A DNA stretch of 64,000 bases from an uncultured Verrucomicrobiota bacterium. Its GTDB lineage: Bacteria; Verrucomicrobiota; Verrucomicrobiia; Opitutales; Opitutaceae. Location: NCBI GenBank assembly GCA_903898675.1, contig CAIUGM010000001.1, positions 1 to 64,000 on the forward strand, written 5' to 3'. Below the pieces are notes generated by a model. The model was not told the origin of the DNA. It did not search any database and saw only the letters and a program-made list of their open reading frames with translations. Positions 1 to 64,000 of the stretch are shown piece after piece. A program made the translations under genes and the position numbers. Position 1 is the stretch's first letter. Each line of letters opens with the position of its first letter.

Positions 1-4
1 CTCT

Positions 5-60
5 CCATCCCTGGCTCCGGTCAGGCCCGCCAAGCCGGGCCTTCCCTACGCCAGGGATGG
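5..60. repeat. Nested palindrome (two-stem hairpin)
   Basis: An 11-bp perfect inverted repeat (5-15 CCATCCCTGGC with 50-60) encloses a second 7-bp stem (23-29 AGGCCCG with 36-42). No T-run follows. It may be the terminator of a gene left of the window or a REP-like intergenic repeat. No second copy was found in this window. Confidence 0.6.
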
Positions 61-380
61 ACAACCAGCGTCAGTCATAGCAACATCAACCAACCATCCA
101 GACCGACTCTAAGGGTGGCTCGAAAAGACGGAGCCGATCATTTACTCTGCTTACCTACCACTACAGCCGGTCTTCTACCCGGCCCAGACGGAAAGTTCAC
201 GGTTCCCGGGAGGTATGCTTGGCCTTACTTTTTTAACTCACCCTGCTCGAACTCTCAGTTTGCTCTCCAGCTGATAAGGCACTTGTTTCTTTCTTCCCCG
301 CCCCTCTTGGCCCGTCCGCCCGGCCCTCCCCGCCGCCCCCTTCTTTCCCACGTTCCGAGTTTCTCACAACCAACCAGCTT
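61..380. other. Gene-free leader of the first operon
   Basis: About 320 bases without a convincing gene. There is a small hairpin (GGCTC 117-121 with GAGCC 131-135) and a strongly pyrimidine-rich tract at 280-350 on the + strand before the first start codon. A short open frame at 115-384 has proline-rich, low-complexity composition and no recognisable motif, so it is not called. The promoter of the 381-5987 cluster probably lies here, but no -35/-10 pair could be assigned with confidence. Confidence 0.35.
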
Positions 381-1742
381 ATGAATACCCCGAAACCGAA
401 TACTGTTACCCGCCGCCGTTTCATCCAGACTGCCTCGCTCGCGGCCCTCGCCGCCGGCTTCATCCCCCGGAGCTTCGGCCAGTCGGCCAACACCAGCCCG
501 GCCCGGTTCAAGAACCTCGTGACGGACGGCCGCAAACTGCGCATCGCCTGCATCGGCATCGGCGGCCAGGGCCAGTACGACAACAAGAACCTGCGCGACG
601 AGGAGATCGTCGCCCTCTGCGACGTGGACTTTGAGCGCGGCCTCGAGACCTTCTCCGCGCTGCCCAAGGCGGCCCGTTACCGCGACTACCGCCAGATGCT
701 GACCGAGATGGGCGACCGCATCGACGCCGTGTCGATCAGCACGCCCGACCACATGCACTTTCCCGCGGCCCTCATGGCGATCGAGATGGGCAAGCACGTC
801 CGCGTGCAGAAGCCGCTCACCCACACCATCGAGGAGGCCCGCATCCTCAAGGCCGCCGCGCTCAAGGCCGGCGTCGTGACGCAGATGGGCAACCAGGGCC
901 ACGCCAACGAGGGCACGCGCCTCACCAAGGAGTGGATCGAGGCCGGCGTCATCGGCACCGTCCGCGAAGTTCATTTCTGGACCAACCGCCCCATCTGGCC
1001 GCAGGGCGTCGCGCTCCCCGAGATGATGCCGGTCCCGCCGACCCTCGACTGGAACCTCTGGGTCGGCGTCGCCCCCGAGCGGCCATACAGCAAGGAACTG
1101 ATGCCCTTTGCGTGGCGCGGCTTCTGGGACTACGGCTGCGGTGCGCTGGGCGATATGGGCTGCCACATCATGGACGCCGCGTTCTATGCCCTCGACCTCC
1201 GCGGCAACGTCAAGGTCAGCGCCGTGAGCGAAGGCTGCTCCGATGTCTCCTGCCCGAAGTCCTCGATCGTCACGTACGAGTTTCCCCAGCGCGGCGACCG
1301 CGCCCCGCTCAAGGTCGTGTGGTTCGACGGCCAGAACAAGCCGCCCGTCCCGAAGGAACTCGGGCCGGATGCCAAGCTTTCGATGGGTGGCTCGATCTTC
1401 TACGGCGACAAGGGCGTGCTGCTCGACACCGACGACTACAACGCCGCCCCTCGCCTGCTGCCCGACGAGCGCATGAAGGCGTTCACCAACCGGCCCAAGA
1501 AGACGATCCCGCGCGTGCCCAAGGCCAACTCGTACCAGGAATGGATCTCCGCCTGCAAGGGCGAGGGTCCCGTCCCCGGCTCCAACTTCGTCGACCACGC
1601 GGTCGACCTCACCGAGTTCGTGCTGCTCGGCAACGTCGCCATCCGCGCCGGCCAGCCCATCGAGTGGGATGCCGAGAAGATGACCTGCAGCAACTTGCCC
1701 GAGGCCGACCGCTTCGTGCGCAAATCCTACCGCGTCTATTAA
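381..1742 (+). CDS. Tat-exported Gfo/Idh/MocA family oxidoreductase
   Basis: A 453-aa NAD(P)-dependent sugar oxidoreductase of the Gfo/Idh/MocA family. Residues 11-26 form a twin-arginine signal (RRRFIQTASLAALAAG), so the folded protein with bound cofactor is expected in the periplasm. The Rossmann nucleotide loop is IACIGIGGQG (about 55-64). The usual EKP motif before the substrate domain reads QKPLT (143-147), replacing the conserved Glu with Gln. The C-terminal alpha/beta substrate domain runs from about 175 to 450. It is the first gene of a + strand run; the next gene starts 22 bases downstream. Context suggests oxidation of a glycoside or sugar at C3, but the substrate cannot be read from sequence. 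Family call is firm, substrate is inference. Confidence 0.9.
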   Translation: MNTPKPNTVTRRRFIQTASLAALAAGFIPRSFGQSANTSPARFKNLVTDGRKLRIACIGIGGQGQYDNKNLRDEEIVALCDVDFERGLETFSALPKAARYRDYRQMLTEMGDRIDAVSISTPDHMHFPAALMAIEMGKHVRVQKPLTHTIEEARILKAAALKAGVVTQMGNQGHANEGTRLTKEWIEAGVIGTVREVHFWTNRPIWPQGVALPEMMPVPPTLDWNLWVGVAPERPYSKELMPFAWRGFWDYGCGALGDMGCHIMDAAFYALDLRGNVKVSAVSEGCSDVSCPKSSIVTYEFPQRGDRAPLKVVWFDGQNKPPVPKELGPDAKLSMGGSIFYGDKGVLLDTDDYNAAPRLLPDERMKAFTNRPKKTIPRVPKANSYQEWISACKGEGPVPGSNFVDHAVDLTEFVLLGNVAIRAGQPIEWDAEKMTCSNLPEADRFVRKSYRVY

Positions 1743-1764
1743 TCCCGGCCCCGAACTTATCCCC

Positions 1765-3261
1765 ATGAAATTTTTCTCCTCCCTCCTCCTCGTCACCGCC
1801 TGTCTGCTGGCCCGCCCGGCCGCCTGCGCCGCGACCGAACTCGGGCTGCAAGCCTGGACCTTCCGCAGCCTGACCTTCGTCGAGACCCTCGATGAGGCCC
1901 ACGCGCTCGGCATCCACAACCTCCAGGCCTATCCCGGCCAGGAACTCGGCGGCGGCCTCGCCGGCAAGTTCAGCCACACCATGGACGCCGCCACGCTCGA
2001 GAAGGTCCTCGCCCTCGCCCAGGCGCGGGACGTTGTCATCACCAGCTACGGTGTCATCACGCCGAAGGACGACGCCGAGTGGGCCGTGCTCCTCGCGTTC
2101 GCCCACGCCGCCGGGCTCAAGGAGATCGTCACCGAGGCGAAGGCCGACGCCCTCGCCGCCATCGCCCCCGCGGTCGTGAAGAACAACCTGATGATCTCGC
2201 TGCACAACCACCCGGCGCCGAACTTCTATGCGAGGCCCGAGACGGGCCTCGCCGCCATCAAGGGCCTGGGCGCGAACTTCGGCCTTTGCGCCGACACCGG
2301 CCACTGGGCCCGCACGGGACTCGACCCGGTCGCGACCCTGAAGGTCGTCGCCGGCCACATCAATTCGCTTCACTTCAAGGATATCGCGGAGCGCGGCAAA
2401 CCCTCCCGGGACCTGCCGTGGGGCACGGGCACGTCCAACGTGGCCGGCCAGCTCGCCGAGCTGCTGCACCAGCATTTCTCCGGCGTGGCCTACATTGAGT
2501 ATGAGCACCAGTCCCCCGCCCTGAAGGACGACGTCGCGCGCTGCGTTGCCTATTTCCGCACCGCCGAAAAGCTGTCCTACGACGACCTGCTCCGCAACCG
2601 GATCGTGCCCGCCGGCTTCAGCGCCGATGTGCGCGCCAACTTCGCCGCGGGCCACGGGAAGGACTCGGCCCGCTGGCCGGCCATGCAGCCGCTGTTCGCG
2701 ACCGACCTGAGTAACGCCGACATGGCTTATCCGGGCGCGTGGGCCTTCAGCCCCGAGGGCGTCCTCGCCCCGGTCATGGCCGCCGGCGCCAAGCCCAACG
2801 GCGACCTCTGGACCAAGGCGGATTACGGCGACTTCGTCATCTCGCTCGAATTCCGCGCCCAGGAAAATTCCAACAGCGGCGTCTTCCTCCGCTCGAGCGA
2901 CATCGTCAACTGGCTGCAGAACTCGATCGAGATCCAGATCCTGCAGGGCGACGAAAAGCCCGTCCATCTGGTCGGTTCGGTCTATGATGTCGCCGCGCCG
3001 AGCCGGCAGGTGCCGATCACCCCGGGCGAGTGGTACCACTACGTGATCACCGCGCGCGGCAGCCTGATCACCGTGACGCTGAACGGCGAGGAAGTGAACA
3101 AGGTCGATCTCGACCAGTGGACGAAGGCCGGCTTCAATCCGGACGGCGCCGCGAACAAGTTCACCAAGGCCTACAAGGACATGGCCCGCTCGGGCCGCGT
3201 CGGCCTGCAGTACCACAAGTCGCCGATCGAATTCCGCAATCTCTTCATCGAACGCCTCTGA
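1765..3261 (+). CDS. Exported sugar isomerase/epimerase fused to a DUF1080 (3-keto-disaccharide hydrolase) domain
   Basis: A 498-aa protein with an N-terminal Sec signal (residues 1-22, ending AAC-AA). Residues about 25-270 are an AP-endonuclease-2/xylose-isomerase-like TIM barrel, with metal-site-like segments SLHNHPAP, LCADTGHWARTG, SLHFKD and YIEYEH. Residues about 300-498 are a DUF1080 beta-sandwich, recognised by DFVISLEFRAQENSNSGVFL, then IEIQIL and a closing VGLQYHKSPIEFRNLFIE. DUF1080 is known in 3-keto-glycoside hydrolases, and related TIM-barrel proteins act on 3-keto-sugars. Both activities in one exported chain suggest hydrolysis of a 3-keto-glycoside followed by isomerisation or lyase chemistry. 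Its neighbours, two Gfo/Idh/MocA dehydrogenases, could make the 3-keto substrate. Domain calls are firm, the reaction is inferred. Confidence 0.88.
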   Translation: MKFFSSLLLVTACLLARPAACAATELGLQAWTFRSLTFVETLDEAHALGIHNLQAYPGQELGGGLAGKFSHTMDAATLEKVLALAQARDVVITSYGVITPKDDAEWAVLLAFAHAAGLKEIVTEAKADALAAIAPAVVKNNLMISLHNHPAPNFYARPETGLAAIKGLGANFGLCADTGHWARTGLDPVATLKVVAGHINSLHFKDIAERGKPSRDLPWGTGTSNVAGQLAELLHQHFSGVAYIEYEHQSPALKDDVARCVAYFRTAEKLSYDDLLRNRIVPAGFSADVRANFAAGHGKDSARWPAMQPLFATDLSNADMAYPGAWAFSPEGVLAPVMAAGAKPNGDLWTKADYGDFVISLEFRAQENSNSGVFLRSSDIVNWLQNSIEIQILQGDEKPVHLVGSVYDVAAPSRQVPITPGEWYHYVITARGSLITVTLNGEEVNKVDLDQWTKAGFNPDGAANKFTKAYKDMARSGRVGLQYHKSPIEFRNLFIERL

Positions 3262-3272
3262 GCCTCCCCTTC

Positions 3273-3812
3273 ATGACCACCTCCCCCTCCACCGACCAGG
3301 CCAAGCCGGGCCTTGATGCGTACGCCGGCAGCTGCGCCTTCCTGTTGCTGCGCCTCTGGCTCAGCATGCGCGCCATCGCCACGGGCCTCGACAAGTTTGC
3401 CGGCAAGATCACCGAGCAGAAGCCGCTGCTCGACGAATTCGGCCAGCCGGACATCAACGGCACGATGGTCAACGTGGAGCACAAGGTCTACGCCCTGAAA
3501 TATTACCAGGGCGTGCCCGCGGCACTGTCGGCCAAGTTCGCCGCCGAACCGCTCCTGCCCGCGTTCCTCCTGAAGCCCTACACCGCGTCGCTGGGTTATC
3601 TGCTCATCCTCAGCGGCGTGCTGCTGCTGCTGGGCGTCGCCACCCGGACTTCCCTCTTCATCCACGGGCTGATCTACATCAGCCTTTCCTTCGGCCTCGT
3701 CCTCATCAATGAGAGCGGCGGCGTGGCGTGGCTGGCGGCCCACATGATCCTGGTGGTCGCGGCGCTCGCCCTGGCCAAGTACAACCGTTTCACCCTCACC
3801 CAACGCTGGTAA
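3273..3812 (+). CDS. DoxX-like integral membrane protein
   Basis: A 179-aa membrane protein. The chosen ATG at 3273 lies 11 bases after the preceding stop; a longer upstream reading would overlap the DUF1080 gene and lacks membrane character. It has one hydrophobic helix at about 18-40, a polar loop (about 42-100) and at least two or three helices between 105 and 170 (LGYLLILSGVLLLLG, LIYISLSFGLVLI, AHMILVVAALALA). This is the layout of DoxX/DoxD-like proteins, some of which are linked to quinone-dependent oxidation. Lying between two exported dehydrogenases, it could pass electrons from periplasmic sugar oxidation to the respiratory chain. That role is inference; no cofactor motif is visible. 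Confidence 0.75.
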   Translation: MTTSPSTDQAKPGLDAYAGSCAFLLLRLWLSMRAIATGLDKFAGKITEQKPLLDEFGQPDINGTMVNVEHKVYALKYYQGVPAALSAKFAAEPLLPAFLLKPYTASLGYLLILSGVLLLLGVATRTSLFIHGLIYISLSFGLVLINESGGVAWLAAHMILVVAALALAKYNRFTLTQRW

Positions 3813-3817
3813 TCACC

Positions 3818-5164
3818 GTGACCTCCCCCGCCAAAACCTCCCCCGCCGCGCCGGACACAAGCCGCCGCGATTTCATGAAAACGAGCCTGCTGGTCGGCGG
3901 CGGCATCATGCTCGGCGCCCCGGCGTTCCTGCGCGCGCAGACGCCCAAGGCGGACGCCCTGCAGGTCGCCCTCGTCGGCATGGGCGCCCAGGGCCGCGTG
4001 CTGCTCGAGGCCATGCTCGGCATTCCCAACATCAACTTCCGCGCGGTCTGCGACATCTGGCCCTTCAGCCGCACCTACGGCCAGAACCGCCTCGGCAAGG
4101 CCGGCTTCAAGGTCAACACGTACGGCGACATCGAGGACATGCTCGCCAAGGAGACCGGGCTCGACGCCGTCGTCATCGCCACGCCGGACTTCTGGCACGC
4201 CCCGCACACCAACCTGTGCCTCAAGGCCGGGTTGAACGTCTATTGCGAGAAGATGATGTCCAACACCGTCGAGGGCGCCCGGTCGATGGTGCGCACGATG
4301 CGCGAGACCGGCAAGCTGCTCCAGATCGGCCACCAGCGCCGGAGCAATCCGCGCTACCGCCACGCGCTCGACAATCTCATCCACAAGGCCCGCCTCCCCG
4401 GCCGTCTGACCAACGCCAACGCCCAGTGGAACCGCGCAGTGACGCCGGACCTCGGCTGGCCCAAGACGGCGGAACTCCCGGCCGATGTCCTGAAGAAATA
4501 CGGTTTCCGCGACATGCACCAGTTCCGCAACTGGCGTTGGTTCCGTGATCTCTCGGGCGGCCCGATCTCCGACCTCGGCGCGCACCAGATCGACGTCTTC
4601 AACTGGTTCTACGGCACGAGCCCGACCAGCGTCATCGCCTCCGGCGGCACCGACTACTACAAGGGCCGCGAGTGGTACGACAACGTCATGGCCATCTTCG
4701 AGTACAAGCTGCCCGAGGGCAACGTGCGCGCCTTTTACCAGGTGCTCACCACCACCAGCGCCGGCGGCGGCTACTTCGAGCAGTTCATGGGGGACGAAGG
4801 CTCCGTGAAGATCTCGGAAAATCCCTCCCTGACCAAGGCCTACCGCGAGGACCGCGCCCCGGACTGGGACAAGTGGGTCGACCTGAATTACATCACGAAG
4901 AGCGCGGCCCCCGCGCCGGCCCCCGCCGGCAAGGTCGACGTGCGCGAGACCGCCCCGCTGGTCGCCTTCGAGCTGCCCATCGTGCTCGACAAGCCGATCC
5001 ACCAGCCCCACCTGGAGAATTTCTTCTCCGCCGTCCGCGGCCAGGGCAAGCTGAACTGCAGTGCCGACGAGGCCTTCGTTAGCGAGGCCGCCATCTTCAA
5101 GGTGAATCCCGCCGTCGCCGCCCGCGCCGCGTACGATTACCAGCCGTCCGACTTTGTAGTCTGA
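3818..5164 (+). CDS. Tat-exported Gfo/Idh/MocA family oxidoreductase (second copy)
   Basis: A 448-aa protein starting at GTG 3818, five bases after the DoxX-like stop. The start fits a twin-arginine signal (SRRDFMKTSLLVGGG, residues 15-29) near the N-terminus; the open frame extends further upstream but inside the previous gene. The Rossmann loop is VALVGMGAQG (about 48-57). The EKP-type motif is YCEKMMSNTVEGA, keeping Glu-Lys but replacing Pro with Met. The substrate domain includes WRWFRDLSGGPISDLGAHQ, a signature of the family. It is clearly divergent from the 381-1742 copy, so the two probably act on different substrates or different steps. Part of the same likely operon. Confidence 0.9.
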   Translation: MTSPAKTSPAAPDTSRRDFMKTSLLVGGGIMLGAPAFLRAQTPKADALQVALVGMGAQGRVLLEAMLGIPNINFRAVCDIWPFSRTYGQNRLGKAGFKVNTYGDIEDMLAKETGLDAVVIATPDFWHAPHTNLCLKAGLNVYCEKMMSNTVEGARSMVRTMRETGKLLQIGHQRRSNPRYRHALDNLIHKARLPGRLTNANAQWNRAVTPDLGWPKTAELPADVLKKYGFRDMHQFRNWRWFRDLSGGPISDLGAHQIDVFNWFYGTSPTSVIASGGTDYYKGREWYDNVMAIFEYKLPEGNVRAFYQVLTTTSAGGGYFEQFMGDEGSVKISENPSLTKAYREDRAPDWDKWVDLNYITKSAAPAPAPAGKVDVRETAPLVAFELPIVLDKPIHQPHLENFFSAVRGQGKLNCSADEAFVSEAAIFKVNPAVAARAAYDYQPSDFVV

Positions 5165-5184
5165 GACCCAGCCACCCAAGCTGA

Positions 5185-5313
5185 GTTAACCACGGATCTC
5201 ACGGATGAACACGGATGCTGGAATGAAATGCCCCTACAAGGCCAAACCCGGCGGCGCTCAATACCCCGTTCCGAGAATTCATCCGTGTCAATCCGTGCAA
5301 TCCGTGGTCAAAC
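5185..5313. repeat. Inverted pair of CACGGAT-type repeats
   Basis: The left arm (5185-5218) contains three spaced ACGGAT units. The right arm (5277-5313) contains their inverse (ATCCGTG three times). The arms enclose about 58 bases. The whole unit lies between the second oxidoreductase and the discoidin-like gene and could form a long hairpin in the polycistronic RNA. A related arrangement with ACGGAA units is present at 19152-19368. Confidence 0.75.
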
Positions 5314-5330
5314 TACCTGAACCCTCTCTC

Positions 5331-5987
5331 ATGAAAACCTTCTCCTTCCTGTTCTGCCTTGGCCTCTCTGCCATTGCGCTGCGCGCCGACGAGGCGCTGA
5401 CGCCACTGAAACTGGATTATCCGCCGCCCCAGCTCACCGGCACCCCGGTGCCGGCCAAGCTGAAGAACCTCGAGGCCCCGAACGTCAAGCCGCCGCTGAT
5501 CATGGTGCCGGCCGGTGTCACCAATCTCGCCAAGGGCAAGCCGGTCACCGCCTCCGACACGGCGCCCGTGATCGGCGACGTCACTCTCATCACCGACGGC
5601 GACAAGAGCTCCGATGAAGGTTCCTTCGTGGAACTCGACCGCGGATTGCAGTGGGTGCAGATCGACCTCGGCGCCCCGGCCGAGCTCTATGCCGTCGCCC
5701 TCTGGCACTACCACGGCCAGGCCCGGGCTTACCTGAGTGTCATCGTGCAGGTCTCCAACGACCCGGCGTTCAAGACGGATGTGCGCACCATTTTTAACAA
5801 CGACGACGACAACAAGTCCGGCTTCGGCGCCGGCCGCGATCCCACCTACCTCGAGAAAAACACCGGCCGCCTGATTCCCGCCGGGAAGGCGGTCGCGCGC
5901 TATGTCCGCCTCTACAGCGCGGGCAACACCTCGAACGAGCTCAACCATTACATCGAGGTCGAGGTCTACGGTCGGGCGAAGCCCTAG
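5331..5987 (+). CDS. Exported discoidin-like (F5/8 type C) domain protein
   Basis: A 218-aa protein with a Sec signal at residues 1-19 (MKTFSFLFCLGLSAIALRA). The rest resembles a galactose-binding/discoidin fold: NLAKGKPVTASD opens the domain (about 63-74), LQWVQIDLGAPAELYAVALW follows (about 105-124), and ARYVRLYSAGNTSNELNHY with a terminal IEVEVYGR closes it. No catalytic residues are seen, so it is probably a periplasmic or surface carbohydrate-binding accessory for the cluster upstream. The ATG at 5331 is preferred because it gives the signal peptide; an upstream in-frame ATG at 5205 falls inside a repeat. Confidence 0.8.
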   Translation: MKTFSFLFCLGLSAIALRADEALTPLKLDYPPPQLTGTPVPAKLKNLEAPNVKPPLIMVPAGVTNLAKGKPVTASDTAPVIGDVTLITDGDKSSDEGSFVELDRGLQWVQIDLGAPAELYAVALWHYHGQARAYLSVIVQVSNDPAFKTDVRTIFNNDDDNKSGFGAGRDPTYLEKNTGRLIPAGKAVARYVRLYSAGNTSNELNHYIEVEVYGRAKP

Positions 5988-6004
5988 AGCTGTTTCAGTA
6001 AAAG

Positions 6005-6083
6005 GTAGCCGCGTTGGAGCACGGCGACAGCGTGGTCGGCTGCGCGGCCCGGACCACCCTTTCGCAGACTCAAGCGCGGCTAC
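6005..6083. repeat. 79-nt palindromic dispersed repeat, copy 1
   Basis: Begins GTAGCCGCG and ends CGCGGCTAC, with an imperfect 15-bp terminal inverted repeat. A second copy of exactly the same length lies at 19215-19293. Ends and the central motif (GCGACA.CGTGGT) are conserved and the interior varies. Looks like a REP/MITE-type non-autonomous element; function unknown. Confidence 0.8.
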
Positions 6084-6094
6084 TCAAACACGGA

Positions 6095-6114
6095 AAGCGC
6101 CCTGCTGGGCGCTT
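6095..6114. terminator. Hairpin after the first gene cluster
   Basis: A perfect 8-bp stem (AAGCGCCC 6095-6102, GGGCGCTT 6107-6114) with a 4-nt loop, 108 bases after the discoidin-like gene stop and before the next gene. There is no T-run, so it is only a possible terminator; it may be part of the adjacent repeat. Confidence 0.4.
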
Positions 6115-6168
6115 GGATGATTCTGTCGCCAACGGGCGGGGATCATCGCTACCCTCAGAATCACCGCA

Positions 6169-7641
6169 ATGGTTCCCCGCGTTTTAAACCTCGTTCCCCG
6201 CCGCCGGCTGTTCCTCCTCGCGGCCGGCCTCCTGCTCGCCGGCGCGGCCTTGCTGCGTTTCATCCCGGTTGAACGCCGGCCCTTCCACGCCGACGAGGCG
6301 GTACAGGCCTACCAGACCTGGCAGCTCCTGCGGGGCGAGGGCTACACCTACGACCCGGCGGACAAGCACGGTCCGTTCCTCTATTATGCCGCGGCCGGCA
6401 TCGCGCGGGTCTCCGGCTGGACGCCGGCGTCGCTCGACGAATCCCGCCTGCGGCTGGTGACATTGCTCGCAGGCCTGGGTACGCTGGCGCTGCTCGCCGG
6501 CCTGTCCGCGCGGCTCGGCGCCGGCCCGGCGCTCATCGGCACCGCGCTCCTCGCCGCCGCCCCGCTCGCGGTGATCTACGATACCTACTTCGTGCAGGAG
6601 GCGTGGTTTTCGTTTTTCACCTGGGCGTTGTTTTGCGCCCTCCTGCGCCTCCGGGAAAAACCAACCCTGCCGGCCGCGTTGCTGGTGGGTGGGCTCGCCG
6701 GCCTGATGCAGGCTACCAAGGAAACCTCCGTGCTGCATTTCGCCGCGCTGGGCCTCGCGCTGCTCGCCACCACGCCATGGCGGGAACTGGCCCGGCTCTG
6801 GCCCCGGTGGCTCGCGGCGCTGGGCACCGCCGTGTTGGTCTACGTGGTTTTCTATTCGGCTTTTTTCACGCACTGGTCCGGCGTGGTCGACGGCCTCCGC
6901 ACCTACGCCGGCTATGCGGGCCGGGCCGCGGCGAGCGCCCACACGCAGCCGTGGGATTATTATTTCCAACTGCTCTGCCCGCACACCCGCGAAGGCGCCC
7001 ACTGGGGCGAACCCTGGCTGCTGCTGGCCGCGCTCGCGGGCGCGGGGTTCGCCTTTTTCCGGCCCGCCAGTCCGGCCCACCGCTGCCTCGCGATTTTCAC
7101 GGGCTCGCTCCTGGGCATCTACAGCCTGATTCCCTACAAGACGCCGTGGCTGCTCCTGACGCCTTACGCGGGCCTCGCGCTGCTGGCCGGTCTCGGGGTG
7201 GTGCACGCGGCGAATTTGCTGCCGGCAAAATTCCGCGTGGTGGTGGCGGCCGGGCTTTGCCTCGGTTTGCTGACTGGAGCCCTCGTGCGCGAGCGTAACG
7301 CGGTGGGGCGCTACGCCAGCGACGACCGCAACCCCTACCTTTATCAGCCGACGTCCCCGCAATTTCCCCGGCTGGTGGCCCGGCTGCATGAACTCGCGGC
7401 TCAAGCCGGCCGGCCGCTCCGGGTCGCCGTGGTGAGCCCGGACTATGCGTGGCCGTTGCCGTGGTATTTTCGCGCGGAGCCGTCGTTCGGGTTTTTCCCG
7501 GTGCCGCCACCGCAGCTCTCGCTCTACGACGTGACGCTCACCGATTCGCGCCTGCCGTCACTCCCGCCGCCGGGGGCGCAACCCTTCGGCCTGCGACCCA
7601 ACGTGCTGCTTTGGCTGAGCCGTCCCGCCACTGCCCCCTGA
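6169..7641 (+). CDS. Agl23/TIGR03663-like multi-pass glycosyltransferase-type membrane protein
   Basis: A 490-aa polytopic membrane protein. A hydrophobic first helix (about 12-30) is followed by the acidic loop RRPFHADEAVQAYQTWQLL (about 37-55), typical of GT-C glycosyltransferases of the PMT/ArnT/Agl23 type, where the Asp-Glu pair sits near the active site. About ten further hydrophobic segments follow. The motif LIPYKTPWLLLTPYAGLALL near residue 320 is characteristic of the TIGR03663 subgroup. It probably transfers a sugar from a lipid carrier on the outer face of the inner membrane. The ApbE gene starts 5 bases downstream and a GT2 gene overlaps that, so the three look cotranscribed. The GT2 product may make the lipid-linked sugar donor. 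Confidence 0.75.
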   Translation: MVPRVLNLVPRRRLFLLAAGLLLAGAALLRFIPVERRPFHADEAVQAYQTWQLLRGEGYTYDPADKHGPFLYYAAAGIARVSGWTPASLDESRLRLVTLLAGLGTLALLAGLSARLGAGPALIGTALLAAAPLAVIYDTYFVQEAWFSFFTWALFCALLRLREKPTLPAALLVGGLAGLMQATKETSVLHFAALGLALLATTPWRELARLWPRWLAALGTAVLVYVVFYSAFFTHWSGVVDGLRTYAGYAGRAAASAHTQPWDYYFQLLCPHTREGAHWGEPWLLLAALAGAGFAFFRPASPAHRCLAIFTGSLLGIYSLIPYKTPWLLLTPYAGLALLAGLGVVHAANLLPAKFRVVVAAGLCLGLLTGALVRERNAVGRYASDDRNPYLYQPTSPQFPRLVARLHELAAQAGRPLRVAVVSPDYAWPLPWYFRAEPSFGFFPVPPPQLSLYDVTLTDSRLPSLPPPGAQPFGLRPNVLLWLSRPATAP

Positions 7642-7646
7642 AGCCC

Positions 7647-8555
7647 ATGTCCCCGTCCGCCCCGCTGCCTGACTTGCGCATCACCCTGCCCCCGGGACTG
7701 ACGGCGGTCGGGCATGCCGCGATGGCGACCGAGTTCGTCCTGCATCTCGGCGGCCATGACCCCGCCTACCTGCGGCAGGCGGCGGTGGAAGCCGGCCGGG
7801 AAATCGACCGGCTGGAAGAGACGCTGAGTTTTTATCGCGAATCGAGCGATGTCACCCGGCTCAACCGGGCCGCCCCCGGCGCGGAAGTTTCCGTGAGCCC
7901 CAATACGCTGGCCTGCCTGGAACTGGCCGCGGAAGCCGCCCGCCTGACCGGCGGGGCCTTCGACGCCTTCACGGGCCGGGCCGCCATCGCGGCGAAACAG
8001 CAGGAAGTTCCCCTGCACCTCAGGCACGCCCCGTCGCCCGGGGAAACCGATGTGCCCGGACCGGTCTTCAGCCTTCATCCCGAGAGCGGCGTGATTCGCA
8101 AGCTCCGGGCCGGGCCGTGGCTCGACCTCGGCGCCCTCGGCAAAGGCTACGCCCTCGACGCGGCGGCCGCGGTCTTGCAGGAGTGGGCGGTGACGGAAGG
8201 TTTTCTTTCCGCCGGCGGCAGCAGCCTGCGCGGACTCGGCGGGAACGGCTGGCAACTGGAGGTCGGCGCTTCGGCCGCGTCGATCCCGCTCCCGGGGGCG
8301 TTTGGCCTTGGGGCGTCGGGCTTTCTCTTTCAACCGGGTCACATCATTGATGCGCGCGCCACCGGTGCCGTGTCAGCGGCCAAGCGTACCGTGGCCCTCG
8401 CACCCAGTGCCGCCCTGGCCGATGCGCTCAGTACGGCGGCAATGTTGCTGACTGCGACCCAACTCGCTGAACTGATCCGCTCGCAACCCGGCCTCGCCCT
8501 GCTCGTCATCGACGCGCAGGGCCGGCGCCAAGGTTACGGCCCGCCCTTTGCATGA
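7647..8555 (+). CDS. apbE: ApbE-like FAD:protein FMN transferase
   Basis: A 302-aa protein starting at ATG 7647; an open frame continues upstream but only inside the previous gene. Motifs follow the ApbE family: IDRLEETLSFYRESSDVTRL (about 53-72), LTGGAFDAFTG, DLGALGKGYALDAAA and FLSAGGSSLRGLG. ApbE attaches FMN covalently to Thr/Ser of target proteins such as NqrB, NqrC or RnfG-type domains. No signal peptide is obvious, so the compartment is uncertain. No flavinylation target is encoded nearby. Its position between two glycosyltransferase-type genes is odd; the tight spacing suggests a shared transcript. Confidence 0.8.
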   Translation: MSPSAPLPDLRITLPPGLTAVGHAAMATEFVLHLGGHDPAYLRQAAVEAGREIDRLEETLSFYRESSDVTRLNRAAPGAEVSVSPNTLACLELAAEAARLTGGAFDAFTGRAAIAAKQQEVPLHLRHAPSPGETDVPGPVFSLHPESGVIRKLRAGPWLDLGALGKGYALDAAAAVLQEWAVTEGFLSAGGSSLRGLGGNGWQLEVGASAASIPLPGAFGLGASGFLFQPGHIIDARATGAVSAAKRTVALAPSAALADALSTAAMLLTATQLAELIRSQPGLALLVIDAQGRRQGYGPPFA

Positions 8556-9268
8556 ACCCGCACCGCACCCTCCTGGTCATCCCGTGCTATCGTGACGGGG
8601 AAAGGCTCGCGGATTTCCTACCCGGGCTCTGCGCCGCGCTTGAGACTGGCCGGGACGAAGTTGACGTGCAGGTCGTGGAGGATGGCTCGCCCCACGCCGA
8701 GCAGCTCGAGCTGGAAGGCGTCATCACCAGCCTGCGGCAACGGCATCCGTTTCTGTTGCCGCTCGTCATCTGCCCGGTCAACCGCGGCAAGGGTCACGCG
8801 ATCCAGACCGGCTGGACGGGCGCGCCGGGCGCAGGCTGGCTCGCGTTCGTCGACGCCGACGGGGCCGTCCCGGCCGCCGAGGTGGTGGCCTTGCTGGCCC
8901 TGGCGCTGCGCTCGCCCGGACCCGCGGTATTCATTGGCGACCGGACCCTCTCCCACGAGAAGACCGTGCAGCGCTTCTGGCATCGCCGGCTCGGCAGCCG
9001 CCTGTTCAACGCGTGGGTGCGACTCTGGCTCCGGCTCGGCCTGACCGACACCCAATGCGGCCTCAAGGTCATCCCGGCTTCGCTGCACGCGCAGGCCCCC
9101 TGGCGCGAGGACGGCTTTGCCTTTGACCTCGAGCTTTTGCTGCGGGCGCGCGCCACCAGCCTGCCCATCTTCACGCAACCCATCGAGTGGCGCGAAAAAC
9201 CCGGCTCCAGCCTGGGGCCGCGCGCCATGCTCGGGCTGTTCCTCGCGGCCTACCGGCTGCGGCGGTAG
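8552..9268 (+). CDS. Family 2 glycosyltransferase
   Basis: A 238-aa GT-A glycosyltransferase. The start ATGA at 8552 overlaps the ApbE stop by 4 bases, indicating translational coupling. It opens with LLVIPCYRDGERLADFLPGL and has VEDGSPH (nucleotide binding), NRGKGHAIQTGW (about 78-89) and the metal-binding FVDADGAVPAAEV (about 98-110). LTDTQCGLKVIP and an acidic FDLELLLRA segment follow. This is the pattern of dolichyl/polyprenyl-phosphate glucosyltransferases such as DPG synthase, but without the C-terminal membrane helices. It likely makes a polyprenyl-phosphate sugar used by the multi-pass protein at 6169. Confidence 0.85.
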   Translation: MNPHRTLLVIPCYRDGERLADFLPGLCAALETGRDEVDVQVVEDGSPHAEQLELEGVITSLRQRHPFLLPLVICPVNRGKGHAIQTGWTGAPGAGWLAFVDADGAVPAAEVVALLALALRSPGPAVFIGDRTLSHEKTVQRFWHRRLGSRLFNAWVRLWLRLGLTDTQCGLKVIPASLHAQAPWREDGFAFDLELLLRARATSLPIFTQPIEWREKPGSSLGPRAMLGLFLAAYRLRR

Positions 9269-9391
9269 CCCGACGCGGTTAGCCCTGCTGCTTGGTCGCT
9301 GCCGCTTAAATTCCCAACCCCACCAACTCACTTCTGGGTTGTTGCCCCGGGCGTTTCACTGCTTACCTGATTCCCCCTCACCTTTCCCCCC

Positions 9392-10897
9392 ATGTCACTT
9401 TTCATCGGCATCGACAGCGGCACCCAAAGCACCAAGGCGGTGGTCCTCGACCTCGCCACGGGCAAAGTCATCGCGGAGGCCCGCGCGCCCCATCAACTCA
9501 TCACCGGGCTGCCCGCCGGCCACATGGAACAGCATCCCCGGGAGTGGACGGCCGCGCTCGACGCGGTGATCCTGGAGGTGGCCGCCAAGATCGACCGCAC
9601 CCAGGTCCGCGGTATCGGCGTCTCGGGCCAGCAGCACGGCTTCGTCCCGCTCGATGCGCAGGGCGAGGTCATCCGTCCCGCCAAGCTCTGGTGCGACACC
9701 AGCACCGTCGCGGAATGCGCGCTGCTGACGAAGAAACTCGGCGGCCCGAAGGCCGTCATCCGCCGGGCCGGCCTGCCGTTCCTGCCCGGTTACACCGCGC
9801 CAAAGATCCTGTGGCTCAAGCGGCACGAACCGGCGAACTACCGCCGCCTCCGCCATGTGCTCCTCCCGCATGACTACCTGAATTTCCATCTCACCGGAAA
9901 TTACTTCATGGAACCCGGCGATGCCTCGGGCACCGCGCTGCTCGACGTGCGCCAGCGGACGTGGTCGGGTGAAACACTCAAGGCCATCGACAAAAATCTC
10001 GCCGACTGGCTGCCGCCGATTTCGAAATCGAGCGACTCCGCCGGCACGTTGCGCCCGGCGCTCGCCAAGAAATACGGTTTCTCCTCCGACGTGATGGTGA
10101 GCGCCGGCGGCGGCGACAACATGATGGGCGCCATCGGCACGGGCAACGTCGCGCCCGGCAACGTCACCGCCAGCTTCGGCACCAGCGGCACGATCTACGC
10201 GTACAGCAACCAGCCGGTGATCGATCCCCGCGGGGAGATCGCCGCCTTCTGTTCCTCGACCGGCGGCTGGCTGCCGCTGCTCTGCACGATGAACCTGACG
10301 TCGGTCACGGAGCTGTTCCGCAACCTCTTCGGCTGGGATCACGCCGCGCTCGAACAGGCCGTGGCGGCCACGCCGGCCGGCGCCGGTGGCCTCAACCTGC
10401 TGCCCTACTTCGATGGCGAACGCACCCCGAACCTCCCGACCGGCACGGGCGTCCTCGCCGGCCTGAACCGGCACACGCTCAACCCCGGCCACCTGGCCCG
10501 GGCCGCCATGGAGGGCGCGACCCTCAATATGAACTACGGCCTGCGCCGGCTCGCCGCGCTCGACGTCAAGCCCCGCGAGATCCGCGTCACCGGCGGCGGC
10601 GCGCGCTCGCCGGTCTGGCGGCAGATCATGGCCGACATTTTTGGGGTGCCGGTGGTCGCGATGGTCGAAGACGAAGGCGCGGCCCTCGGCGGCGCCTTGC
10701 AGGCCGCGTGGTGCACCGCCCTGCAGGAAGGCCGCAAGGTGAAACTCTCCGACCTGACCGCCCGGGTTGTCGCCGTGAACGAAGCCACCCGCGCGACCCC
10801 CGACAAACAGCGCCGGGCGTTTTACCGGGAGCTGCAGGCGAAGCACGACGGACTCAGCCAGACGATGCGGCCGTATTTTGAGGCGGCGGGCAGCTGA
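9392..10897 (+). CDS. xylB: Xylulokinase (FGGY family)
   Basis: A 501-aa sugar kinase that phosphorylates D-xylulose with ATP to give xylulose 5-phosphate. The N-terminal ATPase motif is FIGIDSGTQSTKAVVLDLATG (about 4-24), followed by EQHPREWTAALDAV and GVSGQQHGFVPLD (the sugar-contacting xylulokinase segment). The C-terminal half has VMVSAGGGDNMMGAIGTG with the catalytic Asp, then LPYFDGERTPNLP and a VTGGGARSPVWRQIMADI adenosine loop. Length and motifs fit XylB well. It stands alone: no xylose isomerase or transporter lies beside it. Confidence 0.9.
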   Translation: MSLFIGIDSGTQSTKAVVLDLATGKVIAEARAPHQLITGLPAGHMEQHPREWTAALDAVILEVAAKIDRTQVRGIGVSGQQHGFVPLDAQGEVIRPAKLWCDTSTVAECALLTKKLGGPKAVIRRAGLPFLPGYTAPKILWLKRHEPANYRRLRHVLLPHDYLNFHLTGNYFMEPGDASGTALLDVRQRTWSGETLKAIDKNLADWLPPISKSSDSAGTLRPALAKKYGFSSDVMVSAGGGDNMMGAIGTGNVAPGNVTASFGTSGTIYAYSNQPVIDPRGEIAAFCSSTGGWLPLLCTMNLTSVTELFRNLFGWDHAALEQAVAATPAGAGGLNLLPYFDGERTPNLPTGTGVLAGLNRHTLNPGHLARAAMEGATLNMNYGLRRLAALDVKPREIRVTGGGARSPVWRQIMADIFGVPVVAMVEDEGAALGGALQAAWCTALQEGRKVKLSDLTARVVAVNEATRATPDKQRRAFYRELQAKHDGLSQTMRPYFEAAGS

Positions 10898-10950
10898 GGG
10901 CGGGAAGGCGGCCCGCCGTCCCTCATGCGAAGAAAAGCGGGTCGACCCCG

Positions 10951-11049
10951 CTCTTCGAGCTACGGCGCGGCAGCCTTCGCCAGGCGTATCGATGGCCCGC
11001 CGTTGGATAACGTCTTACCGGCTGGCTTGCCGATCCGTAGCTCGAAGAG
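10951..11049. repeat. ~100-bp palindromic repeat, copy R1
   Basis: Bounded by a perfect 15-bp terminal inverted repeat (CTCTTCGAGCTACGG 10951-10965, reverse complement 11035-11049), which extends imperfectly further inward. The core runs through GTATCGATGGCCCG and AACGTCTTACCGGCTGGC. R2 and R3 downstream share the core. It lies just beyond the 3' end of the GIY-YIG gene. Confidence 0.85.
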
Positions 11050-11095
11050 CGCGACCGCGTCTTTGGTACGAACGAAACAGCAGACTTACGGATGC

Positions 11096-11344
11096 TCACA
11101 ATCGTTTTTTACTGGAAGCCCGACCCGACGCTGATTTCAGATACTTCTCAAACGCCGCGGCCTTGACTCGATCGCGAAACGCCACGGCCGCTTTTATCCG
11201 CCACGCTCGTGCCTTGGAGGTATGGGGGACGCCGCCGGCGTTGTGCTTGGCCAAGCGGGTGGACAGATCATCGGTCAGGCCGACATAGAATCCGCCCTTA
11301 GGTGCCAAGGATTCCAGAATGTAGACATAGACGAAATCGTTCAT
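11096..11344 (-). CDS. GIY-YIG domain protein (UPF0213/YhbQ-like)
   Basis: An 82-aa single-domain protein, start ATG at 11344. VYVYILES (residues 4-11) and GGFYVGLTDDLSTRLAKHN (about 15-33) are the GIY and YIG halves, with the conserved Arg in STRL. ARAWRIKAAVAFRDRVKAAA and EKYLKSASG complete the fold. The expected catalytic Glu position is best matched by the E of FEKYLKS. Such small proteins are presumed structure-specific endonucleases, but the function of this group is poorly known. It is flanked by copies of one palindromic repeat, with tRNA-Val beyond. Longer in-frame upstream sequence is repeat DNA, so the shorter start is chosen. Confidence 0.85.
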   Translation of the reverse strand: MNDFVYVYILESLAPKGGFYVGLTDDLSTRLAKHNAGGVPHTSKARAWRIKAAVAFRDRVKAAAFEKYLKSASGRASSKKRL

Positions 11345-11392
11345 GTGATTCGGCCCGTCGTGTCTGCTCTGGTTTGGCCTGGACTCAGTTGC

Positions 11393-11509
11393 CGAGGCCC
11401 GCCTGCGCCCGTTGGGCTTCGGCGCGGCAGCCTTCGCCAAGGGTATCGATTGTCTAACCTTTGCTATCGTCTTACCGGCTGGCTTGCCGAGCCGTAGCTC
11501 GAAGAGCGA
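11393..11509. repeat. ~100-bp palindromic repeat, copy R2
   Basis: Shares with R3 the leading GAGGCCCGCCT segment and with R1 and R3 the GGCGCGGCAGCCTTCGCCA block, a GTATCGAT core, CGTCTTACCGGCTGGCTTGC and the terminal CCGTAGCTCGAAGAGCG. The middle has diverged (TTGTCTAACCTTTGCTAT) and the left terminal repeat is degenerate. It lies immediately upstream of the GIY-YIG gene start. Confidence 0.85.
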
Positions 11510-11558
11510 AGCGGGCACTGTTTGATTGATAAGCTACAAGAACGGCCCGGTGTTAATC

Positions 11559-11680
11559 CTGAGGCCCGCCTACGTCCTGCGGACTGCGGCGCGGCAGCCT
11601 CCGCCAGGCGTATCGATGGCCCGCCTTTGGATAACGTCTTACCCGCTGGCTTGCCGAGCCGTAGCTCGAAGAGCGAAGGC
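11559..11680. repeat. ~100-bp palindromic repeat, copy R3, abutting tRNA-Val
   Basis: Same core as R1 (GTATCGATGGCCCGCC, ATAACGTCTTACC, GCTGGCTTGCCGAGCC) and ending GTAGCTCGAAGAGCGAAGGC at 11680, exactly one base before the CCA end of the tRNA gene. The repeat therefore touches the tRNA 3' end, a common integration point for mobile DNA. Confidence 0.85.
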
Positions 11681-11757
11681 TGGTGGACTCAACTGGACTC
11701 GAACCAGTGACCCCCTGCGTGTGAAGCAGGTGCTCTAACCAACTGAGCTATGAGTCC
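11681..11757 (-). tRNA. tRNA-Val(CAC)
   Basis: 77 nt on the minus strand including an encoded CCA end. The acceptor stem GGACTCA pairs with TGAGTCC. The D arm carries AGCTCAGTTGGTTAGAGC, the anticodon stem CCTGC/GCAGG holds loop TTCACAC with anticodon CAC, and the T arm is CTGGTTCGAGTCCAG. The anticodon reads GUG, valine. Upstream is the 3' flank of the histidine kinase gene on the same strand. Confidence 0.95.
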
Positions 11758-11832
11758 GAAACAGGAGGGCAGACGGTTACGGGCTGGTTTTGCGAAATCA
11801 ACCCTTCTTTTCCGGGCCGGCCGCCCGGCGCC

Positions 11833-14334
11833 TCAGGCCAGTTCCTGCTCCAACGCCTTCAGCAACTCCGATTCCCCATAGGGTTTGTGGAGGATCGTGT
11901 GCACCCCCAGGGCACTCAGGCTGACGCCATCGGTCTTCCCGTCCCCCTCGTCGGTCAGGCCGGAGGATACAATGACAGGCACAGTGGGGGCCAGCCGCCG
12001 GATTTCCTGGACCAGTTCCAGGCCTCCCAGGCGCGGCATCATCAGATCCGTCACCACCACATCAAACCGGGCCGGATCCCTCTTGAACAATTCAAGGGCT
12101 TCCTGTCCGTCCGCGGCTGTTTCCACGGCAAACCCAAAACGCTCCAACGCGTGCCGGGTGATCATCCGGATGGAATCCTCGTCATCCACCAGCAGCACAT
12201 GCCGGCCGGCTCCGTCGAGCGACCCGGGCAGGGGCGAGCGCGACCCGGCGCTCACCACCGCGTTCCTCACGGCGGGCAGCAGCACCATAAACTCGGTGCC
12301 CGACCCGACCCGGCTGTTCACCTCCACCGCGCCGCTGTGACTGCGCACAATGCCAAACACGGTGGACAGGCCGAGTCCCGTGCCCTTGCTCCGGGGCTTG
12401 GTCGTGAAGAACGGCTCGAAAATATGCTCCAGCACCTCCGGCGTGATCCCGGTCCCGGTGTCCCGCACGGTCAGCGCCACGCAAGGGCCCGGTCGCAGCG
12501 GCGGATTGCGGGCGGCCCGGGCCTCATCGACCGGCACGTTGTGCGCCCCGATGATCAGCCGGCCGCCGTCGGGCATCGCATCGCGGGCATTGATCGCCAG
12601 GTTGAGCAGCACCTGGTGCAGCTGGGTCGCGTCGCCCTCGATCGACTGCAGGCCGTCACTGAGCTCGGTCTCAATGGCGATGTTGCGCGGCAGCGTCTCG
12701 CCCAACATTTGCGTCAATTCCTTCACCAGGTACTTTGGCTGCAAGGCCGTGCGCTCACCGTCGATACCGCGAGCAAAGGTCAGGACCTGGCGGACAATCC
12801 CCGAGCCGCGCAGGCCGGCCGACTCGATGATCTCCAGCATCCGCCGGCCGTCCGCGGTCGGGTATTTCAGCTTGAGCAACTCGAGTGAAAGCAGGATCGG
12901 CGCAAAGATGTTGTTGAGGTCATGGGCGATGCCGCTGGCGAGCATGCCGATGCTTTCCAGGCGCTGCGTGCGGGCGAGCTGCTGCTCCAGTTGCTGCCGG
13001 TCGCTCGTGTCCTGCTTGATCGCGACGAAGTGGATGATCGCGCCGTTGGCGTCACGCACCGGGGCGATCGTCATGTGTTCGTTATACTGCCGGCCGTCCT
13101 TGCGCTGGTTGACCATGTCGCCCGACCAGACCTCGCCCCGCTTGATGGTCTGCCACAGCGAGGTGTAGAACTCCACCGAATGCCGCCCTGATTTCAGCAC
13201 GCGCGGATTCTGGCCGACGGCCTCTTCCGCGGTGTAACCTGTCAGGGCGGTGAAGCCCGGATTGACCCATTCGATGCAGCCCTCGGGGTCGGTCACGACC
13301 CAGCCGACCGGCGCCGCGCGGACCGCCACCTGCATCAGGTGCAGATCCTGCAGGGCATGGTGCTTGCCCGTTTCGTCACTCAGGAGGAACAGGAGGTGCT
13401 GGGTTCCTTCAAAGGCAAACGGCACCAGGCGCGCCTCGACCCAGATCGTCCGGCCGAAACTGGTCGTGATGGAGCCATTGAAGGTTGTTTCCTGCTGCGT
13501 CGCCAGGGCCTGCTCGGCGAGGCCGAGCAATCCGCACTTTTCCCAGGACTCCAGCTCGCGGAAATTCTGCCGCAGCAGCCCGGGCACGTCGGACCCGATG
13601 ATCTGGGCCGCGGCGACATTGACGATCTCGGCCTGGCCGTCCGGTCCGTAAACGACGATGCCCACCGGCGACGAGTGCAGCACCGCGTTGGCAAACGCCA
13701 GGGCATCGGTCAGCCGCGCCTCGCTGCTCTTGCGGAAGGTGATGTCCGTATGGGTCCCGATCATCCGCAGCGGCTTTCCATCGGGCAGATGACTGACAAT
13801 CTGGCCGCGATCGAGAATCCATCTGTAGGCGCCATCCTTGCCCCGCAGCCGGTATTCGCTCCGGTAAGCCGTCGTCTCGCCCGCGAAATGGCGCCGGATT
13901 TCCTCCTGCACCGCCGCCAGGTCGTCGGGATGCACGCGGCTCTCCCACTCGGAGAGCGCCGACCCGATCTCGTCCTCGGCATAACCCAGCATGGCCTTCC
14001 ACTGCTTGGAAAAATAGACCTGGTTGGTCGACGCGTCCCAGTCCCACAACCCGTCGCCGGCCCCCTCCAGCGCAAACTGCCACCGCCGCTGGCTCTCGCG
14101 CAGCGCCTGCTCAACCTTGCGATGCTGCACCACCAGCCGCTTGGTCAGGACATAGAGCAGACCCGCGGTGACGGCGATAAACAGCAGGCCTTTGGCTGAG
14201 TCCATCGCCCACGCCATCACCCCTTCGCCCCCCCACCACGCCACTAGCGCATCGCTCCCCACGATCCAGAGCGACCCAAACCCGACATAGGCGGCGGTGA
14301 ACCGCTGGGGCGAATCTATGCGCGAAATGGCCAT
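11833..14334 (-). CDS. Membrane-anchored hybrid sensor histidine kinase, PAS-rich with receiver
   Basis: An 833-aa kinase; ATG at 14334 is preferred because everything upstream in frame is low-complexity. Two hydrophobic segments lie at about 13-32 and 48-65. A PAS/PAC domain follows (about 85-200, PAC ending IGTHTDITFRKSSE), then a second PAS (about 212-330) and a third (about 340-460, ending FVAIKQDTSDRQQLE). The HisKA phospho-acceptor helix is LASGIAHDLNNIFAPILLSL, followed by HATPase motifs NLAINARDAMPDGG, VRDTGTGI and KGTGLGLSTVFGI. The C-terminal receiver (about 715-833) has DDED, VVVTDLMMPRLGG and HKPYG. The signal sensed is unknown; no separate response regulator is adjacent. Confidence 0.88.
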   Translation of the reverse strand: MAISRIDSPQRFTAAYVGFGSLWIVGSDALVAWWGGEGVMAWAMDSAKGLLFIAVTAGLLYVLTKRLVVQHRKVEQALRESQRRWQFALEGAGDGLWDWDASTNQVYFSKQWKAMLGYAEDEIGSALSEWESRVHPDDLAAVQEEIRRHFAGETTAYRSEYRLRGKDGAYRWILDRGQIVSHLPDGKPLRMIGTHTDITFRKSSEARLTDALAFANAVLHSSPVGIVVYGPDGQAEIVNVAAAQIIGSDVPGLLRQNFRELESWEKCGLLGLAEQALATQQETTFNGSITTSFGRTIWVEARLVPFAFEGTQHLLFLLSDETGKHHALQDLHLMQVAVRAAPVGWVVTDPEGCIEWVNPGFTALTGYTAEEAVGQNPRVLKSGRHSVEFYTSLWQTIKRGEVWSGDMVNQRKDGRQYNEHMTIAPVRDANGAIIHFVAIKQDTSDRQQLEQQLARTQRLESIGMLASGIAHDLNNIFAPILLSLELLKLKYPTADGRRMLEIIESAGLRGSGIVRQVLTFARGIDGERTALQPKYLVKELTQMLGETLPRNIAIETELSDGLQSIEGDATQLHQVLLNLAINARDAMPDGGRLIIGAHNVPVDEARAARNPPLRPGPCVALTVRDTGTGITPEVLEHIFEPFFTTKPRSKGTGLGLSTVFGIVRSHSGAVEVNSRVGSGTEFMVLLPAVRNAVVSAGSRSPLPGSLDGAGRHVLLVDDEDSIRMITRHALERFGFAVETAADGQEALELFKRDPARFDVVVTDLMMPRLGGLELVQEIRRLAPTVPVIVSSGLTDEGDGKTDGVSLSALGVHTILHKPYGESELLKALEQELA

Positions 14335-14464
14335 GATGCTTGGGGTGATAACCGGCCCGACTGTCGCTAGTGTGCCACGATTCACCGCTCCTGACTGCGC
14401 ATATTTTGCGCAAACCGAAGCCAAACCCGGTGGTAAAATCACCCCCAGGTCGGGCCGGACACCC

Positions 14465-15130
14465 TTACTTTCTGGTCCGAACCGCCCGCTGCCGGTCCGG
14501 GAAGAGCGTGGTGCAGATCCCGCAAACCGTGCCGTCACAACCCCGGGCCGTGCAATGTTCCCGCCCGTAGAAAATGATCCGCAGGTGCAGCTGGTTCCAG
14601 CGCTCCGGGGCAAAAAGCTTTTTCAAGTCCCGCTCGGTCTGCCCGACGTTGCGTCCGGCGGTCAGTTTCCAGCGCTGCGCCAGCCGGTGGATATGCGTGT
14701 CGACCGGAAAGGCCGGCTCGCCCCAGACCTGGCTCATCACCACCGAGGCCGTCTTGTGCCCGACGCCGGGCAGCGCCTCGAGTTCCTCGAACGTCCGCGG
14801 GACCGCCCCGGCGTGACGCTCCAGCAGCAACCGCGACAGGCCGCTGATCGCCTTCGCCTTCTGGGGCGACAGGCCGCAGGGCCGGATGATGGCCTGGATT
14901 TCCGCCACCGGGACCTGCGCCATGGCCACCGGGTTGTCCGCGAGGGCCCAGAGCGAGGGTGTGACGAGGTTGACCCTTTTGTCCGTGCATTGCGCGGACA
15001 ACAGCACCGCCACGAGCAGGGTGTAAGCGTCCTTGTGGTCCAACGGGATGGGCGTCTCCCGGTAAAGTTCCTCCAGCTGTTGATCGATGTAGGCCGCCCG
15101 GGAAGCTTTGGTGCGGTAAGAATCGGTCAT
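14465..15130 (-). CDS. nth: Endonuclease III (DNA glycosylase/AP lyase)
   Basis: A 221-aa base-excision repair enzyme that removes oxidised pyrimidines. The helix-hairpin-helix LPGVGHKTASVV (120-131) supplies the catalytic Lys126, and FPVDTHIHRLAQRW (141-154) the catalytic Asp144. LLSAQCTDKRVN (43-54) is the family N-terminal motif. The usual C-terminal [4Fe-4S] loop has Cys spacing X6-X2-X5; here the four Cys are at 193, 198, 203 and 206 (X4-X4-X2), so cluster binding is uncertain. The start ATG at 15130 is chosen because upstream sequence is an intergenic repeat. Confidence 0.9.
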   Translation of the reverse strand: MTDSYRTKASRAAYIDQQLEELYRETPIPLDHKDAYTLLVAVLLSAQCTDKRVNLVTPSLWALADNPVAMAQVPVAEIQAIIRPCGLSPQKAKAISGLSRLLLERHAGAVPRTFEELEALPGVGHKTASVVMSQVWGEPAFPVDTHIHRLAQRWKLTAGRNVGQTERDLKKLFAPERWNQLHLRIIFYGREHCTARGCDGTVCGICTTLFPDRQRAVRTRK

Positions 15131-15134
15131 TGGT

Positions 15135-15201
15135 GTAGGAGCCTGTTTACAGGCGATCAGCACATTGTCCGCCCCGGAATCGCCTGCAAGCAGGCTCCGA
15201 C
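15135..15201. repeat. Palindromic repeat upstream of nth
   Basis: The left arm (15135-15157, GTAGGAGCCTGTTTACAGGC...) and right arm (15179-15201) are inverted copies matching at 20 of 23 positions. Each arm also contains its own small hairpin (GCCTG..CAGGC). Typical REP-like intergenic unit; it separates the divergent nth and gcvP genes. Confidence 0.75.
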
Positions 15202-15357
15202 AAAAACTCAGCCGGCCGGGCCGTAGTCTCGGCGAAGGCCGGTGGTCAAACTCAGTTCTGATAAGCCACCCCGTGCTCCCGGCCAACAAAGCTTAATGGC
15301 TCCCCTTTTGGGCAAATCGCAGTTGCGCCACTTTCCGCGCCGCCTACCGTCCGCGGC

Positions 15358-18240
<2,883 letters not shown>

Positions 18241-18243
<3 letters not shown>

Positions 18244-18336
18244 AAGTTAAAAGCCGTAAGTTGAAAGACGCTGAACCAAGCCACTGGAACCCGCCTTCTT
18301 GTCTTTCAACTCTCAACCTTCAACTTTCAACTTCTC
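18241..18336. repeat. Inverted TTGAAAG / CTTTCAAC repeat
   Basis: The left arm (about 18241-18269, TGAAAGTTAA...GTTGAAAGAC) is the inverse of the right arm (about 18301-18331, GTCTTTCAACTCTCAACC...). The right arm is built from CAAC-TCTCAAC-type units. It begins at the gcvP stop and ends directly against the first codon of the FAH-family gene. Similar units occur in frame in recD2 at 35116-35143. Confidence 0.75.
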
Positions 18337-19140
18337 CTGAAGCTTCTCCGCCACCTCACGCCCAGCGGCCCGGCTTATGCGGCCTTGCTGCCGGATGGAA
18401 CCGCCCGGGCGGTTGAAGGAGACATCCTCGGCGACTTCCGCGTCACGAATCAAATCGTGATCCCCGGCAAGCGCCTCGCCCCGCTCCAGCCGGCCAACAT
18501 TCTCTGCATCGGGCTGAATTACGCCAGGCATGCGGCCGAGGGCGGCAAGCCACCGCCCGAGCGGCCCGTGCTCTTCATCAAGAGCACCAGCTCGGTCCAG
18601 AATCCCGGCGACCCCATCGAGCTGCCGGTCAAACAGGCCAGCGCCATGGTCGACTACGAGTGCGAGCTGGCCGTGGTCATCAACCGCCGGTGCAAAAACG
18701 TGTCCCGCGCGGACGCCCTGGACTATGTGCTCGGCTACACCTGCGCCAACGATGTCAGCGCCCGCGACTGGCAGCGTTCGCTGGGCGGCGGCCAGTGGTG
18801 TCACGCAAAAAGCTTCGATACCTTCTGCCCGCTGGGCCCGGTGATCGTGACCAGGGACGAGATACCGCAGCCCAACGACCTCCGCATCAAGACCGTGCTG
18901 AACAGCGAGGTCATGCAGGACTGGACGACGTCGGACATGGTCTTCGACATCCCGACGCTCATCGAATTCCTGAGCGCGAGCAAAACCCTCCTGCCCGGCA
19001 CGGTGATCCTGACCGGCACCCCGCACGGCGTGGGCTTCGCCCGCAAGCCGCCGGTCTGGCTGAAGGCCGGGGACACGGTGAGCATCGAGATCGAAAAGAT
19101 CGGGACCCTGACCAACCCGGTGGTGAATGAGCCGGTCTGA
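18337..19140 (+). CDS. Fumarylacetoacetate hydrolase (FAH) family protein, apparent CTG start
   Basis: The family N-terminus (M-KLLRH...G..YA.L.DG, then EGDILGDF and ILCIGLNYARHAAE) is visible only if translation begins at CTG 18337, giving 267 aa. The first conventional start in frame is TTG 18385, which would remove 16 conserved residues. Metal-site motifs are DYECELAVVI and ANDVSARDWQRSL; GTVILTGTPHGVGFARKPPVWLKAGDTV closes the fold. Members hydrolyse or decarboxylate diketo or enol acids in aromatic or sugar-acid breakdown; the substrate cannot be inferred. The CTG directly follows an intergenic repeat. Family call firm, start uncertain. Confidence 0.8.
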   Translation: MKLLRHLTPSGPAYAALLPDGTARAVEGDILGDFRVTNQIVIPGKRLAPLQPANILCIGLNYARHAAEGGKPPPERPVLFIKSTSSVQNPGDPIELPVKQASAMVDYECELAVVINRRCKNVSRADALDYVLGYTCANDVSARDWQRSLGGGQWCHAKSFDTFCPLGPVIVTRDEIPQPNDLRIKTVLNSEVMQDWTTSDMVFDIPTLIEFLSASKTLLPGTVILTGTPHGVGFARKPPVWLKAGDTVSIEIEKIGTLTNPVVNEPV

Positions 19141-19151
19141 TCCGGATTGTG

Positions 19152-19368
19152 GCCCACGGAACACACGGAAAGTAGTTTCGAAGAAACCACCCTGAGAACG
19201 GTCCCAGGAAATGAGTAGCCGCGTTGGAGCTTCGCGACAACGTGGTTGGCCGCACCCGGAACCACGCTTTCGTTTCTACTCAAGCGCGGCTACTGTAATT
19301 CTGAAATCGCTCCACACGGTTGATCAGGTCTGCTTCCGACCTTCGGTATCTTCCGTGTATTCCGTGGG
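19152..19368. repeat. Nested repeat: ACGGAA inverted pair around 79-nt element, copy 2
   Basis: The outer arms 19152-19170 and 19350-19368 are inverted copies of GCCCACGGAACACACGGAA (18 of 19 positions). Inside, 19215-19293 is the second copy of the 79-nt GTAGCCGCG...CGCGGCTAC element found at 6005-6083. This fills most of the gap between the FAH gene and the convergent permease gene. Confidence 0.8.
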
Positions 19369-19374
19369 CACCAC

Positions 19375-20943
19375 TCAGGGCATCGGCTCGTCCGTGGGCC
19401 GCGAGATCCACGGCATGATCGCCAGGACGCCAGCCGTCGCGACATAGGCCCAGACCCACGGCCACGCCGGTGACACCGAGCCGATGACATCGAACGGCGT
19501 GACCTTGGTCGCATGCATGAAACCCACGGCGGAAAATATAGCCGCACCCAGCATCCAGCCAGCCGCGTGCCGGAACTTGCGCTCGACCATCGCGACGACC
19601 GCTCCCGACCAGAGGATCGACATGAAGATGTACCCGGAATCACCGGCGAAGATCCCGCCCAGCGCGTAATTCCGGCTGAGCGAGATTTTGGTCAGCAGTT
19701 CCGGTGAAAAGACCAGCCCCGCGCCGGCGAGCGCGTGCCGGAACAACAGCGCCGCAAACCCCGCCACCGGCGGCAGCATCCCGATCGCCACGGCCGGATA
19801 ATGTTTCACCGGCACCGACGAAAAGGCCTGCATGAACATCGTGGCGCCAATCCAGACGAGGATGGCCATGCCCGCCTCGACCGGCACGGCGTACGCGATG
19901 TAGCTGAACGTGCCGGTGAGCAGCACGACGGTGAAGAACACCGCGTTCAACGTGGAGTAGCCGGCGCGCGCCCCGATCGCCTTCCAGCCGGGATGGCCGT
20001 AATACAGCGTCGTCGGATACGGCGAGCCGAAGCACGCGGCGGCAATCGTGCCCAGGCCGTTCATCACCAGCGCCGGCCGGCCCTCGTACCGGTCGCCCGC
20101 CGCCTCGGCGGATTCCAGGCATTGCAACGAACCGACCAAGCCGAGCAGGCCCATCGGAATGGTCACCGGCAGGTACGGCCAGATCAGCGGTAGCGCGGCC
20201 ACGAGGTCGCCGATCACCGGGATCGGCAGCCGCAGCCCGACCTGATCCGACGCCAGCGTGCCCACCGGCACCAGCGCGGCCGGTCCGGTGCGGTGCCAGA
20301 GCCACGCCATGGCGGTGCCCAGCACGATGATGAGGAGCGAGGCCGGGATGCCGCCCTTCAATTTCATCCGCCCGTAGTAGATCGCGCAGACCAGGCCGAG
20401 CGTCACAAACCCGATGTCGGGAAACGCCACGCAGCGGAAAAAGAAATCGCCCGAGATGAACAGCAGCCCGACCATCGCCGGCGTGGCCAGCAGCGCCGCG
20501 CGCGGGATGCGCCGCCGCAGCTTGTCGACCCACAGCCCGCCCACGAGTTCGATCAGGCCCGAGGCCAGGCAGGCCGCGATGCCCGCCCGCCACGCCTCGA
20601 GATCGGCGGCCGGCTTGGCGAGCCCGCGCGCCAGCGCGGCCTGCTGCGCGGGCAGCATGACGAGCAGCGAGAAGGCCAGCACCGTGAACAGGCTCAGGCC
20701 ATACGGCAGCGCGCAGACATCATCCCGGTTCTCGCGCCGGGCCACGGCGCGCGCCTGCCGCGCATAAAACAGGTTGCCGATCACCAGCGACACCGCCGCG
20801 GCCGGCAGGATGTGACCATAGAAAACGTCCGGCGAAAACTTCAGCACCCCCAGGCAAAAGCTGGCGATGAGCAGCAGGTTGATAAGGTTGTCGAGCGCGA
20901 GCGCGAAGAACCCGTCGAGGTCGCCTTTGACGAAGGCTTTCAT
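19375..20943 (-). CDS. Multi-pass permease, NCS2/AzgA-like
   Basis: A 522-aa membrane protein with about 12-14 hydrophobic segments. Features resembling AzgA/NCS2 purine permeases are an N-terminal LDNLINLLLIASFCLG helix, ALPYGLSLFTVLAFSLLVMLPAQ, a repeated half with GLLGLVGSLQCLESAEAAGDRYEGRPALVMNGLGTIAAACFGSPYPTTLYYGHPGWKAIGARAGYS, and a late WIGATMFMQAFSS helix. The motif around SAEAAGD and CFGSPYPTT aligns with substrate-contact regions of that superfamily. The transported compound is unknown. It stands alone and converges with the FAH gene. Confidence 0.7.
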   Translation of the reverse strand: MKAFVKGDLDGFFALALDNLINLLLIASFCLGVLKFSPDVFYGHILPAAAVSLVIGNLFYARQARAVARRENRDDVCALPYGLSLFTVLAFSLLVMLPAQQAALARGLAKPAADLEAWRAGIAACLASGLIELVGGLWVDKLRRRIPRAALLATPAMVGLLFISGDFFFRCVAFPDIGFVTLGLVCAIYYGRMKLKGGIPASLLIIVLGTAMAWLWHRTGPAALVPVGTLASDQVGLRLPIPVIGDLVAALPLIWPYLPVTIPMGLLGLVGSLQCLESAEAAGDRYEGRPALVMNGLGTIAAACFGSPYPTTLYYGHPGWKAIGARAGYSTLNAVFFTVVLLTGTFSYIAYAVPVEAGMAILVWIGATMFMQAFSSVPVKHYPAVAIGMLPPVAGFAALLFRHALAGAGLVFSPELLTKISLSRNYALGGIFAGDSGYIFMSILWSGAVVAMVERKFRHAAGWMLGAAIFSAVGFMHATKVTPFDVIGSVSPAWPWVWAYVATAGVLAIMPWISRPTDEPMP

Positions 20944-21003
20944 GGATTACCGCAAGGCCGCAAACTAAGTTGCCGCGCAGGTATCGAAATGGAATCGAGC
21001 GCC

Positions 21004-21113
21004 CCGAACACACCCCACCCTGACGGGCAGCCCTCTCCCAGAGGGGATTTACGGAAACCCAGGTTGAAGTCCCCTCTAGAGAGGGGTGGCGCACCGCGAC
21101 GGGGTGTGTTCGG
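21004..21113. repeat. CCGAACACACCCC inverted repeat
   Basis: A perfect 13-bp inverted repeat (21004-21016 and 21101-21113) enclosing a second dyad (CCTCTCCCAGAGGGG and CCCCTCTAGAGAGGGG). A REP-like intergenic unit between the Rieske gene and the permease gene; it could act as a terminator of the Rieske transcript. Confidence 0.75.
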
Positions 21114-21145
21114 TTGATGTCCGACGAACTGCAATAAATCAGCCC

Positions 21146-22216
21146 TCATGCCGAGTAATTCGCCCCGAGGCCCAGCGCCTTCATCGCCGAGCGGTAGGCG
21201 GTGGCGAAGCGGTCGCTGCGGATGTGGAATTCCTCGCTGAGGTCGACCGGCAGCTCTTCCGGCCGCTGGCTTTCGACGATCGGCTTGTCCTCGGACAGGA
21301 TCGCCTTCTCCCAATCGAGCAGCTGTCGCTCGGGAATGTGATGGTCGAAATTCCGGGCAATGAAGAAAAAGATCCGCGTCTTCCGCCGCGAGACCGGCGT
21401 GGGCGCATCGAAGATCAGGTGACGCCGGCCCTCGCTAAAATCGATGCTGAGCCGGCAGGCCAGCGGCAGGTGCAGGTCATAGGTCATCCGGCGCTGGATG
21501 GTCGGCGACTCACCCAGGGCCGCGGCGGAACGGTTCGCCGCCAGGTAGGGGTACTCGACATGGAAGCCGGTCGAACGCCGCTCGACCTCATATTGCGGAA
21601 CCTCGGGCGTCTCCCGGTTGCCAAAGGTCCCGGCGTGGATCCAGGAAAAATGCCCGACATCGATGAAGTTCTCCATTTGCCGGCCGGCGGTCACATCCCA
21701 CTCGGGCGGCGGATCGTGCATCATGCGGTAGGCGGGATCCTCCAGCTCGGGCCACTCGGGAATGGTGGACGGCTGCGCGGGATCAGGCGCAAGGCAGGTC
21801 CAGACGAGGCCGTAGCGCTCGACCGACACATAAGTCTCCAGGCAAAGTTTTTTTGGGATGCCGAGGTCCGGCTGCGCGGGAATCTTCGTGCATTGCCCGT
21901 CCGCGCCGTAGCGGAAGCCATGGTAGGCGCAAACCAGCTCGTCCCCGTCCTGCCAGCCGAGGTGCAGCGGCACCCCGCGGTGGATACAGAGATCGCGCGC
22001 CACCACCACCTGCCGGCCCGTGGTGCGGTAAAGAATCAGCGGCTGGTCGAGCAACGTTCGCGCGAGCGGCTGGCCCGCGACTTCCGGGCTGTAGGCCACC
22101 GGATACCAATGCTTCGCCAAGGCGCGCCACTCGGATTCGACAAAGGTGCAATGGAACGGCAGCGGCAGCGGACGTGCAACGGGAGGATTGATCGCAGCAG
22201 AACTCATGGGGGTCAT
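21146..22216 (-). CDS. Rieske 2Fe-2S non-heme iron oxygenase, alpha subunit
   Basis: A 356-aa oxygenase. The Rieske motif is C77-x-H79 ... C96-x2-H99 (DLCIHRGVPLHLGW, LVCAYHGF). The mononuclear iron site is Asp186, His189 and His194 in ENFIDVGHFSWIHAG. The layout resembles single-component-type oxygenases (vanillate demethylase or pheophorbide a oxygenase relatives) that need an external reductase; none is adjacent. Substrate unknown. ATG 22216 is taken; ATG 22207 (MSSAAIN) is an equally possible start. The OPT transporter gene lies 65 bases upstream on the same strand, so import and oxidation of one compound is a possible link. Confidence 0.88.
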   Translation of the reverse strand: MTPMSSAAINPPVARPLPLPFHCTFVESEWRALAKHWYPVAYSPEVAGQPLARTLLDQPLILYRTTGRQVVVARDLCIHRGVPLHLGWQDGDELVCAYHGFRYGADGQCTKIPAQPDLGIPKKLCLETYVSVERYGLVWTCLAPDPAQPSTIPEWPELEDPAYRMMHDPPPEWDVTAGRQMENFIDVGHFSWIHAGTFGNRETPEVPQYEVERRSTGFHVEYPYLAANRSAAALGESPTIQRRMTYDLHLPLACRLSIDFSEGRRHLIFDAPTPVSRRKTRIFFFIARNFDHHIPERQLLDWEKAILSEDKPIVESQRPEELPVDLSEEFHIRSDRFATAYRSAMKALGLGANYSA

Positions 22217-22281
22217 GGCGGGCGACAGGCAATCAGCACGAAGAATGCCACGGCCGGGCCGGGTTGCCCCGCGTCCGAGGC

Positions 22282-24582
22282 CTAGCTTTGCTTCGCGGGT
22301 TTCAGCAGCTTCTCCCGCGCCACGAGGTAGAGGAACCCGCAAATGAACACAAAGGGGATCATCGAAAGGAGGTCGGAGTTGACGCCATCGAAGAACGGGT
22401 TGTGCGCGATGGACCAGTCATTCATCGCGGCGTCGAACCGGTCGAGCACGCCGGCGAGGAACGCGATGATGATGCCGGCGATGGCGCCGCCGGCGATGTA
22501 GCCGGAAGCCAGCAGCACGCCGGGGCTCTTGTCGCACTCGGCGTTGAACTGCTCCTCGGGCATCGTCGCGTAGGCCGGCTTCTGCCGGAGCTTGCGGTCC
22601 ACCAGCCAGCGGATCATGCCGCCGACGAAGATCGGCGACGACGAGGACAACGGCAGGTACACGCCCACGGCAAACGCCAGCGCCGGGATGAAGGACATCT
22701 GCAGGGTGACGGAAATCATCACGCCGAGCAGCACGAGCGCCCACGGCAGCTTCCGGTCGAGGATGCCCTTGATGATATAGGACATCAGCGTGGCCTTGGG
22801 CGCATCGAACTTGCGCACCGTGCTGCCATCAGGCCGCGTGTTGTACGCGCCGTTGATGCCGGGATCGACGAGCCACACCGCCGCGCCCTGGGCATTGACC
22901 AGGTATTTGCCCGCCGGTCCGCCGACGTCATCGGTCTTCTGCCAGATCTTGTAGCTGTTGGCGTCATCCCGGGACTGCGGCCCGCGCAGGGTCTCGCTCT
23001 TCATCAGGGCACCGGCCTCCGTGTGCAGGCCCGCCGGCGCCACCTGCGCCACCGGCACATAGACCGTCGCGGAATCATTCAGCTTCAGGAGAATCGGCCC
23101 CAGCAGCAGCGCGGAAAGCAGCGAACCGGCCACGATGGCGATCTGCTGGTACTTCGGCGTCGCCCCGAGGAGATAACCGGTCTTGAGATCCTGCGAGGTG
23201 CTGCCGCCGTTGGAGGCCGCGATGCAGACAATGGCGCCGACAGAGAGTGCGGTGACGTAGTACGTCCCGCCCGTCCAGCCGACCAGCAGGAAGATCAGGC
23301 AGGTGAACAGCAGCGTCGCGACCGTCATGCCCGAGATGGGATTGGACGAGGAGCCGATCTCGCCGGTCAGGCGCGAGGAGACCGTCACAAACAGGAAACC
23401 AAAGGCTATGATCAGCAGCGCGCCGAGAAAGTTCATGTGCAGCGCCGGGACCAGCATGATCGCCGCGATCAGCACCACGATGCCGATGGCGACGAACTTC
23501 ATGGACAGGTCGCGGTCGGTCCGCGGCACCTTCTCCTGCACGGAAGCATCCTTGTCCTTGCCACCGAGGTTCAGGTCCTTGAGGCCGCCCCTGAGCCCGT
23601 GCCAGATGGTCGGCAGCGACTGGATGAGGCTGATGATGCCGCCGGCCGCGACGGCGCCGGCACCAATGTAAAGAATGTAGGCGCCGCGAATCTGCCCGGG
23701 GCCCATCTCCGAGATCAGAATATGCCCGGGGGCCAGCGGCGCGGGCAGCCCGTCGCCAAAAAACTTGATCATGGGAATGAGCAGCAGGTACGACAGCACG
23801 CCGCCCGCGCACATGATCGAGCCGATGCGCGGCCCGATGATGTAGCCGACGCCGAGCAACTCCGGCGAAATCTCCACGCCGACCGAGCCGGCCTTAAAGG
23901 GCGCGCCGAAGACTTTTTCCGGCACATCCTTCCAGCCCTTGAAGGCAATGTTCAGCGTCTTGTAGAGCAGCCCCAGGCCGAAGCCGGTGAAGATGACCTT
24001 GGCGCCCGGTGATTTGCCGAGACCGGCGGCCTCGGCGGCGCGCATCTCCGCCTGCGCGGACGGCGAGGCGGCGGCGCGGGAGACCTCGTCCACGCCGGCG
24101 ATGAGCACGGCCGCGCAGGCGGTGCCCTCGGGGTATTTCAGGATGCCGTGCTCCTTCACGATCAGGGCGCGGCGCAGCGGGATCATCATCAGGATGCCCA
24201 GCAGGCCGCCCATCACCGCGACGATCATGACATTCACCAGCTCCAGGTCGAAACCGAGGATCAAAATCGCCGGCATCGTCACGCCGATGCCGAAGGCGAG
24301 CGACTCGCCCGCCGAGCCCGCCGTCTGCGTGATGTTGTTCTCGAGAATGGTCGAGTCGCGTCCGCCCATCTTGGACCACCCGCGAAACATCGCGAGGGAG
24401 ATTACGGCGACGGGAATGGACGCGCTGACGGTCAGGCCGACCTTGAGGACGAGATAGAGCGAGGACGCGCCGAAAATCAGCCCCAGCACGGCACCGGTGA
24501 CCACGGCGCGCAGGGTGAACTCGGGCAGGTTGGCCTCGGCGGGAATGAAGGGTTCAAATTTCGAAGGCGAAGGTTGGGACAT
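22282..24582 (-). CDS. OPT family oligopeptide/metal-chelate transporter
   Basis: A 766-aa inner-membrane protein with about 14-16 hydrophobic segments. The N-terminus PEFTLRAVVTGAVLGLIFGASSLYLVLKVGLTVSASIPVA and the NNITQTAGSAGESLAFGIGV segment are hallmarks of the OPT/YSL superfamily, followed by KYPEGTACAAVLIAG and SNGGSTSQDLKTGYLLGATP. A polar insert of about 120 residues containing DVGGPAGKYLVNAQGAAVWL lies in the second half and is extracytoplasmic or a loop. OPT proteins import peptides or chelated iron by proton coupling. Start ATG 24582 chosen for its match to the family N-terminus. Confidence 0.9.
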   Translation of the reverse strand: MSQPSPSKFEPFIPAEANLPEFTLRAVVTGAVLGLIFGASSLYLVLKVGLTVSASIPVAVISLAMFRGWSKMGGRDSTILENNITQTAGSAGESLAFGIGVTMPAILILGFDLELVNVMIVAVMGGLLGILMMIPLRRALIVKEHGILKYPEGTACAAVLIAGVDEVSRAAASPSAQAEMRAAEAAGLGKSPGAKVIFTGFGLGLLYKTLNIAFKGWKDVPEKVFGAPFKAGSVGVEISPELLGVGYIIGPRIGSIMCAGGVLSYLLLIPMIKFFGDGLPAPLAPGHILISEMGPGQIRGAYILYIGAGAVAAGGIISLIQSLPTIWHGLRGGLKDLNLGGKDKDASVQEKVPRTDRDLSMKFVAIGIVVLIAAIMLVPALHMNFLGALLIIAFGFLFVTVSSRLTGEIGSSSNPISGMTVATLLFTCLIFLLVGWTGGTYYVTALSVGAIVCIAASNGGSTSQDLKTGYLLGATPKYQQIAIVAGSLLSALLLGPILLKLNDSATVYVPVAQVAPAGLHTEAGALMKSETLRGPQSRDDANSYKIWQKTDDVGGPAGKYLVNAQGAAVWLVDPGINGAYNTRPDGSTVRKFDAPKATLMSYIIKGILDRKLPWALVLLGVMISVTLQMSFIPALAFAVGVYLPLSSSSPIFVGGMIRWLVDRKLRQKPAYATMPEEQFNAECDKSPGVLLASGYIAGGAIAGIIIAFLAGVLDRFDAAMNDWSIAHNPFFDGVNSDLLSMIPFVFICGFLYLVAREKLLKPAKQS

Positions 24583-24683
24583 GGGCGATTTTTCCCGCGA
24601 GCCTGCCGGCGAAACGGCCCCGGGCAATGCCGGAGTTGGTCCGCGCAGGGCGATGGCACCCCGATCAGCCGAAGCGCGAATCC

Positions 24684-24771
24684 TGTCACTCTGAACGAAG
24701 GGAAGAATCCATATCTTCGCTCATCCGATTATGCCCGCGGCACTGGATTCTTCCCTTCGTTCAGAATGACA
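24684..24771. repeat. GAACGAAGGGAAGAATCC inverted repeat
   Basis: 28-bp arms at 24684-24711 and 24744-24771, inverted and matching at 27 of 28 positions, with a 32-nt loop. A long near-perfect hairpin between the PanE-like gene and the OPT gene. A candidate transcript-end structure for the upstream reductase gene or a mobile palindromic unit. Confidence 0.8.
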
Positions 24772-24799
24772 AACCGGGCTTGAACCCGCCTCCCCCAGA

Positions 24800-25756
24800 C
24801 TACCGCGGCTTCACCGTTGTCTTGCGGGCGGCCAGCAGCCGCTTGATCAGCCAGTAGAGCATCTCCAGCCGCGGCACCGGCGCCCCGACGGTCTTGGCGC
24901 GGCGCACGGGTTCGCCCCAGATTTCCTCCAGCTCGATCGGCCGGCCCTCGCGAAAATCGATCAGGCTCGAGGGACTGTAGCGGCCCAGTTTCGCCGTGCG
25001 CTCGAACTGCAGGTCCATGAACGGCCGGGGAATGACATGGCCCACCTTCGCCGCCGCCTCGAGCAACTCCTCCATCAGGCGGCGCGCCAGCGTCCGCAGG
25101 CCCTCGTCCGCGAGGATGACATCGGTCGTGATGCCGCCGGCGGCGATGGCCAGGCCGTTGAACGGCACATTCCACACGAGTTTCTTCCAGCGCAGCTCCT
25201 CCAGGTTGTCCTGCGCCTCGCACTTCACGCCGGCCCTTTCGAAAAGCTTCGCCACGTCACGCGTGCGCGCCTGCGCCGGCCGGCCGAACTCGCCGATCAT
25301 CATCAGGCCGGGAAACGAGCACTGGATCACCCCCGGGGCCGTGCGGGTGCAGCCGACGAAGCAAATGGCGCCCAGCACATGCTCGCCGCCCACGACCTCC
25401 GCGACGGGTTCCTCGACGCCCAGGCCATTTTGCAAGGTGAGCACCAGGGTGTTCGGTCCCATCAGCGGCGGCAGCAGCTTCGCCAGCTTGTCGTTTGCCG
25501 TCGCCTTCAGGGCGATGATCACCAGGTCGCACGCGCCGATCTCGGCCGACGTCGCGTAGGCCTGGACTTTCTTCAGGTGGATGCGCTCCGTCGGGGTTTT
25601 CACCCGGATACCGCGGGCCATGATCGCCGCCCGCCCGCTGTGGACGAGAAAATGCACGTCATTGCCGGCCTTGGCGAGGCGGGCGCCGTAGTAGCAGCCC
25701 AGCGCACCGGAGCCGACGATTGCTATGCGGGGTTTCTCGGGAAAAGGAGCATTCAC
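24800..25756 (-). CDS. panE: 2-dehydropantoate 2-reductase (ketopantoate reductase) family protein
   Basis: A 318-aa NADPH-dependent reductase. The Rossmann motif is RIAIVGSGALGCYYGARLAK (about 10-29). VIIALKATANDKL and LTLQNGLGVEE (about 118-128) are family motifs, and the C-terminal all-helical domain starts at LRWKKLVWNVPFNGLA, whose Lys is the usual catalytic residue. Most likely it makes pantoate for coenzyme A, but paralogues with other substrates are common. GTG 25756 is preferred: GGAG lies a few bases upstream and the frame further out is poorly conserved. panC lies 445 bases upstream on the same strand, supporting the pantothenate role. Confidence 0.82.
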   Translation of the reverse strand: MNAPFPEKPRIAIVGSGALGCYYGARLAKAGNDVHFLVHSGRAAIMARGIRVKTPTERIHLKKVQAYATSAEIGACDLVIIALKATANDKLAKLLPPLMGPNTLVLTLQNGLGVEEPVAEVVGGEHVLGAICFVGCTRTAPGVIQCSFPGLMMIGEFGRPAQARTRDVAKLFERAGVKCEAQDNLEELRWKKLVWNVPFNGLAIAAGGITTDVILADEGLRTLARRLMEELLEAAAKVGHVIPRPFMDLQFERTAKLGRYSPSSLIDFREGRPIELEEIWGEPVRRAKTVGAPVPRLEMLYWLIKRLLAARKTTVKPR

Positions 25757-26200
25757 AACACTCCAGTCGTCACAAAGATAGCCTGAAAATACAATCCCGC
25801 AGTCAGGGCGGGACACGATGAAGCACGTCTTTCTTCACAGTGGCAATTCACCCATCCGTAACCCGGAGCGCGCCTAGACAAAACCACCTGGAGCGGCGGA
25901 GGCCTGGCGGCCAAGAAATGCGGACCGCCGGGCGTCAAACCTCTCGATCCCGCAGGATCTGAAAATCGTGCGCCCGATTTCTGGCTGCGTTAGAGCCTTC
26001 ATTCTAATTACTTAGCAATTCATCAACACTATGTCCAATGTTACCTGAGGCGAAGTCCCAGAGCGACGGCCAAAAAATGAGTGACGGGAAAAGCCACGAT
26101 TGTCGTCCAGCCGTCCCCAAATGTTCACATCCGAAACCGACGCCTCAGCCAGAGTGTAAATCCAGCTGGACTGACAAGCTATTCACATGCTCCCAAAGCC
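25757..26200. other. Gene-free stretch between panE-like and panC
   Basis: 444 bases with no convincing gene. The section 25985-26040 is markedly more AT-rich than its surroundings and may hold the promoter of the panE-like gene. The short frames here lack motifs and have unlike codon use. No hairpin of clear terminator type was seen. Confidence 0.4.
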
Positions 26201-27043
26201 TCAAAGCGGCATGTTGTCCGTGAGCCGGACTTCGTCGACCCAGTAGGACATCGCCAGCAGGCACTGGCCGGGGACAATTTCGCGCAATTGCTCCATCGTG
26301 GTGCGGTCCACCACGGAAACATAGATCATCCGCAGCCGGCGTTTCGCCGCGATGATGTGGGTCACCTCCGCCACCAGCCGGTCGGCGCTCTTGACGCCGG
26401 AATCAACCATCTCCTTGGCCTTGAGCAGTGCGCCGAACACCGCCAGGGCCTCCTCGCGCTGCGTCGGCGTCAGGTAATTGTTGCGCGCGCTCAGCGCCAG
26501 GCCGTCGGCATCGCGCACGGTCGGACCGGTCAGGATCGAAACCGGCAGGGAAAGATCGGCGACCGCCTTGCGGACCACCGCGACTTGCTGCGCATCCTTT
26601 TCCCCCATCACCAGCACTTCCGGCTGGATGATGTGGAAAAGCTTCAACCAGCAGGTCAGGACCCCGCGGAAAAGCACCGGCCGGGCCACGCCGCACAACG
26701 GCTTGCTGACCATGTCCTCCTGCACCGAAGTCGAAAAGCCCCGGGGAAACATTTCCTCGAGCGCCGGGGCAAAGAGCACCTCCGCGCATTCCTTGTCCGC
26801 CAGCAGGGCGTCGGACGTGGCGGTGCGGGGGTATTTCACCAAATCCTCGCTGGGCCCAAACTGCAGGGGATTGACGAAGGTGGAAACCACCACGGCATGC
26901 CCCTTTTCGGCGGCCAGCCGGATCAGGCTGGCATGGCCGGCATGCAAGGCGCCCAGGGTGGGCAGGAGTGCAATGCGCCGGCCTGCGCGGCGCAGGGCGG
27001 CCGCGGCTTCCTGCATGGCGCTGATTTTGTCGATTTTTTGCAT
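26201..27043 (-). CDS. panC: Pantothenate synthetase
   Basis: A 280-aa ligase that joins pantoate and beta-alanine with ATP to give pantothenate. Class signatures are LLPTLGALHAGHASLIRLA (HIGH-type ATP motif, about 26-44), STFVNPLQFGPSEDLVKYPR (about 54-73), KLFHIIQPEVLVMGEKDAQQ (about 134-153) and DADGLALSARNNYLT (about 177-191, KMSKS-like region). All substrate-contact motifs are intact and length is typical. panB and panD are not in the window. Confidence 0.95.
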   Translation of the reverse strand: MQKIDKISAMQEAAAALRRAGRRIALLPTLGALHAGHASLIRLAAEKGHAVVVSTFVNPLQFGPSEDLVKYPRTATSDALLADKECAEVLFAPALEEMFPRGFSTSVQEDMVSKPLCGVARPVLFRGVLTCWLKLFHIIQPEVLVMGEKDAQQVAVVRKAVADLSLPVSILTGPTVRDADGLALSARNNYLTPTQREEALAVFGALLKAKEMVDSGVKSADRLVAEVTHIIAAKRRLRMIYVSVVDRTTMEQLREIVPGQCLLAMSYWVDEVRLTDNMPL

Positions 27044-27110
27044 GACCGGAACGGGCTTGAACTATCCAGATGCGATTACCTTTATCAAGCGCTCTTACTG
27101 GGACAACAAG

Positions 27111-27183
27111 ACTACGGACTACACGGCCACTGAGCTTCACCCAGGCTGGTCCGGCGGTCCGTAGCCCGTGGTCCTGTAGTCCT
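27111..27183. repeat. GGACTAC-type repeat between panC and dapL
   Basis: Contains the inverted pair CTACGGAC (27113-27120) and GTCCGTAG (27158-27165), plus further GACTAC/GTAGTC units. Lies in the divergent gap between panC and dapL, close to both starts, so it may influence their expression. Confidence 0.55.
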
Positions 27184-27198
27184 TCATCCCCCTCTCCC

Positions 27199-28422
27199 AT
27201 GATCAGAATCAACGAAAACTTCACGAAACTGAAGGCGTCCTATCTTTTCGCCGACATCGCGAAGCGCGTGAACGCCTACGTCGCCGCGCATCCCGACCAG
27301 CCGGTCATCCGCCTGGGCATCGGTGACGTGACCGAGCCGCTGCCGCCGGTGTGCATCGCCGCCCTGCACGCGGCGACCGAAGAGATGGCGAACCGCGCCA
27401 CCTTCAAGGGCTACGGGCCCGAACAGGGCTACGCCTTCCTGCGCGAGGCCGTCGCCCAGCACGATTTCAAGGCCCATGGCGCCCACGTCGAGCCCGACGA
27501 GGTCTTCATCAGCGACGGTTCCAAGTGCGACGTCGCCAACATCCAGGAAATCTTCGCCGCCGACACCCAGCTGGCGATTCCCGACCCGGTTTATCCGGTT
27601 TACGTCGACACCAACGTGATGGCCGGCCGCACCGGCGCCAACAATGACGGCCGTTACGAGGGCATCACCTACCTCGATTCGACGGCGGCCAACGGCTACG
27701 TGCCGGCACCACCCGCGGTCGCGACCGACCTGATCTACCTCTGCTTCCCGAACAACCCGACCGGTGCCGTGGCCACGCGTGCGCAACTCACCGCCTGGGT
27801 CGCCTACGCGAAATTGCACAAGGCGGTCATCCTCTTCGATGCCGCGTACGAGTCCTACATCCGCACGCCGGGCATTCCGCGCTCCATCTACGAGATCGAG
27901 GGGGCCCGCGACGTCGCCATTGAGTTCCGCAGCTTCTCCAAGCTTGCCGGGTTCACCGGCCTGCGCTGCGCCTACACGGTCGTGCCGAAAACCCTCAAGG
28001 CCCGCGATGCCGCCGGCCACGAGCACGCCATCCACGCGCTCTGGAACCGCCGCCACACGACGAAATTCAACGGCGTCTCCTATCCGGTGCAGAAGGCCGC
28101 CGCCGCGGTCTACACGGCGGAGGGCCAGGCGCAGACCAGGGCGCTCACCGACTTCTACCTCGGCAATGCGAAGCTCATCCGCGCGGCGGTGCACCAGCTC
28201 GGCCTGAGCTGCATCGGCGGCGATGACGCCCCCTACATCTGGGTCAACACCGGCCGCGACTCCTGGGAATTCTTCGACCTGCTGCTGAACAAGGCGCAGG
28301 TCGTCTGCACCCCCGGCGCCGGCTTCGGCAAGTGCGGCGAGGGCCACGTGCGCATCAGCGCCTTCAACTCCCGCGAAAACGTCATCACCGCCCTCGCGCG
28401 GATCGCCGCGGCCCTGAAGTAA
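27199..28422 (+). CDS. dapL: LL-diaminopimelate aminotransferase
   Basis: A 407-aa PLP enzyme that converts tetrahydrodipicolinate to LL-diaminopimelate in one step, bypassing the succinylase route. It begins [20 protein letters not shown] and has [13 protein letters not shown] (about 35-47), [51 protein letters not shown] and CFPNNPTGA. The PLP lysine is Lys248 in [18 protein letters not shown] 27199 is used, matching the family N-terminus; the frame continues upstream only through repeat sequence. DapL is common in Verrucomicrobiota and relatives. Confidence 0.95.
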
Positions 28423-28435
28423 CCGCGGCTCGTTT

Positions 28436-28463
28436 GTAGCAGCCGTCGTCAGACGGCTGGCGC
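28436..28463. terminator. Hairpin after dapL (AGCCGTC/GACGGCT repeat)
   Basis: GTAGCAGCCGTCGTCAGACGGCTGGCGC: a 7-bp stem with a short loop right after the dapL stop and before the convergent hypothetical gene. A closely similar unit is found in frame inside tatD (60973-61001), so this belongs to a dispersed family and may double as a terminator. Confidence 0.55.
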
Positions 28464-28496
28464 GCCATCCCTAAGCCGCAAAGCGGGTGAAACCAC

Positions 28497-28784
28497 TCAG
28501 TTGGTCGGCAAACCCGGAATTTCCGCGGGCTGGCCGTCGTGCACCCAGAAGCGCGTCACCACCAGGTGGTCGTGCTTCAGGTCGTAGCCCCACTCCGTGT
28601 CCTTGATCTCGATCTTGCGGACCTTCGGCACGATCTTGTCCTGGGTCTTGCAGGCTTCCTGCCATTCCCGGATCGCCTCGGAGCGGGCCGTGTTGAGCGC
28701 CGACTCCGCCGACTCAAATTTGCCGCACTGCCTGACCTGCTGGGTGCAGCTGCCATCCTGCGCGCGCATCAGGCCGAAACGCAT
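28497..28784 (-). CDS. Hypothetical protein, 95 aa
   Basis: Not recognised. The reading from ATG 28784 gives a soluble, charged 95-aa protein. It has an N-terminal CTQQVRQCGKFESAESALNT segment with two Cys, a helix-like SEAIREWQEACKTQDK, and a mixed-strand C-terminus (VRKIEIKDTEWGYDLKHDHLVVTRFWV). Amino-acid composition looks like a real protein, unlike the overlapping frames. No signal peptide. It lies downstream of the Mla-type operon in the same direction, about 120 bases after the PqiC-like gene, but nothing ties it to that function. Confidence 0.5.
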   Translation of the reverse strand: MRFGLMRAQDGSCTQQVRQCGKFESAESALNTARSEAIREWQEACKTQDKIVPKVRKIEIKDTEWGYDLKHDHLVVTRFWVHDGQPAEIPGLPTN

Positions 28785-28905
28785 GACTGAAAATCCGGTA
28801 TTCAAGCTGAGGGCGAATTCCCGTTCATCACCATGGAGACCACCATGCGGCGCACGCGGTTCCCGGCAACCCGATTCTTTGCCCCGGACCGGCCGGGGCG
28901 CGGCT

Positions 28906-29493
28906 TCACTTCTTCTCCGGCAGTACGGCGGCGATCGCATCGCCCAGTTCGCCGACGGCATCGCCCAGCAGCCCGACGAGCGTGCCGTAATCCTTGCCGT
29001 CCCAAGTCCGGGGCGCCGAGGTGAACATGCCGCGCTGCGGTGAATTCTTGTCGGTGTCCGGCAGCAGGATCGAGTAGGTCGCCACCAGCTGCACACTGTT
29101 GCCCGCGGACCGGACCAGCTCGCAGCGGTCGATCTGGACGCTGACGGTCGCGCCACTGCCCACCACCGCCAGCCGGTTGCGGAGCACCTGCGTGATCGAC
29201 TCGTCCAGGGGCTCGGCCCAGCGGAAGTCCTCGAGGTAGATCACCTCGTGCTCGGAAATACGGACGGCCATCGAGCGGCCGTGCAGGTGACCGGCGACGT
29301 GGACCGGCCGGACCTTGGTGCCGTTGGTCACCGGCACCTGGCCGGTGGGCCCGCTCAGGATGAAATGCCGCTGCGTGTCCGCCTGCGGTTGCGCCAGGTT
29401 GCACCCGGCGAGGAAAAGTCCGCCGCCGAGCAGCGGCAGGGCGAACGCGGCGAACGCCCGGCGCGACGGGGTTGGGATCAGGCGTGGTGTCAT
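28906..29493 (-). CDS. PqiC/YmbA-like lipoprotein of a lipid transport system
   Basis: A 195-aa lipoprotein: a basic N-terminus, a hydrophobic stretch and lipobox LAGC (Cys31). The mature part resembles the ABC-transport auxiliary/PqiC family: RHFILSGPTG near the start, MAVRISEHEVIYLEDFRWAEPLDESITQVLRNRL in the middle, and a C-terminal helix. It overlaps the MlaD-like gene by 4 bases (29490-29493), so it is translationally coupled. By analogy with PqiABC or MlaFEDB partners it would sit on the inner face of the outer membrane and receive lipid from the MCE protein. Confidence 0.78.
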   Translation of the reverse strand: MTPRLIPTPSRRAFAAFALPLLGGGLFLAGCNLAQPQADTQRHFILSGPTGQVPVTNGTKVRPVHVAGHLHGRSMAVRISEHEVIYLEDFRWAEPLDESITQVLRNRLAVVGSGATVSVQIDRCELVRSAGNSVQLVATYSILLPDTDKNSPQRGMFTSAPRTWDGKDYGTLVGLLGDAVGELGDAIAAVLPEKK

Positions 29494-30500
29494 GGCTTTT
29501 CCGGCGTGGATTTTTTCTTGCCCACCAGCAGTGAGCTGGGATTCCGCTCGAGGGCGTCCGCCAGCCGCTCCAGGGAAGTCGCGGCATCGGCCACCTGCTG
29601 CAGCGCCTGCGTGACCTCGTCGCCGATCTGGCCCTGCTCCTGGACAAAGCGCCGGGTGGTGCCGGCGGCCGAGTCGAGCGACTTCAGCGCCGTCTGCGCG
29701 TCGGCCAGGGTTTTCTTGAGCTCATCGCTGATCGGCCCGACATTGCCGTCGAGCTTGGCCATCAGGATTCGGGCCTCGTCGATGGCGCTGTTCAGGTTGG
29801 CAAAGGCCCTCCGGGCGTCGGGCGAATTGACGAACGTGTCCACCCCGTCCGCCGCCCGGCCCACCCGCTCGCTCAGCGTCTTGAGGTCGAGTTCGCTGAC
29901 CTTCTGGTTGGTGGTGGCGAGCAGGGTCTTGAGCTGCTTGGAGAGATCGGCGAAGTCCACCTTCTTGATGTTGGCCACGATCTCGACGATGCTTTGCTGG
30001 ACCTGGGAAATCGGCGACGGGATGGCCGGCACGACCGGATAGGGCTCGGACATGAACCGCGGGTTGGCGGGGAACAGCCGCACATCCTTGAAATCAAGCT
30101 CCACGAAAAGCAGCCCCGTGATGCCGGTCAGGCTCAGGCCGGCGCGCAGGCCGCGGTCGATCAGGCCCTGCAGCTCCGCGGGCTTGGTCAGGTCGATCTG
30201 CCGGCCCGAACTGTCGGTGAGGATGTTGCGGTCGATCTCGCAGATGACCTGCACGAGTGCCTCCTTGTTGCCCTGGTCGTAGCGCACGTTGATGGCCGCG
30301 ACGCGGCCGATGCGCACGCCGTTGACCTTGACCGCCGCGCCGGGGTCGAGGCCGCTGACGGATTCCTCGAAGTAGATGATGAACCGGGTCGGCTTGGCGA
30401 AGATGTTGGTGCCGCCGAAGGACAGGAACGCCACCACGGCCAGCAACAGCGCACCAAGCACGAACATTCCGACAACGGCAGGGCTGATTTTGGTTTTCAC
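29490..30500 (-). CDS. mlaD: MlaD-type MCE domain protein
   Basis: A 336-aa protein anchored by one N-terminal helix (about 7-28, VVGMFVLGALLLAVVAFLSF). The MCE domain (about 33-115) has FEESVSGLDPGAAVKVNGVR and IGRVAAINV. The C-terminal part is mainly helical and coiled-coil-like, with repeated small helices up to the end, as in longer MCE proteins that form a needle or channel. It overlaps the ABC ATPase gene by 4 bases upstream and the lipoprotein gene by 4 bases downstream. Function: substrate-binding and conduit component of a periplasmic phospholipid transporter. Confidence 0.88.
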   Translation of the reverse strand: MKTKISPAVVGMFVLGALLLAVVAFLSFGGTNIFAKPTRFIIYFEESVSGLDPGAAVKVNGVRIGRVAAINVRYDQGNKEALVQVICEIDRNILTDSSGRQIDLTKPAELQGLIDRGLRAGLSLTGITGLLFVELDFKDVRLFPANPRFMSEPYPVVPAIPSPISQVQQSIVEIVANIKKVDFADLSKQLKTLLATTNQKVSELDLKTLSERVGRAADGVDTFVNSPDARRAFANLNSAIDEARILMAKLDGNVGPISDELKKTLADAQTALKSLDSAAGTTRRFVQEQGQIGDEVTQALQQVADAATSLERLADALERNPSSLLVGKKKSTPEKP

Positions 30501-31303
30501 GTGGTGACTTTGGCGGACTGTCGCTGAACCGGCTCTTCACGTCTATTCAAAAACTCCCGGACCCGGACTTCCGTGCTGTGGTCGCGCAGCGCCCGGGGAT
30601 CGCCTTCCGCCAGCACGCCCTTCACGTCCCGGTCGAGCATGACCACGCGGTCCGCCAGGTCGAAGATGCTGGCGAGCTCGTGCGACACGATGACGATGGT
30701 CGTGCCCAGCGTGTCGCGGATCTGCCGGACCAGCTCGTCCAGCTTGAGCGAGGTAATCGGGTCGAGGCCGGCGGAGGGTTCGTCGAAAAAGACAATGGCG
30801 GGATCCAGGGCCAGCGCCCGGGCGAGCCCGGCCCGCTTCTTCATGCCGCCGCTGAGTTCCGAGGGGAAATAGTCCTCGTACCCCGCGAGCCCCACCTGCG
30901 CCAGCTTGAGGGCCACGATCTCGTCGCGTTCCCGGCGGTCCAGGTCCGTCAGCAGCTCGAGCGGGAGCGCCACGTTTTCGCGCAGGGTCATGGCGCTCCA
31001 AAGTGCGCCGCTCTGGTAGAGCACGCCGAAGGTACGGAGCAGCTCCTGGCGCTGGGCGGCGGTCGCATGGGTGAAATCGCGCCCGAAATACCTGACGGTG
31101 CCCTGCGTCGGCTGCTTCAGCCCGATCATGTGGCGCAGCAGCGTGCTCTTGCCGCAGCCGCTGCCGCCGATGATGAAGAGGATCTCGGCGCGCTTCACCG
31201 CGAACGAAACCTTCTCGAGCACCACCCGGTCGCCGTAGCTGCACGTGACGCCGTCCAGCTCGATGGCGGGAAAGTCGGCGGAGTTGGCGGGCGGGGTGTT
31301 CAT
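30497..31303 (-). CDS. mlaF: MlaF-type ABC transporter ATPase
   Basis: A 268-aa ATPase. Walker A is GGSGCGKST (46-54), the signature is LSGGMKKRAGLARALAL, Walker B is IVFFDEPSAGLDP, and the H-loop is IVIVSHELASIF. The sequence around GLKQPTQGTVRYFG and LYQSGALWSAMTLRENVALPL (Q-loop) is typical of MlaF. It powers lipid movement through the MlaE permease. It starts 10 bases after the permease gene. Confidence 0.93.
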   Translation of the reverse strand: MNTPPANSADFPAIELDGVTCSYGDRVVLEKVSFAVKRAEILFIIGGSGCGKSTLLRHMIGLKQPTQGTVRYFGRDFTHATAAQRQELLRTFGVLYQSGALWSAMTLRENVALPLELLTDLDRRERDEIVALKLAQVGLAGYEDYFPSELSGGMKKRAGLARALALDPAIVFFDEPSAGLDPITSLKLDELVRQIRDTLGTTIVIVSHELASIFDLADRVVMLDRDVKGVLAEGDPRALRDHSTEVRVREFLNRREEPVQRQSAKVTT

Positions 31304-31313
31304 GCGGCGCGGT

Positions 31314-32435
31314 TCACCAGCCGAGGATGTTGAAAATCACGGCGTAGATCGAGTCCGACACGATGATGAGTAAAATGCCCGTCACGACCGCCGCCGTGGC
31401 CGCCTGGCCGACGCCGGCGGCGCTGCGCTCGGCCTGGAGGCCGCGCAGGCAACCCGACACGCCGATCAGCAGGCCGAAGCTCGCCGCCTTGATCAGGCCG
31501 GTGCCAAGGTCCGAAAGGTCGATGATCGACTTGGTCTCGGCCCAGTAGAGGCTGGCCGGGATGTCGAGGATGCCGTGGGAAATGACCAGGCCGCCCAGAA
31601 TGCCCAGACAGTTGGCGTACAAGGCGAGCAGCGGCATCATGAAGAACAGGGCCGCGATGCGCGGCATGACGAGGAAATCGACGGGCGAAACCCCGAGCGT
31701 CTCGAGGGCGTCGATCTCCTCATTGGCCTTCATGTTGCCGAGCGTGGCGGCGAACGCCGCGCCGGTGCGGCCCGCGAGCACGATGGCCGCCATCATCGGG
31801 CCCATCTCGCGCACGACCGCCAGTCCCACCATGTCGGCCACATAGATGTCGGCGCCGAACTGCCGCAGCTGCACGGCGCCCTGGTAGGCCATGATGATGC
31901 CGACGAGGAAACTGATCAGGCCCACGATGGGCAGCGCCATCGCCCCGCATTGCTGCATCTCGGTCAGGGCATCGCGCCAGCGGAACTGCGCATGCCCGCG
32001 GAAAAAACGCGCCACGCTGTACACGCATTCTCCCACGAGCTGCGCGAGGTCCTTGGTTTCCGCCCACAGCTTGAACGTCGCCCCGCCGAGCGCCGTGAAC
32101 AGGTCGGGCAGCCCGCCGGGCTTGCACGACGGATCCGGCTTGGCCGAGAGCAGATCCGCCAGCCGCGAGGCCTCCGCGGGAAACCCCTCAAAGGAAACCG
32201 GCACGGCCTGCTTCTGGCCCCAGATCCGGGCGGCATGCAGGAAGAGGGCGAGCGAACTGTCCCAGGTTCCGAGCCCGTCCGCCTTGAGCGCCACCGGCTG
32301 TGCCGGATGCCGCGCGATCGTCTCGGCCCAGGACGGATGCCGGCCCGTGATCCGCCAGTCGCCGCCCAACCGCACCACCAAGGTGTCGCCATCCTGGGCG
32401 GCGTCAGCGCGGGCTTGCGGCAGGGTTTCACTCAT
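31314..32435 (-). CDS. mlaE: MlaE-type lipid ABC permease with N-terminal STAS-like domain
   Basis: A 373-aa protein. Residues about 1-100 are a soluble STAS-like region (DGDTLVVRLGGDWRITGRHPSW ... LALFLHAARIWGQ), matching the separate MlaB partner of E. coli. Residues about 150-373 are the MlaE permease fold: FLVGIIMAYQGAVQLRQFGADIYVADMVGLAVVREMGPMMAAIVLAGRTGAAFAATLGNMK and the EIDALETLGVSPVDFLVMPR coupling segment. First gene of the four-gene operon mlaE-mlaF-mlaD-lipoprotein. No mlaA or mlaC gene is in the window, so direction of lipid flow cannot be stated. Confidence 0.92.
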   Translation of the reverse strand: MSETLPQARADAAQDGDTLVVRLGGDWRITGRHPSWAETIARHPAQPVALKADGLGTWDSSLALFLHAARIWGQKQAVPVSFEGFPAEASRLADLLSAKPDPSCKPGGLPDLFTALGGATFKLWAETKDLAQLVGECVYSVARFFRGHAQFRWRDALTEMQQCGAMALPIVGLISFLVGIIMAYQGAVQLRQFGADIYVADMVGLAVVREMGPMMAAIVLAGRTGAAFAATLGNMKANEEIDALETLGVSPVDFLVMPRIAALFFMMPLLALYANCLGILGGLVISHGILDIPASLYWAETKSIIDLSDLGTGLIKAASFGLLIGVSGCLRGLQAERSAAGVGQAATAAVVTGILLIIVSDSIYAVIFNILGW

Positions 32436-32552
32436 TCGCGGCCAATCTCACTGCTTCGGGGAATATTCACCAGATATTTTTTCCGGGGGCCGCCGCGGTT
32501 GATTTTTCAGGCTCGCGGGCCGGGCCCCGTCCGCGATTCTCCCCCTTTCGCC

Positions 32553-33194
32553 ATGCGCCACCGCACCGTATTTTTCGACCTCGACGGCACCCTCATCGAC
32601 CACTTCGCCGCGATCGAACGGGCCCACGCCCACACCCTGCGGCAGCTGGGCCTGCCCACCCCGACCACGGCGCAGGTGCGCGCCGCCGTGGGCGGCGGTC
32701 TCGAGCAGGCCATCAGCCGGCTCGCGGGACCGGCCCGCGTGGCCGAGGCCCTCGCTATTTACCGGCCCTTCTGGGATGCCACGATGCTCGACAATGTGCA
32801 GCTGCTGCCCGGTGCGCGCGAGCTGTTGACCGCCCTGCGGCAGGGCGGCAGCCAGACCGCGGTCTTCACCAACAAGCATGGCCCGTCGTCCCGGCTGGTC
32901 TGCGAACGACTCGGGATCGCCCGCCTGCTGGATGGCAACTTCGGGGCCACTGACACGCCCTGGCTCAAGCCCGCGCCCGAGTTCGCCGCCTACGCGCTGC
33001 AGGCGCTGGGGGCCACCGCCGCGACCACGGCGCTCGTCGGCGACTCGCCCTACGATCTGGCAGCCGCGCGGAACGCGGGCTGGGAATTTTACGGCGTCAC
33101 CACCGGCACGCACACCGCGGAAGAACTGCGGGCCGCCGGGGCGGTGCATGTGTTCGGCAGCTTGACCGCGCTCATCCCGATTCTGACTGCGTAA
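32553..33194 (+). CDS. HAD-family phosphatase, phosphoglycolate phosphatase-like
   Basis: A 213-aa HAD hydrolase. Motif I is FFDLDGTLIDH (residues 7-17, nucleophile Asp9), the cap follows (about 20-75), motif II is VFTNKHG, the lysine of motif III is in WLKPAPEF, and motif IV is LVGDSPYDLAAARNAG. This order is that of Gph/CbbY-type enzymes acting on small phosphate esters such as phosphoglycolate, but the substrate is not determinable. ATG 32553 gives the motif at the usual distance; it is divergent from mlaE. Confidence 0.85.
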   Translation: MRHRTVFFDLDGTLIDHFAAIERAHAHTLRQLGLPTPTTAQVRAAVGGGLEQAISRLAGPARVAEALAIYRPFWDATMLDNVQLLPGARELLTALRQGGSQTAVFTNKHGPSSRLVCERLGIARLLDGNFGATDTPWLKPAPEFAAYALQALGATAATTALVGDSPYDLAAARNAGWEFYGVTTGTHTAEELRAAGAVHVFGSLTALIPILTA

Positions 33195-33230
33195 AGCCGT
33201 CTCCCAAAACAGTGGGCGAATTTCCGTATT

Positions 33231-33299
33231 GTAGCCGGGGTCGCTGACCCTGGTGCCCGCGTGCGAGGATCCCGGACCGGGGTCAGCGACCCCGGCTAC
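33231..33299. repeat. GTAGCCGGGGTCG palindrome, copy A
   Basis: GTAGCCGGGGTCGCTGACCC at the left and its inverse ending CCCCGGCTAC at the right, 69 nt in all. Related units are at 46129-46206 (intergenic) and 35736-35785 (inside recD2). Here it lies between convergent HAD and DUF1304 genes. Confidence 0.85.
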
Positions 33300-33316
33300 A
33301 ATATCATGCGCCTGCC

Positions 33317-33679
33317 CTAGTGGTTCGCCGCACACACCAGCGCCAGGGCCAGCGCGCCCGGCACGGCCTGCACCCAGAGTATTTTCCGGCTCGCCGTCGC
33401 CGCCCCGAAGACGCCCGCGACGATGACACAAGAGAGAAAGAAGACCTTGATCGTGTAGCCGTCGGTCCCGGCCAGCAGGCCCCAGCCCAGGCCGGCGGCG
33501 AGGAATCCGTTGTATAATCCCTGGTTGGCCGCGAGCGACCTGGTCACGGCGGCTTTTTCCGGCGTCAGGCCGAAGACCCGCCGGCCATACGGCTTCGTCC
33601 ACAGGAACATCTCGAGAATGAGAAAATAAAGGTGCAGCACCGCCACCAACCCGACCAGTCCGTCGGCCAGAGATTTCAT
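33317..33679 (-). CDS. DUF1304 family membrane protein
   Basis: A 120-aa small membrane protein with four hydrophobic segments: LVGLVAVLHLYFLILEMFLW, NQGLYNGFLAAGLGWGLL, IKVFFLSCVIVAGVFGAAT and ILWVQAVPGALALALVCAA. The pattern EMFLWTKPYGRRVFGL and AANQGLYNGFLA is characteristic of DUF1304. Function of the family is unknown. It is followed by the MaoC gene, 46 bases away in the upstream direction on the same strand. Confidence 0.88.
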   Translation of the reverse strand: MKSLADGLVGLVAVLHLYFLILEMFLWTKPYGRRVFGLTPEKAAVTRSLAANQGLYNGFLAAGLGWGLLAGTDGYTIKVFFLSCVIVAGVFGAATASRKILWVQAVPGALALALVCAANH

Positions 33680-33725
33680 GGCGTCAGCCTGCGCGGCCGG
33701 CCGCGGGCGTGCAACGCCGCAATGC

Positions 33726-34169
33726 TCAGGCCGGCCGCCGCGCGATCAGCAGCGTGGCTGTCATGTCCTGCACGGTTTTTCCCGCCTGATTCAAGGTGCG
33801 GCAATGCAGCTTCATCAGCCCGCGGGCGGGACGCGCGGGGGCCGGCCGCAGCTCGATTACCTCGGTGACGACCCGCAGCCGGTCGCCGGGCAGGACCGGC
33901 CGCGGCCAGCGCAGGGCCTCCACGCCCTGCCCGATCACCCCGCCGTCGAGTTCCATCTCCCCCTGGACCATCAGGCGCATGCTCACCGCGGCGGTGTGCC
34001 AGCCGCTCGCCACCAGCCGGCCGAAAAACGCCGCGCGCGCCGCGGCCGGGTCGAGGTGGAAGGCCTGCGGATCGTGCTGCCGGCCGAAGGCCATGATCTC
34101 CTCCGCGGTCACCTCATGCTCGGCGGTGGAAAATTTATCGCCTGGTTTCAGGTCCTCAAAAAAACGCAT
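33726..34169 (-). CDS. MaoC-like hot-dog dehydratase
   Basis: A 147-aa hot-dog fold protein. MRFFEDLKPGDKF at the N-terminus, FGRQHDPQAFHLDPAAARAA (the Asp-x4-His active-site pair of (R)-specific enoyl-CoA hydratases), FGRLVASGWHTAAVSMRLM and PGDRLRVVTEVIELRPAPARP are family signatures. It probably hydrates an enoyl-CoA, but the substrate is unknown. ATG 34169 is chosen over an upstream ATG because it coincides with the conserved MRFFEDL start. Confidence 0.87.
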   Translation of the reverse strand: MRFFEDLKPGDKFSTAEHEVTAEEIMAFGRQHDPQAFHLDPAAARAAFFGRLVASGWHTAAVSMRLMVQGEMELDGGVIGQGVEALRWPRPVLPGDRLRVVTEVIELRPAPARPARGLMKLHCRTLNQAGKTVQDMTATLLIARRPA

Positions 34170-34253
34170 GCCACCCGGATAACCCATTCCCCGCGGAAGT
34201 CCAATGCGCCCGGGGTTGCGTCAGTGCCCATCTGCGTGCATCTGTGGGCCCAC

Positions 34254-36560
34254 GTGGCTCATCCCGCACCCAGTTCCCTCACCGGCGTCCTCGAGCGCAT
34301 CATTTTCTTCAACGAGGAAAACCACTACACCATCGCGGAACTGCGGCCGGACGCGCTGCCGGCGGCGGCCCCCGCCCCCGCCGGCGAAGGCGCAACGGAC
34401 CGCGTGACCGTCGTCGGCCCGCTGCCGGGCGTGCAGTGCGGCGAAACCCTCCAGCTCACGGGCGAGTGGACGCGCCACGCGCAGCACGGCGCACAGTTCA
34501 AGATCCTCAGCTTCAAGTCCGAGCTGCCGTCGTCCGTCTACGGCATCCGCAAGTACCTCGGCAGCGGCCTGGTGCCCGGCATCGGCAAGGTCTACGCCAA
34601 CAAGATCGTCGACACCTTCGGCACCGACACGCTGCGCGTGCTCAGCGAGGAATCCGGCAAGCTGCGCAAGGTGCCCGGCATCGGCAAGGTCCGCGCCGCC
34701 GCGATCAAGGAGGCCTGGGCGGAACAGAAGACCCTGCGCGAGGTGCACATTTTCCTCCAGACCTACGGCGTCACCACCGCGCAGTGCGTGAAGCTGGTCA
34801 ACAAGTACGGCCCGGCGGCCCGGCAGGTGATTGTCGACGAGCCCTACCGCGTCGCCCGCGAGATCGACGGCATCGGCTTCAAGACCGCCGACCGCATCGC
34901 CATCAACCTCGGTTACGCCAACGACGCCCCGCCCCGCCTCGACGCCGGGCTCATCTACGCGCTCGAGACCCTGCAGGAGGAGGGCCACACCGCCTATCCG
35001 CGCGGTGAGCTCGTCGACTACGCCGCGACGTTACTCGAGACCTCCGCCGTATTGCTGCAGGCCCGCATCGATGCGCTCCTCGCCTCGAAAGCCATCGTGC
35101 AACACGGGGCTCCGGACTCTCAACCCTCAACCAACAACTCTCAGCCGGCGCCAAGCACCTTCCTCCAGCTCCCCCATAACGACCGCGCCGAGCGCAAGAT
35201 CGCCGATGTAGTGAAGCGTCTTGCCTCCGTCCCTTCCGGCCTGCCCGCCATCAAGATCGAGGCCGCCCTGACTTGGGCGCAGGAAAAGGCGGGGTTCGCC
35301 TTCCACGACCTGCAGCGCTCCGCCCTGCAGAAAGCCCTCGCGCACAAGTTCAGCATCCTCACCGGCGGACCGGGCACGGGGAAAACCACGATTTTGCGGG
35401 CCCTGGTTGAGATCCTGAAGGCGAAGAAGGTCCGCGTGCACCTCGCCGCGCCGACCGGGCGGGCGGCCCAGCGGCTGGCCGAGACCACGGGCGGCTACGC
35501 GTCGACGATCCACCGGCTCCTGAAATTCGAGGGCGTGAAGGGCGGCTTCACCGTCAACGAGTCGCACCCGCTCGCCACCGATTTCCTGATCGTGGACGAG
35601 GCCTCGATGCTCGACTCGCGCCTCGCCGCCGCCCTGCTGCAGGCCGTGCCGGTGCGCGCCCACCTGCTCCTCGTCGGCGACGTCGACCAATTGCCCAGCG
35701 TCGGTGCCGGCAATGTGCTGAAGGACCTGATCGCTGTAGCCGGGGTCGCCGACCCCGGTCGTCCGGGCTCACCGAGCCCGGCTACAATCGCCGTGACCCG
35801 CCTGTCCGTCGTCTACCGGCAGAAGGACCAGAGCCTCATCGTTTCCGTCGCCCACGCCATCAACGGCGGCGACAGCGCCCCGCCGCCCGTCGTCAGCGAG
35901 GTCGCGAAGGCGCAGGCCTGGAGCGACCTCAACTTCATCGCCGCCAGCTCGCCCGAGGACTGCCTTGCGAAGATCACCGAGCTCTGCACCAAATTCATCC
36001 CGCAGCACTACCAGTGGTTTCATCCCGTGAACGACGTGCAGATCCTCGCCCCGATGCACAAGGGCGTCGCGGGCGTGGGGAACCTGAACCTCGCGCTGCA
36101 GGCCGCGCTCAATCCCCGCCACCAGGGCCTCAAGACCCAGAGCGGTGAATACCGCCCGGGCGACAAGCTCATCCAGCTGCGCAACAACTACGACAAGGAC
36201 CTGTTCAATGGTGACATTGGCGAGGTGCTGTCGATCGACGGCGTGAAGGGCACGCTCACCGCCGACTTCGACGGTGCGAAGCACACCTTCGAGCGCGGCG
36301 AATTCGGCGACCTTGCCCTCGCCTACGCCATCAGCATCCACAAATCCCAGGGCTCCGAGTACCCGATCGTCATCGTGCCGCTGCTCAAGGCGCATTTCGT
36401 CATGCTCCAGCGCAACCTGATCTACACCGCCATCACCCGCGGCCGGAAAAAAGTATTCATCGTCGGCGAGCCCGCCGCCTACGGCATGGCCGTGCGCAAC
36501 GCGGAGGCGAAACTCCGTTGCACCCATCTGCGGGAAAAAATCCTGGCGGCCACCGCCTAG
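34254..36560 (+). CDS. recD2: RecD2-type ATP-dependent DNA helicase
   Basis: A 768-aa superfamily 1B helicase from GTG 34254 (VAHPAPSSLTGVLERIIFFN). The N-terminal region has tandem helix-hairpin-helix segments (GLVPGIGKVYANKIV, LRKVPGIGKVRAAAI, REIDGIGFKTADRIA), which are RecD2 hallmarks not shared with RecBCD RecD. Walker A is GGPGTGKTT (about 371-379), Walker B LIVDEASMLD (about 445), then VGDVDQLPSVGAGNVLKDLI. YAISIHKSQGSEYPIVIVPL and a C-terminal YTAITRGRKKVFIVG finish the motor. Two in-frame repeat-derived segments interrupt it (35116-35143 and 35736-35785). It overlaps the convergent cyclase gene by 4 bases (CTAG). It has no RecB/C partners here. Confidence 0.9.
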   Translation: MAHPAPSSLTGVLERIIFFNEENHYTIAELRPDALPAAAPAPAGEGATDRVTVVGPLPGVQCGETLQLTGEWTRHAQHGAQFKILSFKSELPSSVYGIRKYLGSGLVPGIGKVYANKIVDTFGTDTLRVLSEESGKLRKVPGIGKVRAAAIKEAWAEQKTLREVHIFLQTYGVTTAQCVKLVNKYGPAARQVIVDEPYRVAREIDGIGFKTADRIAINLGYANDAPPRLDAGLIYALETLQEEGHTAYPRGELVDYAATLLETSAVLLQARIDALLASKAIVQHGAPDSQPSTNNSQPAPSTFLQLPHNDRAERKIADVVKRLASVPSGLPAIKIEAALTWAQEKAGFAFHDLQRSALQKALAHKFSILTGGPGTGKTTILRALVEILKAKKVRVHLAAPTGRAAQRLAETTGGYASTIHRLLKFEGVKGGFTVNESHPLATDFLIVDEASMLDSRLAAALLQAVPVRAHLLLVGDVDQLPSVGAGNVLKDLIAVAGVADPGRPGSPSPATIAVTRLSVVYRQKDQSLIVSVAHAINGGDSAPPPVVSEVAKAQAWSDLNFIAASSPEDCLAKITELCTKFIPQHYQWFHPVNDVQILAPMHKGVAGVGNLNLALQAALNPRHQGLKTQSGEYRPGDKLIQLRNNYDKDLFNGDIGEVLSIDGVKGTLTADFDGAKHTFERGEFGDLALAYAISIHKSQGSEYPIVIVPLLKAHFVMLQRNLIYTAITRGRKKVFIVGEPAAYGMAVRNAEAKLRCTHLREKILAATA
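35116..35143 (+). repeat. In-frame CTCTCAACC repeat inside recD2
   Basis: Built of CTCTCAACC/CTCAACC units like the intergenic repeat at 18241-18336. It encodes a Ser/Pro/Asn/Gln-rich linker (SQPSTNNSQPAPS) between the N-terminal domains and the helicase motor, where length variation should be tolerated. Confidence 0.6.
35736..35785 (+). repeat. In-frame GTAGCCGGGGTCG palindrome inside recD2 (copy B)
   Basis: GTAGCCGGGGTCGCCGACCC at the left and GAGCCCGGCTAC at the right: the same unit as the intergenic copies at 33231-33299 and 46129-46206, shortened in the middle. It encodes VAGVADPGRPGSPSPAT (about residues 495-511), between NVLKDLIA and VTRLSVVYRQ. Family members normally join these two motifs with only a few residues. 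Confidence 0.8.
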
Positions 36561-38905
36561 GGCAGCGGCGCGTTGTTCCGCGGGTCGTTCAGCATGGCCT
36601 CGAACCGCGGATCACCACGCAGTGGCCGGCACATCCAGGAGACCCGCAGCCCGTGCACGTTCGACCAGTACGGCACAAAATCCGGGCCCTTCAGCAGCCG
36701 GTCCAACTCCGCGACCACCTGGCCGGCGTCCTCGGTCCAGGCCCGCGCGAGGGCATTGTCCCACCGGCCGTTGAGTGCGCCTTGCCCGCGTGGATTGGCC
36801 TCGATGATCGCCCGGGCCCGGTCCAGCGCCGCCGTTGCTCCGGGGCGGTCGCCCAGCATGCCGAGCGTCAGGCCGAGGTCGTTCCACTTCGCGATATTTT
36901 TCGGCTCAGTCAGAAGCTGTTTCGTCAATCCATCCCGGTTTTGCTCCAGTAGCGGTCGGGCCGAGCCGGCATCGCCCAGCTCCAGGAAGGCGCCGGCGAC
37001 CATGAGCCGGTCCATGCGATCGCCCGCATCACTGAACTTGAAGCGCGGGCCCGTGTCCCGCCATAGCTGGATCAATTGCGCCCAGTCCGCCAGATTGTAA
37101 GCCACGCGGGCCCGGGCGATGATCATGTTGGTATCGGCCTGGGCCGGGTCCTCCGCCAGCTGAATTGCCAGCTGTTTAAGTGCGGTGCTCGAGCCGGTCC
37201 TCAAGAACGGCACGCTCGCTTGGTCATTCCGCGCCAGCAAATTCTCTGGTTGGATCTCCACCAATCGTTTGATCTTCTCCCCGGCTTCGTCAAATCGCCG
37301 GCGGTTCAGCAGGACGCCAATATATATGCCCAACACCTCGGGGTTGCGGGGGTCCAACTCCACGGCCGCCTGCAACTCGGTGCGATCGTCCGCCCAGCGG
37401 TGCTCATAGGCCGCGGTGAGTGCCGCCGCGACCCGGGCCTCGGACCGACCGGCAAAAAGTTCCCCGATCCGCTGGCGGCGCGCGTTGACCAGGTCGCGAT
37501 CGCCCGTAATGGCGCCTAAATTCGCTCCAACGGTAAGCACCGCGTAGGCATCCGGCGCCAGCCGCTCCGCCTGGGCCAGCGCCTGGCGGGCGAGTTGGAG
37601 CCGGGCATCAGTCCGCTCGGCGAGCCCGTAGATCATGACATGGGCATCGGCAATCTCCGCCCAAGCCTCGGCGTAATCGGGATCCAGACCCACGGCCTGC
37701 TCCAGCAAGGGCAGCACGACCTCCCGCATATCACGCACATTCTTGCCGCGTCGCCGCACCGCCCGGGCCTGCTGGAACAAATCGTAGGCGGCCAGGCTCT
37801 TGGTGGGGCGCACCTCCAGGCGGGCGCTGTCGGTCGGGGTGAGGGCGGTGCGCAACGCGGTGGCAATCTCCCGCGCCAGCTCCGCCTGCACCGCGAAGAT
37901 ATCCTTGAGGTCGCGGTCGTAGGCCTTGGCCCAGACATGCTCGTCGGTCAGGGCATTGATCAGCTGGCCCGTGACGCGCACCTTGTCGCCGGCCCGGCGC
38001 ACGCTGCCTTCCAGGATGTAAGCCACCCCGAGTTCGGCGCCAATCTGCCGGATCGTTTTGGTCGTGCCGCGATACTGCATCACCGAGGTGCGCGAGATCA
38101 CTTTCATCGCACTGAGGTTGGCGAGGTTGGTCAGCAGGTCCTCGTGCACCCCGTCGGCAAAGAAGGCGTTGTCCTTGTCCTCGCTCATATTGGTGAACGG
38201 CAACACGGCGATGGATTTGTCCGGCGCCGGCCCGGCGGGCGGTACGGCCACACCGGCCGTCACCGGGACGGACTTGGGCCAGAAAAGGGCCGCCAGACCG
38301 GCGACGATGATCGCCAGACCGACAGCCCAGAGGTTCCGGCTCCAGCCGCGGCCGGGCGCCGCCGGCATGGCGGCGCCATCAGGCCCAGCCAGATAAACAT
38401 TCAACGGCTCCGCGATGTTCTTGAACCGCTGCGGACCGAGCGGTTCCACCTGCATCGCCAGCTTGCCCTTCACCGCGTCGTACACCGACTGGCTCAGACA
38501 GATCGTATGCGGGCGGGCCTTGGTCTGCAGGCGCGCGGCAATGTTCACCCCGTCGCCATCCACCTGTCCGTCGCGGCGGAATACGTCGCCCAGGTGAATG
38601 CCGATCCGGTGTTGCAAGGCCGGGGCCGGTCGCGCGGAAAACTGTTCCTGGACCAGCAGACCGCAGCTCACCGCTTGAACGACGCTCGGGAAACACAGGA
38701 GCAGCCCGTCGCCCATCGAGTTGAGCACCTCGCCGCCCATCCGGCCGCAAAGCTCGCGCATGACGGCAAAATCCGCGCGGACCAGTTCCCTCGTCCCCGT
38801 TTCATCTGTCTGCATCCGCGCGGAGTAACCCACGACATCGGTGAACATGATCGCCGCGAGTCGGCGTTCGTCAGACCGTGGGGTACTCGGTGAAGCCTGG
38901 CTCAT
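36557..38905 (-). CDS. Class III adenylate/guanylate cyclase with TolB-like domain and TPR repeats
   Basis: A 782-aa protein. Residues about 12-180 form a class III cyclase domain: FTDVVGYS (metal Asp23), MGGEVLNSMGDGLLLCF (metal Asp66) and GDGVNIAARLQTKARP. One transmembrane helix follows (about 192-209). Next comes a FlgO/TolB-like region (IAVLPFTNMSEDKDNAFFADGVHEDLLTNLANL, about 230-300) with YILEGSVRRAGDKVRVTGQLI, then TPR-like helices from about 370 to the end. Known relatives with this order convert ATP to cAMP; here output and trigger are unknown. Start ATG 38905 gives the Ser/Pro-rich leader before the cyclase domain. It overlaps recD2 tail to tail. Confidence 0.88.
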   Translation of the reverse strand: MSQASPSTPRSDERRLAAIMFTDVVGYSARMQTDETGTRELVRADFAVMRELCGRMGGEVLNSMGDGLLLCFPSVVQAVSCGLLVQEQFSARPAPALQHRIGIHLGDVFRRDGQVDGDGVNIAARLQTKARPHTICLSQSVYDAVKGKLAMQVEPLGPQRFKNIAEPLNVYLAGPDGAAMPAAPGRGWSRNLWAVGLAIIVAGLAALFWPKSVPVTAGVAVPPAGPAPDKSIAVLPFTNMSEDKDNAFFADGVHEDLLTNLANLSAMKVISRTSVMQYRGTTKTIRQIGAELGVAYILEGSVRRAGDKVRVTGQLINALTDEHVWAKAYDRDLKDIFAVQAELAREIATALRTALTPTDSARLEVRPTKSLAAYDLFQQARAVRRRGKNVRDMREVVLPLLEQAVGLDPDYAEAWAEIADAHVMIYGLAERTDARLQLARQALAQAERLAPDAYAVLTVGANLGAITGDRDLVNARRQRIGELFAGRSEARVAAALTAAYEHRWADDRTELQAAVELDPRNPEVLGIYIGVLLNRRRFDEAGEKIKRLVEIQPENLLARNDQASVPFLRTGSSTALKQLAIQLAEDPAQADTNMIIARARVAYNLADWAQLIQLWRDTGPRFKFSDAGDRMDRLMVAGAFLELGDAGSARPLLEQNRDGLTKQLLTEPKNIAKWNDLGLTLGMLGDRPGATAALDRARAIIEANPRGQGALNGRWDNALARAWTEDAGQVVAELDRLLKGPDFVPYWSNVHGLRVSWMCRPLRGDPRFEAMLNDPRNNAPLP

Positions 38906-39030
38906 GATTGCGGGCGGATACTGCAGGCTGCCCGGAAGCGGGCAAGGCATGATTGCCCACTCCGCGAGCACCCAGGCCAGCTCGGCTTCGTTAAAGCTGA
39001 GCCAGACAATCCCAGGGATCACTTCACCCA

Positions 39031-39065
39031 AGCCAGTTTGTAATACAATACGTTACAAACTGGCT
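39031..39065 (-). terminator. Perfect 13-bp hairpin after the S9 peptidase gene
   Basis: AGCCAGTTTGTAA (39031-39043) and its exact complement (39053-39065) with a 9-nt loop, 15 bases beyond the S9 peptidase stop and upstream of the cyclase gene on the same strand. Its lower GC content than the surroundings stands out. No clear T-run. Confidence 0.6.
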
Positions 39066-39079
39066 GGGGTCGGAATGGC

Positions 39080-41152
39080 CTATGGCTTCAGGTACTCGGC
39101 CAGCCAGGCGAAGATCGTCCGGTGCCAGAGTTCGCTGTTGGCGGGCTTGAGCACCCAGTGGCCCTCGTCGGGGAACATCAGCAGCTGCGACGGCACGCCC
39201 TGCCGCTGCAGCGCCGTGAAGGCCTGCATCCCCTCCGAGATCGGCACGCGGAAATCGAGGTCGTTGTGGATGATCAGCATCGGGGTCCTGAAGTTCGCCG
39301 CATAGAGGTGCGGGGAGAATTTCTGCTGGCCGGCCTGCTCCCACGGCTTGCCGTGCTCCCACTCGTCAAACCACACCTCCTCGGTCGTGCCGTACATCGA
39401 GTCGAGATTGTACACGCCGTCGTGGTTCACGATGCACCGGAACTTGTCCGTGTGCCCCTCGAACCAGTTCATCATGTAGCCGCCGTAGCTCGCCCCCGCC
39501 GCCGCCATGCGCGTGGGGTCGATGTACGGCTGCTGTTCCAGGTGCGCCAGGCAGGCCATGAGATCCTCGTAAACCTTGCCGCCCCAGTCCCGGGAGATTT
39601 CGTCCGTGAACTTCTGCCCGAAACCGAAACTGCCCCGCGGATTGGCCAGCGTGACCACGTAGCCCTGCGCCGCCCAGACCTGCGGGTTCCAGCGGACGGA
39701 CCAGCCGTCGGCAAACGCGCCCTGCGGCCCGCCGTGCACCCAGAAGACCAGCGGGTATTTCTTGTGCGGATCGAATCCCGGCGGCCGGATGATCCACATC
39801 TGCACCGGCGCACCGCCCGCCCCCTTGACCGTCACGGACTCGGGTTCCGACATCTGCACATCCTTCAGCAGGGCGTCATTGATATGGGTCAGAACCAGCG
39901 GCGCTCCCTGCCCGAGGCGCCAGAGCATGACCTCGGGCGGCTGGCTCAGCGTCGCGTGGGTGTAAACGAGGGTCCGGCCGTCGGCGGAGACCCCGGCCTC
40001 ACTGTTGGTCCCGCCGGCCAGCAGCCGCACCGGCTCACCGCCACGCGTCGCTACGCTCCAGAGCGTGACGCCCGCGTTGTCATCGGTGTGAAAATAAATG
40101 GTCGCGCCGTCGGGTGACCAGACGAAGTGATCCACCGAGCGGTCGAGCGCGCCGGTCAGGCTGCGGCTCTGGCCGGTCGCCAGCTCAAGCAGCTGCAACT
40201 GCCAGCGGTCCGACTCGAAACCGGCGCGGGCCTGGGCGCGATAGGCCAGCCAGCGGCCGTCCGGCGAAAACCGCGGCGAGCAGTCGGCCGCGGGGTTCGT
40301 CGTGAGCTGGCGGCGCTCGCCGGAGGCCAGGTTGACGGCGTAAATATCATGGTTCGTGCTCCAGGCCTGCGTCCGCACCGGCACGGGCGGCGCCGTGAAC
40401 ACCAGCGTCTGACTGTCGGGGGCGAAGGCAAATTCGTCGCCCTCGGTGAAGGTGTCGGAGGTCGGGATCGCGTCGTTGTCCCCCGGCGTGACATCCTGCG
40501 GGTCGCCCGCGGCCGCCGCATTTCTCACGGGCAGGACGAACAGATGCTGGCGCTTGCCCGCGACCCACGAGTCCCAGTGGCGATAAAGCAGCTGGTTGAA
40601 GAGCCGCGCCTTCACGGGCCCTTTTTCCATGGCCGCCAGCTTGTCCTTGTTCAGCAGGTCGGACTCGGCAAAGGGCTTGGCGGAGAACTCCGCAAAGACC
40701 GCGGACACGAAGGCGATCTTCCGGCCATCGGGCGACCAGACCGGCTGCGTGGCCTCGGTCGCGAGATTGGTCAGCTTGCGGGCCTCACCGCCGCCGGCCG
40801 CCATGACCCAGACCTGGTAATTGCCGTCCCGGTTGGACTCGAAGGCGATCCACTGCCCGTCGGGCGACCAGCGGGGATGCCGGTCCTGGTTGGGGGAATT
40901 CGTCAGCTTGCGGGCTTCGCCGCCGACGGTGGAGACGATCCACAAGTCGCTGTTGGTCTTGTTCTGCGCCTTGTCCGGGTCGGTCACCACGAACACCACG
41001 GCGGTGCCATCAGGCGAGATCTGCGGGTCGGAGACGCGGTGGAGCCGGAACAGATCCTCAAGTTCGATCGGCCGCGCGGCCAGTTGGGCCGCGCCCAGGA
41101 CGGTCAGGAGGGCGAGGCCAAGAATGCGGAAAACACGGGTCAGGGTGGGCAT
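39080..41152 (-). CDS. Prolyl oligopeptidase family (S9) peptidase, exported
   Basis: A 690-aa serine peptidase with a Sec signal (residues about 1-26). A WD40/TolB-like beta-propeller occupies about 30-430, with repeated WSPDG motifs (HPRWSPDGQWIAFESN, QPVWSPDGRKIAFVS, HFVWSPDGATIYF). The C-terminal alpha/beta-hydrolase domain carries Ser555 (GASYGGYMM), Asp633 (HNDLDFRVP) and His665 (PDEGHWV). It is S9C/acylaminoacyl-peptidase-like, cutting short peptides in the periplasm. Start ATG 41152 provides the signal peptide. Confidence 0.9.
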   Translation of the reverse strand: MPTLTRVFRILGLALLTVLGAAQLAARPIELEDLFRLHRVSDPQISPDGTAVVFVVTDPDKAQNKTNSDLWIVSTVGGEARKLTNSPNQDRHPRWSPDGQWIAFESNRDGNYQVWVMAAGGGEARKLTNLATEATQPVWSPDGRKIAFVSAVFAEFSAKPFAESDLLNKDKLAAMEKGPVKARLFNQLLYRHWDSWVAGKRQHLFVLPVRNAAAAGDPQDVTPGDNDAIPTSDTFTEGDEFAFAPDSQTLVFTAPPVPVRTQAWSTNHDIYAVNLASGERRQLTTNPAADCSPRFSPDGRWLAYRAQARAGFESDRWQLQLLELATGQSRSLTGALDRSVDHFVWSPDGATIYFHTDDNAGVTLWSVATRGGEPVRLLAGGTNSEAGVSADGRTLVYTHATLSQPPEVMLWRLGQGAPLVLTHINDALLKDVQMSEPESVTVKGAGGAPVQMWIIRPPGFDPHKKYPLVFWVHGGPQGAFADGWSVRWNPQVWAAQGYVVTLANPRGSFGFGQKFTDEISRDWGGKVYEDLMACLAHLEQQPYIDPTRMAAAGASYGGYMMNWFEGHTDKFRCIVNHDGVYNLDSMYGTTEEVWFDEWEHGKPWEQAGQQKFSPHLYAANFRTPMLIIHNDLDFRVPISEGMQAFTALQRQGVPSQLLMFPDEGHWVLKPANSELWHRTIFAWLAEYLKP

Positions 41153-41310
41153 GGGATTTTGTCGCCCATTTAGCCGGAATGTTCCGCCGGAGGGAAGCCC
41201 CGGCTTCGGGCCGGCCCCGCCGCTCATCCCGGTTTTTCAGCCTTCTGTCTGATTGGAGGTGACCGACGGAGGCGGCCAAACTAGGTTTTCGCCCAAACCA
41301 ACGATCCAAA

Positions 41311-44094
41311 ATGAAACGATTCCCCGCCTTGTTTGCCGTCCTGCTTGCCACCCTGGGCTGGTCCGCCCGCCTGCCCGCCGCCCCGGTGGTGGCCGACGGC
41401 TTCACCTTCGTCAAAACCGTCGGCAGCATCGACGAGTACACCCTCGACGCCAACGGCCTGCAGGTGCTGCTCCTGCCCGACCATTCCAGCCCCACCCTGA
41501 CCTTCATGGTCACCTACCGGGTCGGCTCCAAGAACGAGGTCACCGGCACCACCGGGGCGACCCACCTGCTCGAGCACCTGATGTTCAAGGGCAGCCCGGC
41601 TTACAATGACGCGAAGGGCAACAGCGTGAAGCAGTACCTCGAGCGCATCGGCGGCAACTACAACGCCACCACCTGGCTCGACCGCACCAACTACTACGCG
41701 AACATCGGCAGCGAGCACCTCGACGGCTACATGGCGATCGAGGCCGACCGCATGCGCAACCTCTGGCTGCACGAGGAGGACCGGCGGCCCGAGATGACCG
41801 TCGTGCGCAACGAATTCGAGCGCGGGGAAAACTCGCCCTTCTCGGCCCTGATCAAGGAGGTCTTCCACTCGGCCTACGTCGCCCACCCCTACCACCACAG
41901 CACGATCGGCTGGCGCAGCGACATCGAGAAGGTCTCGATCGATAAGCTCCGCGAGTTCTACGACACCTACTACTGGCCGGACAACGCCACGGCCACGATC
42001 ATCGGCGACTTCGAGCCCGGCGCCGCCCTGGCCATGGTGAAGAAATACTACGGTGTCTACCCGCGCGCGCCCAGGCCGATCCCGCAGGTTTACACGGAGG
42101 AGCCCGACCAGACCGGCCCGCGCCACATCGTGGTCAAGCGCGCCGGCCAGCTGGGCGTCGTGGCCATAGCCCACAAGATCCCCGCCGCCACCCACCCCGA
42201 CTTCGCCGCCATCAGGGTGCTCAGCGACATTCTCGCCGACGGCAAGAACAGCCGGCTCTACCGGAGCCTCACGGATAAAAACCTCACCACCGGCGTGCAG
42301 AACATCGCCTTCGGCAACCATGATCCGTCCCTGCACTTCCTCTTCATCCCCCTCGCCCCGGGCGCCACCCACGAGCAGGTGGAGAAGATCACTGTCGACG
42401 AGATCGAGCGGCTGAAGCAGGACGGCGTCACCGACGCCGAGGTGCAGGCCGCCGTCGCAAAATCCCTGGCCAACACCGCCTTCAAGCGCGACGGCTCATT
42501 CGCCATCGCCGGCAGCCTCAACGAACTGATCGCCGCCGGCGACTGGACGCTGTTCTACGGCCTCGACGAGGCCACGCGGAAGGTCACGGCCGCCGACGTG
42601 CAGCGGGTCGCCCGGAAATACCTCAACGTCGACCAGAGCACGACCGGCTGGTTCATCCCGACAAGTGTCGGCGGCGCGCCCGCCGCCAAGCCCGCCGCCA
42701 AGCCCTCGCTGATGGACGGCCCTTACTATTACCGCACTCCCGGTGAGAGCGACGCACTGGAGCCCAGCCCGGCGGTCGAAACCGGCGGTCCCGCCGCCGC
42801 CCCGTCCACCGGTGGGGCCAAGATCGCGCCCCGGGCCGTGCGCACCAAGATCGCCGGGGTCGACGTCATCGCCTACCCGACCGGCGTGAAGGATGTCGTC
42901 ACCATCCATGCCTCGCTGCCGGCAGGCGACGCCCTGGCCGGTGACGGCAACCCCGCCATTCCCACGCTGACGGGCATGCTGCTCGACCAAGGCACCACCA
43001 CCCAGGACAAGTTCGCCATCGCGTCGAAACTCGAGAGCGTCGGCGCGGAGATCTCCTTCGGCGTCAACAACGAGCTGACCGAGATCAAGGCCAAGTGCCT
43101 GAAGCAGGATGCCGCGCTCGTCATCGGCCTCATCGCCGAGCAGCTGCGTTCCCCCGCGTTTTCGGCGGCGGAATTCGAGAAGGCCAGGAAACATTACGCC
43201 GGCAGCCTCAAGCGCCAGCTGGAGGACACTTCCTTCCGCGCCACCGAGGCCTTCACCCGGGCCGTCTATCCCCCGGGGCACCCGAACTATCATCCGGCCC
43301 CCGAGGAGATGCTGGCGGCGATTGAAAGCGCGAAGCTCGAGGACGTGGTCGCCTTCCACAAGAAATTCTACGGCCCGGCGCACCTGACCTTCGTGGTGGT
43401 CGGCGATCTCGACCTCCCGCAAATCCAAGCCGATGTCGCCCAATCATTCGCCGGCTGGACCGGCGGCGTCGCGCTCGTCCCACCGGCGAAAGTCACCGAG
43501 ACCGACGCCAAGCGGGAGCAAAACGTCTTCATGGCCGACAAGACCAGCGTGACCGTCATCATGGGCCAGGCCAGCCGGCTCCGGTACAGCGATCCGGATT
43601 ACCAGGCGCTCAAGCTCGGCACGTTCATCCTCGGCAGCGGCGGCTTCACCAGCCGGCTCATGTCCAGTGTGCGCGACAAGGAAGGCCTGACGTATGGCAT
43701 CAGTTCCCGCCTCTCCCATGACATGTTCAGCGACGGCGACTGGAAGATCGAGGCGACCTTCGCGCCCGCCCTGCTCGAGAAGGGCATCGCCTCCACCAAG
43801 CGCCAGCTGCAGCAGTGGTACGACACCGGCATCACGCCCGCGGAGTTGGAGCGCGACAAGGAGGGCCTCGTGGGCGACTTCAAGATCGGCCTCGCCACGA
43901 CCGATGGCATGGCGGCCAACCTCATGGCGGCCGTCAACCGCGGCTACGACGTGAACTGGCTCGATGAGTTTCCCGTGAGGGTCAACGCCCTCACCCCCGC
44001 GCAGGTCAACGCTGCGATCAAGAAATACCTGAAGCCCGACGACATGTTCATCATCAAGGCCGGCACAGTGATCGAGGCCCCGGCCAAGCCCTGA
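41311..44094 (+). CDS. M16 family zinc peptidase, two-domain, exported
   Basis: A 927-aa peptidase with a Sec signal (1-24, ending LPAAP). The first M16 half has the inverse zinc motif H85-LL-E88-H89 (GATHLLEHLMFKG) with the third ligand Glu168 in VVRNEFERGEN. An Ala/Pro-rich linker (about 450-500, including KPAAKPSLMDGPYYY) leads to a second, catalytically inactive half (about 510-927) with VKDVVTIHASLPAGDALAG, GSGGFTSRLMSSVRDKEGLTYGISSRL and a Pro/Ala-poor C-terminus. Typical of bacterial periplasmic two-domain M16 enzymes that degrade peptides or signal sequences. Promoter probably in 41228-41310; divergent from the S9 gene. Confidence 0.93.
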   Translation: MKRFPALFAVLLATLGWSARLPAAPVVADGFTFVKTVGSIDEYTLDANGLQVLLLPDHSSPTLTFMVTYRVGSKNEVTGTTGATHLLEHLMFKGSPAYNDAKGNSVKQYLERIGGNYNATTWLDRTNYYANIGSEHLDGYMAIEADRMRNLWLHEEDRRPEMTVVRNEFERGENSPFSALIKEVFHSAYVAHPYHHSTIGWRSDIEKVSIDKLREFYDTYYWPDNATATIIGDFEPGAALAMVKKYYGVYPRAPRPIPQVYTEEPDQTGPRHIVVKRAGQLGVVAIAHKIPAATHPDFAAIRVLSDILADGKNSRLYRSLTDKNLTTGVQNIAFGNHDPSLHFLFIPLAPGATHEQVEKITVDEIERLKQDGVTDAEVQAAVAKSLANTAFKRDGSFAIAGSLNELIAAGDWTLFYGLDEATRKVTAADVQRVARKYLNVDQSTTGWFIPTSVGGAPAAKPAAKPSLMDGPYYYRTPGESDALEPSPAVETGGPAAAPSTGGAKIAPRAVRTKIAGVDVIAYPTGVKDVVTIHASLPAGDALAGDGNPAIPTLTGMLLDQGTTTQDKFAIASKLESVGAEISFGVNNELTEIKAKCLKQDAALVIGLIAEQLRSPAFSAAEFEKARKHYAGSLKRQLEDTSFRATEAFTRAVYPPGHPNYHPAPEEMLAAIESAKLEDVVAFHKKFYGPAHLTFVVVGDLDLPQIQADVAQSFAGWTGGVALVPPAKVTETDAKREQNVFMADKTSVTVIMGQASRLRYSDPDYQALKLGTFILGSGGFTSRLMSSVRDKEGLTYGISSRLSHDMFSDGDWKIEATFAPALLEKGIASTKRQLQQWYDTGITPAELERDKEGLVGDFKIGLATTDGMAANLMAAVNRGYDVNWLDEFPVRVNALTPAQVNAAIKKYLKPDDMFIIKAGTVIEAPAKP

Positions 44095-44238
44095 GCGAAA
44101 CGCACCGTTTCAGGCAGGGGCGCAGTCTTGCCCATTCGACTTGCTCAGGGCCCAGAGCTGGTCGAGGGGCTGCGCCCTGCGTACGCGGCATCACGGTCGA
44201 GGGCGCCGCGAGTCTGCGCCCCTGCGATTCCAGCTGCG

Positions 44239-45531
44239 CTACAGGGTGGGCGCCGCCGGCAGGTGGCGATGCACGGCGGCCAGCAGCGTCGGGGCGTCGT
44301 AGGGTTTGCGCAGGACCTCGGCAAAACCCATGGCCGCCATTTCCGCCTGCCGCTGGCTGTGGTCGAGGCCGGATACCCCGATCACCTTGAGCTGCGGGGC
44401 CGCCTGCCGCAGCAGCGGCACGAGCTTCAGCCCGTCCATCCCCGGCATCATGATGTCGGTCAGCACCAGGTCGACGGCCCCGGCGCGGGTGGCGAAAAAT
44501 TCCAGGGCCGCCTCGCCCCCGCTGGCGGCGAACACCTCGCAGCCGGCCTGCGCCAGAATCCGCGCGGTCAGGGCCAGCACCGAAGGTTCGTCGTCGATCA
44601 CGACGATCAGCGGACGGCGGCGAACCGGCGGAGTCACCGGCACCGGGGCCGCCGGGGCCGCGGGGGCGGTGGCACTCGCGGGCAGGATGACGTGGAAGCT
44701 GCTGCCGCGGTTCAATTCGCTCTCCACCGTGACGGTGCCGCCATGGCTTTGCACGATGCCGTGCACGGTCGAGAGGCCCAGGCCGGTGCCCTGCCCCACC
44801 TCCTTGGTCGTGAAGAAGGGATCGAAGATGCGCCCCTTGATTTCCGGCGGAATACCGCGGCCGGTGTCACTGACCGTCAGCCGGACGGCCCGTCCCGCGC
44901 CAGCGGCAGCCGCCGGGGCCAACTCCCCGTGCGCCGGCAGGTTTTCCGCCGCCAGCACCAGCGTGCCGCCCGCCGGCATCGCGTCGCGGGCATTGATGCA
45001 GAGATTCATGAGGACCTGGTGCAGCTGGATCGGATCCGCCGTGACCGGCCAGAGACCTTCCGGCACCCGGGCCACCAGCTCGATCTCGCGGGGAAACGTG
45101 CCCCGCATGATGTCCATCATTTCCGTCATCAGCTGGCCGAGATCCACCGCGGTCCGGGCCTGCGGCAAATCGCGGCTGAAGGTCAGCAGCTGCCGCACGA
45201 TCGCCGCCCCGCGCCGGGCCCCCGCCTCGATCTGGTCGAAGAGCGCCCGGTCGGCGGGATCGGTGAGCTTCTCCCGCAGCACAGTGCCCACCATCAGCAT
45301 GGGCGTGAGAATATTGTTGAGGTCATGCGCCACCTTGTTCGCCGCGAGCGTGCCCACCGATTCCAGGCGCTGGCTGTGCAGCAGCCGGGTCTCGAGTTTC
45401 TTGCGCTCCGTGATGTCGGCGTGGGTCCCGGTCATGCGCACCGCCCGGCCCGCCGCATCGCGCTCCACGATCTTGCCGGTCGAACGGATCCACTTCCACT
45501 CGCCGGCCTTGGTCTGGCGCCGGTACTCCAT
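44239..45531 (-). CDS. Hybrid sensor histidine kinase, 5'-truncated in a PAS domain
   Basis: From the internal ATG 45531 the product is 430 aa. It opens with only the second half of a PAS/PAC fold (EYRRQTKAGEWKWIRSTGKI, then MTGTHADITERKKLE), so the true N-terminus is missing. HisKA: LAANKVAHDLNNILTPMLMV; HATPase: NLCINARDAMPAGG, SDTGRGIPPEI, GQGTGLGLSTVHGI. A C-terminal receiver starts IVVIDDEPSV and has VLTDIMMPGMDG and LRKPYDA. The frame stays open past 45531 to about 45560, after which it reads only the antisense of the neighbouring + strand gene. Promoter and sensor part are therefore lost, and expression is doubtful. Confidence 0.75.
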   Translation of the reverse strand: MEYRRQTKAGEWKWIRSTGKIVERDAAGRAVRMTGTHADITERKKLETRLLHSQRLESVGTLAANKVAHDLNNILTPMLMVGTVLREKLTDPADRALFDQIEAGARRGAAIVRQLLTFSRDLPQARTAVDLGQLMTEMMDIMRGTFPREIELVARVPEGLWPVTADPIQLHQVLMNLCINARDAMPAGGTLVLAAENLPAHGELAPAAAAGAGRAVRLTVSDTGRGIPPEIKGRIFDPFFTTKEVGQGTGLGLSTVHGIVQSHGGTVTVESELNRGSSFHVILPASATAPAAPAAPVPVTPPVRRRPLIVVIDDEPSVLALTARILAQAGCEVFAASGGEAALEFFATRAGAVDLVLTDIMMPGMDGLKLVPLLRQAAPQLKVIGVSGLDHSQRQAEMAAMGFAEVLRKPYDAPTLLAAVHRHLPAAPTL

Positions 45532-45561
45532 GGTGCGGGTGCCGCCCCCGGCGTCCGCGGC

Positions 45562-46077
45562 CTGACGCGCTCGCTGCACATCCTCCACAGCCGCTCGTCC
45601 GCCGCGCGGCCGGTGGCGATGGAGGAGTTCAAGCGCATCTACCTCGAGAAGCGCATCGACGACCAGCTCGCGTACTATGTGCGCCAGGAAGGCCGCGCGC
45701 TGCCGCTGTTCAAGCGGCTCAAGCGGGGCTTCTGGCTCGCGACGATCGCCGCCATCGTCTGCACGGCGGCCTACGCGCTGGCCCACACGTTTGAAATCGA
45801 GGTGCCGGAGTGGGTGCAGACGACGGTGTTTTATTTCCTCCCCATTTCCCTGCCGGTCGTGGCCGCGGCGCTGATCTCGCTGATCTCGATCAACGATCTC
45901 CAGCGCCGGGTGGCCCGCTACCGCGAGATGCGCGCGATGCTCGAGGACAGCCGCAAGCAGGTCGCCTTCTGCCAGACGTGGAACAGCCTCGAACGCATCG
46001 TGCTCAAGACCGAGCGCGCCCTGCTGCAGGAAGTGCTCGAGTGGCACTCGATCACGAGCTTCTCGGAATCGCACTGA
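45562..46077 (+). pseudogene. C-terminal fragment of a SLATT/DUF4231-like two-helix membrane protein
   Basis: Open on the + strand from about 45562; a possible start is ATG 45619 (152 aa). It contains a helix rich in charged residues (EEFKRIYLEKRIDDQLAYYV), a membrane helix (LATIAAIVCTAAYALAHTF), a second (VFYFLPISLPVVAAALISLIS) and a helical C-terminus (NDLQRRVARYREMRAMLED ... ERALLQEVLEWHSITSF). This resembles the 2TM effector module of SLATT/SMODS-associated or DUF4231 proteins, which normally follow an N-terminal sensor or nucleotide-binding domain. That domain is absent. The fragment meets the truncated kinase head to head, so both lost their N-termini at about 45560. Confidence 0.6.
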
Positions 46078-46128
46078 GCGGCGGCTACCGAAGCTACGGC
46101 GGTACCCTATAGCGGTTTAAGAAATACT

Positions 46129-46206
46129 GTAGCCGTGGTCGCTGACCCCGGTTCTGCGGTTCCTCGATCCCATTTGCCAAGCTCCGGGGTCAGCGACCCC
46201 GGCTAC
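46129..46206. repeat. GTAGCCGTGGTCG palindrome, copy C
   Basis: Same unit as 33231-33299 (GTAGCCG.GGTCGCTGACCC...GGGTCAGCGACCCCGGCTAC), 78 nt, between the SLATT-like fragment and the TonB receptor stop codon. Confidence 0.85.
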
Positions 46207-46226
46207 ACCTTCACTTAATCGCCCCC

Positions 46227-48599
46227 CTAGAACTTGTATTTGATGTAGCCCTCGGCGCGCAGCGGGAGATCGGGCAGGATCAGGATGCTCGACGTGTAGG
46301 CGTCGCCGTTGTGGATCCAGTTGCGCTGGTCGGTGAGGTTGAGGACATCGACATTCACCGTCCACGGCCCGCGTTGGTAGGAGACCGAGGCGTTCAGGGT
46401 GTATTGCGCGGGGATGTGCCACTCGTCGTCGAGATTGCCGCGCTGCCGGCTTTGCCACTGGGCATCGAGCCCGGCGCCAACCCCGCTCATCCAGCGGTAG
46501 CGCACGCTCGCGTTGAGCATCAGGTGCGAGAAGCCCACGAGCGGCCAGTCGCCCACCGGCACCTGGTCGCCGAACGGAGTGTAACTGGAGTCGCCCGTGC
46601 CGAGTCCGCCCGGGCCGCGACCCTGCACGTAGCCCGCGTAGATCGAGCGGCCACCGAGCTGATAGGGCGAGGCGTTGAGGTATTCGCCCTGCTGGATCGT
46701 GGCGTTGAACGTCGCGCTCAGCCGTGGGATCGGCTGATAGACCGATTCCAGCTCCAGGCCGCGCACGCGGATGTCCTGGTGCACGTCGCCGAGGCCCGTG
46801 CGCGAGCGCCGCTGGGTGAAGAGGGCCGCGCCTGCGAAAAGTTTGTTGTCGAGCAGGCTGTACTTTGCCCCGGCCTCGAGGAGTTCGCTGCGGTTGTGCA
46901 GGTCGTTCGGGTCGATCTTGCCGTCGGACTGCAGGCTGATGCCGCCGCCGCCCAGGTTGCCGTGCAGCGAGGTGGTGTTCTGCCACGTGAAATAATAACT
47001 GGAGGTGCGCGTCGCCCGGAACAGCAGGCTCGTGTTGCCGGAGCCGCTGGTCGACCGGGACGAGTCACTGACGGGCGTGGTGCCCGCCGGCGGCAGCGGG
47101 TCGCGCGCACTGGCGAGGAACCAATCCACCCGCGCCCCGGCCAGCAGGTGCAGCCGCTCGGTCAGCTTGAAATCGTCCTGCGCGAACGCCGCGGGATTCC
47201 ACACGCGGGAATCACCGGTCTCGGGCGTCGGATAAACCGGATCGACCGGCGAGAAGAACGGCAGCCCGGCCGGCCCGGGTGAGCCAGGCAGGTACGAGGT
47301 GGGAAAGGCCGCCGCCTGGTTGAACTCCCGCGACGGATCCGTGATATCAAAGTTATAGAGGTACTCGTTGGCGTAGTTTTCGAACGCGAGGACGGACTGC
47401 CGGCGGATCGCGGCACCCGCGACAATCGACTGCGGCAGCGTGGCGTCCGGCAGCTGAAGGTGCGCCTCGACCCGGTCCTCGAACGTATTCTGCCGGACAA
47501 ACTCAAGGTAGGCCGTGGCGTACACGCGCTCGCGGTTCACGCGCTCGAAGAACGTGCGGTTGATCAGCGTCAGCGCCGGCGAGACCTCATACGTCGCGAT
47601 CAACTGGGCGTTGGCCACGTGGGCCTGCGCGTAATCGCTCCGGGAGAGCAGCGTCGCGTTCCACGGCAGCTGGACGACCGAGGTGGCGGGGATCGGCCCG
47701 GGGTTGTAGGCCTCGTCGCCCGAGAGCCCGGTGTAGTAGAGCCCGTGGTCGATCAGATCCTGGTTCACCCGGTTGACGCCGAGGGTTTCGTTGGTGTTCT
47801 GCCACATCCACTGGGTGTTGAACTCCAGCTTGAGGCCCGGGCGCGGACGCCACGTGAGGGCGGCGTACAGATCCTCGCGGTCGTCCTTGTCGCCATTGCG
47901 CGAATAGAACGTGTCGCCACCCTTGCCCTCATAGCTGATGCGCCACGCGAGTTGGTCGTTCACCGGCGCCGTCGTGTCGACCTGCACGCTGCCGTTGAGG
48001 TACGAAAGGCCGCCGGCGGTCCAGGTGCCGAGACGGGTCGTGACCGTCGTGGCCGGACCGCTGAACTGCGGCTGCTTGGTCTGGTAATTGACGTAGCCGC
48101 CCGTCAGGTAGCCGGCGCCGAAGACCGCCGAGCCGGCCCCGCGCACCACGTCGACCGCCTCCACGCCGTTGAAGGACGGCAGGAAACCGTACTCGTTGTT
48201 GGTGCGGCGCTGGCCGTTGACGTACGACTCGGCGACATCGCCGCGGATGTACGGCATCGTCAACTCGCCGTAGCTCGAGGGCGCATAGGCGCCCGGGCTG
48301 TACTCGAGGATGTCACGCAGGCCGTGGATCGCCCGCTCGTCCACGAGGCCGGCCGTGATCGTGCTCATGGAGCGCGGCGTATCGAGCGGCCCGCGGCTGT
48401 CGCCCATCACCGCACTGGTTTCGCGAATGAGCGGATTGACCGATTGCTCGAGCGGGACGCCCTGCACCTGATAGGGCGCCAGGGCGAGAATGTCATCCGC
48501 CTGGTGCGGAGCGGCCGGCTGGGCGGCGTTTTGGGCGCAAGTCGTCGTGACAACAGCCAGCGCGGCGAGAAGGGAGGCAAAACGGATCGGGAGGTGCAT
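46227..48599 (-). CDS. TonB-dependent outer-membrane receptor, TPP-riboswitch controlled (likely thiamin uptake)
   Basis: A 790-aa receptor with a Sec signal at about residues 1-22. The plug domain (about 60-170) includes DTPRSMSTITAGLVDERAIHGLRDILEYSPGA and MPYIRGDVAESYVNGQRRTN with EAVDVVRGAGSAVFGAGYLTGGYVNY. The beta-barrel follows, ending in an aromatic terminal residue (EGYIKYKF). Just upstream on the same strand, 48671-48760, lies a TPP riboswitch. That links it to thiamin, thiamin pyrophosphate or a precursor such as the pyrimidine moiety. Substrate inferred from the riboswitch only; no inner-membrane thiamin transporter is adjacent. Confidence 0.88.
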   Translation of the reverse strand: MHLPIRFASLLAALAVVTTTCAQNAAQPAAPHQADDILALAPYQVQGVPLEQSVNPLIRETSAVMGDSRGPLDTPRSMSTITAGLVDERAIHGLRDILEYSPGAYAPSSYGELTMPYIRGDVAESYVNGQRRTNNEYGFLPSFNGVEAVDVVRGAGSAVFGAGYLTGGYVNYQTKQPQFSGPATTVTTRLGTWTAGGLSYLNGSVQVDTTAPVNDQLAWRISYEGKGGDTFYSRNGDKDDREDLYAALTWRPRPGLKLEFNTQWMWQNTNETLGVNRVNQDLIDHGLYYTGLSGDEAYNPGPIPATSVVQLPWNATLLSRSDYAQAHVANAQLIATYEVSPALTLINRTFFERVNRERVYATAYLEFVRQNTFEDRVEAHLQLPDATLPQSIVAGAAIRRQSVLAFENYANEYLYNFDITDPSREFNQAAAFPTSYLPGSPGPAGLPFFSPVDPVYPTPETGDSRVWNPAAFAQDDFKLTERLHLLAGARVDWFLASARDPLPPAGTTPVSDSSRSTSGSGNTSLLFRATRTSSYYFTWQNTTSLHGNLGGGGISLQSDGKIDPNDLHNRSELLEAGAKYSLLDNKLFAGAALFTQRRSRTGLGDVHQDIRVRGLELESVYQPIPRLSATFNATIQQGEYLNASPYQLGGRSIYAGYVQGRGPGGLGTGDSSYTPFGDQVPVGDWPLVGFSHLMLNASVRYRWMSGVGAGLDAQWQSRQRGNLDDEWHIPAQYTLNASVSYQRGPWTVNVDVLNLTDQRNWIHNGDAYTSSILILPDLPLRAEGYIKYKF

Positions 48600-48670
48600 G
48601 GATTTGAGGCCCGGCCCGATTCAGACGCCCTGCGAAATGAAACGGCGGGCCCATGATGCCCACCTTGCTT

Positions 48671-48760
48671 GTTTCCTTCGCCGGTATGATCCGTTTCAGG
48701 TTCCAGGGTCGAGCAGCCGTGCGTGCCACAATCTCAGCCCTCCGCGGAGGACACCCCTAC
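48671..48760 (-). promoter_or_regulatory. TPP (thi-box) riboswitch
   Basis: Read on the minus strand: AGGGGTG at the 5' side (from 48758), GGGCTGAGATT in the middle, ACCCTGGAACCTG, and the 3' pieces GGATCATACCGGCGAAGG. These are the conserved thi-box blocks (GGGGTG, CTGAGA, ACCTGA, GGATAATGCCAGCGAAGG) in the right order and spacing. About 70 bases of leader follow to the TonB receptor start, with GGCCCG/CGGGCC pairs that could act as an expression platform. No other gene lies between. Confidence 0.93.
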
Positions 48761-49106
48761 GAGCACCGCCAACAAAGCCGCGCCCGGAAGCCAGTCAACC
48801 GCGCATTGTGTCATCTCCGGGCCCCTAAATCATGAAGGGCGTCCCGTGAGGGACGCCCTGCATGACCTAACACCAAGCAAACCGTAAGAACTACACCGAT
48901 GCTTCATTTGAAACGAACGCACTGATGTCGTTATGATAGACGTGGAATGTTCGAAAACGTTGAATCTTTCCTGCAGGAATTTTTGTGAATAAGTTCTTCG
49001 CAAATAGTCTGGTGCTTACCACTGGTCCGCAGTTGCTTACATCAAGGTTGGGTTCCGGTTTCAGGGCGCATTGGCGCGCCCGGCTTTGTCATAAACATTT
49101 GAAACC
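48761..49106. other. Gene-free stretch upstream of riboswitch and SIMPL gene
   Basis: 346 bases with divergent promoters expected at both ends. Contains the strong hairpin at 48836-48859 and an AT-richer block (48890-49000) that could hold promoter elements. Short open frames here are not supported. Confidence 0.4.
48836..48859. terminator. AGGGCGTCCC hairpin with GTGA loop
   Basis: A perfect 10-bp stem (48836-48845 with 48850-48859), extended by partly matching CATG flanks. Because neither neighbouring gene ends here, it is more likely a REP-like unit than a true terminator. Only copy seen in the window. Confidence 0.4.
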
Positions 49107-49856
49107 ATGCATGCACCTTCCTCTGTCCGTCCCCAATTCTTCGGCCTGCTGGCCGGTCTGGCCCTCGCGGCCGGCCTTGTTTTCGCCTCGCTCGTGGTCG
49201 CCGGCGCCTGGACCCGGATCGCCGAGTCCCAAGTCATCAACGTCACCGGCTCCGCGCGCAAAAATGTTCGATCCGATCTCGTGGTGTGGCGCGCAAATTT
49301 CTCCGTCGACGCCCCGACCCTCCTGGAAGCGCAGCAAAGGCTGTCAGCCGACCTGGGCCGGGTCACCGCGTTCCTCTCGACGCACGGCCTGACGGAATTC
49401 GCCGTACTGCCCGCGCAGATCCACGATATCACCGCGCGGCAGCGCAATGGGGACGACGATACCACGACGAACGTGCGGGTGGGTTTCCGCCTGAGCCAGG
49501 TGATCGAGGTGCGTTCGTCCGAGGTTGAGCGCGTGCCCCGGCTGGCGGGCGAATCCGGCGAGTTGCTCCAGCAGGGCGTGACCTTCGTGTCGGAGGGCTT
49601 TGAGTTCATCTATACCCGCGCGGGTGACGCCAAGGTGGAGATGATGGCGGAAGCGACGCGCGATGCGCGGGCCCGCGCCGACCAGATCGCCGCGCAGGGC
49701 GGCCGGAAGATCAAGGAACTGCGCAGTGCGCGGATGGGCGTGGTGCAGATCAACCCGCTCTATTCGTCGTCGACGACCTGGGAGGGCAACAACGACACCT
49801 CCGCGCTGGAGAAAACGATCACCGCCACGATCGGGGCGACGTTTGCGTTGCAGTGA
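49107..49856 (+). CDS. SIMPL domain protein, membrane-anchored
   Basis: A 249-aa protein with an N-terminal hydrophobic segment (about 10-33, FFGLLAGLALAAGLVFASLVVAGAW), probably a signal anchor. The rest is a SIMPL/DUF541 domain: INVTGSARKNVRSDLVVWRANFSV opens it. FRLSQVIEVRSSEVERVP and ATRDARARADQIAAQGGRKIKELRSARMGVVQINPLYS follow, the long helix-strand pattern of the family. YggE-type proteins of this kind bind heparin-like or oxidative-stress-related partners in reports, but a function is not established. Confidence 0.88.
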   Translation: MHAPSSVRPQFFGLLAGLALAAGLVFASLVVAGAWTRIAESQVINVTGSARKNVRSDLVVWRANFSVDAPTLLEAQQRLSADLGRVTAFLSTHGLTEFAVLPAQIHDITARQRNGDDDTTTNVRVGFRLSQVIEVRSSEVERVPRLAGESGELLQQGVTFVSEGFEFIYTRAGDAKVEMMAEATRDARARADQIAAQGGRKIKELRSARMGVVQINPLYSSSTTWEGNNDTSALEKTITATIGATFALQ

Positions 49857-49908
49857 GGGGTGAAGCCGGACCGCGCGGTCGCGACGCCCCAGCGCGGCGC
49901 GGCGATCC

Positions 49909-51093
49909 TCAGAGGTGAATCTCCGCCGGCAACACGAGGCCGGCGTTTGGTTTGACCGGCTCGGCCTTCAGCGGATACCGGAATTGCTTGCCCTCGAAAT
50001 TGCGGAAGACCACCTCGTCATCGGTGATTTGTTCGACGTAGTCGGGATTGACCGGCACCTTGCCACCACCGCCGGGCGCATCGATGACGTACTGCGGCAC
50101 GGCGTAGCCGGTCGTGTGGCCCCGCAGCGCCCGGATGATCTCGATGCCCTTGCGCACGTCGGCCTTGAAGTGCGCGCCGCCCGTGATCAAGTCCATCTGA
50201 TAGATGTAATAGGGCCGCACCCGCATCCGGAGCAGACGGTGGACGAGGGCCTTCATGACGTCGGCATCGTCGTTCACGCCCTTCAGCAGGACGCTCTGGT
50301 TCCCGAGCGGCACCCCGGCGAACGAGAGGCGCTCGCAGGCATCCTTCAATTCCTGCGTGGCCTCGCGGGGATGGTTGACGTGAATGCTCATCCAGATCGG
50401 GCCGTGTTGCTTGAAAATCTCGCAAAGCTCCGGGGTGATCCGCTGCGGCAGGAAAACCGGGATGCGCGAGCCGATGCGGATGAACTCAACGTGCTTGATG
50501 GCGCGCAGCCGGCCGAGGAGGTGGTCGAGCTTCTTGTCGGAGAGCAGCAATGGGTCGCCGCCGGACAGGAGCACATCGCGGATCTCGGGGTGCGCCTCGA
50601 TGTAGCGCAGTGCCTGCTCATACTCGGGATGAAAGTTGTAGTCCTGCGCGTTGCTGACGAGCCGGCTGCGGGTGCAGTAGCGGCAGTAGGCGGCGCAGCG
50701 GTCCGTGACCAGGAACAGCACGCGGTCGGGGTAGCGGTGCACCAGGCCGGGCACGGGGGAATGCTCGTCCTCGCCCAGCGAGTCCAGCATCTCACCGGAG
50801 GAGATGACCATCTCGTCACTGCGCGGGATGACCTGCTTCCGGATCGGGCAGTTCGGGTCGTTGCGGTCGATCAGGTTGAAAAAATACGGCGTGATCGCCA
50901 GCGCCAGCTTCTGGTTGGCGAAAAGACAGCCGGCCTTTTCCTCCGGCGTGAGGGTCATGTAGCGCTCCAGCTGCTCGACGGTGGTGATCCGGTTTTTCAG
51001 CTGCCAGACCCAGTCCTTCCAGTCCGCCTCGGGGATGTGCTGCCAAAGTCCCTGGCCGGCGAACCAGGTGGAGCGGTCTTCTGAGTAGGGCAT
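49909..51093 (-). CDS. kamA: Lysine 2,3-aminomutase (KamA family radical SAM)
   Basis: A 394-aa radical SAM and PLP enzyme. The [4Fe-4S] motif is C133-AAY-C137-RY-C140. DVLLSGGDPLLLSDKKLD is the SAM-binding core. PLP Lys345 is in DAPGGGGKVPVNPDYV, and the substrate-carboxylate Asp residues Asp301 (YQMDLITGGAHF) and Asp338 (VIDAPGGGGK) are both kept, as in true L-lysine 2,3-aminomutases. It converts L-lysine to beta-lysine. No acetyltransferase (ablB) gene for N-acetyl-beta-lysine and no efp or epmA is nearby, so its product could serve osmoprotection, secondary metabolism or lysine breakdown. The start fits the family N-terminus. Confidence 0.9.
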   Translation of the reverse strand: MPYSEDRSTWFAGQGLWQHIPEADWKDWVWQLKNRITTVEQLERYMTLTPEEKAGCLFANQKLALAITPYFFNLIDRNDPNCPIRKQVIPRSDEMVISSGEMLDSLGEDEHSPVPGLVHRYPDRVLFLVTDRCAAYCRYCTRSRLVSNAQDYNFHPEYEQALRYIEAHPEIRDVLLSGGDPLLLSDKKLDHLLGRLRAIKHVEFIRIGSRIPVFLPQRITPELCEIFKQHGPIWMSIHVNHPREATQELKDACERLSFAGVPLGNQSVLLKGVNDDADVMKALVHRLLRMRVRPYYIYQMDLITGGAHFKADVRKGIEIIRALRGHTTGYAVPQYVIDAPGGGGKVPVNPDYVEQITDDEVVFRNFEGKQFRYPLKAEPVKPNAGLVLPAEIHL

Positions 51094-51320
51094 GTTGGCG
51101 TACGAGAAATAGCCGCTTTAAACCGGCTGTCAAATGACCGGATCAACCCCGGACCCGGGGCGCCCGGTCGGGCCGGCATGTAGTTGTCCGCTGCCAAAGA
51201 CTTAGGCCGGAGGGGCGGTTAAGGTGTTTGTCATTTGTGCCGATAACCCCCATAGTCCCCTGTAACCCCTTTTCTGACGGCCGCCCAATCCGCCAGTGAC
51301 TGCGCGTTACCAGTCCATTC

Positions 51321-54005
<2,685 letters not shown>

Positions 54006-54089
54006 AATCAGTCCGCCGGGCCGGTGTTTTGCGCCACCGCGCATGTTTCCCCTTGGCACGCGGGGCCGGAAACCTTTTCGTCACGCGCG

Positions 54090-55262
<1,173 letters not shown>

Positions 55263-55273
55263 CCTTTGTAAAG

Positions 55274-55290
55274 CCGGGCCGACCGCCCGG
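55274..55290 (+). terminator. Small hairpin after carA
   Basis: CCGGGC (55274-55279) and GCCCGG (55285-55290) with a 5-nt loop, 11 bases past the carA stop. Short stem and no T-run, so weak support as a terminator. Confidence 0.35.
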
Positions 55291-55449
55291 GCCTGGTCCG
55301 GCGGTAACTGCTTGGCGGGATGCGGTTCCGTGCGCTGACAGCTGTATTTCCCGCCGCGGCGGGCCCCGCGCGCCGTCCCGCACCTCCCGAAAAAACCGGG
55401 GATCCGCTTCAGGTTTTGCCCGCAGCGGCCGATAGGGTCGCTCTACCCC

Positions 55450-57351
55450 ATGAAATTTCGCGGTCTTAAAGCTCGGATGGTTCTCCTGATCGGCTCGGTT
55501 GTCGTGCTCGGTCTCGGCGCCACCATCGGCATCAATACCTATCGCACCAGCCAGGCCGCGGGGGCCCAGGGTATCGCGCAAGCCGAGGCCATCGCACAGC
55601 ATGAGGCCGGCGAAGTCGGAAACTTCTTCAATCACGCCCTCTTCTCGGCACGCAGCCTCGCCGCCGCCTACGCCGGGATCAAGTCGAGCGATGCGGCCGT
55701 CGATCGCGACGCCGCGTCCTTCATCCTCAAGGCCTCGCTCGAGAGCACGCCGGACTTCTTCGCCGTGTGGACCTGCTGGGAACCCGACGCCTTCGACGGC
55801 CGGGACGCCGACTTCGCCAACAAGGCCGGCCACGACCAGACCGGCCGCTTCATTCCGTACTGGTTCCGCAAGGACGGAAAGACCGCCCTGCAGCCGCTGA
55901 AGGATTACACGCCTGGTTCACCCAACAGCGAATTCTACCAGATCGCACGCAAGACGGGGAAAGAAGTCATCATGGAGCCCTACACCTACGAGGCGGGTGA
56001 CCGGAAGGTACTCATGACCAGCATCGTGGTCCCGATCGTGATCGACGGGAAATTTCTCGGGGTCGCGGGCATCGACCTCGACCTCAACACCGTTTCGGCC
56101 CGGCAAAGCGGGCGCAAGGTCATGGACACCGGCTATGCCGCGACGTTTTCCAACCACGGCCTCTACGTTTCCCACCCGCAGGCCGAGCGCCTCGGGCAGC
56201 CCGGCCCGAAATTCGACCCCTGGCTCGAGCCAAAGCTGGGCGACATCGCCGCGGGCCAGGAATTCATGGTGAAAACTTTTTCCCACACCCTGCAGGACAC
56301 GGTTTTCCGCATTGCCCGGCCCGTGGTCATCGGGAATACCGGCACGCCGTGGTCGGTCATTGTCTCGATCCAGGAGGGCCGCGTGCTGGCCACGGCCCGC
56401 TCGCTGCGGAACACGTCGTTGCTCATCGGCGGGATCACGCTCGCCGCGGTGCTGGGCGTGGTGTTGTTCGTCGCGACCAGGATCACCCGGCCCGTGATGC
56501 GGATTTCGGAGGAACTCCAGTCCGGCGCCGACCTGGCCTCGCGCTCGTCGGCGGAAATATCCAGCTCGAGCCAGACGCTCGCCGCGTCGTCCAGCGAGCA
56601 GGCCGCCTCGCTCGAGGAGACCAGCGCCTCGCTCGAGGAATTGTCGAGCATGACCCGGCGCAACACCGACGGGGCCCGGCAGGCCCGGACGCTGGCGGAC
56701 GCGACGCGCAGCTCGGCCGAAACCGGCGCCCGGCAGATGCGGGACATGGTTGAAGCCATGAACTCGATCAAGGCCTCCAGCGACAGCGTCGCCAAGATCA
56801 TCAAGACGATCGACGAGATCGCCTTCCAAACCAACATCCTCGCGTTGAACGCGGCCGTGGAAGCCGCACGGGCCGGCGAGGCCGGGGCCGGGTTCGCCGT
56901 CGTGGCCGAGGAAGTCCGCGCCCTCGCGCAACGCTCGGCCACCGCCGCGCGGGAAACGTCCGACCAGATTTCCGCCGCCCTCGTCCGGGCCAACCACGGC
57001 GTCGAGATTTGCGGACAGGTCGCCGGCAGTTTCGACCACATCCTCGGCAAGGCGCGCGAGCTGAACACCTTTGTCGCGGAAATCGCGACCGCGAGCGAGG
57101 AGCAGTCCGGCGGCATCACCCAGATCAACAAGGCGGTCACGCAAATGGACCACTCCACCCAGTCGACCGCGGCCCAGTCCGAGGAAACCGCCGCCGCCGC
57201 CCAGGAACTTTCGGCCCAGGCGATCCACCTGCAGAAGATCGCCGAACAGCTGTTCCTGCTCGTCGAGGGCACCGCGCACGTGAATCCGGCCGCGGAGGGC
57301 GCGGAGGCGGCCGCCACCGCTGACGAACCCGCAGCCGTCGGGGTCGCCTGA
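55450..57351 (+). CDS. Methyl-accepting chemotaxis protein with Cache sensor
   Basis: A 633-aa receptor. First membrane helix about 9-28. A periplasmic Cache-type sensor follows (about 35-310), with WTCWEPDAFDGRDADFANK, FIPYWFRKDGK and SIVVPIVIDGKFLGVAGIDLDL, typical of dCache_1. The second helix is at about 320-342, with a short linker. The cytoplasmic signalling domain has the hairpin tip DEIAFQTNILALNAAVEAAR, VVAEEVRALAQRSATAARETSDQI and flanking methylation helices. The C-terminus lacks the NWETF-type CheR tether. No che genes are nearby. The ligand is unknown; dCache domains often bind amino acids or small organic acids. Confidence 0.92.
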   Translation: MKFRGLKARMVLLIGSVVVLGLGATIGINTYRTSQAAGAQGIAQAEAIAQHEAGEVGNFFNHALFSARSLAAAYAGIKSSDAAVDRDAASFILKASLESTPDFFAVWTCWEPDAFDGRDADFANKAGHDQTGRFIPYWFRKDGKTALQPLKDYTPGSPNSEFYQIARKTGKEVIMEPYTYEAGDRKVLMTSIVVPIVIDGKFLGVAGIDLDLNTVSARQSGRKVMDTGYAATFSNHGLYVSHPQAERLGQPGPKFDPWLEPKLGDIAAGQEFMVKTFSHTLQDTVFRIARPVVIGNTGTPWSVIVSIQEGRVLATARSLRNTSLLIGGITLAAVLGVVLFVATRITRPVMRISEELQSGADLASRSSAEISSSSQTLAASSSEQAASLEETSASLEELSSMTRRNTDGARQARTLADATRSSAETGARQMRDMVEAMNSIKASSDSVAKIIKTIDEIAFQTNILALNAAVEAARAGEAGAGFAVVAEEVRALAQRSATAARETSDQISAALVRANHGVEICGQVAGSFDHILGKARELNTFVAEIATASEEQSGGITQINKAVTQMDHSTQSTAAQSEETAAAAQELSAQAIHLQKIAEQLFLLVEGTAHVNPAAEGAEAAATADEPAAVGVA

Positions 57352-57405
57352 TCGATCGCCCACCTTGGCCGCCACGGACTTGCCTCGGCGCTGAATCTCA
57401 TCGAA

Positions 57406-58005
57406 ATGAGCGGCGTGAAGAAACTGCTCGCCCTCGCGCTCCTGGTCGCCGCCGGGTGGCTTTATTGGCATCAACCCGCGGCCACTTGGCGCGGTATGCC
57501 CGCGGCCCAGGACCCGGTGCAACTCGCCAGCGGACTCCCCAAGCCTTTCCAGGTCGAGGGCTACACGATCACGCCGCTCGCGCGTTATGCGGTGACCGCG
57601 GTGGTGCTGAGTCGTGACCGCTACCGCAATGACCGGGGCGCCGCCCTGGCGCCAGTCGATCTCGCTCTCGGCTGGGGACCGATGTCGGTCGCCTCGGTCA
57701 TTAATGGCCTGTCCTTCAGCCAGTCCGGTCGCTGGTACGAATACCGGTGGTCCGGCGAGCCGCCGCTTGATCCCGGACTCATTGCCACCCACTCCGCCAA
57801 CACCCACTGCCTGCCCGCTGATGCCGAGGTGCGCCGCCGCCTGCTGGAAGTGAAAAACCACGAGCTCGTCACCATGGAAGGCTACCTCGTCGAGGTGAAC
57901 GGCTCCGACGGGTACCGCTGGCGCTCTTCCCTCACCCGCGACGACACCGGCGCCGGCGCCTGCGAGGTTTTCTGGATCACCAGCCTGGACAGCCGGCCGC
58001 TCTAG
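57406..58005 (+). CDS. Hypothetical membrane-anchored protein
   Basis: A 199-aa protein with an N-terminal hydrophobic segment (about 6-21, LLALALLVAAGWLYWH). The mature part has LARYAVTAVVLSRDRYRNDRGAALAPVDLALGWGPMSV and HSANTHCLPADAEVRRRLLEVKNHELVTMEGYLVEVNG. It then has TGAGACEVFWITSL near the end. It resembles a conserved uncharacterised family whose members are exported or membrane-tethered; two Cys (LPAD-side and GAGACE) could form a disulfide. Function unknown. It starts 54 bases after the chemotaxis receptor. Confidence 0.75.
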   Translation: MSGVKKLLALALLVAAGWLYWHQPAATWRGMPAAQDPVQLASGLPKPFQVEGYTITPLARYAVTAVVLSRDRYRNDRGAALAPVDLALGWGPMSVASVINGLSFSQSGRWYEYRWSGEPPLDPGLIATHSANTHCLPADAEVRRRLLEVKNHELVTMEGYLVEVNGSDGYRWRSSLTRDDTGAGACEVFWITSLDSRPL

Positions 58006-58017
58006 CGGGGTGGCGGT

Positions 58018-59085
58018 TCAGGACTTCGCCCCCGGAATGCCAACGGCCGGGGCAGGTTCGGCAAGATAACGGTCAAACCAGCCGCTGACCTCCCGTACGA
58101 TTTCATTGTCGAGACGGTTCGCCAGCCAGATGTGATCGTCGTCCGGCAAAATCACCAGCCGACTCGGACCATGCGTGCGGGACTGAAGCAGCCGGCTGTT
58201 CTCTGGTGAGATCCAGGTGTCCTTCGCCCCGTGATAAAACAGCACCGGAGCCGTTACCTGATCCATGGCGGCAAGCACGTTGCCGCTTTCCCAGGAAAAT
58301 TGGCCGCGATGAGCGGCCTTGGCGATCGCCGCGGCAAAATCGGCATCGCTGATTTTCGCCGCCTCTTGCGGAGCGATGCCATGGGCGAATTCTACGACGG
58401 CCTTGGCGGCGTTGCTGAACGGCTCAAGCGCAACGACGGCCGCCACACGCTTGTCCCGGGCCGCCAGCAACAGGCTCATGCTGGCGCCGTAGGATACACC
58501 CAGGAAACCCACCCGGTCGCCAGCCAGGCCCTGCTGCCGCAGCTCATCGAGCAATCGCGAGAGGTCGGTCACCTCAAACGCACCGAAGCCAATCAGGTCA
58601 CCCGTCGACCGACCATGGCCCCGTAGATCTACGAGGACACAACGATAGCCAAATTCAGCCAGGCATAGGGCCCAATGAGCCACGTTCTCCTTCGAGTCCC
58701 GATAGCCATGCAACATCACGATGGTTCCTTTGCAGGGTCGCGGCTCGGCCGGCAGGTGCCAATCATAGGTCGGTTGCAGCCAGCGCCGTCCGTTCGCCTC
58801 CCTTGGTTGGACTTGATAGCTGAACTGGTAGTTGCCCGGCTCGAGGACGGCCACGCACAACTCGGCCGGCGGCGGCCCGACCGGCAGTCGCCAGATCCGG
58901 GAATAGACCGAATCGAATCGACGGGCATATTCCGCGTCCTGCACGACGCGCGGCACCTGCTGCTGGTTGGGAGCCTTGACCGCCATGGTTGCCAGCATGG
59001 AGCTGACACAACCCGACTGAACCAACACACACGCTGCCCCGATCAGCACCATGACCACCGACCCGGGCCAAGTGCGAGCTCTCAT
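58018..59085 (-). CDS. Alpha/beta hydrolase, exported or lipid-anchored
   Basis: A 355-aa hydrolase. The N-terminus is hydrophobic (about 10-25) and ends VQSGC, a weak lipobox. The core has GTIVMLHGYRDSKENVAHWA (oxyanion region), VDLRGHGRSTG, the nucleophile Ser in FLGVSYGASMSLLLA, and a late acidic/His pair (APVLFYHGAKDTWISPENS and LPDDDHIWLANRL). Close to cutinase/serine aminopeptidase S33-like or lysophospholipase-like hydrolases; substrate unknown. Its start overlaps the kdsB stop by 4 bases (59082-59085), so the two are coupled. Confidence 0.82.
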   Translation of the reverse strand: MRARTWPGSVVMVLIGAACVLVQSGCVSSMLATMAVKAPNQQQVPRVVQDAEYARRFDSVYSRIWRLPVGPPPAELCVAVLEPGNYQFSYQVQPREANGRRWLQPTYDWHLPAEPRPCKGTIVMLHGYRDSKENVAHWALCLAEFGYRCVLVDLRGHGRSTGDLIGFGAFEVTDLSRLLDELRQQGLAGDRVGFLGVSYGASMSLLLAARDKRVAAVVALEPFSNAAKAVVEFAHGIAPQEAAKISDADFAAAIAKAAHRGQFSWESGNVLAAMDQVTAPVLFYHGAKDTWISPENSRLLQSRTHGPSRLVILPDDDHIWLANRLDNEIVREVSGWFDRYLAEPAPAVGIPGAKS

Positions 59086-59825
59086 CCCAAGTGCGCCTCG
59101 AACTTCCTCGCGTCCTCCGGCGTATCGACGCCGATGGTGGGATCCTCCGTGACATCGATGGCGATCGGGTAGCCGTTCTCGAGCGCCCGGAGTTGTTCCA
59201 GCTTCTCGATCTGCTCCAGCTGGCCCGGCGGCAGGGCGACAAATTTCTCCAGGAAGTCGGCTTTGTAGGCGTAAAGCCCGAGATGCTTGTAGCAGGGATT
59301 GGCCGCCACCCAGGCGTCGTCAATCGTGAGGCCCAGCTCGCGCGAATACGGCATCCGGGAGCGGGAAAAATACAGGGCGCGGCCGGTCTGGCTCTTCACG
59401 ACCTTCACCTGGTTGGTGTTGTAGAAATCCACCACCCGCTTGAACGGCGTGCAGAGCGTCGCCATCGGACAGTCGCCCTGAATCAAGCGGCCCAACGCGT
59501 GCAGCTGCCCCGCGCTGACCAGTGGCTCATCGGCCTGCACGTTGAGCACATAGCTGGCACGGACTGTGCGGTTAGCCTCTGCAATCCGATCCGTGCCACT
59601 TGGGTGGCTGGCATCGGTCATAATCGCCCTAAACCCCGCCGCCTCAATGCATTCGGCCAGTAATACATGATCCACTGCAAACCAGAGCGGATAGTCCGGT
59701 GCCTGGGCGGTAATGCGCTCGGCCACCCACAGCACAAGCGGCTTCCCCTTAATGGGATGCAATAATTTCCTTGGAAACCTGGTGGACTCCAAACGACACG
59801 GCACGATGATGGCAAAGGCGGGCAT
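59082..59825 (-). CDS. kdsB: 3-deoxy-manno-octulosonate cytidylyltransferase (CMP-KDO synthetase)
   Basis: A 247-aa nucleotidyltransferase that activates KDO with CTP for lipopolysaccharide inner-core synthesis. Motifs: AFAIIVPCRLESTRFPRKLLHPIKGKPLV (about 3-31), AIMTDASHPSGTDRIAEA (about 72-89), VLNVQADEPLV (about 99-109), YFSRSRMPYSRE and HLGLYAYKADFLEKFVAL. Presence implies a KDO-containing outer membrane. ATG 59825 gives the canonical N-terminus; ptsH diverges on the other strand, so a shared regulatory gap of 81 bases lies between. Confidence 0.95.
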   Translation of the reverse strand: MPAFAIIVPCRLESTRFPRKLLHPIKGKPLVLWVAERITAQAPDYPLWFAVDHVLLAECIEAAGFRAIMTDASHPSGTDRIAEANRTVRASYVLNVQADEPLVSAGQLHALGRLIQGDCPMATLCTPFKRVVDFYNTNQVKVVKSQTGRALYFSRSRMPYSRELGLTIDDAWVAANPCYKHLGLYAYKADFLEKFVALPPGQLEQIEKLEQLRALENGYPIAIDVTEDPTIGVDTPEDARKFEAHLG

Positions 59826-59906
59826 GCAGGGGTCTTTTAGATTGCAAGCCGGCACGCGACCGGCTTTTAGCGTTTCCCTTTAATCCGACCAACCAGCCCT
59901 ACCGCA

Positions 59907-60203
59907 ATGGAAAAGAGTGATACAACATCAGCCGCCCCCCACGTGAAGGAACTCCTTGTGCAAAACAAGATGGGAATCCACGCGCGCCCGGCCGCCATGA
60001 TTGTCCGCGTCACCAACAAATTCAAAGCGGAGGTGTTCGTGGAAAAGGACGAGGAGCAGGTCAACGGCAAGAGCATCATGGGGCTCATGATGCTGGCCGC
60101 AGCCAAGGGTACCAAGGTCAAGTTCATCGCCTCGGGCGAGGACGCGCCCCAGATGCTGGCGGAACTCGAGACGCTGTTCGCGAAGAAGTTCGACGAGGCT
60201 TAA
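59907..60203 (+). CDS. ptsH: HPr phosphocarrier protein
   Basis: A 98-aa HPr. The phospho-acceptor His25 is in MGIHARPAAMIVRV and the regulatory Ser56 in VNGKSIMGLMMLAA, the site used by HPr kinase in many bacteria. The fold is complete with IASGEDAPQMLAELETLF at the end. The ~11-residue N-terminal extension (MEKSDTTSAAP) before the domain is slightly longer than usual. No EI or EII genes are beside it, so the protein may serve a regulatory role or partners elsewhere. Confidence 0.95.
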   Translation: MEKSDTTSAAPHVKELLVQNKMGIHARPAAMIVRVTNKFKAEVFVEKDEEQVNGKSIMGLMMLAAAKGTKVKFIASGEDAPQMLAELETLFAKKFDEA

Positions 60204-60210
60204 GGCGAGA

Positions 60211-60308
60211 AATCGCGGAAATGCGAAAGAGCGGAAGCGCTGAAGCTGCGCTGTTCCGGTTCTCTATTTCAGGTTTCCGTTTCTCCGCCCTTCCGCGTTT
60301 TTGCGATT
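60211..60308. terminator. Shared inverted repeat between convergent ptsH and tatD
   Basis: The left arm (60211-60237, AATCGCGGAAATGCG...) and right arm (60274-60308, ...CCTTCCGCG..GCGATT) are imperfect inverses. Both flanking genes converge here, so it may act as a bidirectional terminator. The right arm touches the last bases of tatD. Confidence 0.5.
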
Positions 60309-61155
60309 AGATTGAGAAGAAACGTTTCGCGTTGGCCGTGGTAACCTCGGCCAGCCGATCATAGCCCACCCCGAACACCCCCGCGGTAAATTCCGCCGTA
60401 TGCCTGAGGTAGGCCGGCTCATTCGGTTTTCCCCGGTGCGGCATGGGGGTCAGGTACGGCGCATCGGTCTCGATCATCAGCCGGTCCAGCCCTTGTGCCA
60501 AGGCCGCCGCGCGCACCGTCTCGGCATTCTTGTAGGTGATGACACCCGTGAAGGACCCGCAACCGCCGCGCCCGATCAACCCGGCCATCTCCAACGGGCC
60601 TTCGGTGAAGCAGTGAAAGACCACCCGGCTCCACGCGAGGCCGGCCGCATCGATCAGGTCGACGCACTCCTGAAACGCGCCGCGCGAATGAATGACCACC
60701 GGGCAGCCCAGTCGCGCCGCCAGCGCGAGTTGCCAGGTAAAGGCCGCCTGCTGCCAGCCGAAAATCTTTTCCGCCTCGGCGGGGTTGTCCTTGGGTAGGT
60801 GAAACCGGTCGAGCCCGATCTCGCCCAAGGCCACCGGGTGTGGTTTGTCCGCCCCACCCCAAAATCCCTCCAGTTGCCCAACGCGGCCCGCCCAGTCCTC
60901 GCCGACACTGCACGGATGCAGCCCCACGGTGTAATGCACGGCCACTCCGGTGGCCGTGGTGGCAACACCGCCGGCGCCAGCCGACTCCTGACGGCTGCTA
61001 GTGGCCAGGTCGCGGTAAAGCGACCAGTCATCCGTGTCGGTGCCGATCGTGACCAGCGCCTCCAAGCCGGCCTCGCGCGCCCGCGTCAGCGTGACCGGCA
61101 ACTCGCCGCGCCGGGCAAATGAGTCGAGGTGCGTGTGCGTATCAATCAGTCCCAC
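60307..61155 (-). CDS. tatD: TatD-family metal-dependent hydrolase
   Basis: A 282-aa TIM-barrel metallohydrolase, in family members a DNase or 3'-5' exonuclease. Metal motifs: LIDTHTHLDSF (His7, His9), YTVGLHPCSV, ALGEIGLDRFH (Glu), PVVIHSRGA (His), VFHCFTEGP (His) and MIETDAPYLTPMPHRGKPNEP (Asp). Residues about 52-71 (TSSRQESAGAGGVATTATGV) form a low-complexity insert between DLA and VHYTVGLHP, where relatives are shorter; its DNA matches the repeat at 28436-28463. The active-site segments are intact. Confidence 0.88.
   Translation of the reverse strand: MGLIDTHTHLDSFARRGELPVTLTRAREAGLEALVTIGTDTDDWSLYRDLATSSRQESAGAGGVATTATGVAVHYTVGLHPCSVGEDWAGRVGQLEGFWGGADKPHPVALGEIGLDRFHLPKDNPAEAEKIFGWQQAAFTWQLALAARLGCPVVIHSRGAFQECVDLIDAAGLAWSRVVFHCFTEGPLEMAGLIGRGGCGSFTGVITYKNAETVRAAALAQGLDRLMIETDAPYLTPMPHRGKPNEPAYLRHTAEFTAGVFGVGYDRLAEVTTANAKRFFSI
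60973..61001 (-). repeat. In-frame AGCAGCCGTC...CGGCTGGCG repeat inside tatD
   Basis: Read on the coding strand it matches the intergenic hairpin at 28436-28463 at both arms (TAGCAGCCGTC and CGGCTGGCGC), with the middle changed. It encodes part of the 20-residue insert of TatD. Confidence 0.55.
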
Positions 61156-61244
61156 GCGGAGAGTGAAAACAGCCCAAAGTCAGAAGCCAGCGCTTTCGCG
61201 CTGGCTTCCTTAACACACACCCGGGCTTGTTGCCTGGTGAAATT

Positions 61245-62183
61245 CTAGTTGGTGCGGATCCGGACGTCACCGCCACTCGAGCCGAGGTAAAGCAGCGGAC
61301 CGCCGCCATTCACCTTGCCGGAGAGACTGCTCCGGCGGACCCCGCCGCTGTCGATGGCGATGGTGAGACCCGTTGCATCGACGTCGCCGCCGCTCGTGTG
61401 CGCCTTGAGATCAAAGGCCGCGGTCTTGTCGACCGAAACGTCCACCTCGCCACCGGAGGTCGTCAGCTTGCAGTCACCCTTCAACGCACCCTCGATGCTG
61501 GCCTTGACGTTGCCCCCGGAGGTCGCGGCCACCAGCCGGCCCTGCACGGAATTGACGACGATATCGCCACCCGACGTGGAAAGCTCGGCTTCGCCGCCCG
61601 CCCGCTCGACATGAATATTGCCGCCGGAGGTGGAGAGTCCGACCTTGGCGGTACCTTCCCGCAGGCTGATGTCGCCCCCGGACGTGCTGCCGTCCACCTC
61701 GCCGTCCACCCGGTCGATCTTCAGGTTGCCGCCGCTCGTGCGCAGGCGGGCATGCCCGTTGATGCTCGCGAGCTCGACGTCGCCGCCGGAGGTTTTCAAA
61801 TCGACGTTGTAGTGGACGGGTACCACGACGGTGAAGCTGACACTGACCGGCGGCCAGGAGCCGAAATGCCAGCTCCCGTGCTTTTCGTATCTGGCGGTCG
61901 CCGTGACCCCGTCGCCCTGCGATTCGATTCGCAGGTCCAGATCCTTCAGGAGTTCGTCCGCCTTCGCGTCCGAGTTGGCGTCAATGCTTTCGGAGGCGGT
62001 AACCCGGACCTCATTGCCCGAGCCGGTGACCACCTTGATGTCGCCGCCGGAGGTTTCGACCTTCAGGCTGCCGCCGGGCTGCACCGCAAAGGTTTTTTCC
62101 ACCGTGCGGGTGATCTTGGCCTGCAACATGCCGGGCGCCGCGAGCAGCACTCCCAGCGCACAAAAGGAAACGAGGGTTTTCAT
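61245..62183 (-). CDS. Exported DUF4097-type beta-repeat protein
   Basis: A 312-aa protein with a Sec signal (1-22, ending MLQA). The mature part consists of about 9 short beta-repeats with the recurring TSGGD/TSGGN motif (KTSGGDVEL, RTSGGNLKI, STSGGDISL, LSTSGGNIHV, ATSGGNVKA, TTSGGEVDV), as in the DUF4097 beta-helix family. The DNA is correspondingly repetitive. Likely a secreted or surface structural protein of unknown role. A helical segment (NSDAKADELLKDLDLRI) near residue 75 interrupts the repeats. Confidence 0.85.
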   Translation of the reverse strand: MKTLVSFCALGVLLAAPGMLQAKITRTVEKTFAVQPGGSLKVETSGGDIKVVTGSGNEVRVTASESIDANSDAKADELLKDLDLRIESQGDGVTATARYEKHGSWHFGSWPPVSVSFTVVVPVHYNVDLKTSGGDVELASINGHARLRTSGGNLKIDRVDGEVDGSTSGGDISLREGTAKVGLSTSGGNIHVERAGGEAELSTSGGDIVVNSVQGRLVAATSGGNVKASIEGALKGDCKLTTSGGEVDVSVDKTAAFDLKAHTSGGDVDATGLTIAIDSGGVRRSSLSGKVNGGGPLLYLGSSGGDVRIRTN

Positions 62184-62256
62184 AGGTTGGTGTCCCTTGA
62201 AAACCCGGACGGCGGCCGAAAGTTACAGGATTTTAGACTCTTTCTTTCCGCCCGCC

Positions 62257-62622
62257 TCAGGATTGCAGCAAGGCGCCGGCCCAGACCTTCTCCTCAAACC
62301 CAACCAGCGCCACGCCCGGCCCGATCAGAAACGGCCGCTTGATCAGGTTGCCGTTGCCGGCGAGCAGGGCGATCGCCTCCGCGTCGGTCAGGGCCGGCAG
62401 CCTGGCGGCGAGCCCGAGCGCCCGGTAGTCGCGGCCCGCCGTATTGAACACCCGCCGCCGCTCGCCGCCCTGCGCGGCCAGCATGGTGCGCAGCTCGGCC
62501 GGCGTGGGCGGCGTCTCGCGGATCGGCCGTTCCTCAAAGGCCACGGCCTGCGCCCGCAGCCATTTCACCGCGCGCCGGCAGGTGTCGCAATTCGCGTAGG
62601 CGTAAACCCGCAGTCCGCTCAC
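62257..62622 (-). CDS. ArsC/Spx-family protein
   Basis: A 121-aa thioredoxin-fold protein from GTG 62622, coupled by a GTGA overlap to the upstream hydrolase gene. The redox motif is C12-DT-C15 in YAYANCDTCRRAVKWL. ERPIRETPPTPAELRTML and a C-terminal NLIKRPFLIG (the conserved cis-Pro/Arg segment) complete the ArsC-like fold. Relatives include arsenate reductases and Spx-like regulators; which applies here cannot be decided. GTG is preferred because upstream in-frame sequence lies inside the previous gene. Confidence 0.85.
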   Translation of the reverse strand: MSGLRVYAYANCDTCRRAVKWLRAQAVAFEERPIRETPPTPAELRTMLAAQGGERRRVFNTAGRDYRALGLAARLPALTDAEAIALLAGNGNLIKRPFLIGPGVALVGFEEKVWAGALLQS

Positions 62623-63425
62623 TGGCCGAACAATTCCTTGAAGAAGATCTTCATGTGCGACCACGAGCGCTGGTCGGCGGCGGCATTGTAGCCAATCTTG
62701 CCGGTCAGGCCGTTGGCGGCGGCAAACTTGTCCGCCTCGGGATTGGTGAACGCGTGCACGGCGCCCGCGTAGCTGACCAACTGATAGTCAAACTTGCCGT
62801 CGTTCATGGCCTTGGTGAAGGCCGCGACATCGGCCGGCCCGACCATCGGGTCAACGGCGCCGGTGCACACGAGGATCTTGGCCATGTTTTTCGCCGCCGC
62901 GTCGGCCGGCACGGGAATCAGCCCGCCATGAAAACTCACGATGCCCGCCAGCGGCGCCCCGCTGTAGGCCAGCGCCTGCACGGTCGAGCCGCCGAAGCAG
63001 TAACCGATGGCCGCCACCTTCGCTGGGTCGACGAGACCCGTGGCGAGCAGCTGGTCGAGCCCCGCATGCGCGCGCTCCGCCATCAGCGGCTTGCCGTAAA
63101 ATTGCCCGGCGAGTTCGCCGGCCTTCTTCCCGTCGGTGGTCACGACCCCGGCGCCGTACATGTCGACGGCAAACGCCACGTAGCCGAGTTGCGCGAGCTG
63201 CTCGGCCCGGCCCTTGGCGTAACCGTTCAGGCCCCACCACTCGGGCACCACCAGCACGCCCGGTGTTTTTCCGCCGGCCACGACCTTCGCGTCGTCATAG
63301 GCGAGGTAACCCTCGAGCTTCACCCCGCCTTGCTCGTAGGCCACCGGCTTGGTGACCAGTGTTGCGCTCATGGATACGGTCGCGGCCAGCACGAGGCCGG
63401 CCAGAAGGGATTGGGATAGTTTCAT
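62619..63425 (-). CDS. Exported dienelactone hydrolase-family protein
   Basis: A 268-aa alpha/beta hydrolase with a Sec signal (1-21). The catalytic triad is Cys143 (AIGYCFGGSTVQ), Asp192 (GAVDPMVGPADV) and His224 (AGAVHAFTNPEAD), the Cys-Asp-His set of dienelactone hydrolases. LVVPEWWGLNGYAKGRAEQL supplies the oxyanion region. Substrate unknown; may hydrolyse lactones or esters in the periplasm. It is coupled to the ArsC-like gene by 4 overlapping bases. Confidence 0.87.
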   Translation of the reverse strand: MKLSQSLLAGLVLAATVSMSATLVTKPVAYEQGGVKLEGYLAYDDAKVVAGGKTPGVLVVPEWWGLNGYAKGRAEQLAQLGYVAFAVDMYGAGVVTTDGKKAGELAGQFYGKPLMAERAHAGLDQLLATGLVDPAKVAAIGYCFGGSTVQALAYSGAPLAGIVSFHGGLIPVPADAAAKNMAKILVCTGAVDPMVGPADVAAFTKAMNDGKFDYQLVSYAGAVHAFTNPEADKFAAANGLTGKIGYNAAADQRSWSHMKIFFKELFGQ

Positions 63426-63474
63426 CCCGGCAGCCTAGTCAGCGGCGGGGAAAAAACAACCCGGCCGGCCAGAT

Positions 63475-64000
63475 TTATGGCCGGGTGCCCAGCCAGCGCT
63501 CCATGCAGGCCCGCAGTTCGGTCTGCCGCACCGGCTTCCCCAGGAAATCGTCCATCCCGGCCTCCTCGCTGGCCAGGCGGTTCTCCGGCCGGATATTCGC
63601 CGTCAGGGCGATGATGGGCAGCGGCCGGCCTTCCAGCCGGCGGCGAATGCGGCGCGCCGTCTCGAATCCGTCAATGCCCGGCAGGTGCAGATCCATGATC
63701 ACCGCCGCCCACGACTGCTTGCAGGCGAGCTCCACCCCCTCCGCGCCATTGTCGACCATGACCGGGTCCAGGCCCAGTTTCCGCAAAAACATCTCGATCA
63801 CGCGCTGGTTGCCCCAGTCGTCCTCCACCACCAGCACCCGGCCCCGGAGCGGAACCGGCGCTTCCGCCGGCGGGACGTTCGCCAGCCGCGGCCGGTCGGT
63901 GATGGGCAGCGGAAGGTCGAAGGAAAAAACCGCGCCCTGCCCGGGCACGCTCCGCACCCTGATCTCCCCGCCCATGCGCCGCACCAGGCTCTGGGAGATC
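63475..64000 (-). CDS. Hybrid sensor histidine kinase, C-terminal part (runs off the window)
   Basis: The visible 3' part, about 175 codons, starts at the window edge inside an HATPase domain (ISQSLVRRMGGEIRVRSVPGQGAVFSFDLPL). It is followed by a receiver: VLVVEDDWGNQRVIEMFLRKLG, VIMDLHLPGIDGFETARRI with the phospho-acceptor Asp, and LGKPVRQTELRACMERWL. The reading frame continues beyond 64000, so start and sensor domains are unknown. Confidence 0.85.
   Translation of the reverse strand, partial: ISQSLVRRMGGEIRVRSVPGQGAVFSFDLPLPITDRPRLANVPPAEAPVPLRGRVLVVEDDWGNQRVIEMFLRKLGLDPVMVDNGAEGVELACKQSWAAVIMDLHLPGIDGFETARRIRRRLEGRPLPIIALTANIRPENRLASEEAGMDDFLGKPVRQTELRACMERWLGTRP

Follow-up and report, generated by a model that had tools for sequence, protein, structure and literature searches.

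Gene content of the locus

The window (the whole 64,000-nucleotide stretch of DNA analysed) contains a run of five genes on the + strand, separated by gaps of 22, 11, 5 and 166 bases, as a sequence-only reading had described. The co-conserved run extends beyond these five genes, to position 8555, and adds two genes that were missing from that reading. Two of the five encode Gfo/Idh/MocA proteins, identified by profile searches: GFO1 (381..1742; 453 aa) and GFO2 (3818..5164; 448 aa, GTG start), which score 64.8 and 57.8 bits, respectively, against PF01408 (gathering cut-off 24). Both carry the Tat signal that had been recognised earlier (TIGR01409, 19.8 bits for GFO1 and 18.6 bits for GFO2; cut-off 16.7). 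By profile and sequence comparison, GFO1 lies nearest to the glycoside 3-dehydrogenase model and to structures 8tdf and 8tdh. Against NF058561, the equivalog model of the BT_2158 glycoside 3-dehydrogenase, GFO1 scores 411.9 bits and GFO2 68.8 bits, both below the curated cut-off of 750, and GFO1 is by this measure a relative of the equivalog rather than a member. GFO2 represents a subfamily specific to the cassette, with dehydrogenase-type residues R16, R17, F19, D79, K145, D252 and H256 at least 95% conserved (n = 73 sequences).

The gene at 1765..3261 (+ strand) encodes a fusion of 498 aa, composed of a xylose-isomerase-like TIM barrel (approximately residues 25-266; AP_endonuc_2, 57.7 bits, above cut-off) and a 3-keto-disaccharide hydrolase domain, PF06439 or DUF1080 (approximately residues 299-497; 119.1 bits against a gathering cut-off of 26.8), preceded by a signal peptide recognised by eye. 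This agrees with the architecture first proposed, and cleavage of 3-keto-glycosides is the predicted activity. The kinship of these proteins with 3-keto-glycoside enzymes also holds, and GFO1 and the fusion are, to judge from their sequences, a compact relative of the BT2158/BT2156/BT2157-type enzymes.

A four-helix membrane protein of 179 aa is encoded at 3273..3812 (+ strand), with helices 1 and 2 joined by a hairpin loop (approximately residues 43-92). The gene is present as reported, but the window sequence has no Pfam match at E <= 0.1, and its designation as DoxX-like rests on its relatives, of which, among 24 aligned, 6 match DoxX (PF07681; best 9.9e-7) and 8 match MauE. No cysteine is conserved among the relatives. 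The best structural row for the predicted fold is the assembly factor NACHO/TMEM35A (Z 13.8), and Foldseek returned no match in the PDB at E <= 0.001. The VIA rows below NACHO, including vitamin K carboxylase (Z 8.0), were set aside as within the chance range for helical bundles. The loop was also considered as an SGAM-like flavin motif and rejected, given its wrong spacing, its lack of an acceptor residue and its absence from short DoxX forms.

DISC (5331..5987, + strand) is an F5/8C protein with a signal peptide recognised by eye and a conserved W-H-x-H-x-Q-x-R-x-Y stretch. Its presence had been noted with a start at 5205; however, the start is most likely at 5331, because the longer reading frame enters a 126-base element (5186..5311) between GFO2 and DISC, whose 32-nt inverted arms are 84% complementary. 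The predicted fold is that of the F5/8 type C/CBM32 family, matching the chitosan-binding module 4zy9 (E 2.2e-8, TMt 0.78) and the CBM32 7d2a (E 6.3e-8, TMt 0.77); a sequence search for solved relatives returned none save one weak AlyQ row.

The two additional genes, assigned by profile match and relatives, encode an Agl23-like (TIGR03663/PMT_2) membrane protein (6169..7641, + strand) and a divergent member of the ApbE FAD:protein FMN transferase family (7647..8555, + strand; PF02424, 110.6 bits against a gathering cut-off of 25.6). ApbE has no signal peptide, and in 51 of 54 sequences the start lies at most 25 aa ahead of the first motif. Residues K166, H232, D259 and T263 are invariant (n = 41 sequences), and probably have catalytic roles.

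Conservation of the cassette across genomes

The order DoxX-GFO2-DISC recurs in 35 of the 40 regions fetched from relatives, far beyond chance. The remainder of the five-gene run does not travel with it: PF06439 lies directly upstream of DoxX in only 10 of 80 loci, and a GFO1-type gene is present in 17 of 52 DoxX-GFO2-DISC loci. On this synteny, the proposal that the whole run is one dedicated 3-keto-glycoside operon is not supported and was rejected. The five genes are instead two things, a variable part (GFO1 and the fusion) and a conserved part (DoxX, GFO2 and DISC). The slot upstream of DoxX holds varying partners, and 34 of 52 loci have a Gfo/Idh gene on the same strand no more than 4.5 kb away. 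Since DoxX-GFO2-DISC mostly occurs without the fusion or a GFO1-type gene, any electron link is assigned to GFO2 and not to the hydrolase.

In a survey of 387 genomes of the phylum, GFO2 was found in 68. Treating genomes as independent, DISC would be expected in 13.4 of these and is present in all 68, and cassette-type ApbE (defined at >=200 bits, the next match being 164), found in 65 of the 387 genomes, coincides with GFO2 in 62 against 11.4 expected. All four of GFO2, DISC, Agl23-like protein and ApbE are present in 59 of the 68. Within 11 mixed genera, ApbE is present in 22/22 genomes with the cassette and 1/20 without it. Cassette-type ApbE lies within 10 kb of DISC in 39 of 63 genomes and elsewhere in 24; it is missing from 6 of the 68 GFO2 genomes and occurs without DISC in G100 and G224.

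Among the 80 best named loci, all 72 that have more than 700 nt of sequence upstream of GFO2 carry DoxX there, and DISC is downstream in 73 of the 74 with room. A nearly obligatory DoxX-GFO2-DISC triplet is true of these 80 best-scoring loci only and is contradicted by the wider survey, where GFO2 has DISC as its neighbour in 43 genomes, the two genes are no more than 12 kb from each other in a further 15, and they lie apart in the other 10.

Exchange of DoxX for a seven-haem cytochrome

DoxX was detected by profile in 44 of the 68 GFO2 genomes, directly upstream of GFO2 in 43, and is absent from 24. Of these 24 DoxX-less regions, 20 were read, and in 14 a protein with exactly seven CxxCH motifs is encoded directly after GFO2 on the same strand. 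All three seven-haem proteins scanned exceed the cut-offs of the cytochrome c7/c3 families PF14522 and PF14537, and a sequence search with one member, that of L256, returned no solved relative at E <= 0.01. No open reading frame with three or more CxxCH motifs was found in the DoxX-type loci (80 and 40 loci). Two of the cytochrome loci, L254 and L260, contain a PF06439 gene, and L267 also holds a b561-like protein, UbiA and a polyprenyl synthase. The other six regions read have neither DoxX nor the cytochrome: L266 retains GFO2, DISC, Agl23 and ApbE, and no such cassette surrounds GFO2 in L268 and L270-L273.

The replacement of DoxX by a multihaem protein in other lineages, as predicted from sequence, favours an electron link, and this exchange is the best evidence for electron hand-over by GFO2. 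The earlier suggestion of a link through DoxX is favoured where it concerns an exported Gfo/Idh protein, namely GFO2, and falls away where it concerns the hydrolase; DoxX itself is a putative electron carrier.

Candidate targets of ApbE

The cassette ApbE is the sole ApbE in 11 of the 42 genomes examined, and a profile search of these 11 found none of the known ApbE targets FMN_bind, DUF2271 and DUF3570. The canonical flavinylation motif, D-x-x-[ST]-G-A-[ST], occurs in 0/72 GFO2, 0/70 DoxX, 1/71 DISC and 0/59 Agl23-like sequences. In G406 (2.3 Mb, sole ApbE), the motif has 69 matches at the DNA level, all of which were fetched without revealing a plausible partner; only 7 fall in frame in open reading frames of at least 80 aa, of which, by eye, one looks like a tRNA synthetase and another like a beta-helix protein.

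Proposed mechanism and alternatives

GFO2 is probably the dehydrogenase of an exported, NAD-bound sugar-oxidising system that includes DISC, ApbE, the Agl23-like protein and an exchangeable electron partner, and that is wired to the respiratory membrane. GFO2 would fold in the cytosol, retain bound NAD and exit by the Tat pathway, and the cytosolic ApbE may attach a flavin before export. Once outside, GFO2 would oxidise a sugar or a derivative of one, which DISC may hold, and electrons would pass to the membrane, and putatively to quinone, via DoxX here or the cytochrome in other lineages, perhaps through the flavin. A further proposal, possible but put forward tentatively, is that GFO2 is a new respiratory dehydrogenase to which the cytosolic ApbE adds covalent FMN at a non-canonical site, with hydride passing from the bound NADH to FMN and electrons moving on to DoxX or the seven-haem cytochrome, and into which varied substrate-specific Gfo/Idh and 3-keto-glycoside enzymes plug.

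The best solved match of GFO2 in a sequence search of structures is DgpA (96 bits), and glucose-fructose oxidoreductase is also among the matches (68-69 bits), consistent with an enzyme in which a second sugar recycles the bound NAD(H) and no electrons leave. DoxX would then serve in anchoring or assembly, a role that its structural resemblance to NACHO/TMEM35A would permit. Such a redox-neutral GFO2 is nevertheless unlikely, given the cytochrome in the place of DoxX in most DoxX-less regions read and the presence of cassette-type ApbE in nearly all GFO2 genomes. The matches also include GH109 structures (2ixa, 58.5 bits; 6t2b, 47 bits), and GH109 enzymes can carry Tat signals, so that GFO2 could be an NAD-dependent glycosidase of this kind, its NAD oxidised and re-reduced within one cycle with no need of an electron link. 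These matches, however, cover the Rossmann part only (profile 44-164 for 2ixa) and score below DgpA, and a glycosidase would leave DoxX, the cytochrome and ApbE unexplained, which makes this reading very improbable.

The cassette could alternatively modify a surface or lipid-linked glycan, the Agl23-like protein adding a sugar that GFO2 oxidises outside and DISC binds. The presence of the Agl23-like protein alongside ApbE and DISC in 59 of the 68 GFO2 genomes argues for this, as does a GT2 resembling polyprenyl-phosphate-sugar synthases that follows in the window; but this GT2 belongs to the cluster in just 5 of 80 loci, and the neighbours of the cassette look catabolic (the Gfo/Idh genes, PF06439 in L254 and L260, and TIM isomerases), so we consider glycan modification distinctly unlikely.

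If the exported respiratory system is correct, the exchange with a known electron carrier would give a defined role to DoxX, a common family whose role is poorly known, and the cassette would indicate the target of a class of ApbE that lies beyond the known flavinylation families. How the bound cofactor of exported NAD-dependent dehydrogenases is re-oxidised, given that free NAD is absent outside the cytosol, is a general question, and the exchange of DoxX for a cytochrome makes the answer testable.

Comparison with known systems

Bacteroides thetaiotaomicron possesses a 3-keto-glycoside gene set, BT2156-BT2160, and LacABC is a non-Gfo/Idh dehydrogenase, unlike GFO1 and GFO2. Within the Bacteroides set, BT2158 is described as a glycoside 3-dehydrogenase (PMC11300592) and BT2157 as a 3-ketotrehalose hydrolase (PMC9007349). 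The GFO1, TIM and PF06439 parts of the window look related to this set as described there and carry export signals, whereas the window has the TIM and PF06439 parts fused, a GFO1 below the NF058561 cut-off and a subsequent DoxX-GFO2-DISC-Agl23-ApbE run. The Agrobacterium four-enzyme deglycosylation operon (AtOGE, AtHYD; PMC10628242) likewise combines oxidoreductases and isomerase-like TIM barrels acting on 3-keto-glycosides, but its main text mentions no DUF1080 and, unlike the window, its description includes no DoxX, F5/8C or ApbE. The LacABC and DUF1080 lactose 3-dehydrogenase system, as presented in PMC9007349, resembles the one predicted here in that sugar is oxidised in the periplasm with a link to the membrane, and hydrolysis by a PF06439 protein is proposed as the next step.

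In the ApbE-flavinylated extracytosolic electron-transfer systems outlined in PMC8238504, apbE similarly clusters with exported redox and membrane proteins; the cassette differs in that an FMN_bind, DUF2271 or DUF3570 partner is absent from the 11 genomes, ApbE lacks a signal peptide and the proposed partner is a Gfo/Idh protein. A signal-less ApbE is reported to be needed by the soluble fumarate reductase of Klebsiella (PMC12052999), and the cassette ApbE is also cytosolic, although the reductase is presented there as a model for the known flavinylation motif, which the cassette does not have. No description of the cassette was found in titles and abstract openings of a literature whose coverage mostly excludes subscription journals. 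Outside the phylum, L177 (Occallatibacter savannae) and L186, both Acidobacteriota records, show the five-gene order of the cassette as well.

The cassette in the window

The sequence-only reading had proposed a single + strand 3-keto-glycoside run with a DoxX-like electron link and a fusion of a TIM barrel with PF06439 (DUF1080) as its hydrolase. All five of its genes were recovered on the + strand by translation and, except for DoxX, profile scans: the Gfo/Idh/MocA protein GFO1 (381-1742), the fusion (1765-3261), the DoxX-like protein (3273-3812), a second Gfo/Idh/MocA protein, GFO2 (3818-5164, GTG start), and the discoidin-like F5/8C protein DISC (5331-5987). Successive genes are separated by 22, 11, 5 and 166 bases. 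GFO1 and GFO2 alike pass the NCBIfam Tat-signal cut-off. The DISC start previously placed at 5205 falls within a 126-base element (5186-5311) between GFO2 and DISC, with inverted 32-nt arms that are 84% complementary and an ACGGAT pattern that has no further copy in the window at one mismatch or fewer. The run extends past DISC with an Agl23-like protein (6169-7641, +; PMT_2, and TIGR03663 at 114 bits, below the cut-off of 126), an ApbE of the FAD:protein FMN transferase family (7647-8555, +; PF02424), and, from profile scans, GT2 (8552-9268) and xylulokinase (9392-10897). An inverted repeat of 26 nt, 81% complementary, lies upstream of the genes at 4-61.

The solved dehydrogenases closest to GFO1 are 8tdf (283 bits) and 8tdh (282 bits), over about 390 residues, and GFO1 scores 412 bits against the BT_2158 glycoside 3-dehydrogenase model, below its cut-off of 750. 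The two halves of the fusion correspond to separate solved proteins: the TIM half matches the sugar-isomerase-like barrels 3p6l (165 bits) and 4kw2 (132 bits), with which it shares the stretches H-N-H-P, D-x-G-H-W and H-x-K-D, and the PF06439 half matches 3s5q (102 bits) and 3imm (95 bits). BT2157 is described as a 3-ketotrehalose hydrolase (PMC9007349) and BT2158 as a periplasmic glycoside 3-dehydrogenase (PMC11300592), and these matches and names indicate, at the level of sequence, that GFO1 and the fusion are a compact relative of this known pathway. In several close relatives (loci L107, L108, L110 and L037-L040) a further GFO1-like gene, lacking in the window, separates the fusion from DoxX.

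Conservation of the cassette

The DoxX of the window matched 39 of 95 related genomes (46 match rows), and 37 of the 40 regions fetched around part of these rows contain a GFO2-type gene, 35 of the 40 also having DISC in the order DoxX-GFO2-DISC. Among the exceptions, L070 and L075 are additional DoxX copies and L076 stops at a contig edge; this search found no DISC in L049 and L065, and another reading of L049 shows a partial DISC. A GFO2 alignment was also scanned over named genome contigs; it matched at least 564 relatives, of which the best 80, mostly Verrucomicrobiota by record title, were kept. DoxX is present in 72/72 of these loci where the upstream sequence exceeds 700 bases and in 4/8 of the remainder, DISC in 75/80 (73/74 where 800 bases downstream exist), and, where there is room, the Agl23-like protein in 57/66 and ApbE in 51/63. 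All five genes occur in order in two Acidobacteriota, Occallatibacter savannae (L177) and an Acidobacteriaceae MAG (L186). Ten of the 80 loci (L107, L108, L110, L111, L125, L129, L132, L148, L150 and L154) have a PF06439 gene immediately upstream. Across the 52 loci with at least 4.5 kb upstream, a GFO1-type gene is found in 17, any same-strand Gfo/Idh gene in 34 and PF06439 in 7, under a distance filter that drops some PF06439 genes. DISC is doubled at L156, L159, L165 and L184 and in genomes G307, G338, G363 and G341, as a second gene in tandem or, in G341, as two matches within a single 721-aa frame.

Among 387 genomes of the phylum, GFO2 (E <= 1e-120) is present in 68 and DISC in 76, including all 68 with GFO2 (13.4 expected), the co-occurrence P values treating genomes as independent. 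The two genes sit next to each other in 43 of these 68 genomes; in 15 they are no more than 12 kb from one another, and in the other 10 they are apart. Cassette-type ApbE, set off by a score gap (at least 200 bits versus 164 and lower), is present in 65 genomes, 63 with DISC (all but G100 and G224) and 62 with GFO2 (11.4 expected), and is absent from six GFO2 genomes. In 39 of the 63 it is no more than 10 kb from DISC, and in the other 24 it is elsewhere. TIGR03663 is found in 83 genomes, of which 69 have DISC and 14 lack it, and 59 of the 68 GFO2 genomes have the full set of GFO2, DISC, ApbE and Agl23. In the 11 genera with both states, among the genomes listed, ApbE of this type is present in 22/22 cassette genomes versus 1/20 cassette-less ones. 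Pairwise distances of DISC, DoxX, GFO2 and ApbE are correlated (r between 0.61 and 0.86; P 0.001 in each Mantel test), a pattern that could also arise from shared descent alone. Every protein family of the cassette is already known; no description of their combination was found in the literature searched, whose coverage excludes most subscription journals.

Replacement of DoxX by a seven-haem cytochrome

Profile A5 detects DoxX in 44 of the 68 genomes with GFO2, and in 43 of these the gene is immediately upstream of GFO2. Regions were fetched from 20 of the 24 DoxX-less genomes, and in 14, from distant lineages (L254-L265, L267 and L269), the gene that follows GFO2 on its strand encodes a long protein in which CxxCH occurs exactly seven times. 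Most of these proteins have a leader by eye, cytochrome c7/c3 families exceed their cut-offs in 3/3 scanned, and in 13/14 regions ApbE and DISC lie further downstream on that strand. No ORF with more than two CxxCH motifs was found in the 80 and 40 DoxX-type loci. A multihaem cytochrome in place of DoxX is expected if their common job is to accept electrons from GFO2. The idea of a DoxX electron link proposed earlier is thereby strengthened, but the link would attach to GFO2 and not to the hydrolase.

A PF06439 protein lies between cytochrome and ApbE in L254 and L260, and the GFO2-cytochrome-ApbE run of L267 (6880-10222, genome G418) includes a b561-like protein (under cut-off), a UbiA prenyltransferase and a polyprenyl synthase. 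L266 keeps GFO2, DISC, Agl23 and ApbE with neither DoxX nor cytochrome, and its upstream neighbour is ThuA-like by eye. No cassette was seen around the more distant GFO2 of L268 and L270-L273.

Proposed electron path and the role of ApbE

In GFO2, D79 (after the second strand), K145, D252 and H256 are conserved in at least 95% of 73 sequences, and we take their roles to be those of the Gfo/Idh family. DoxX is predicted (pLDDT 91) to form four helices, the first and second joined by a hairpin loop that the positive C-terminus suggests is likely periplasmic; its best structural match, NACHO/TMEM35A (Z 13.8, 126 residues), is evidence on fold and none on function. DISC is predicted (pLDDT 91) to adopt a CBM32-like fold, and its nearly invariant W-H-x-H-x-Q-x-R-x-Y stretch could bind sugar. 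NADH bound in GFO2 would be re-oxidised via the membrane partner, and a flavin is a likely intermediate where hydride chemistry gives way to one-electron steps. For GFO2, electron transfer, substrate and flavin are all inferred.

ApbE and FMN_bind searches covered 42 of the 68 GFO2 genomes and 20 genomes without GFO2. In 28 of the 42, an ApbE gene is no more than 12 kb from GFO2, and in 11 it is the sole ApbE of the genome; no FMN_bind, DUF2271 or DUF3570 protein was found in those 11. The genome of the window has a second, canonical ApbE apart from the cassette (C3:12044-14093), which has a known kind of partner, since a DUF3570 gene adjoins it. In 51/54 sequences no more than 25 residues precede the first conserved motif of the cassette ApbE, which is therefore most likely cytosolic. 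Tat substrates fold before export, so a cytosolic flavinylase is compatible with GFO2 as its target. The canonical flavinylation motif is missing from the cassette proteins, except in one DISC, and in G406 is carried by no plausible partner, both of which speak against flavinylation of GFO2. There is precedent for a cytosolic ApbE that acts on a soluble fumarate reductase (PMC12052999). The main text of PMC11334425, supplements aside, contains no DoxX, Gfo or Verrucomicrobi.

The proposed electron path assigns no role to the Agl23-like protein. Where ApbE lies away from the cassette, 15 of the 23 genomes tested have Agl23 no more than 3 kb from that ApbE, and an Agl23-like and ApbE pair apart from the GFO2 locus was seen in G104, G201, G262, G265, G274, G292 and others.
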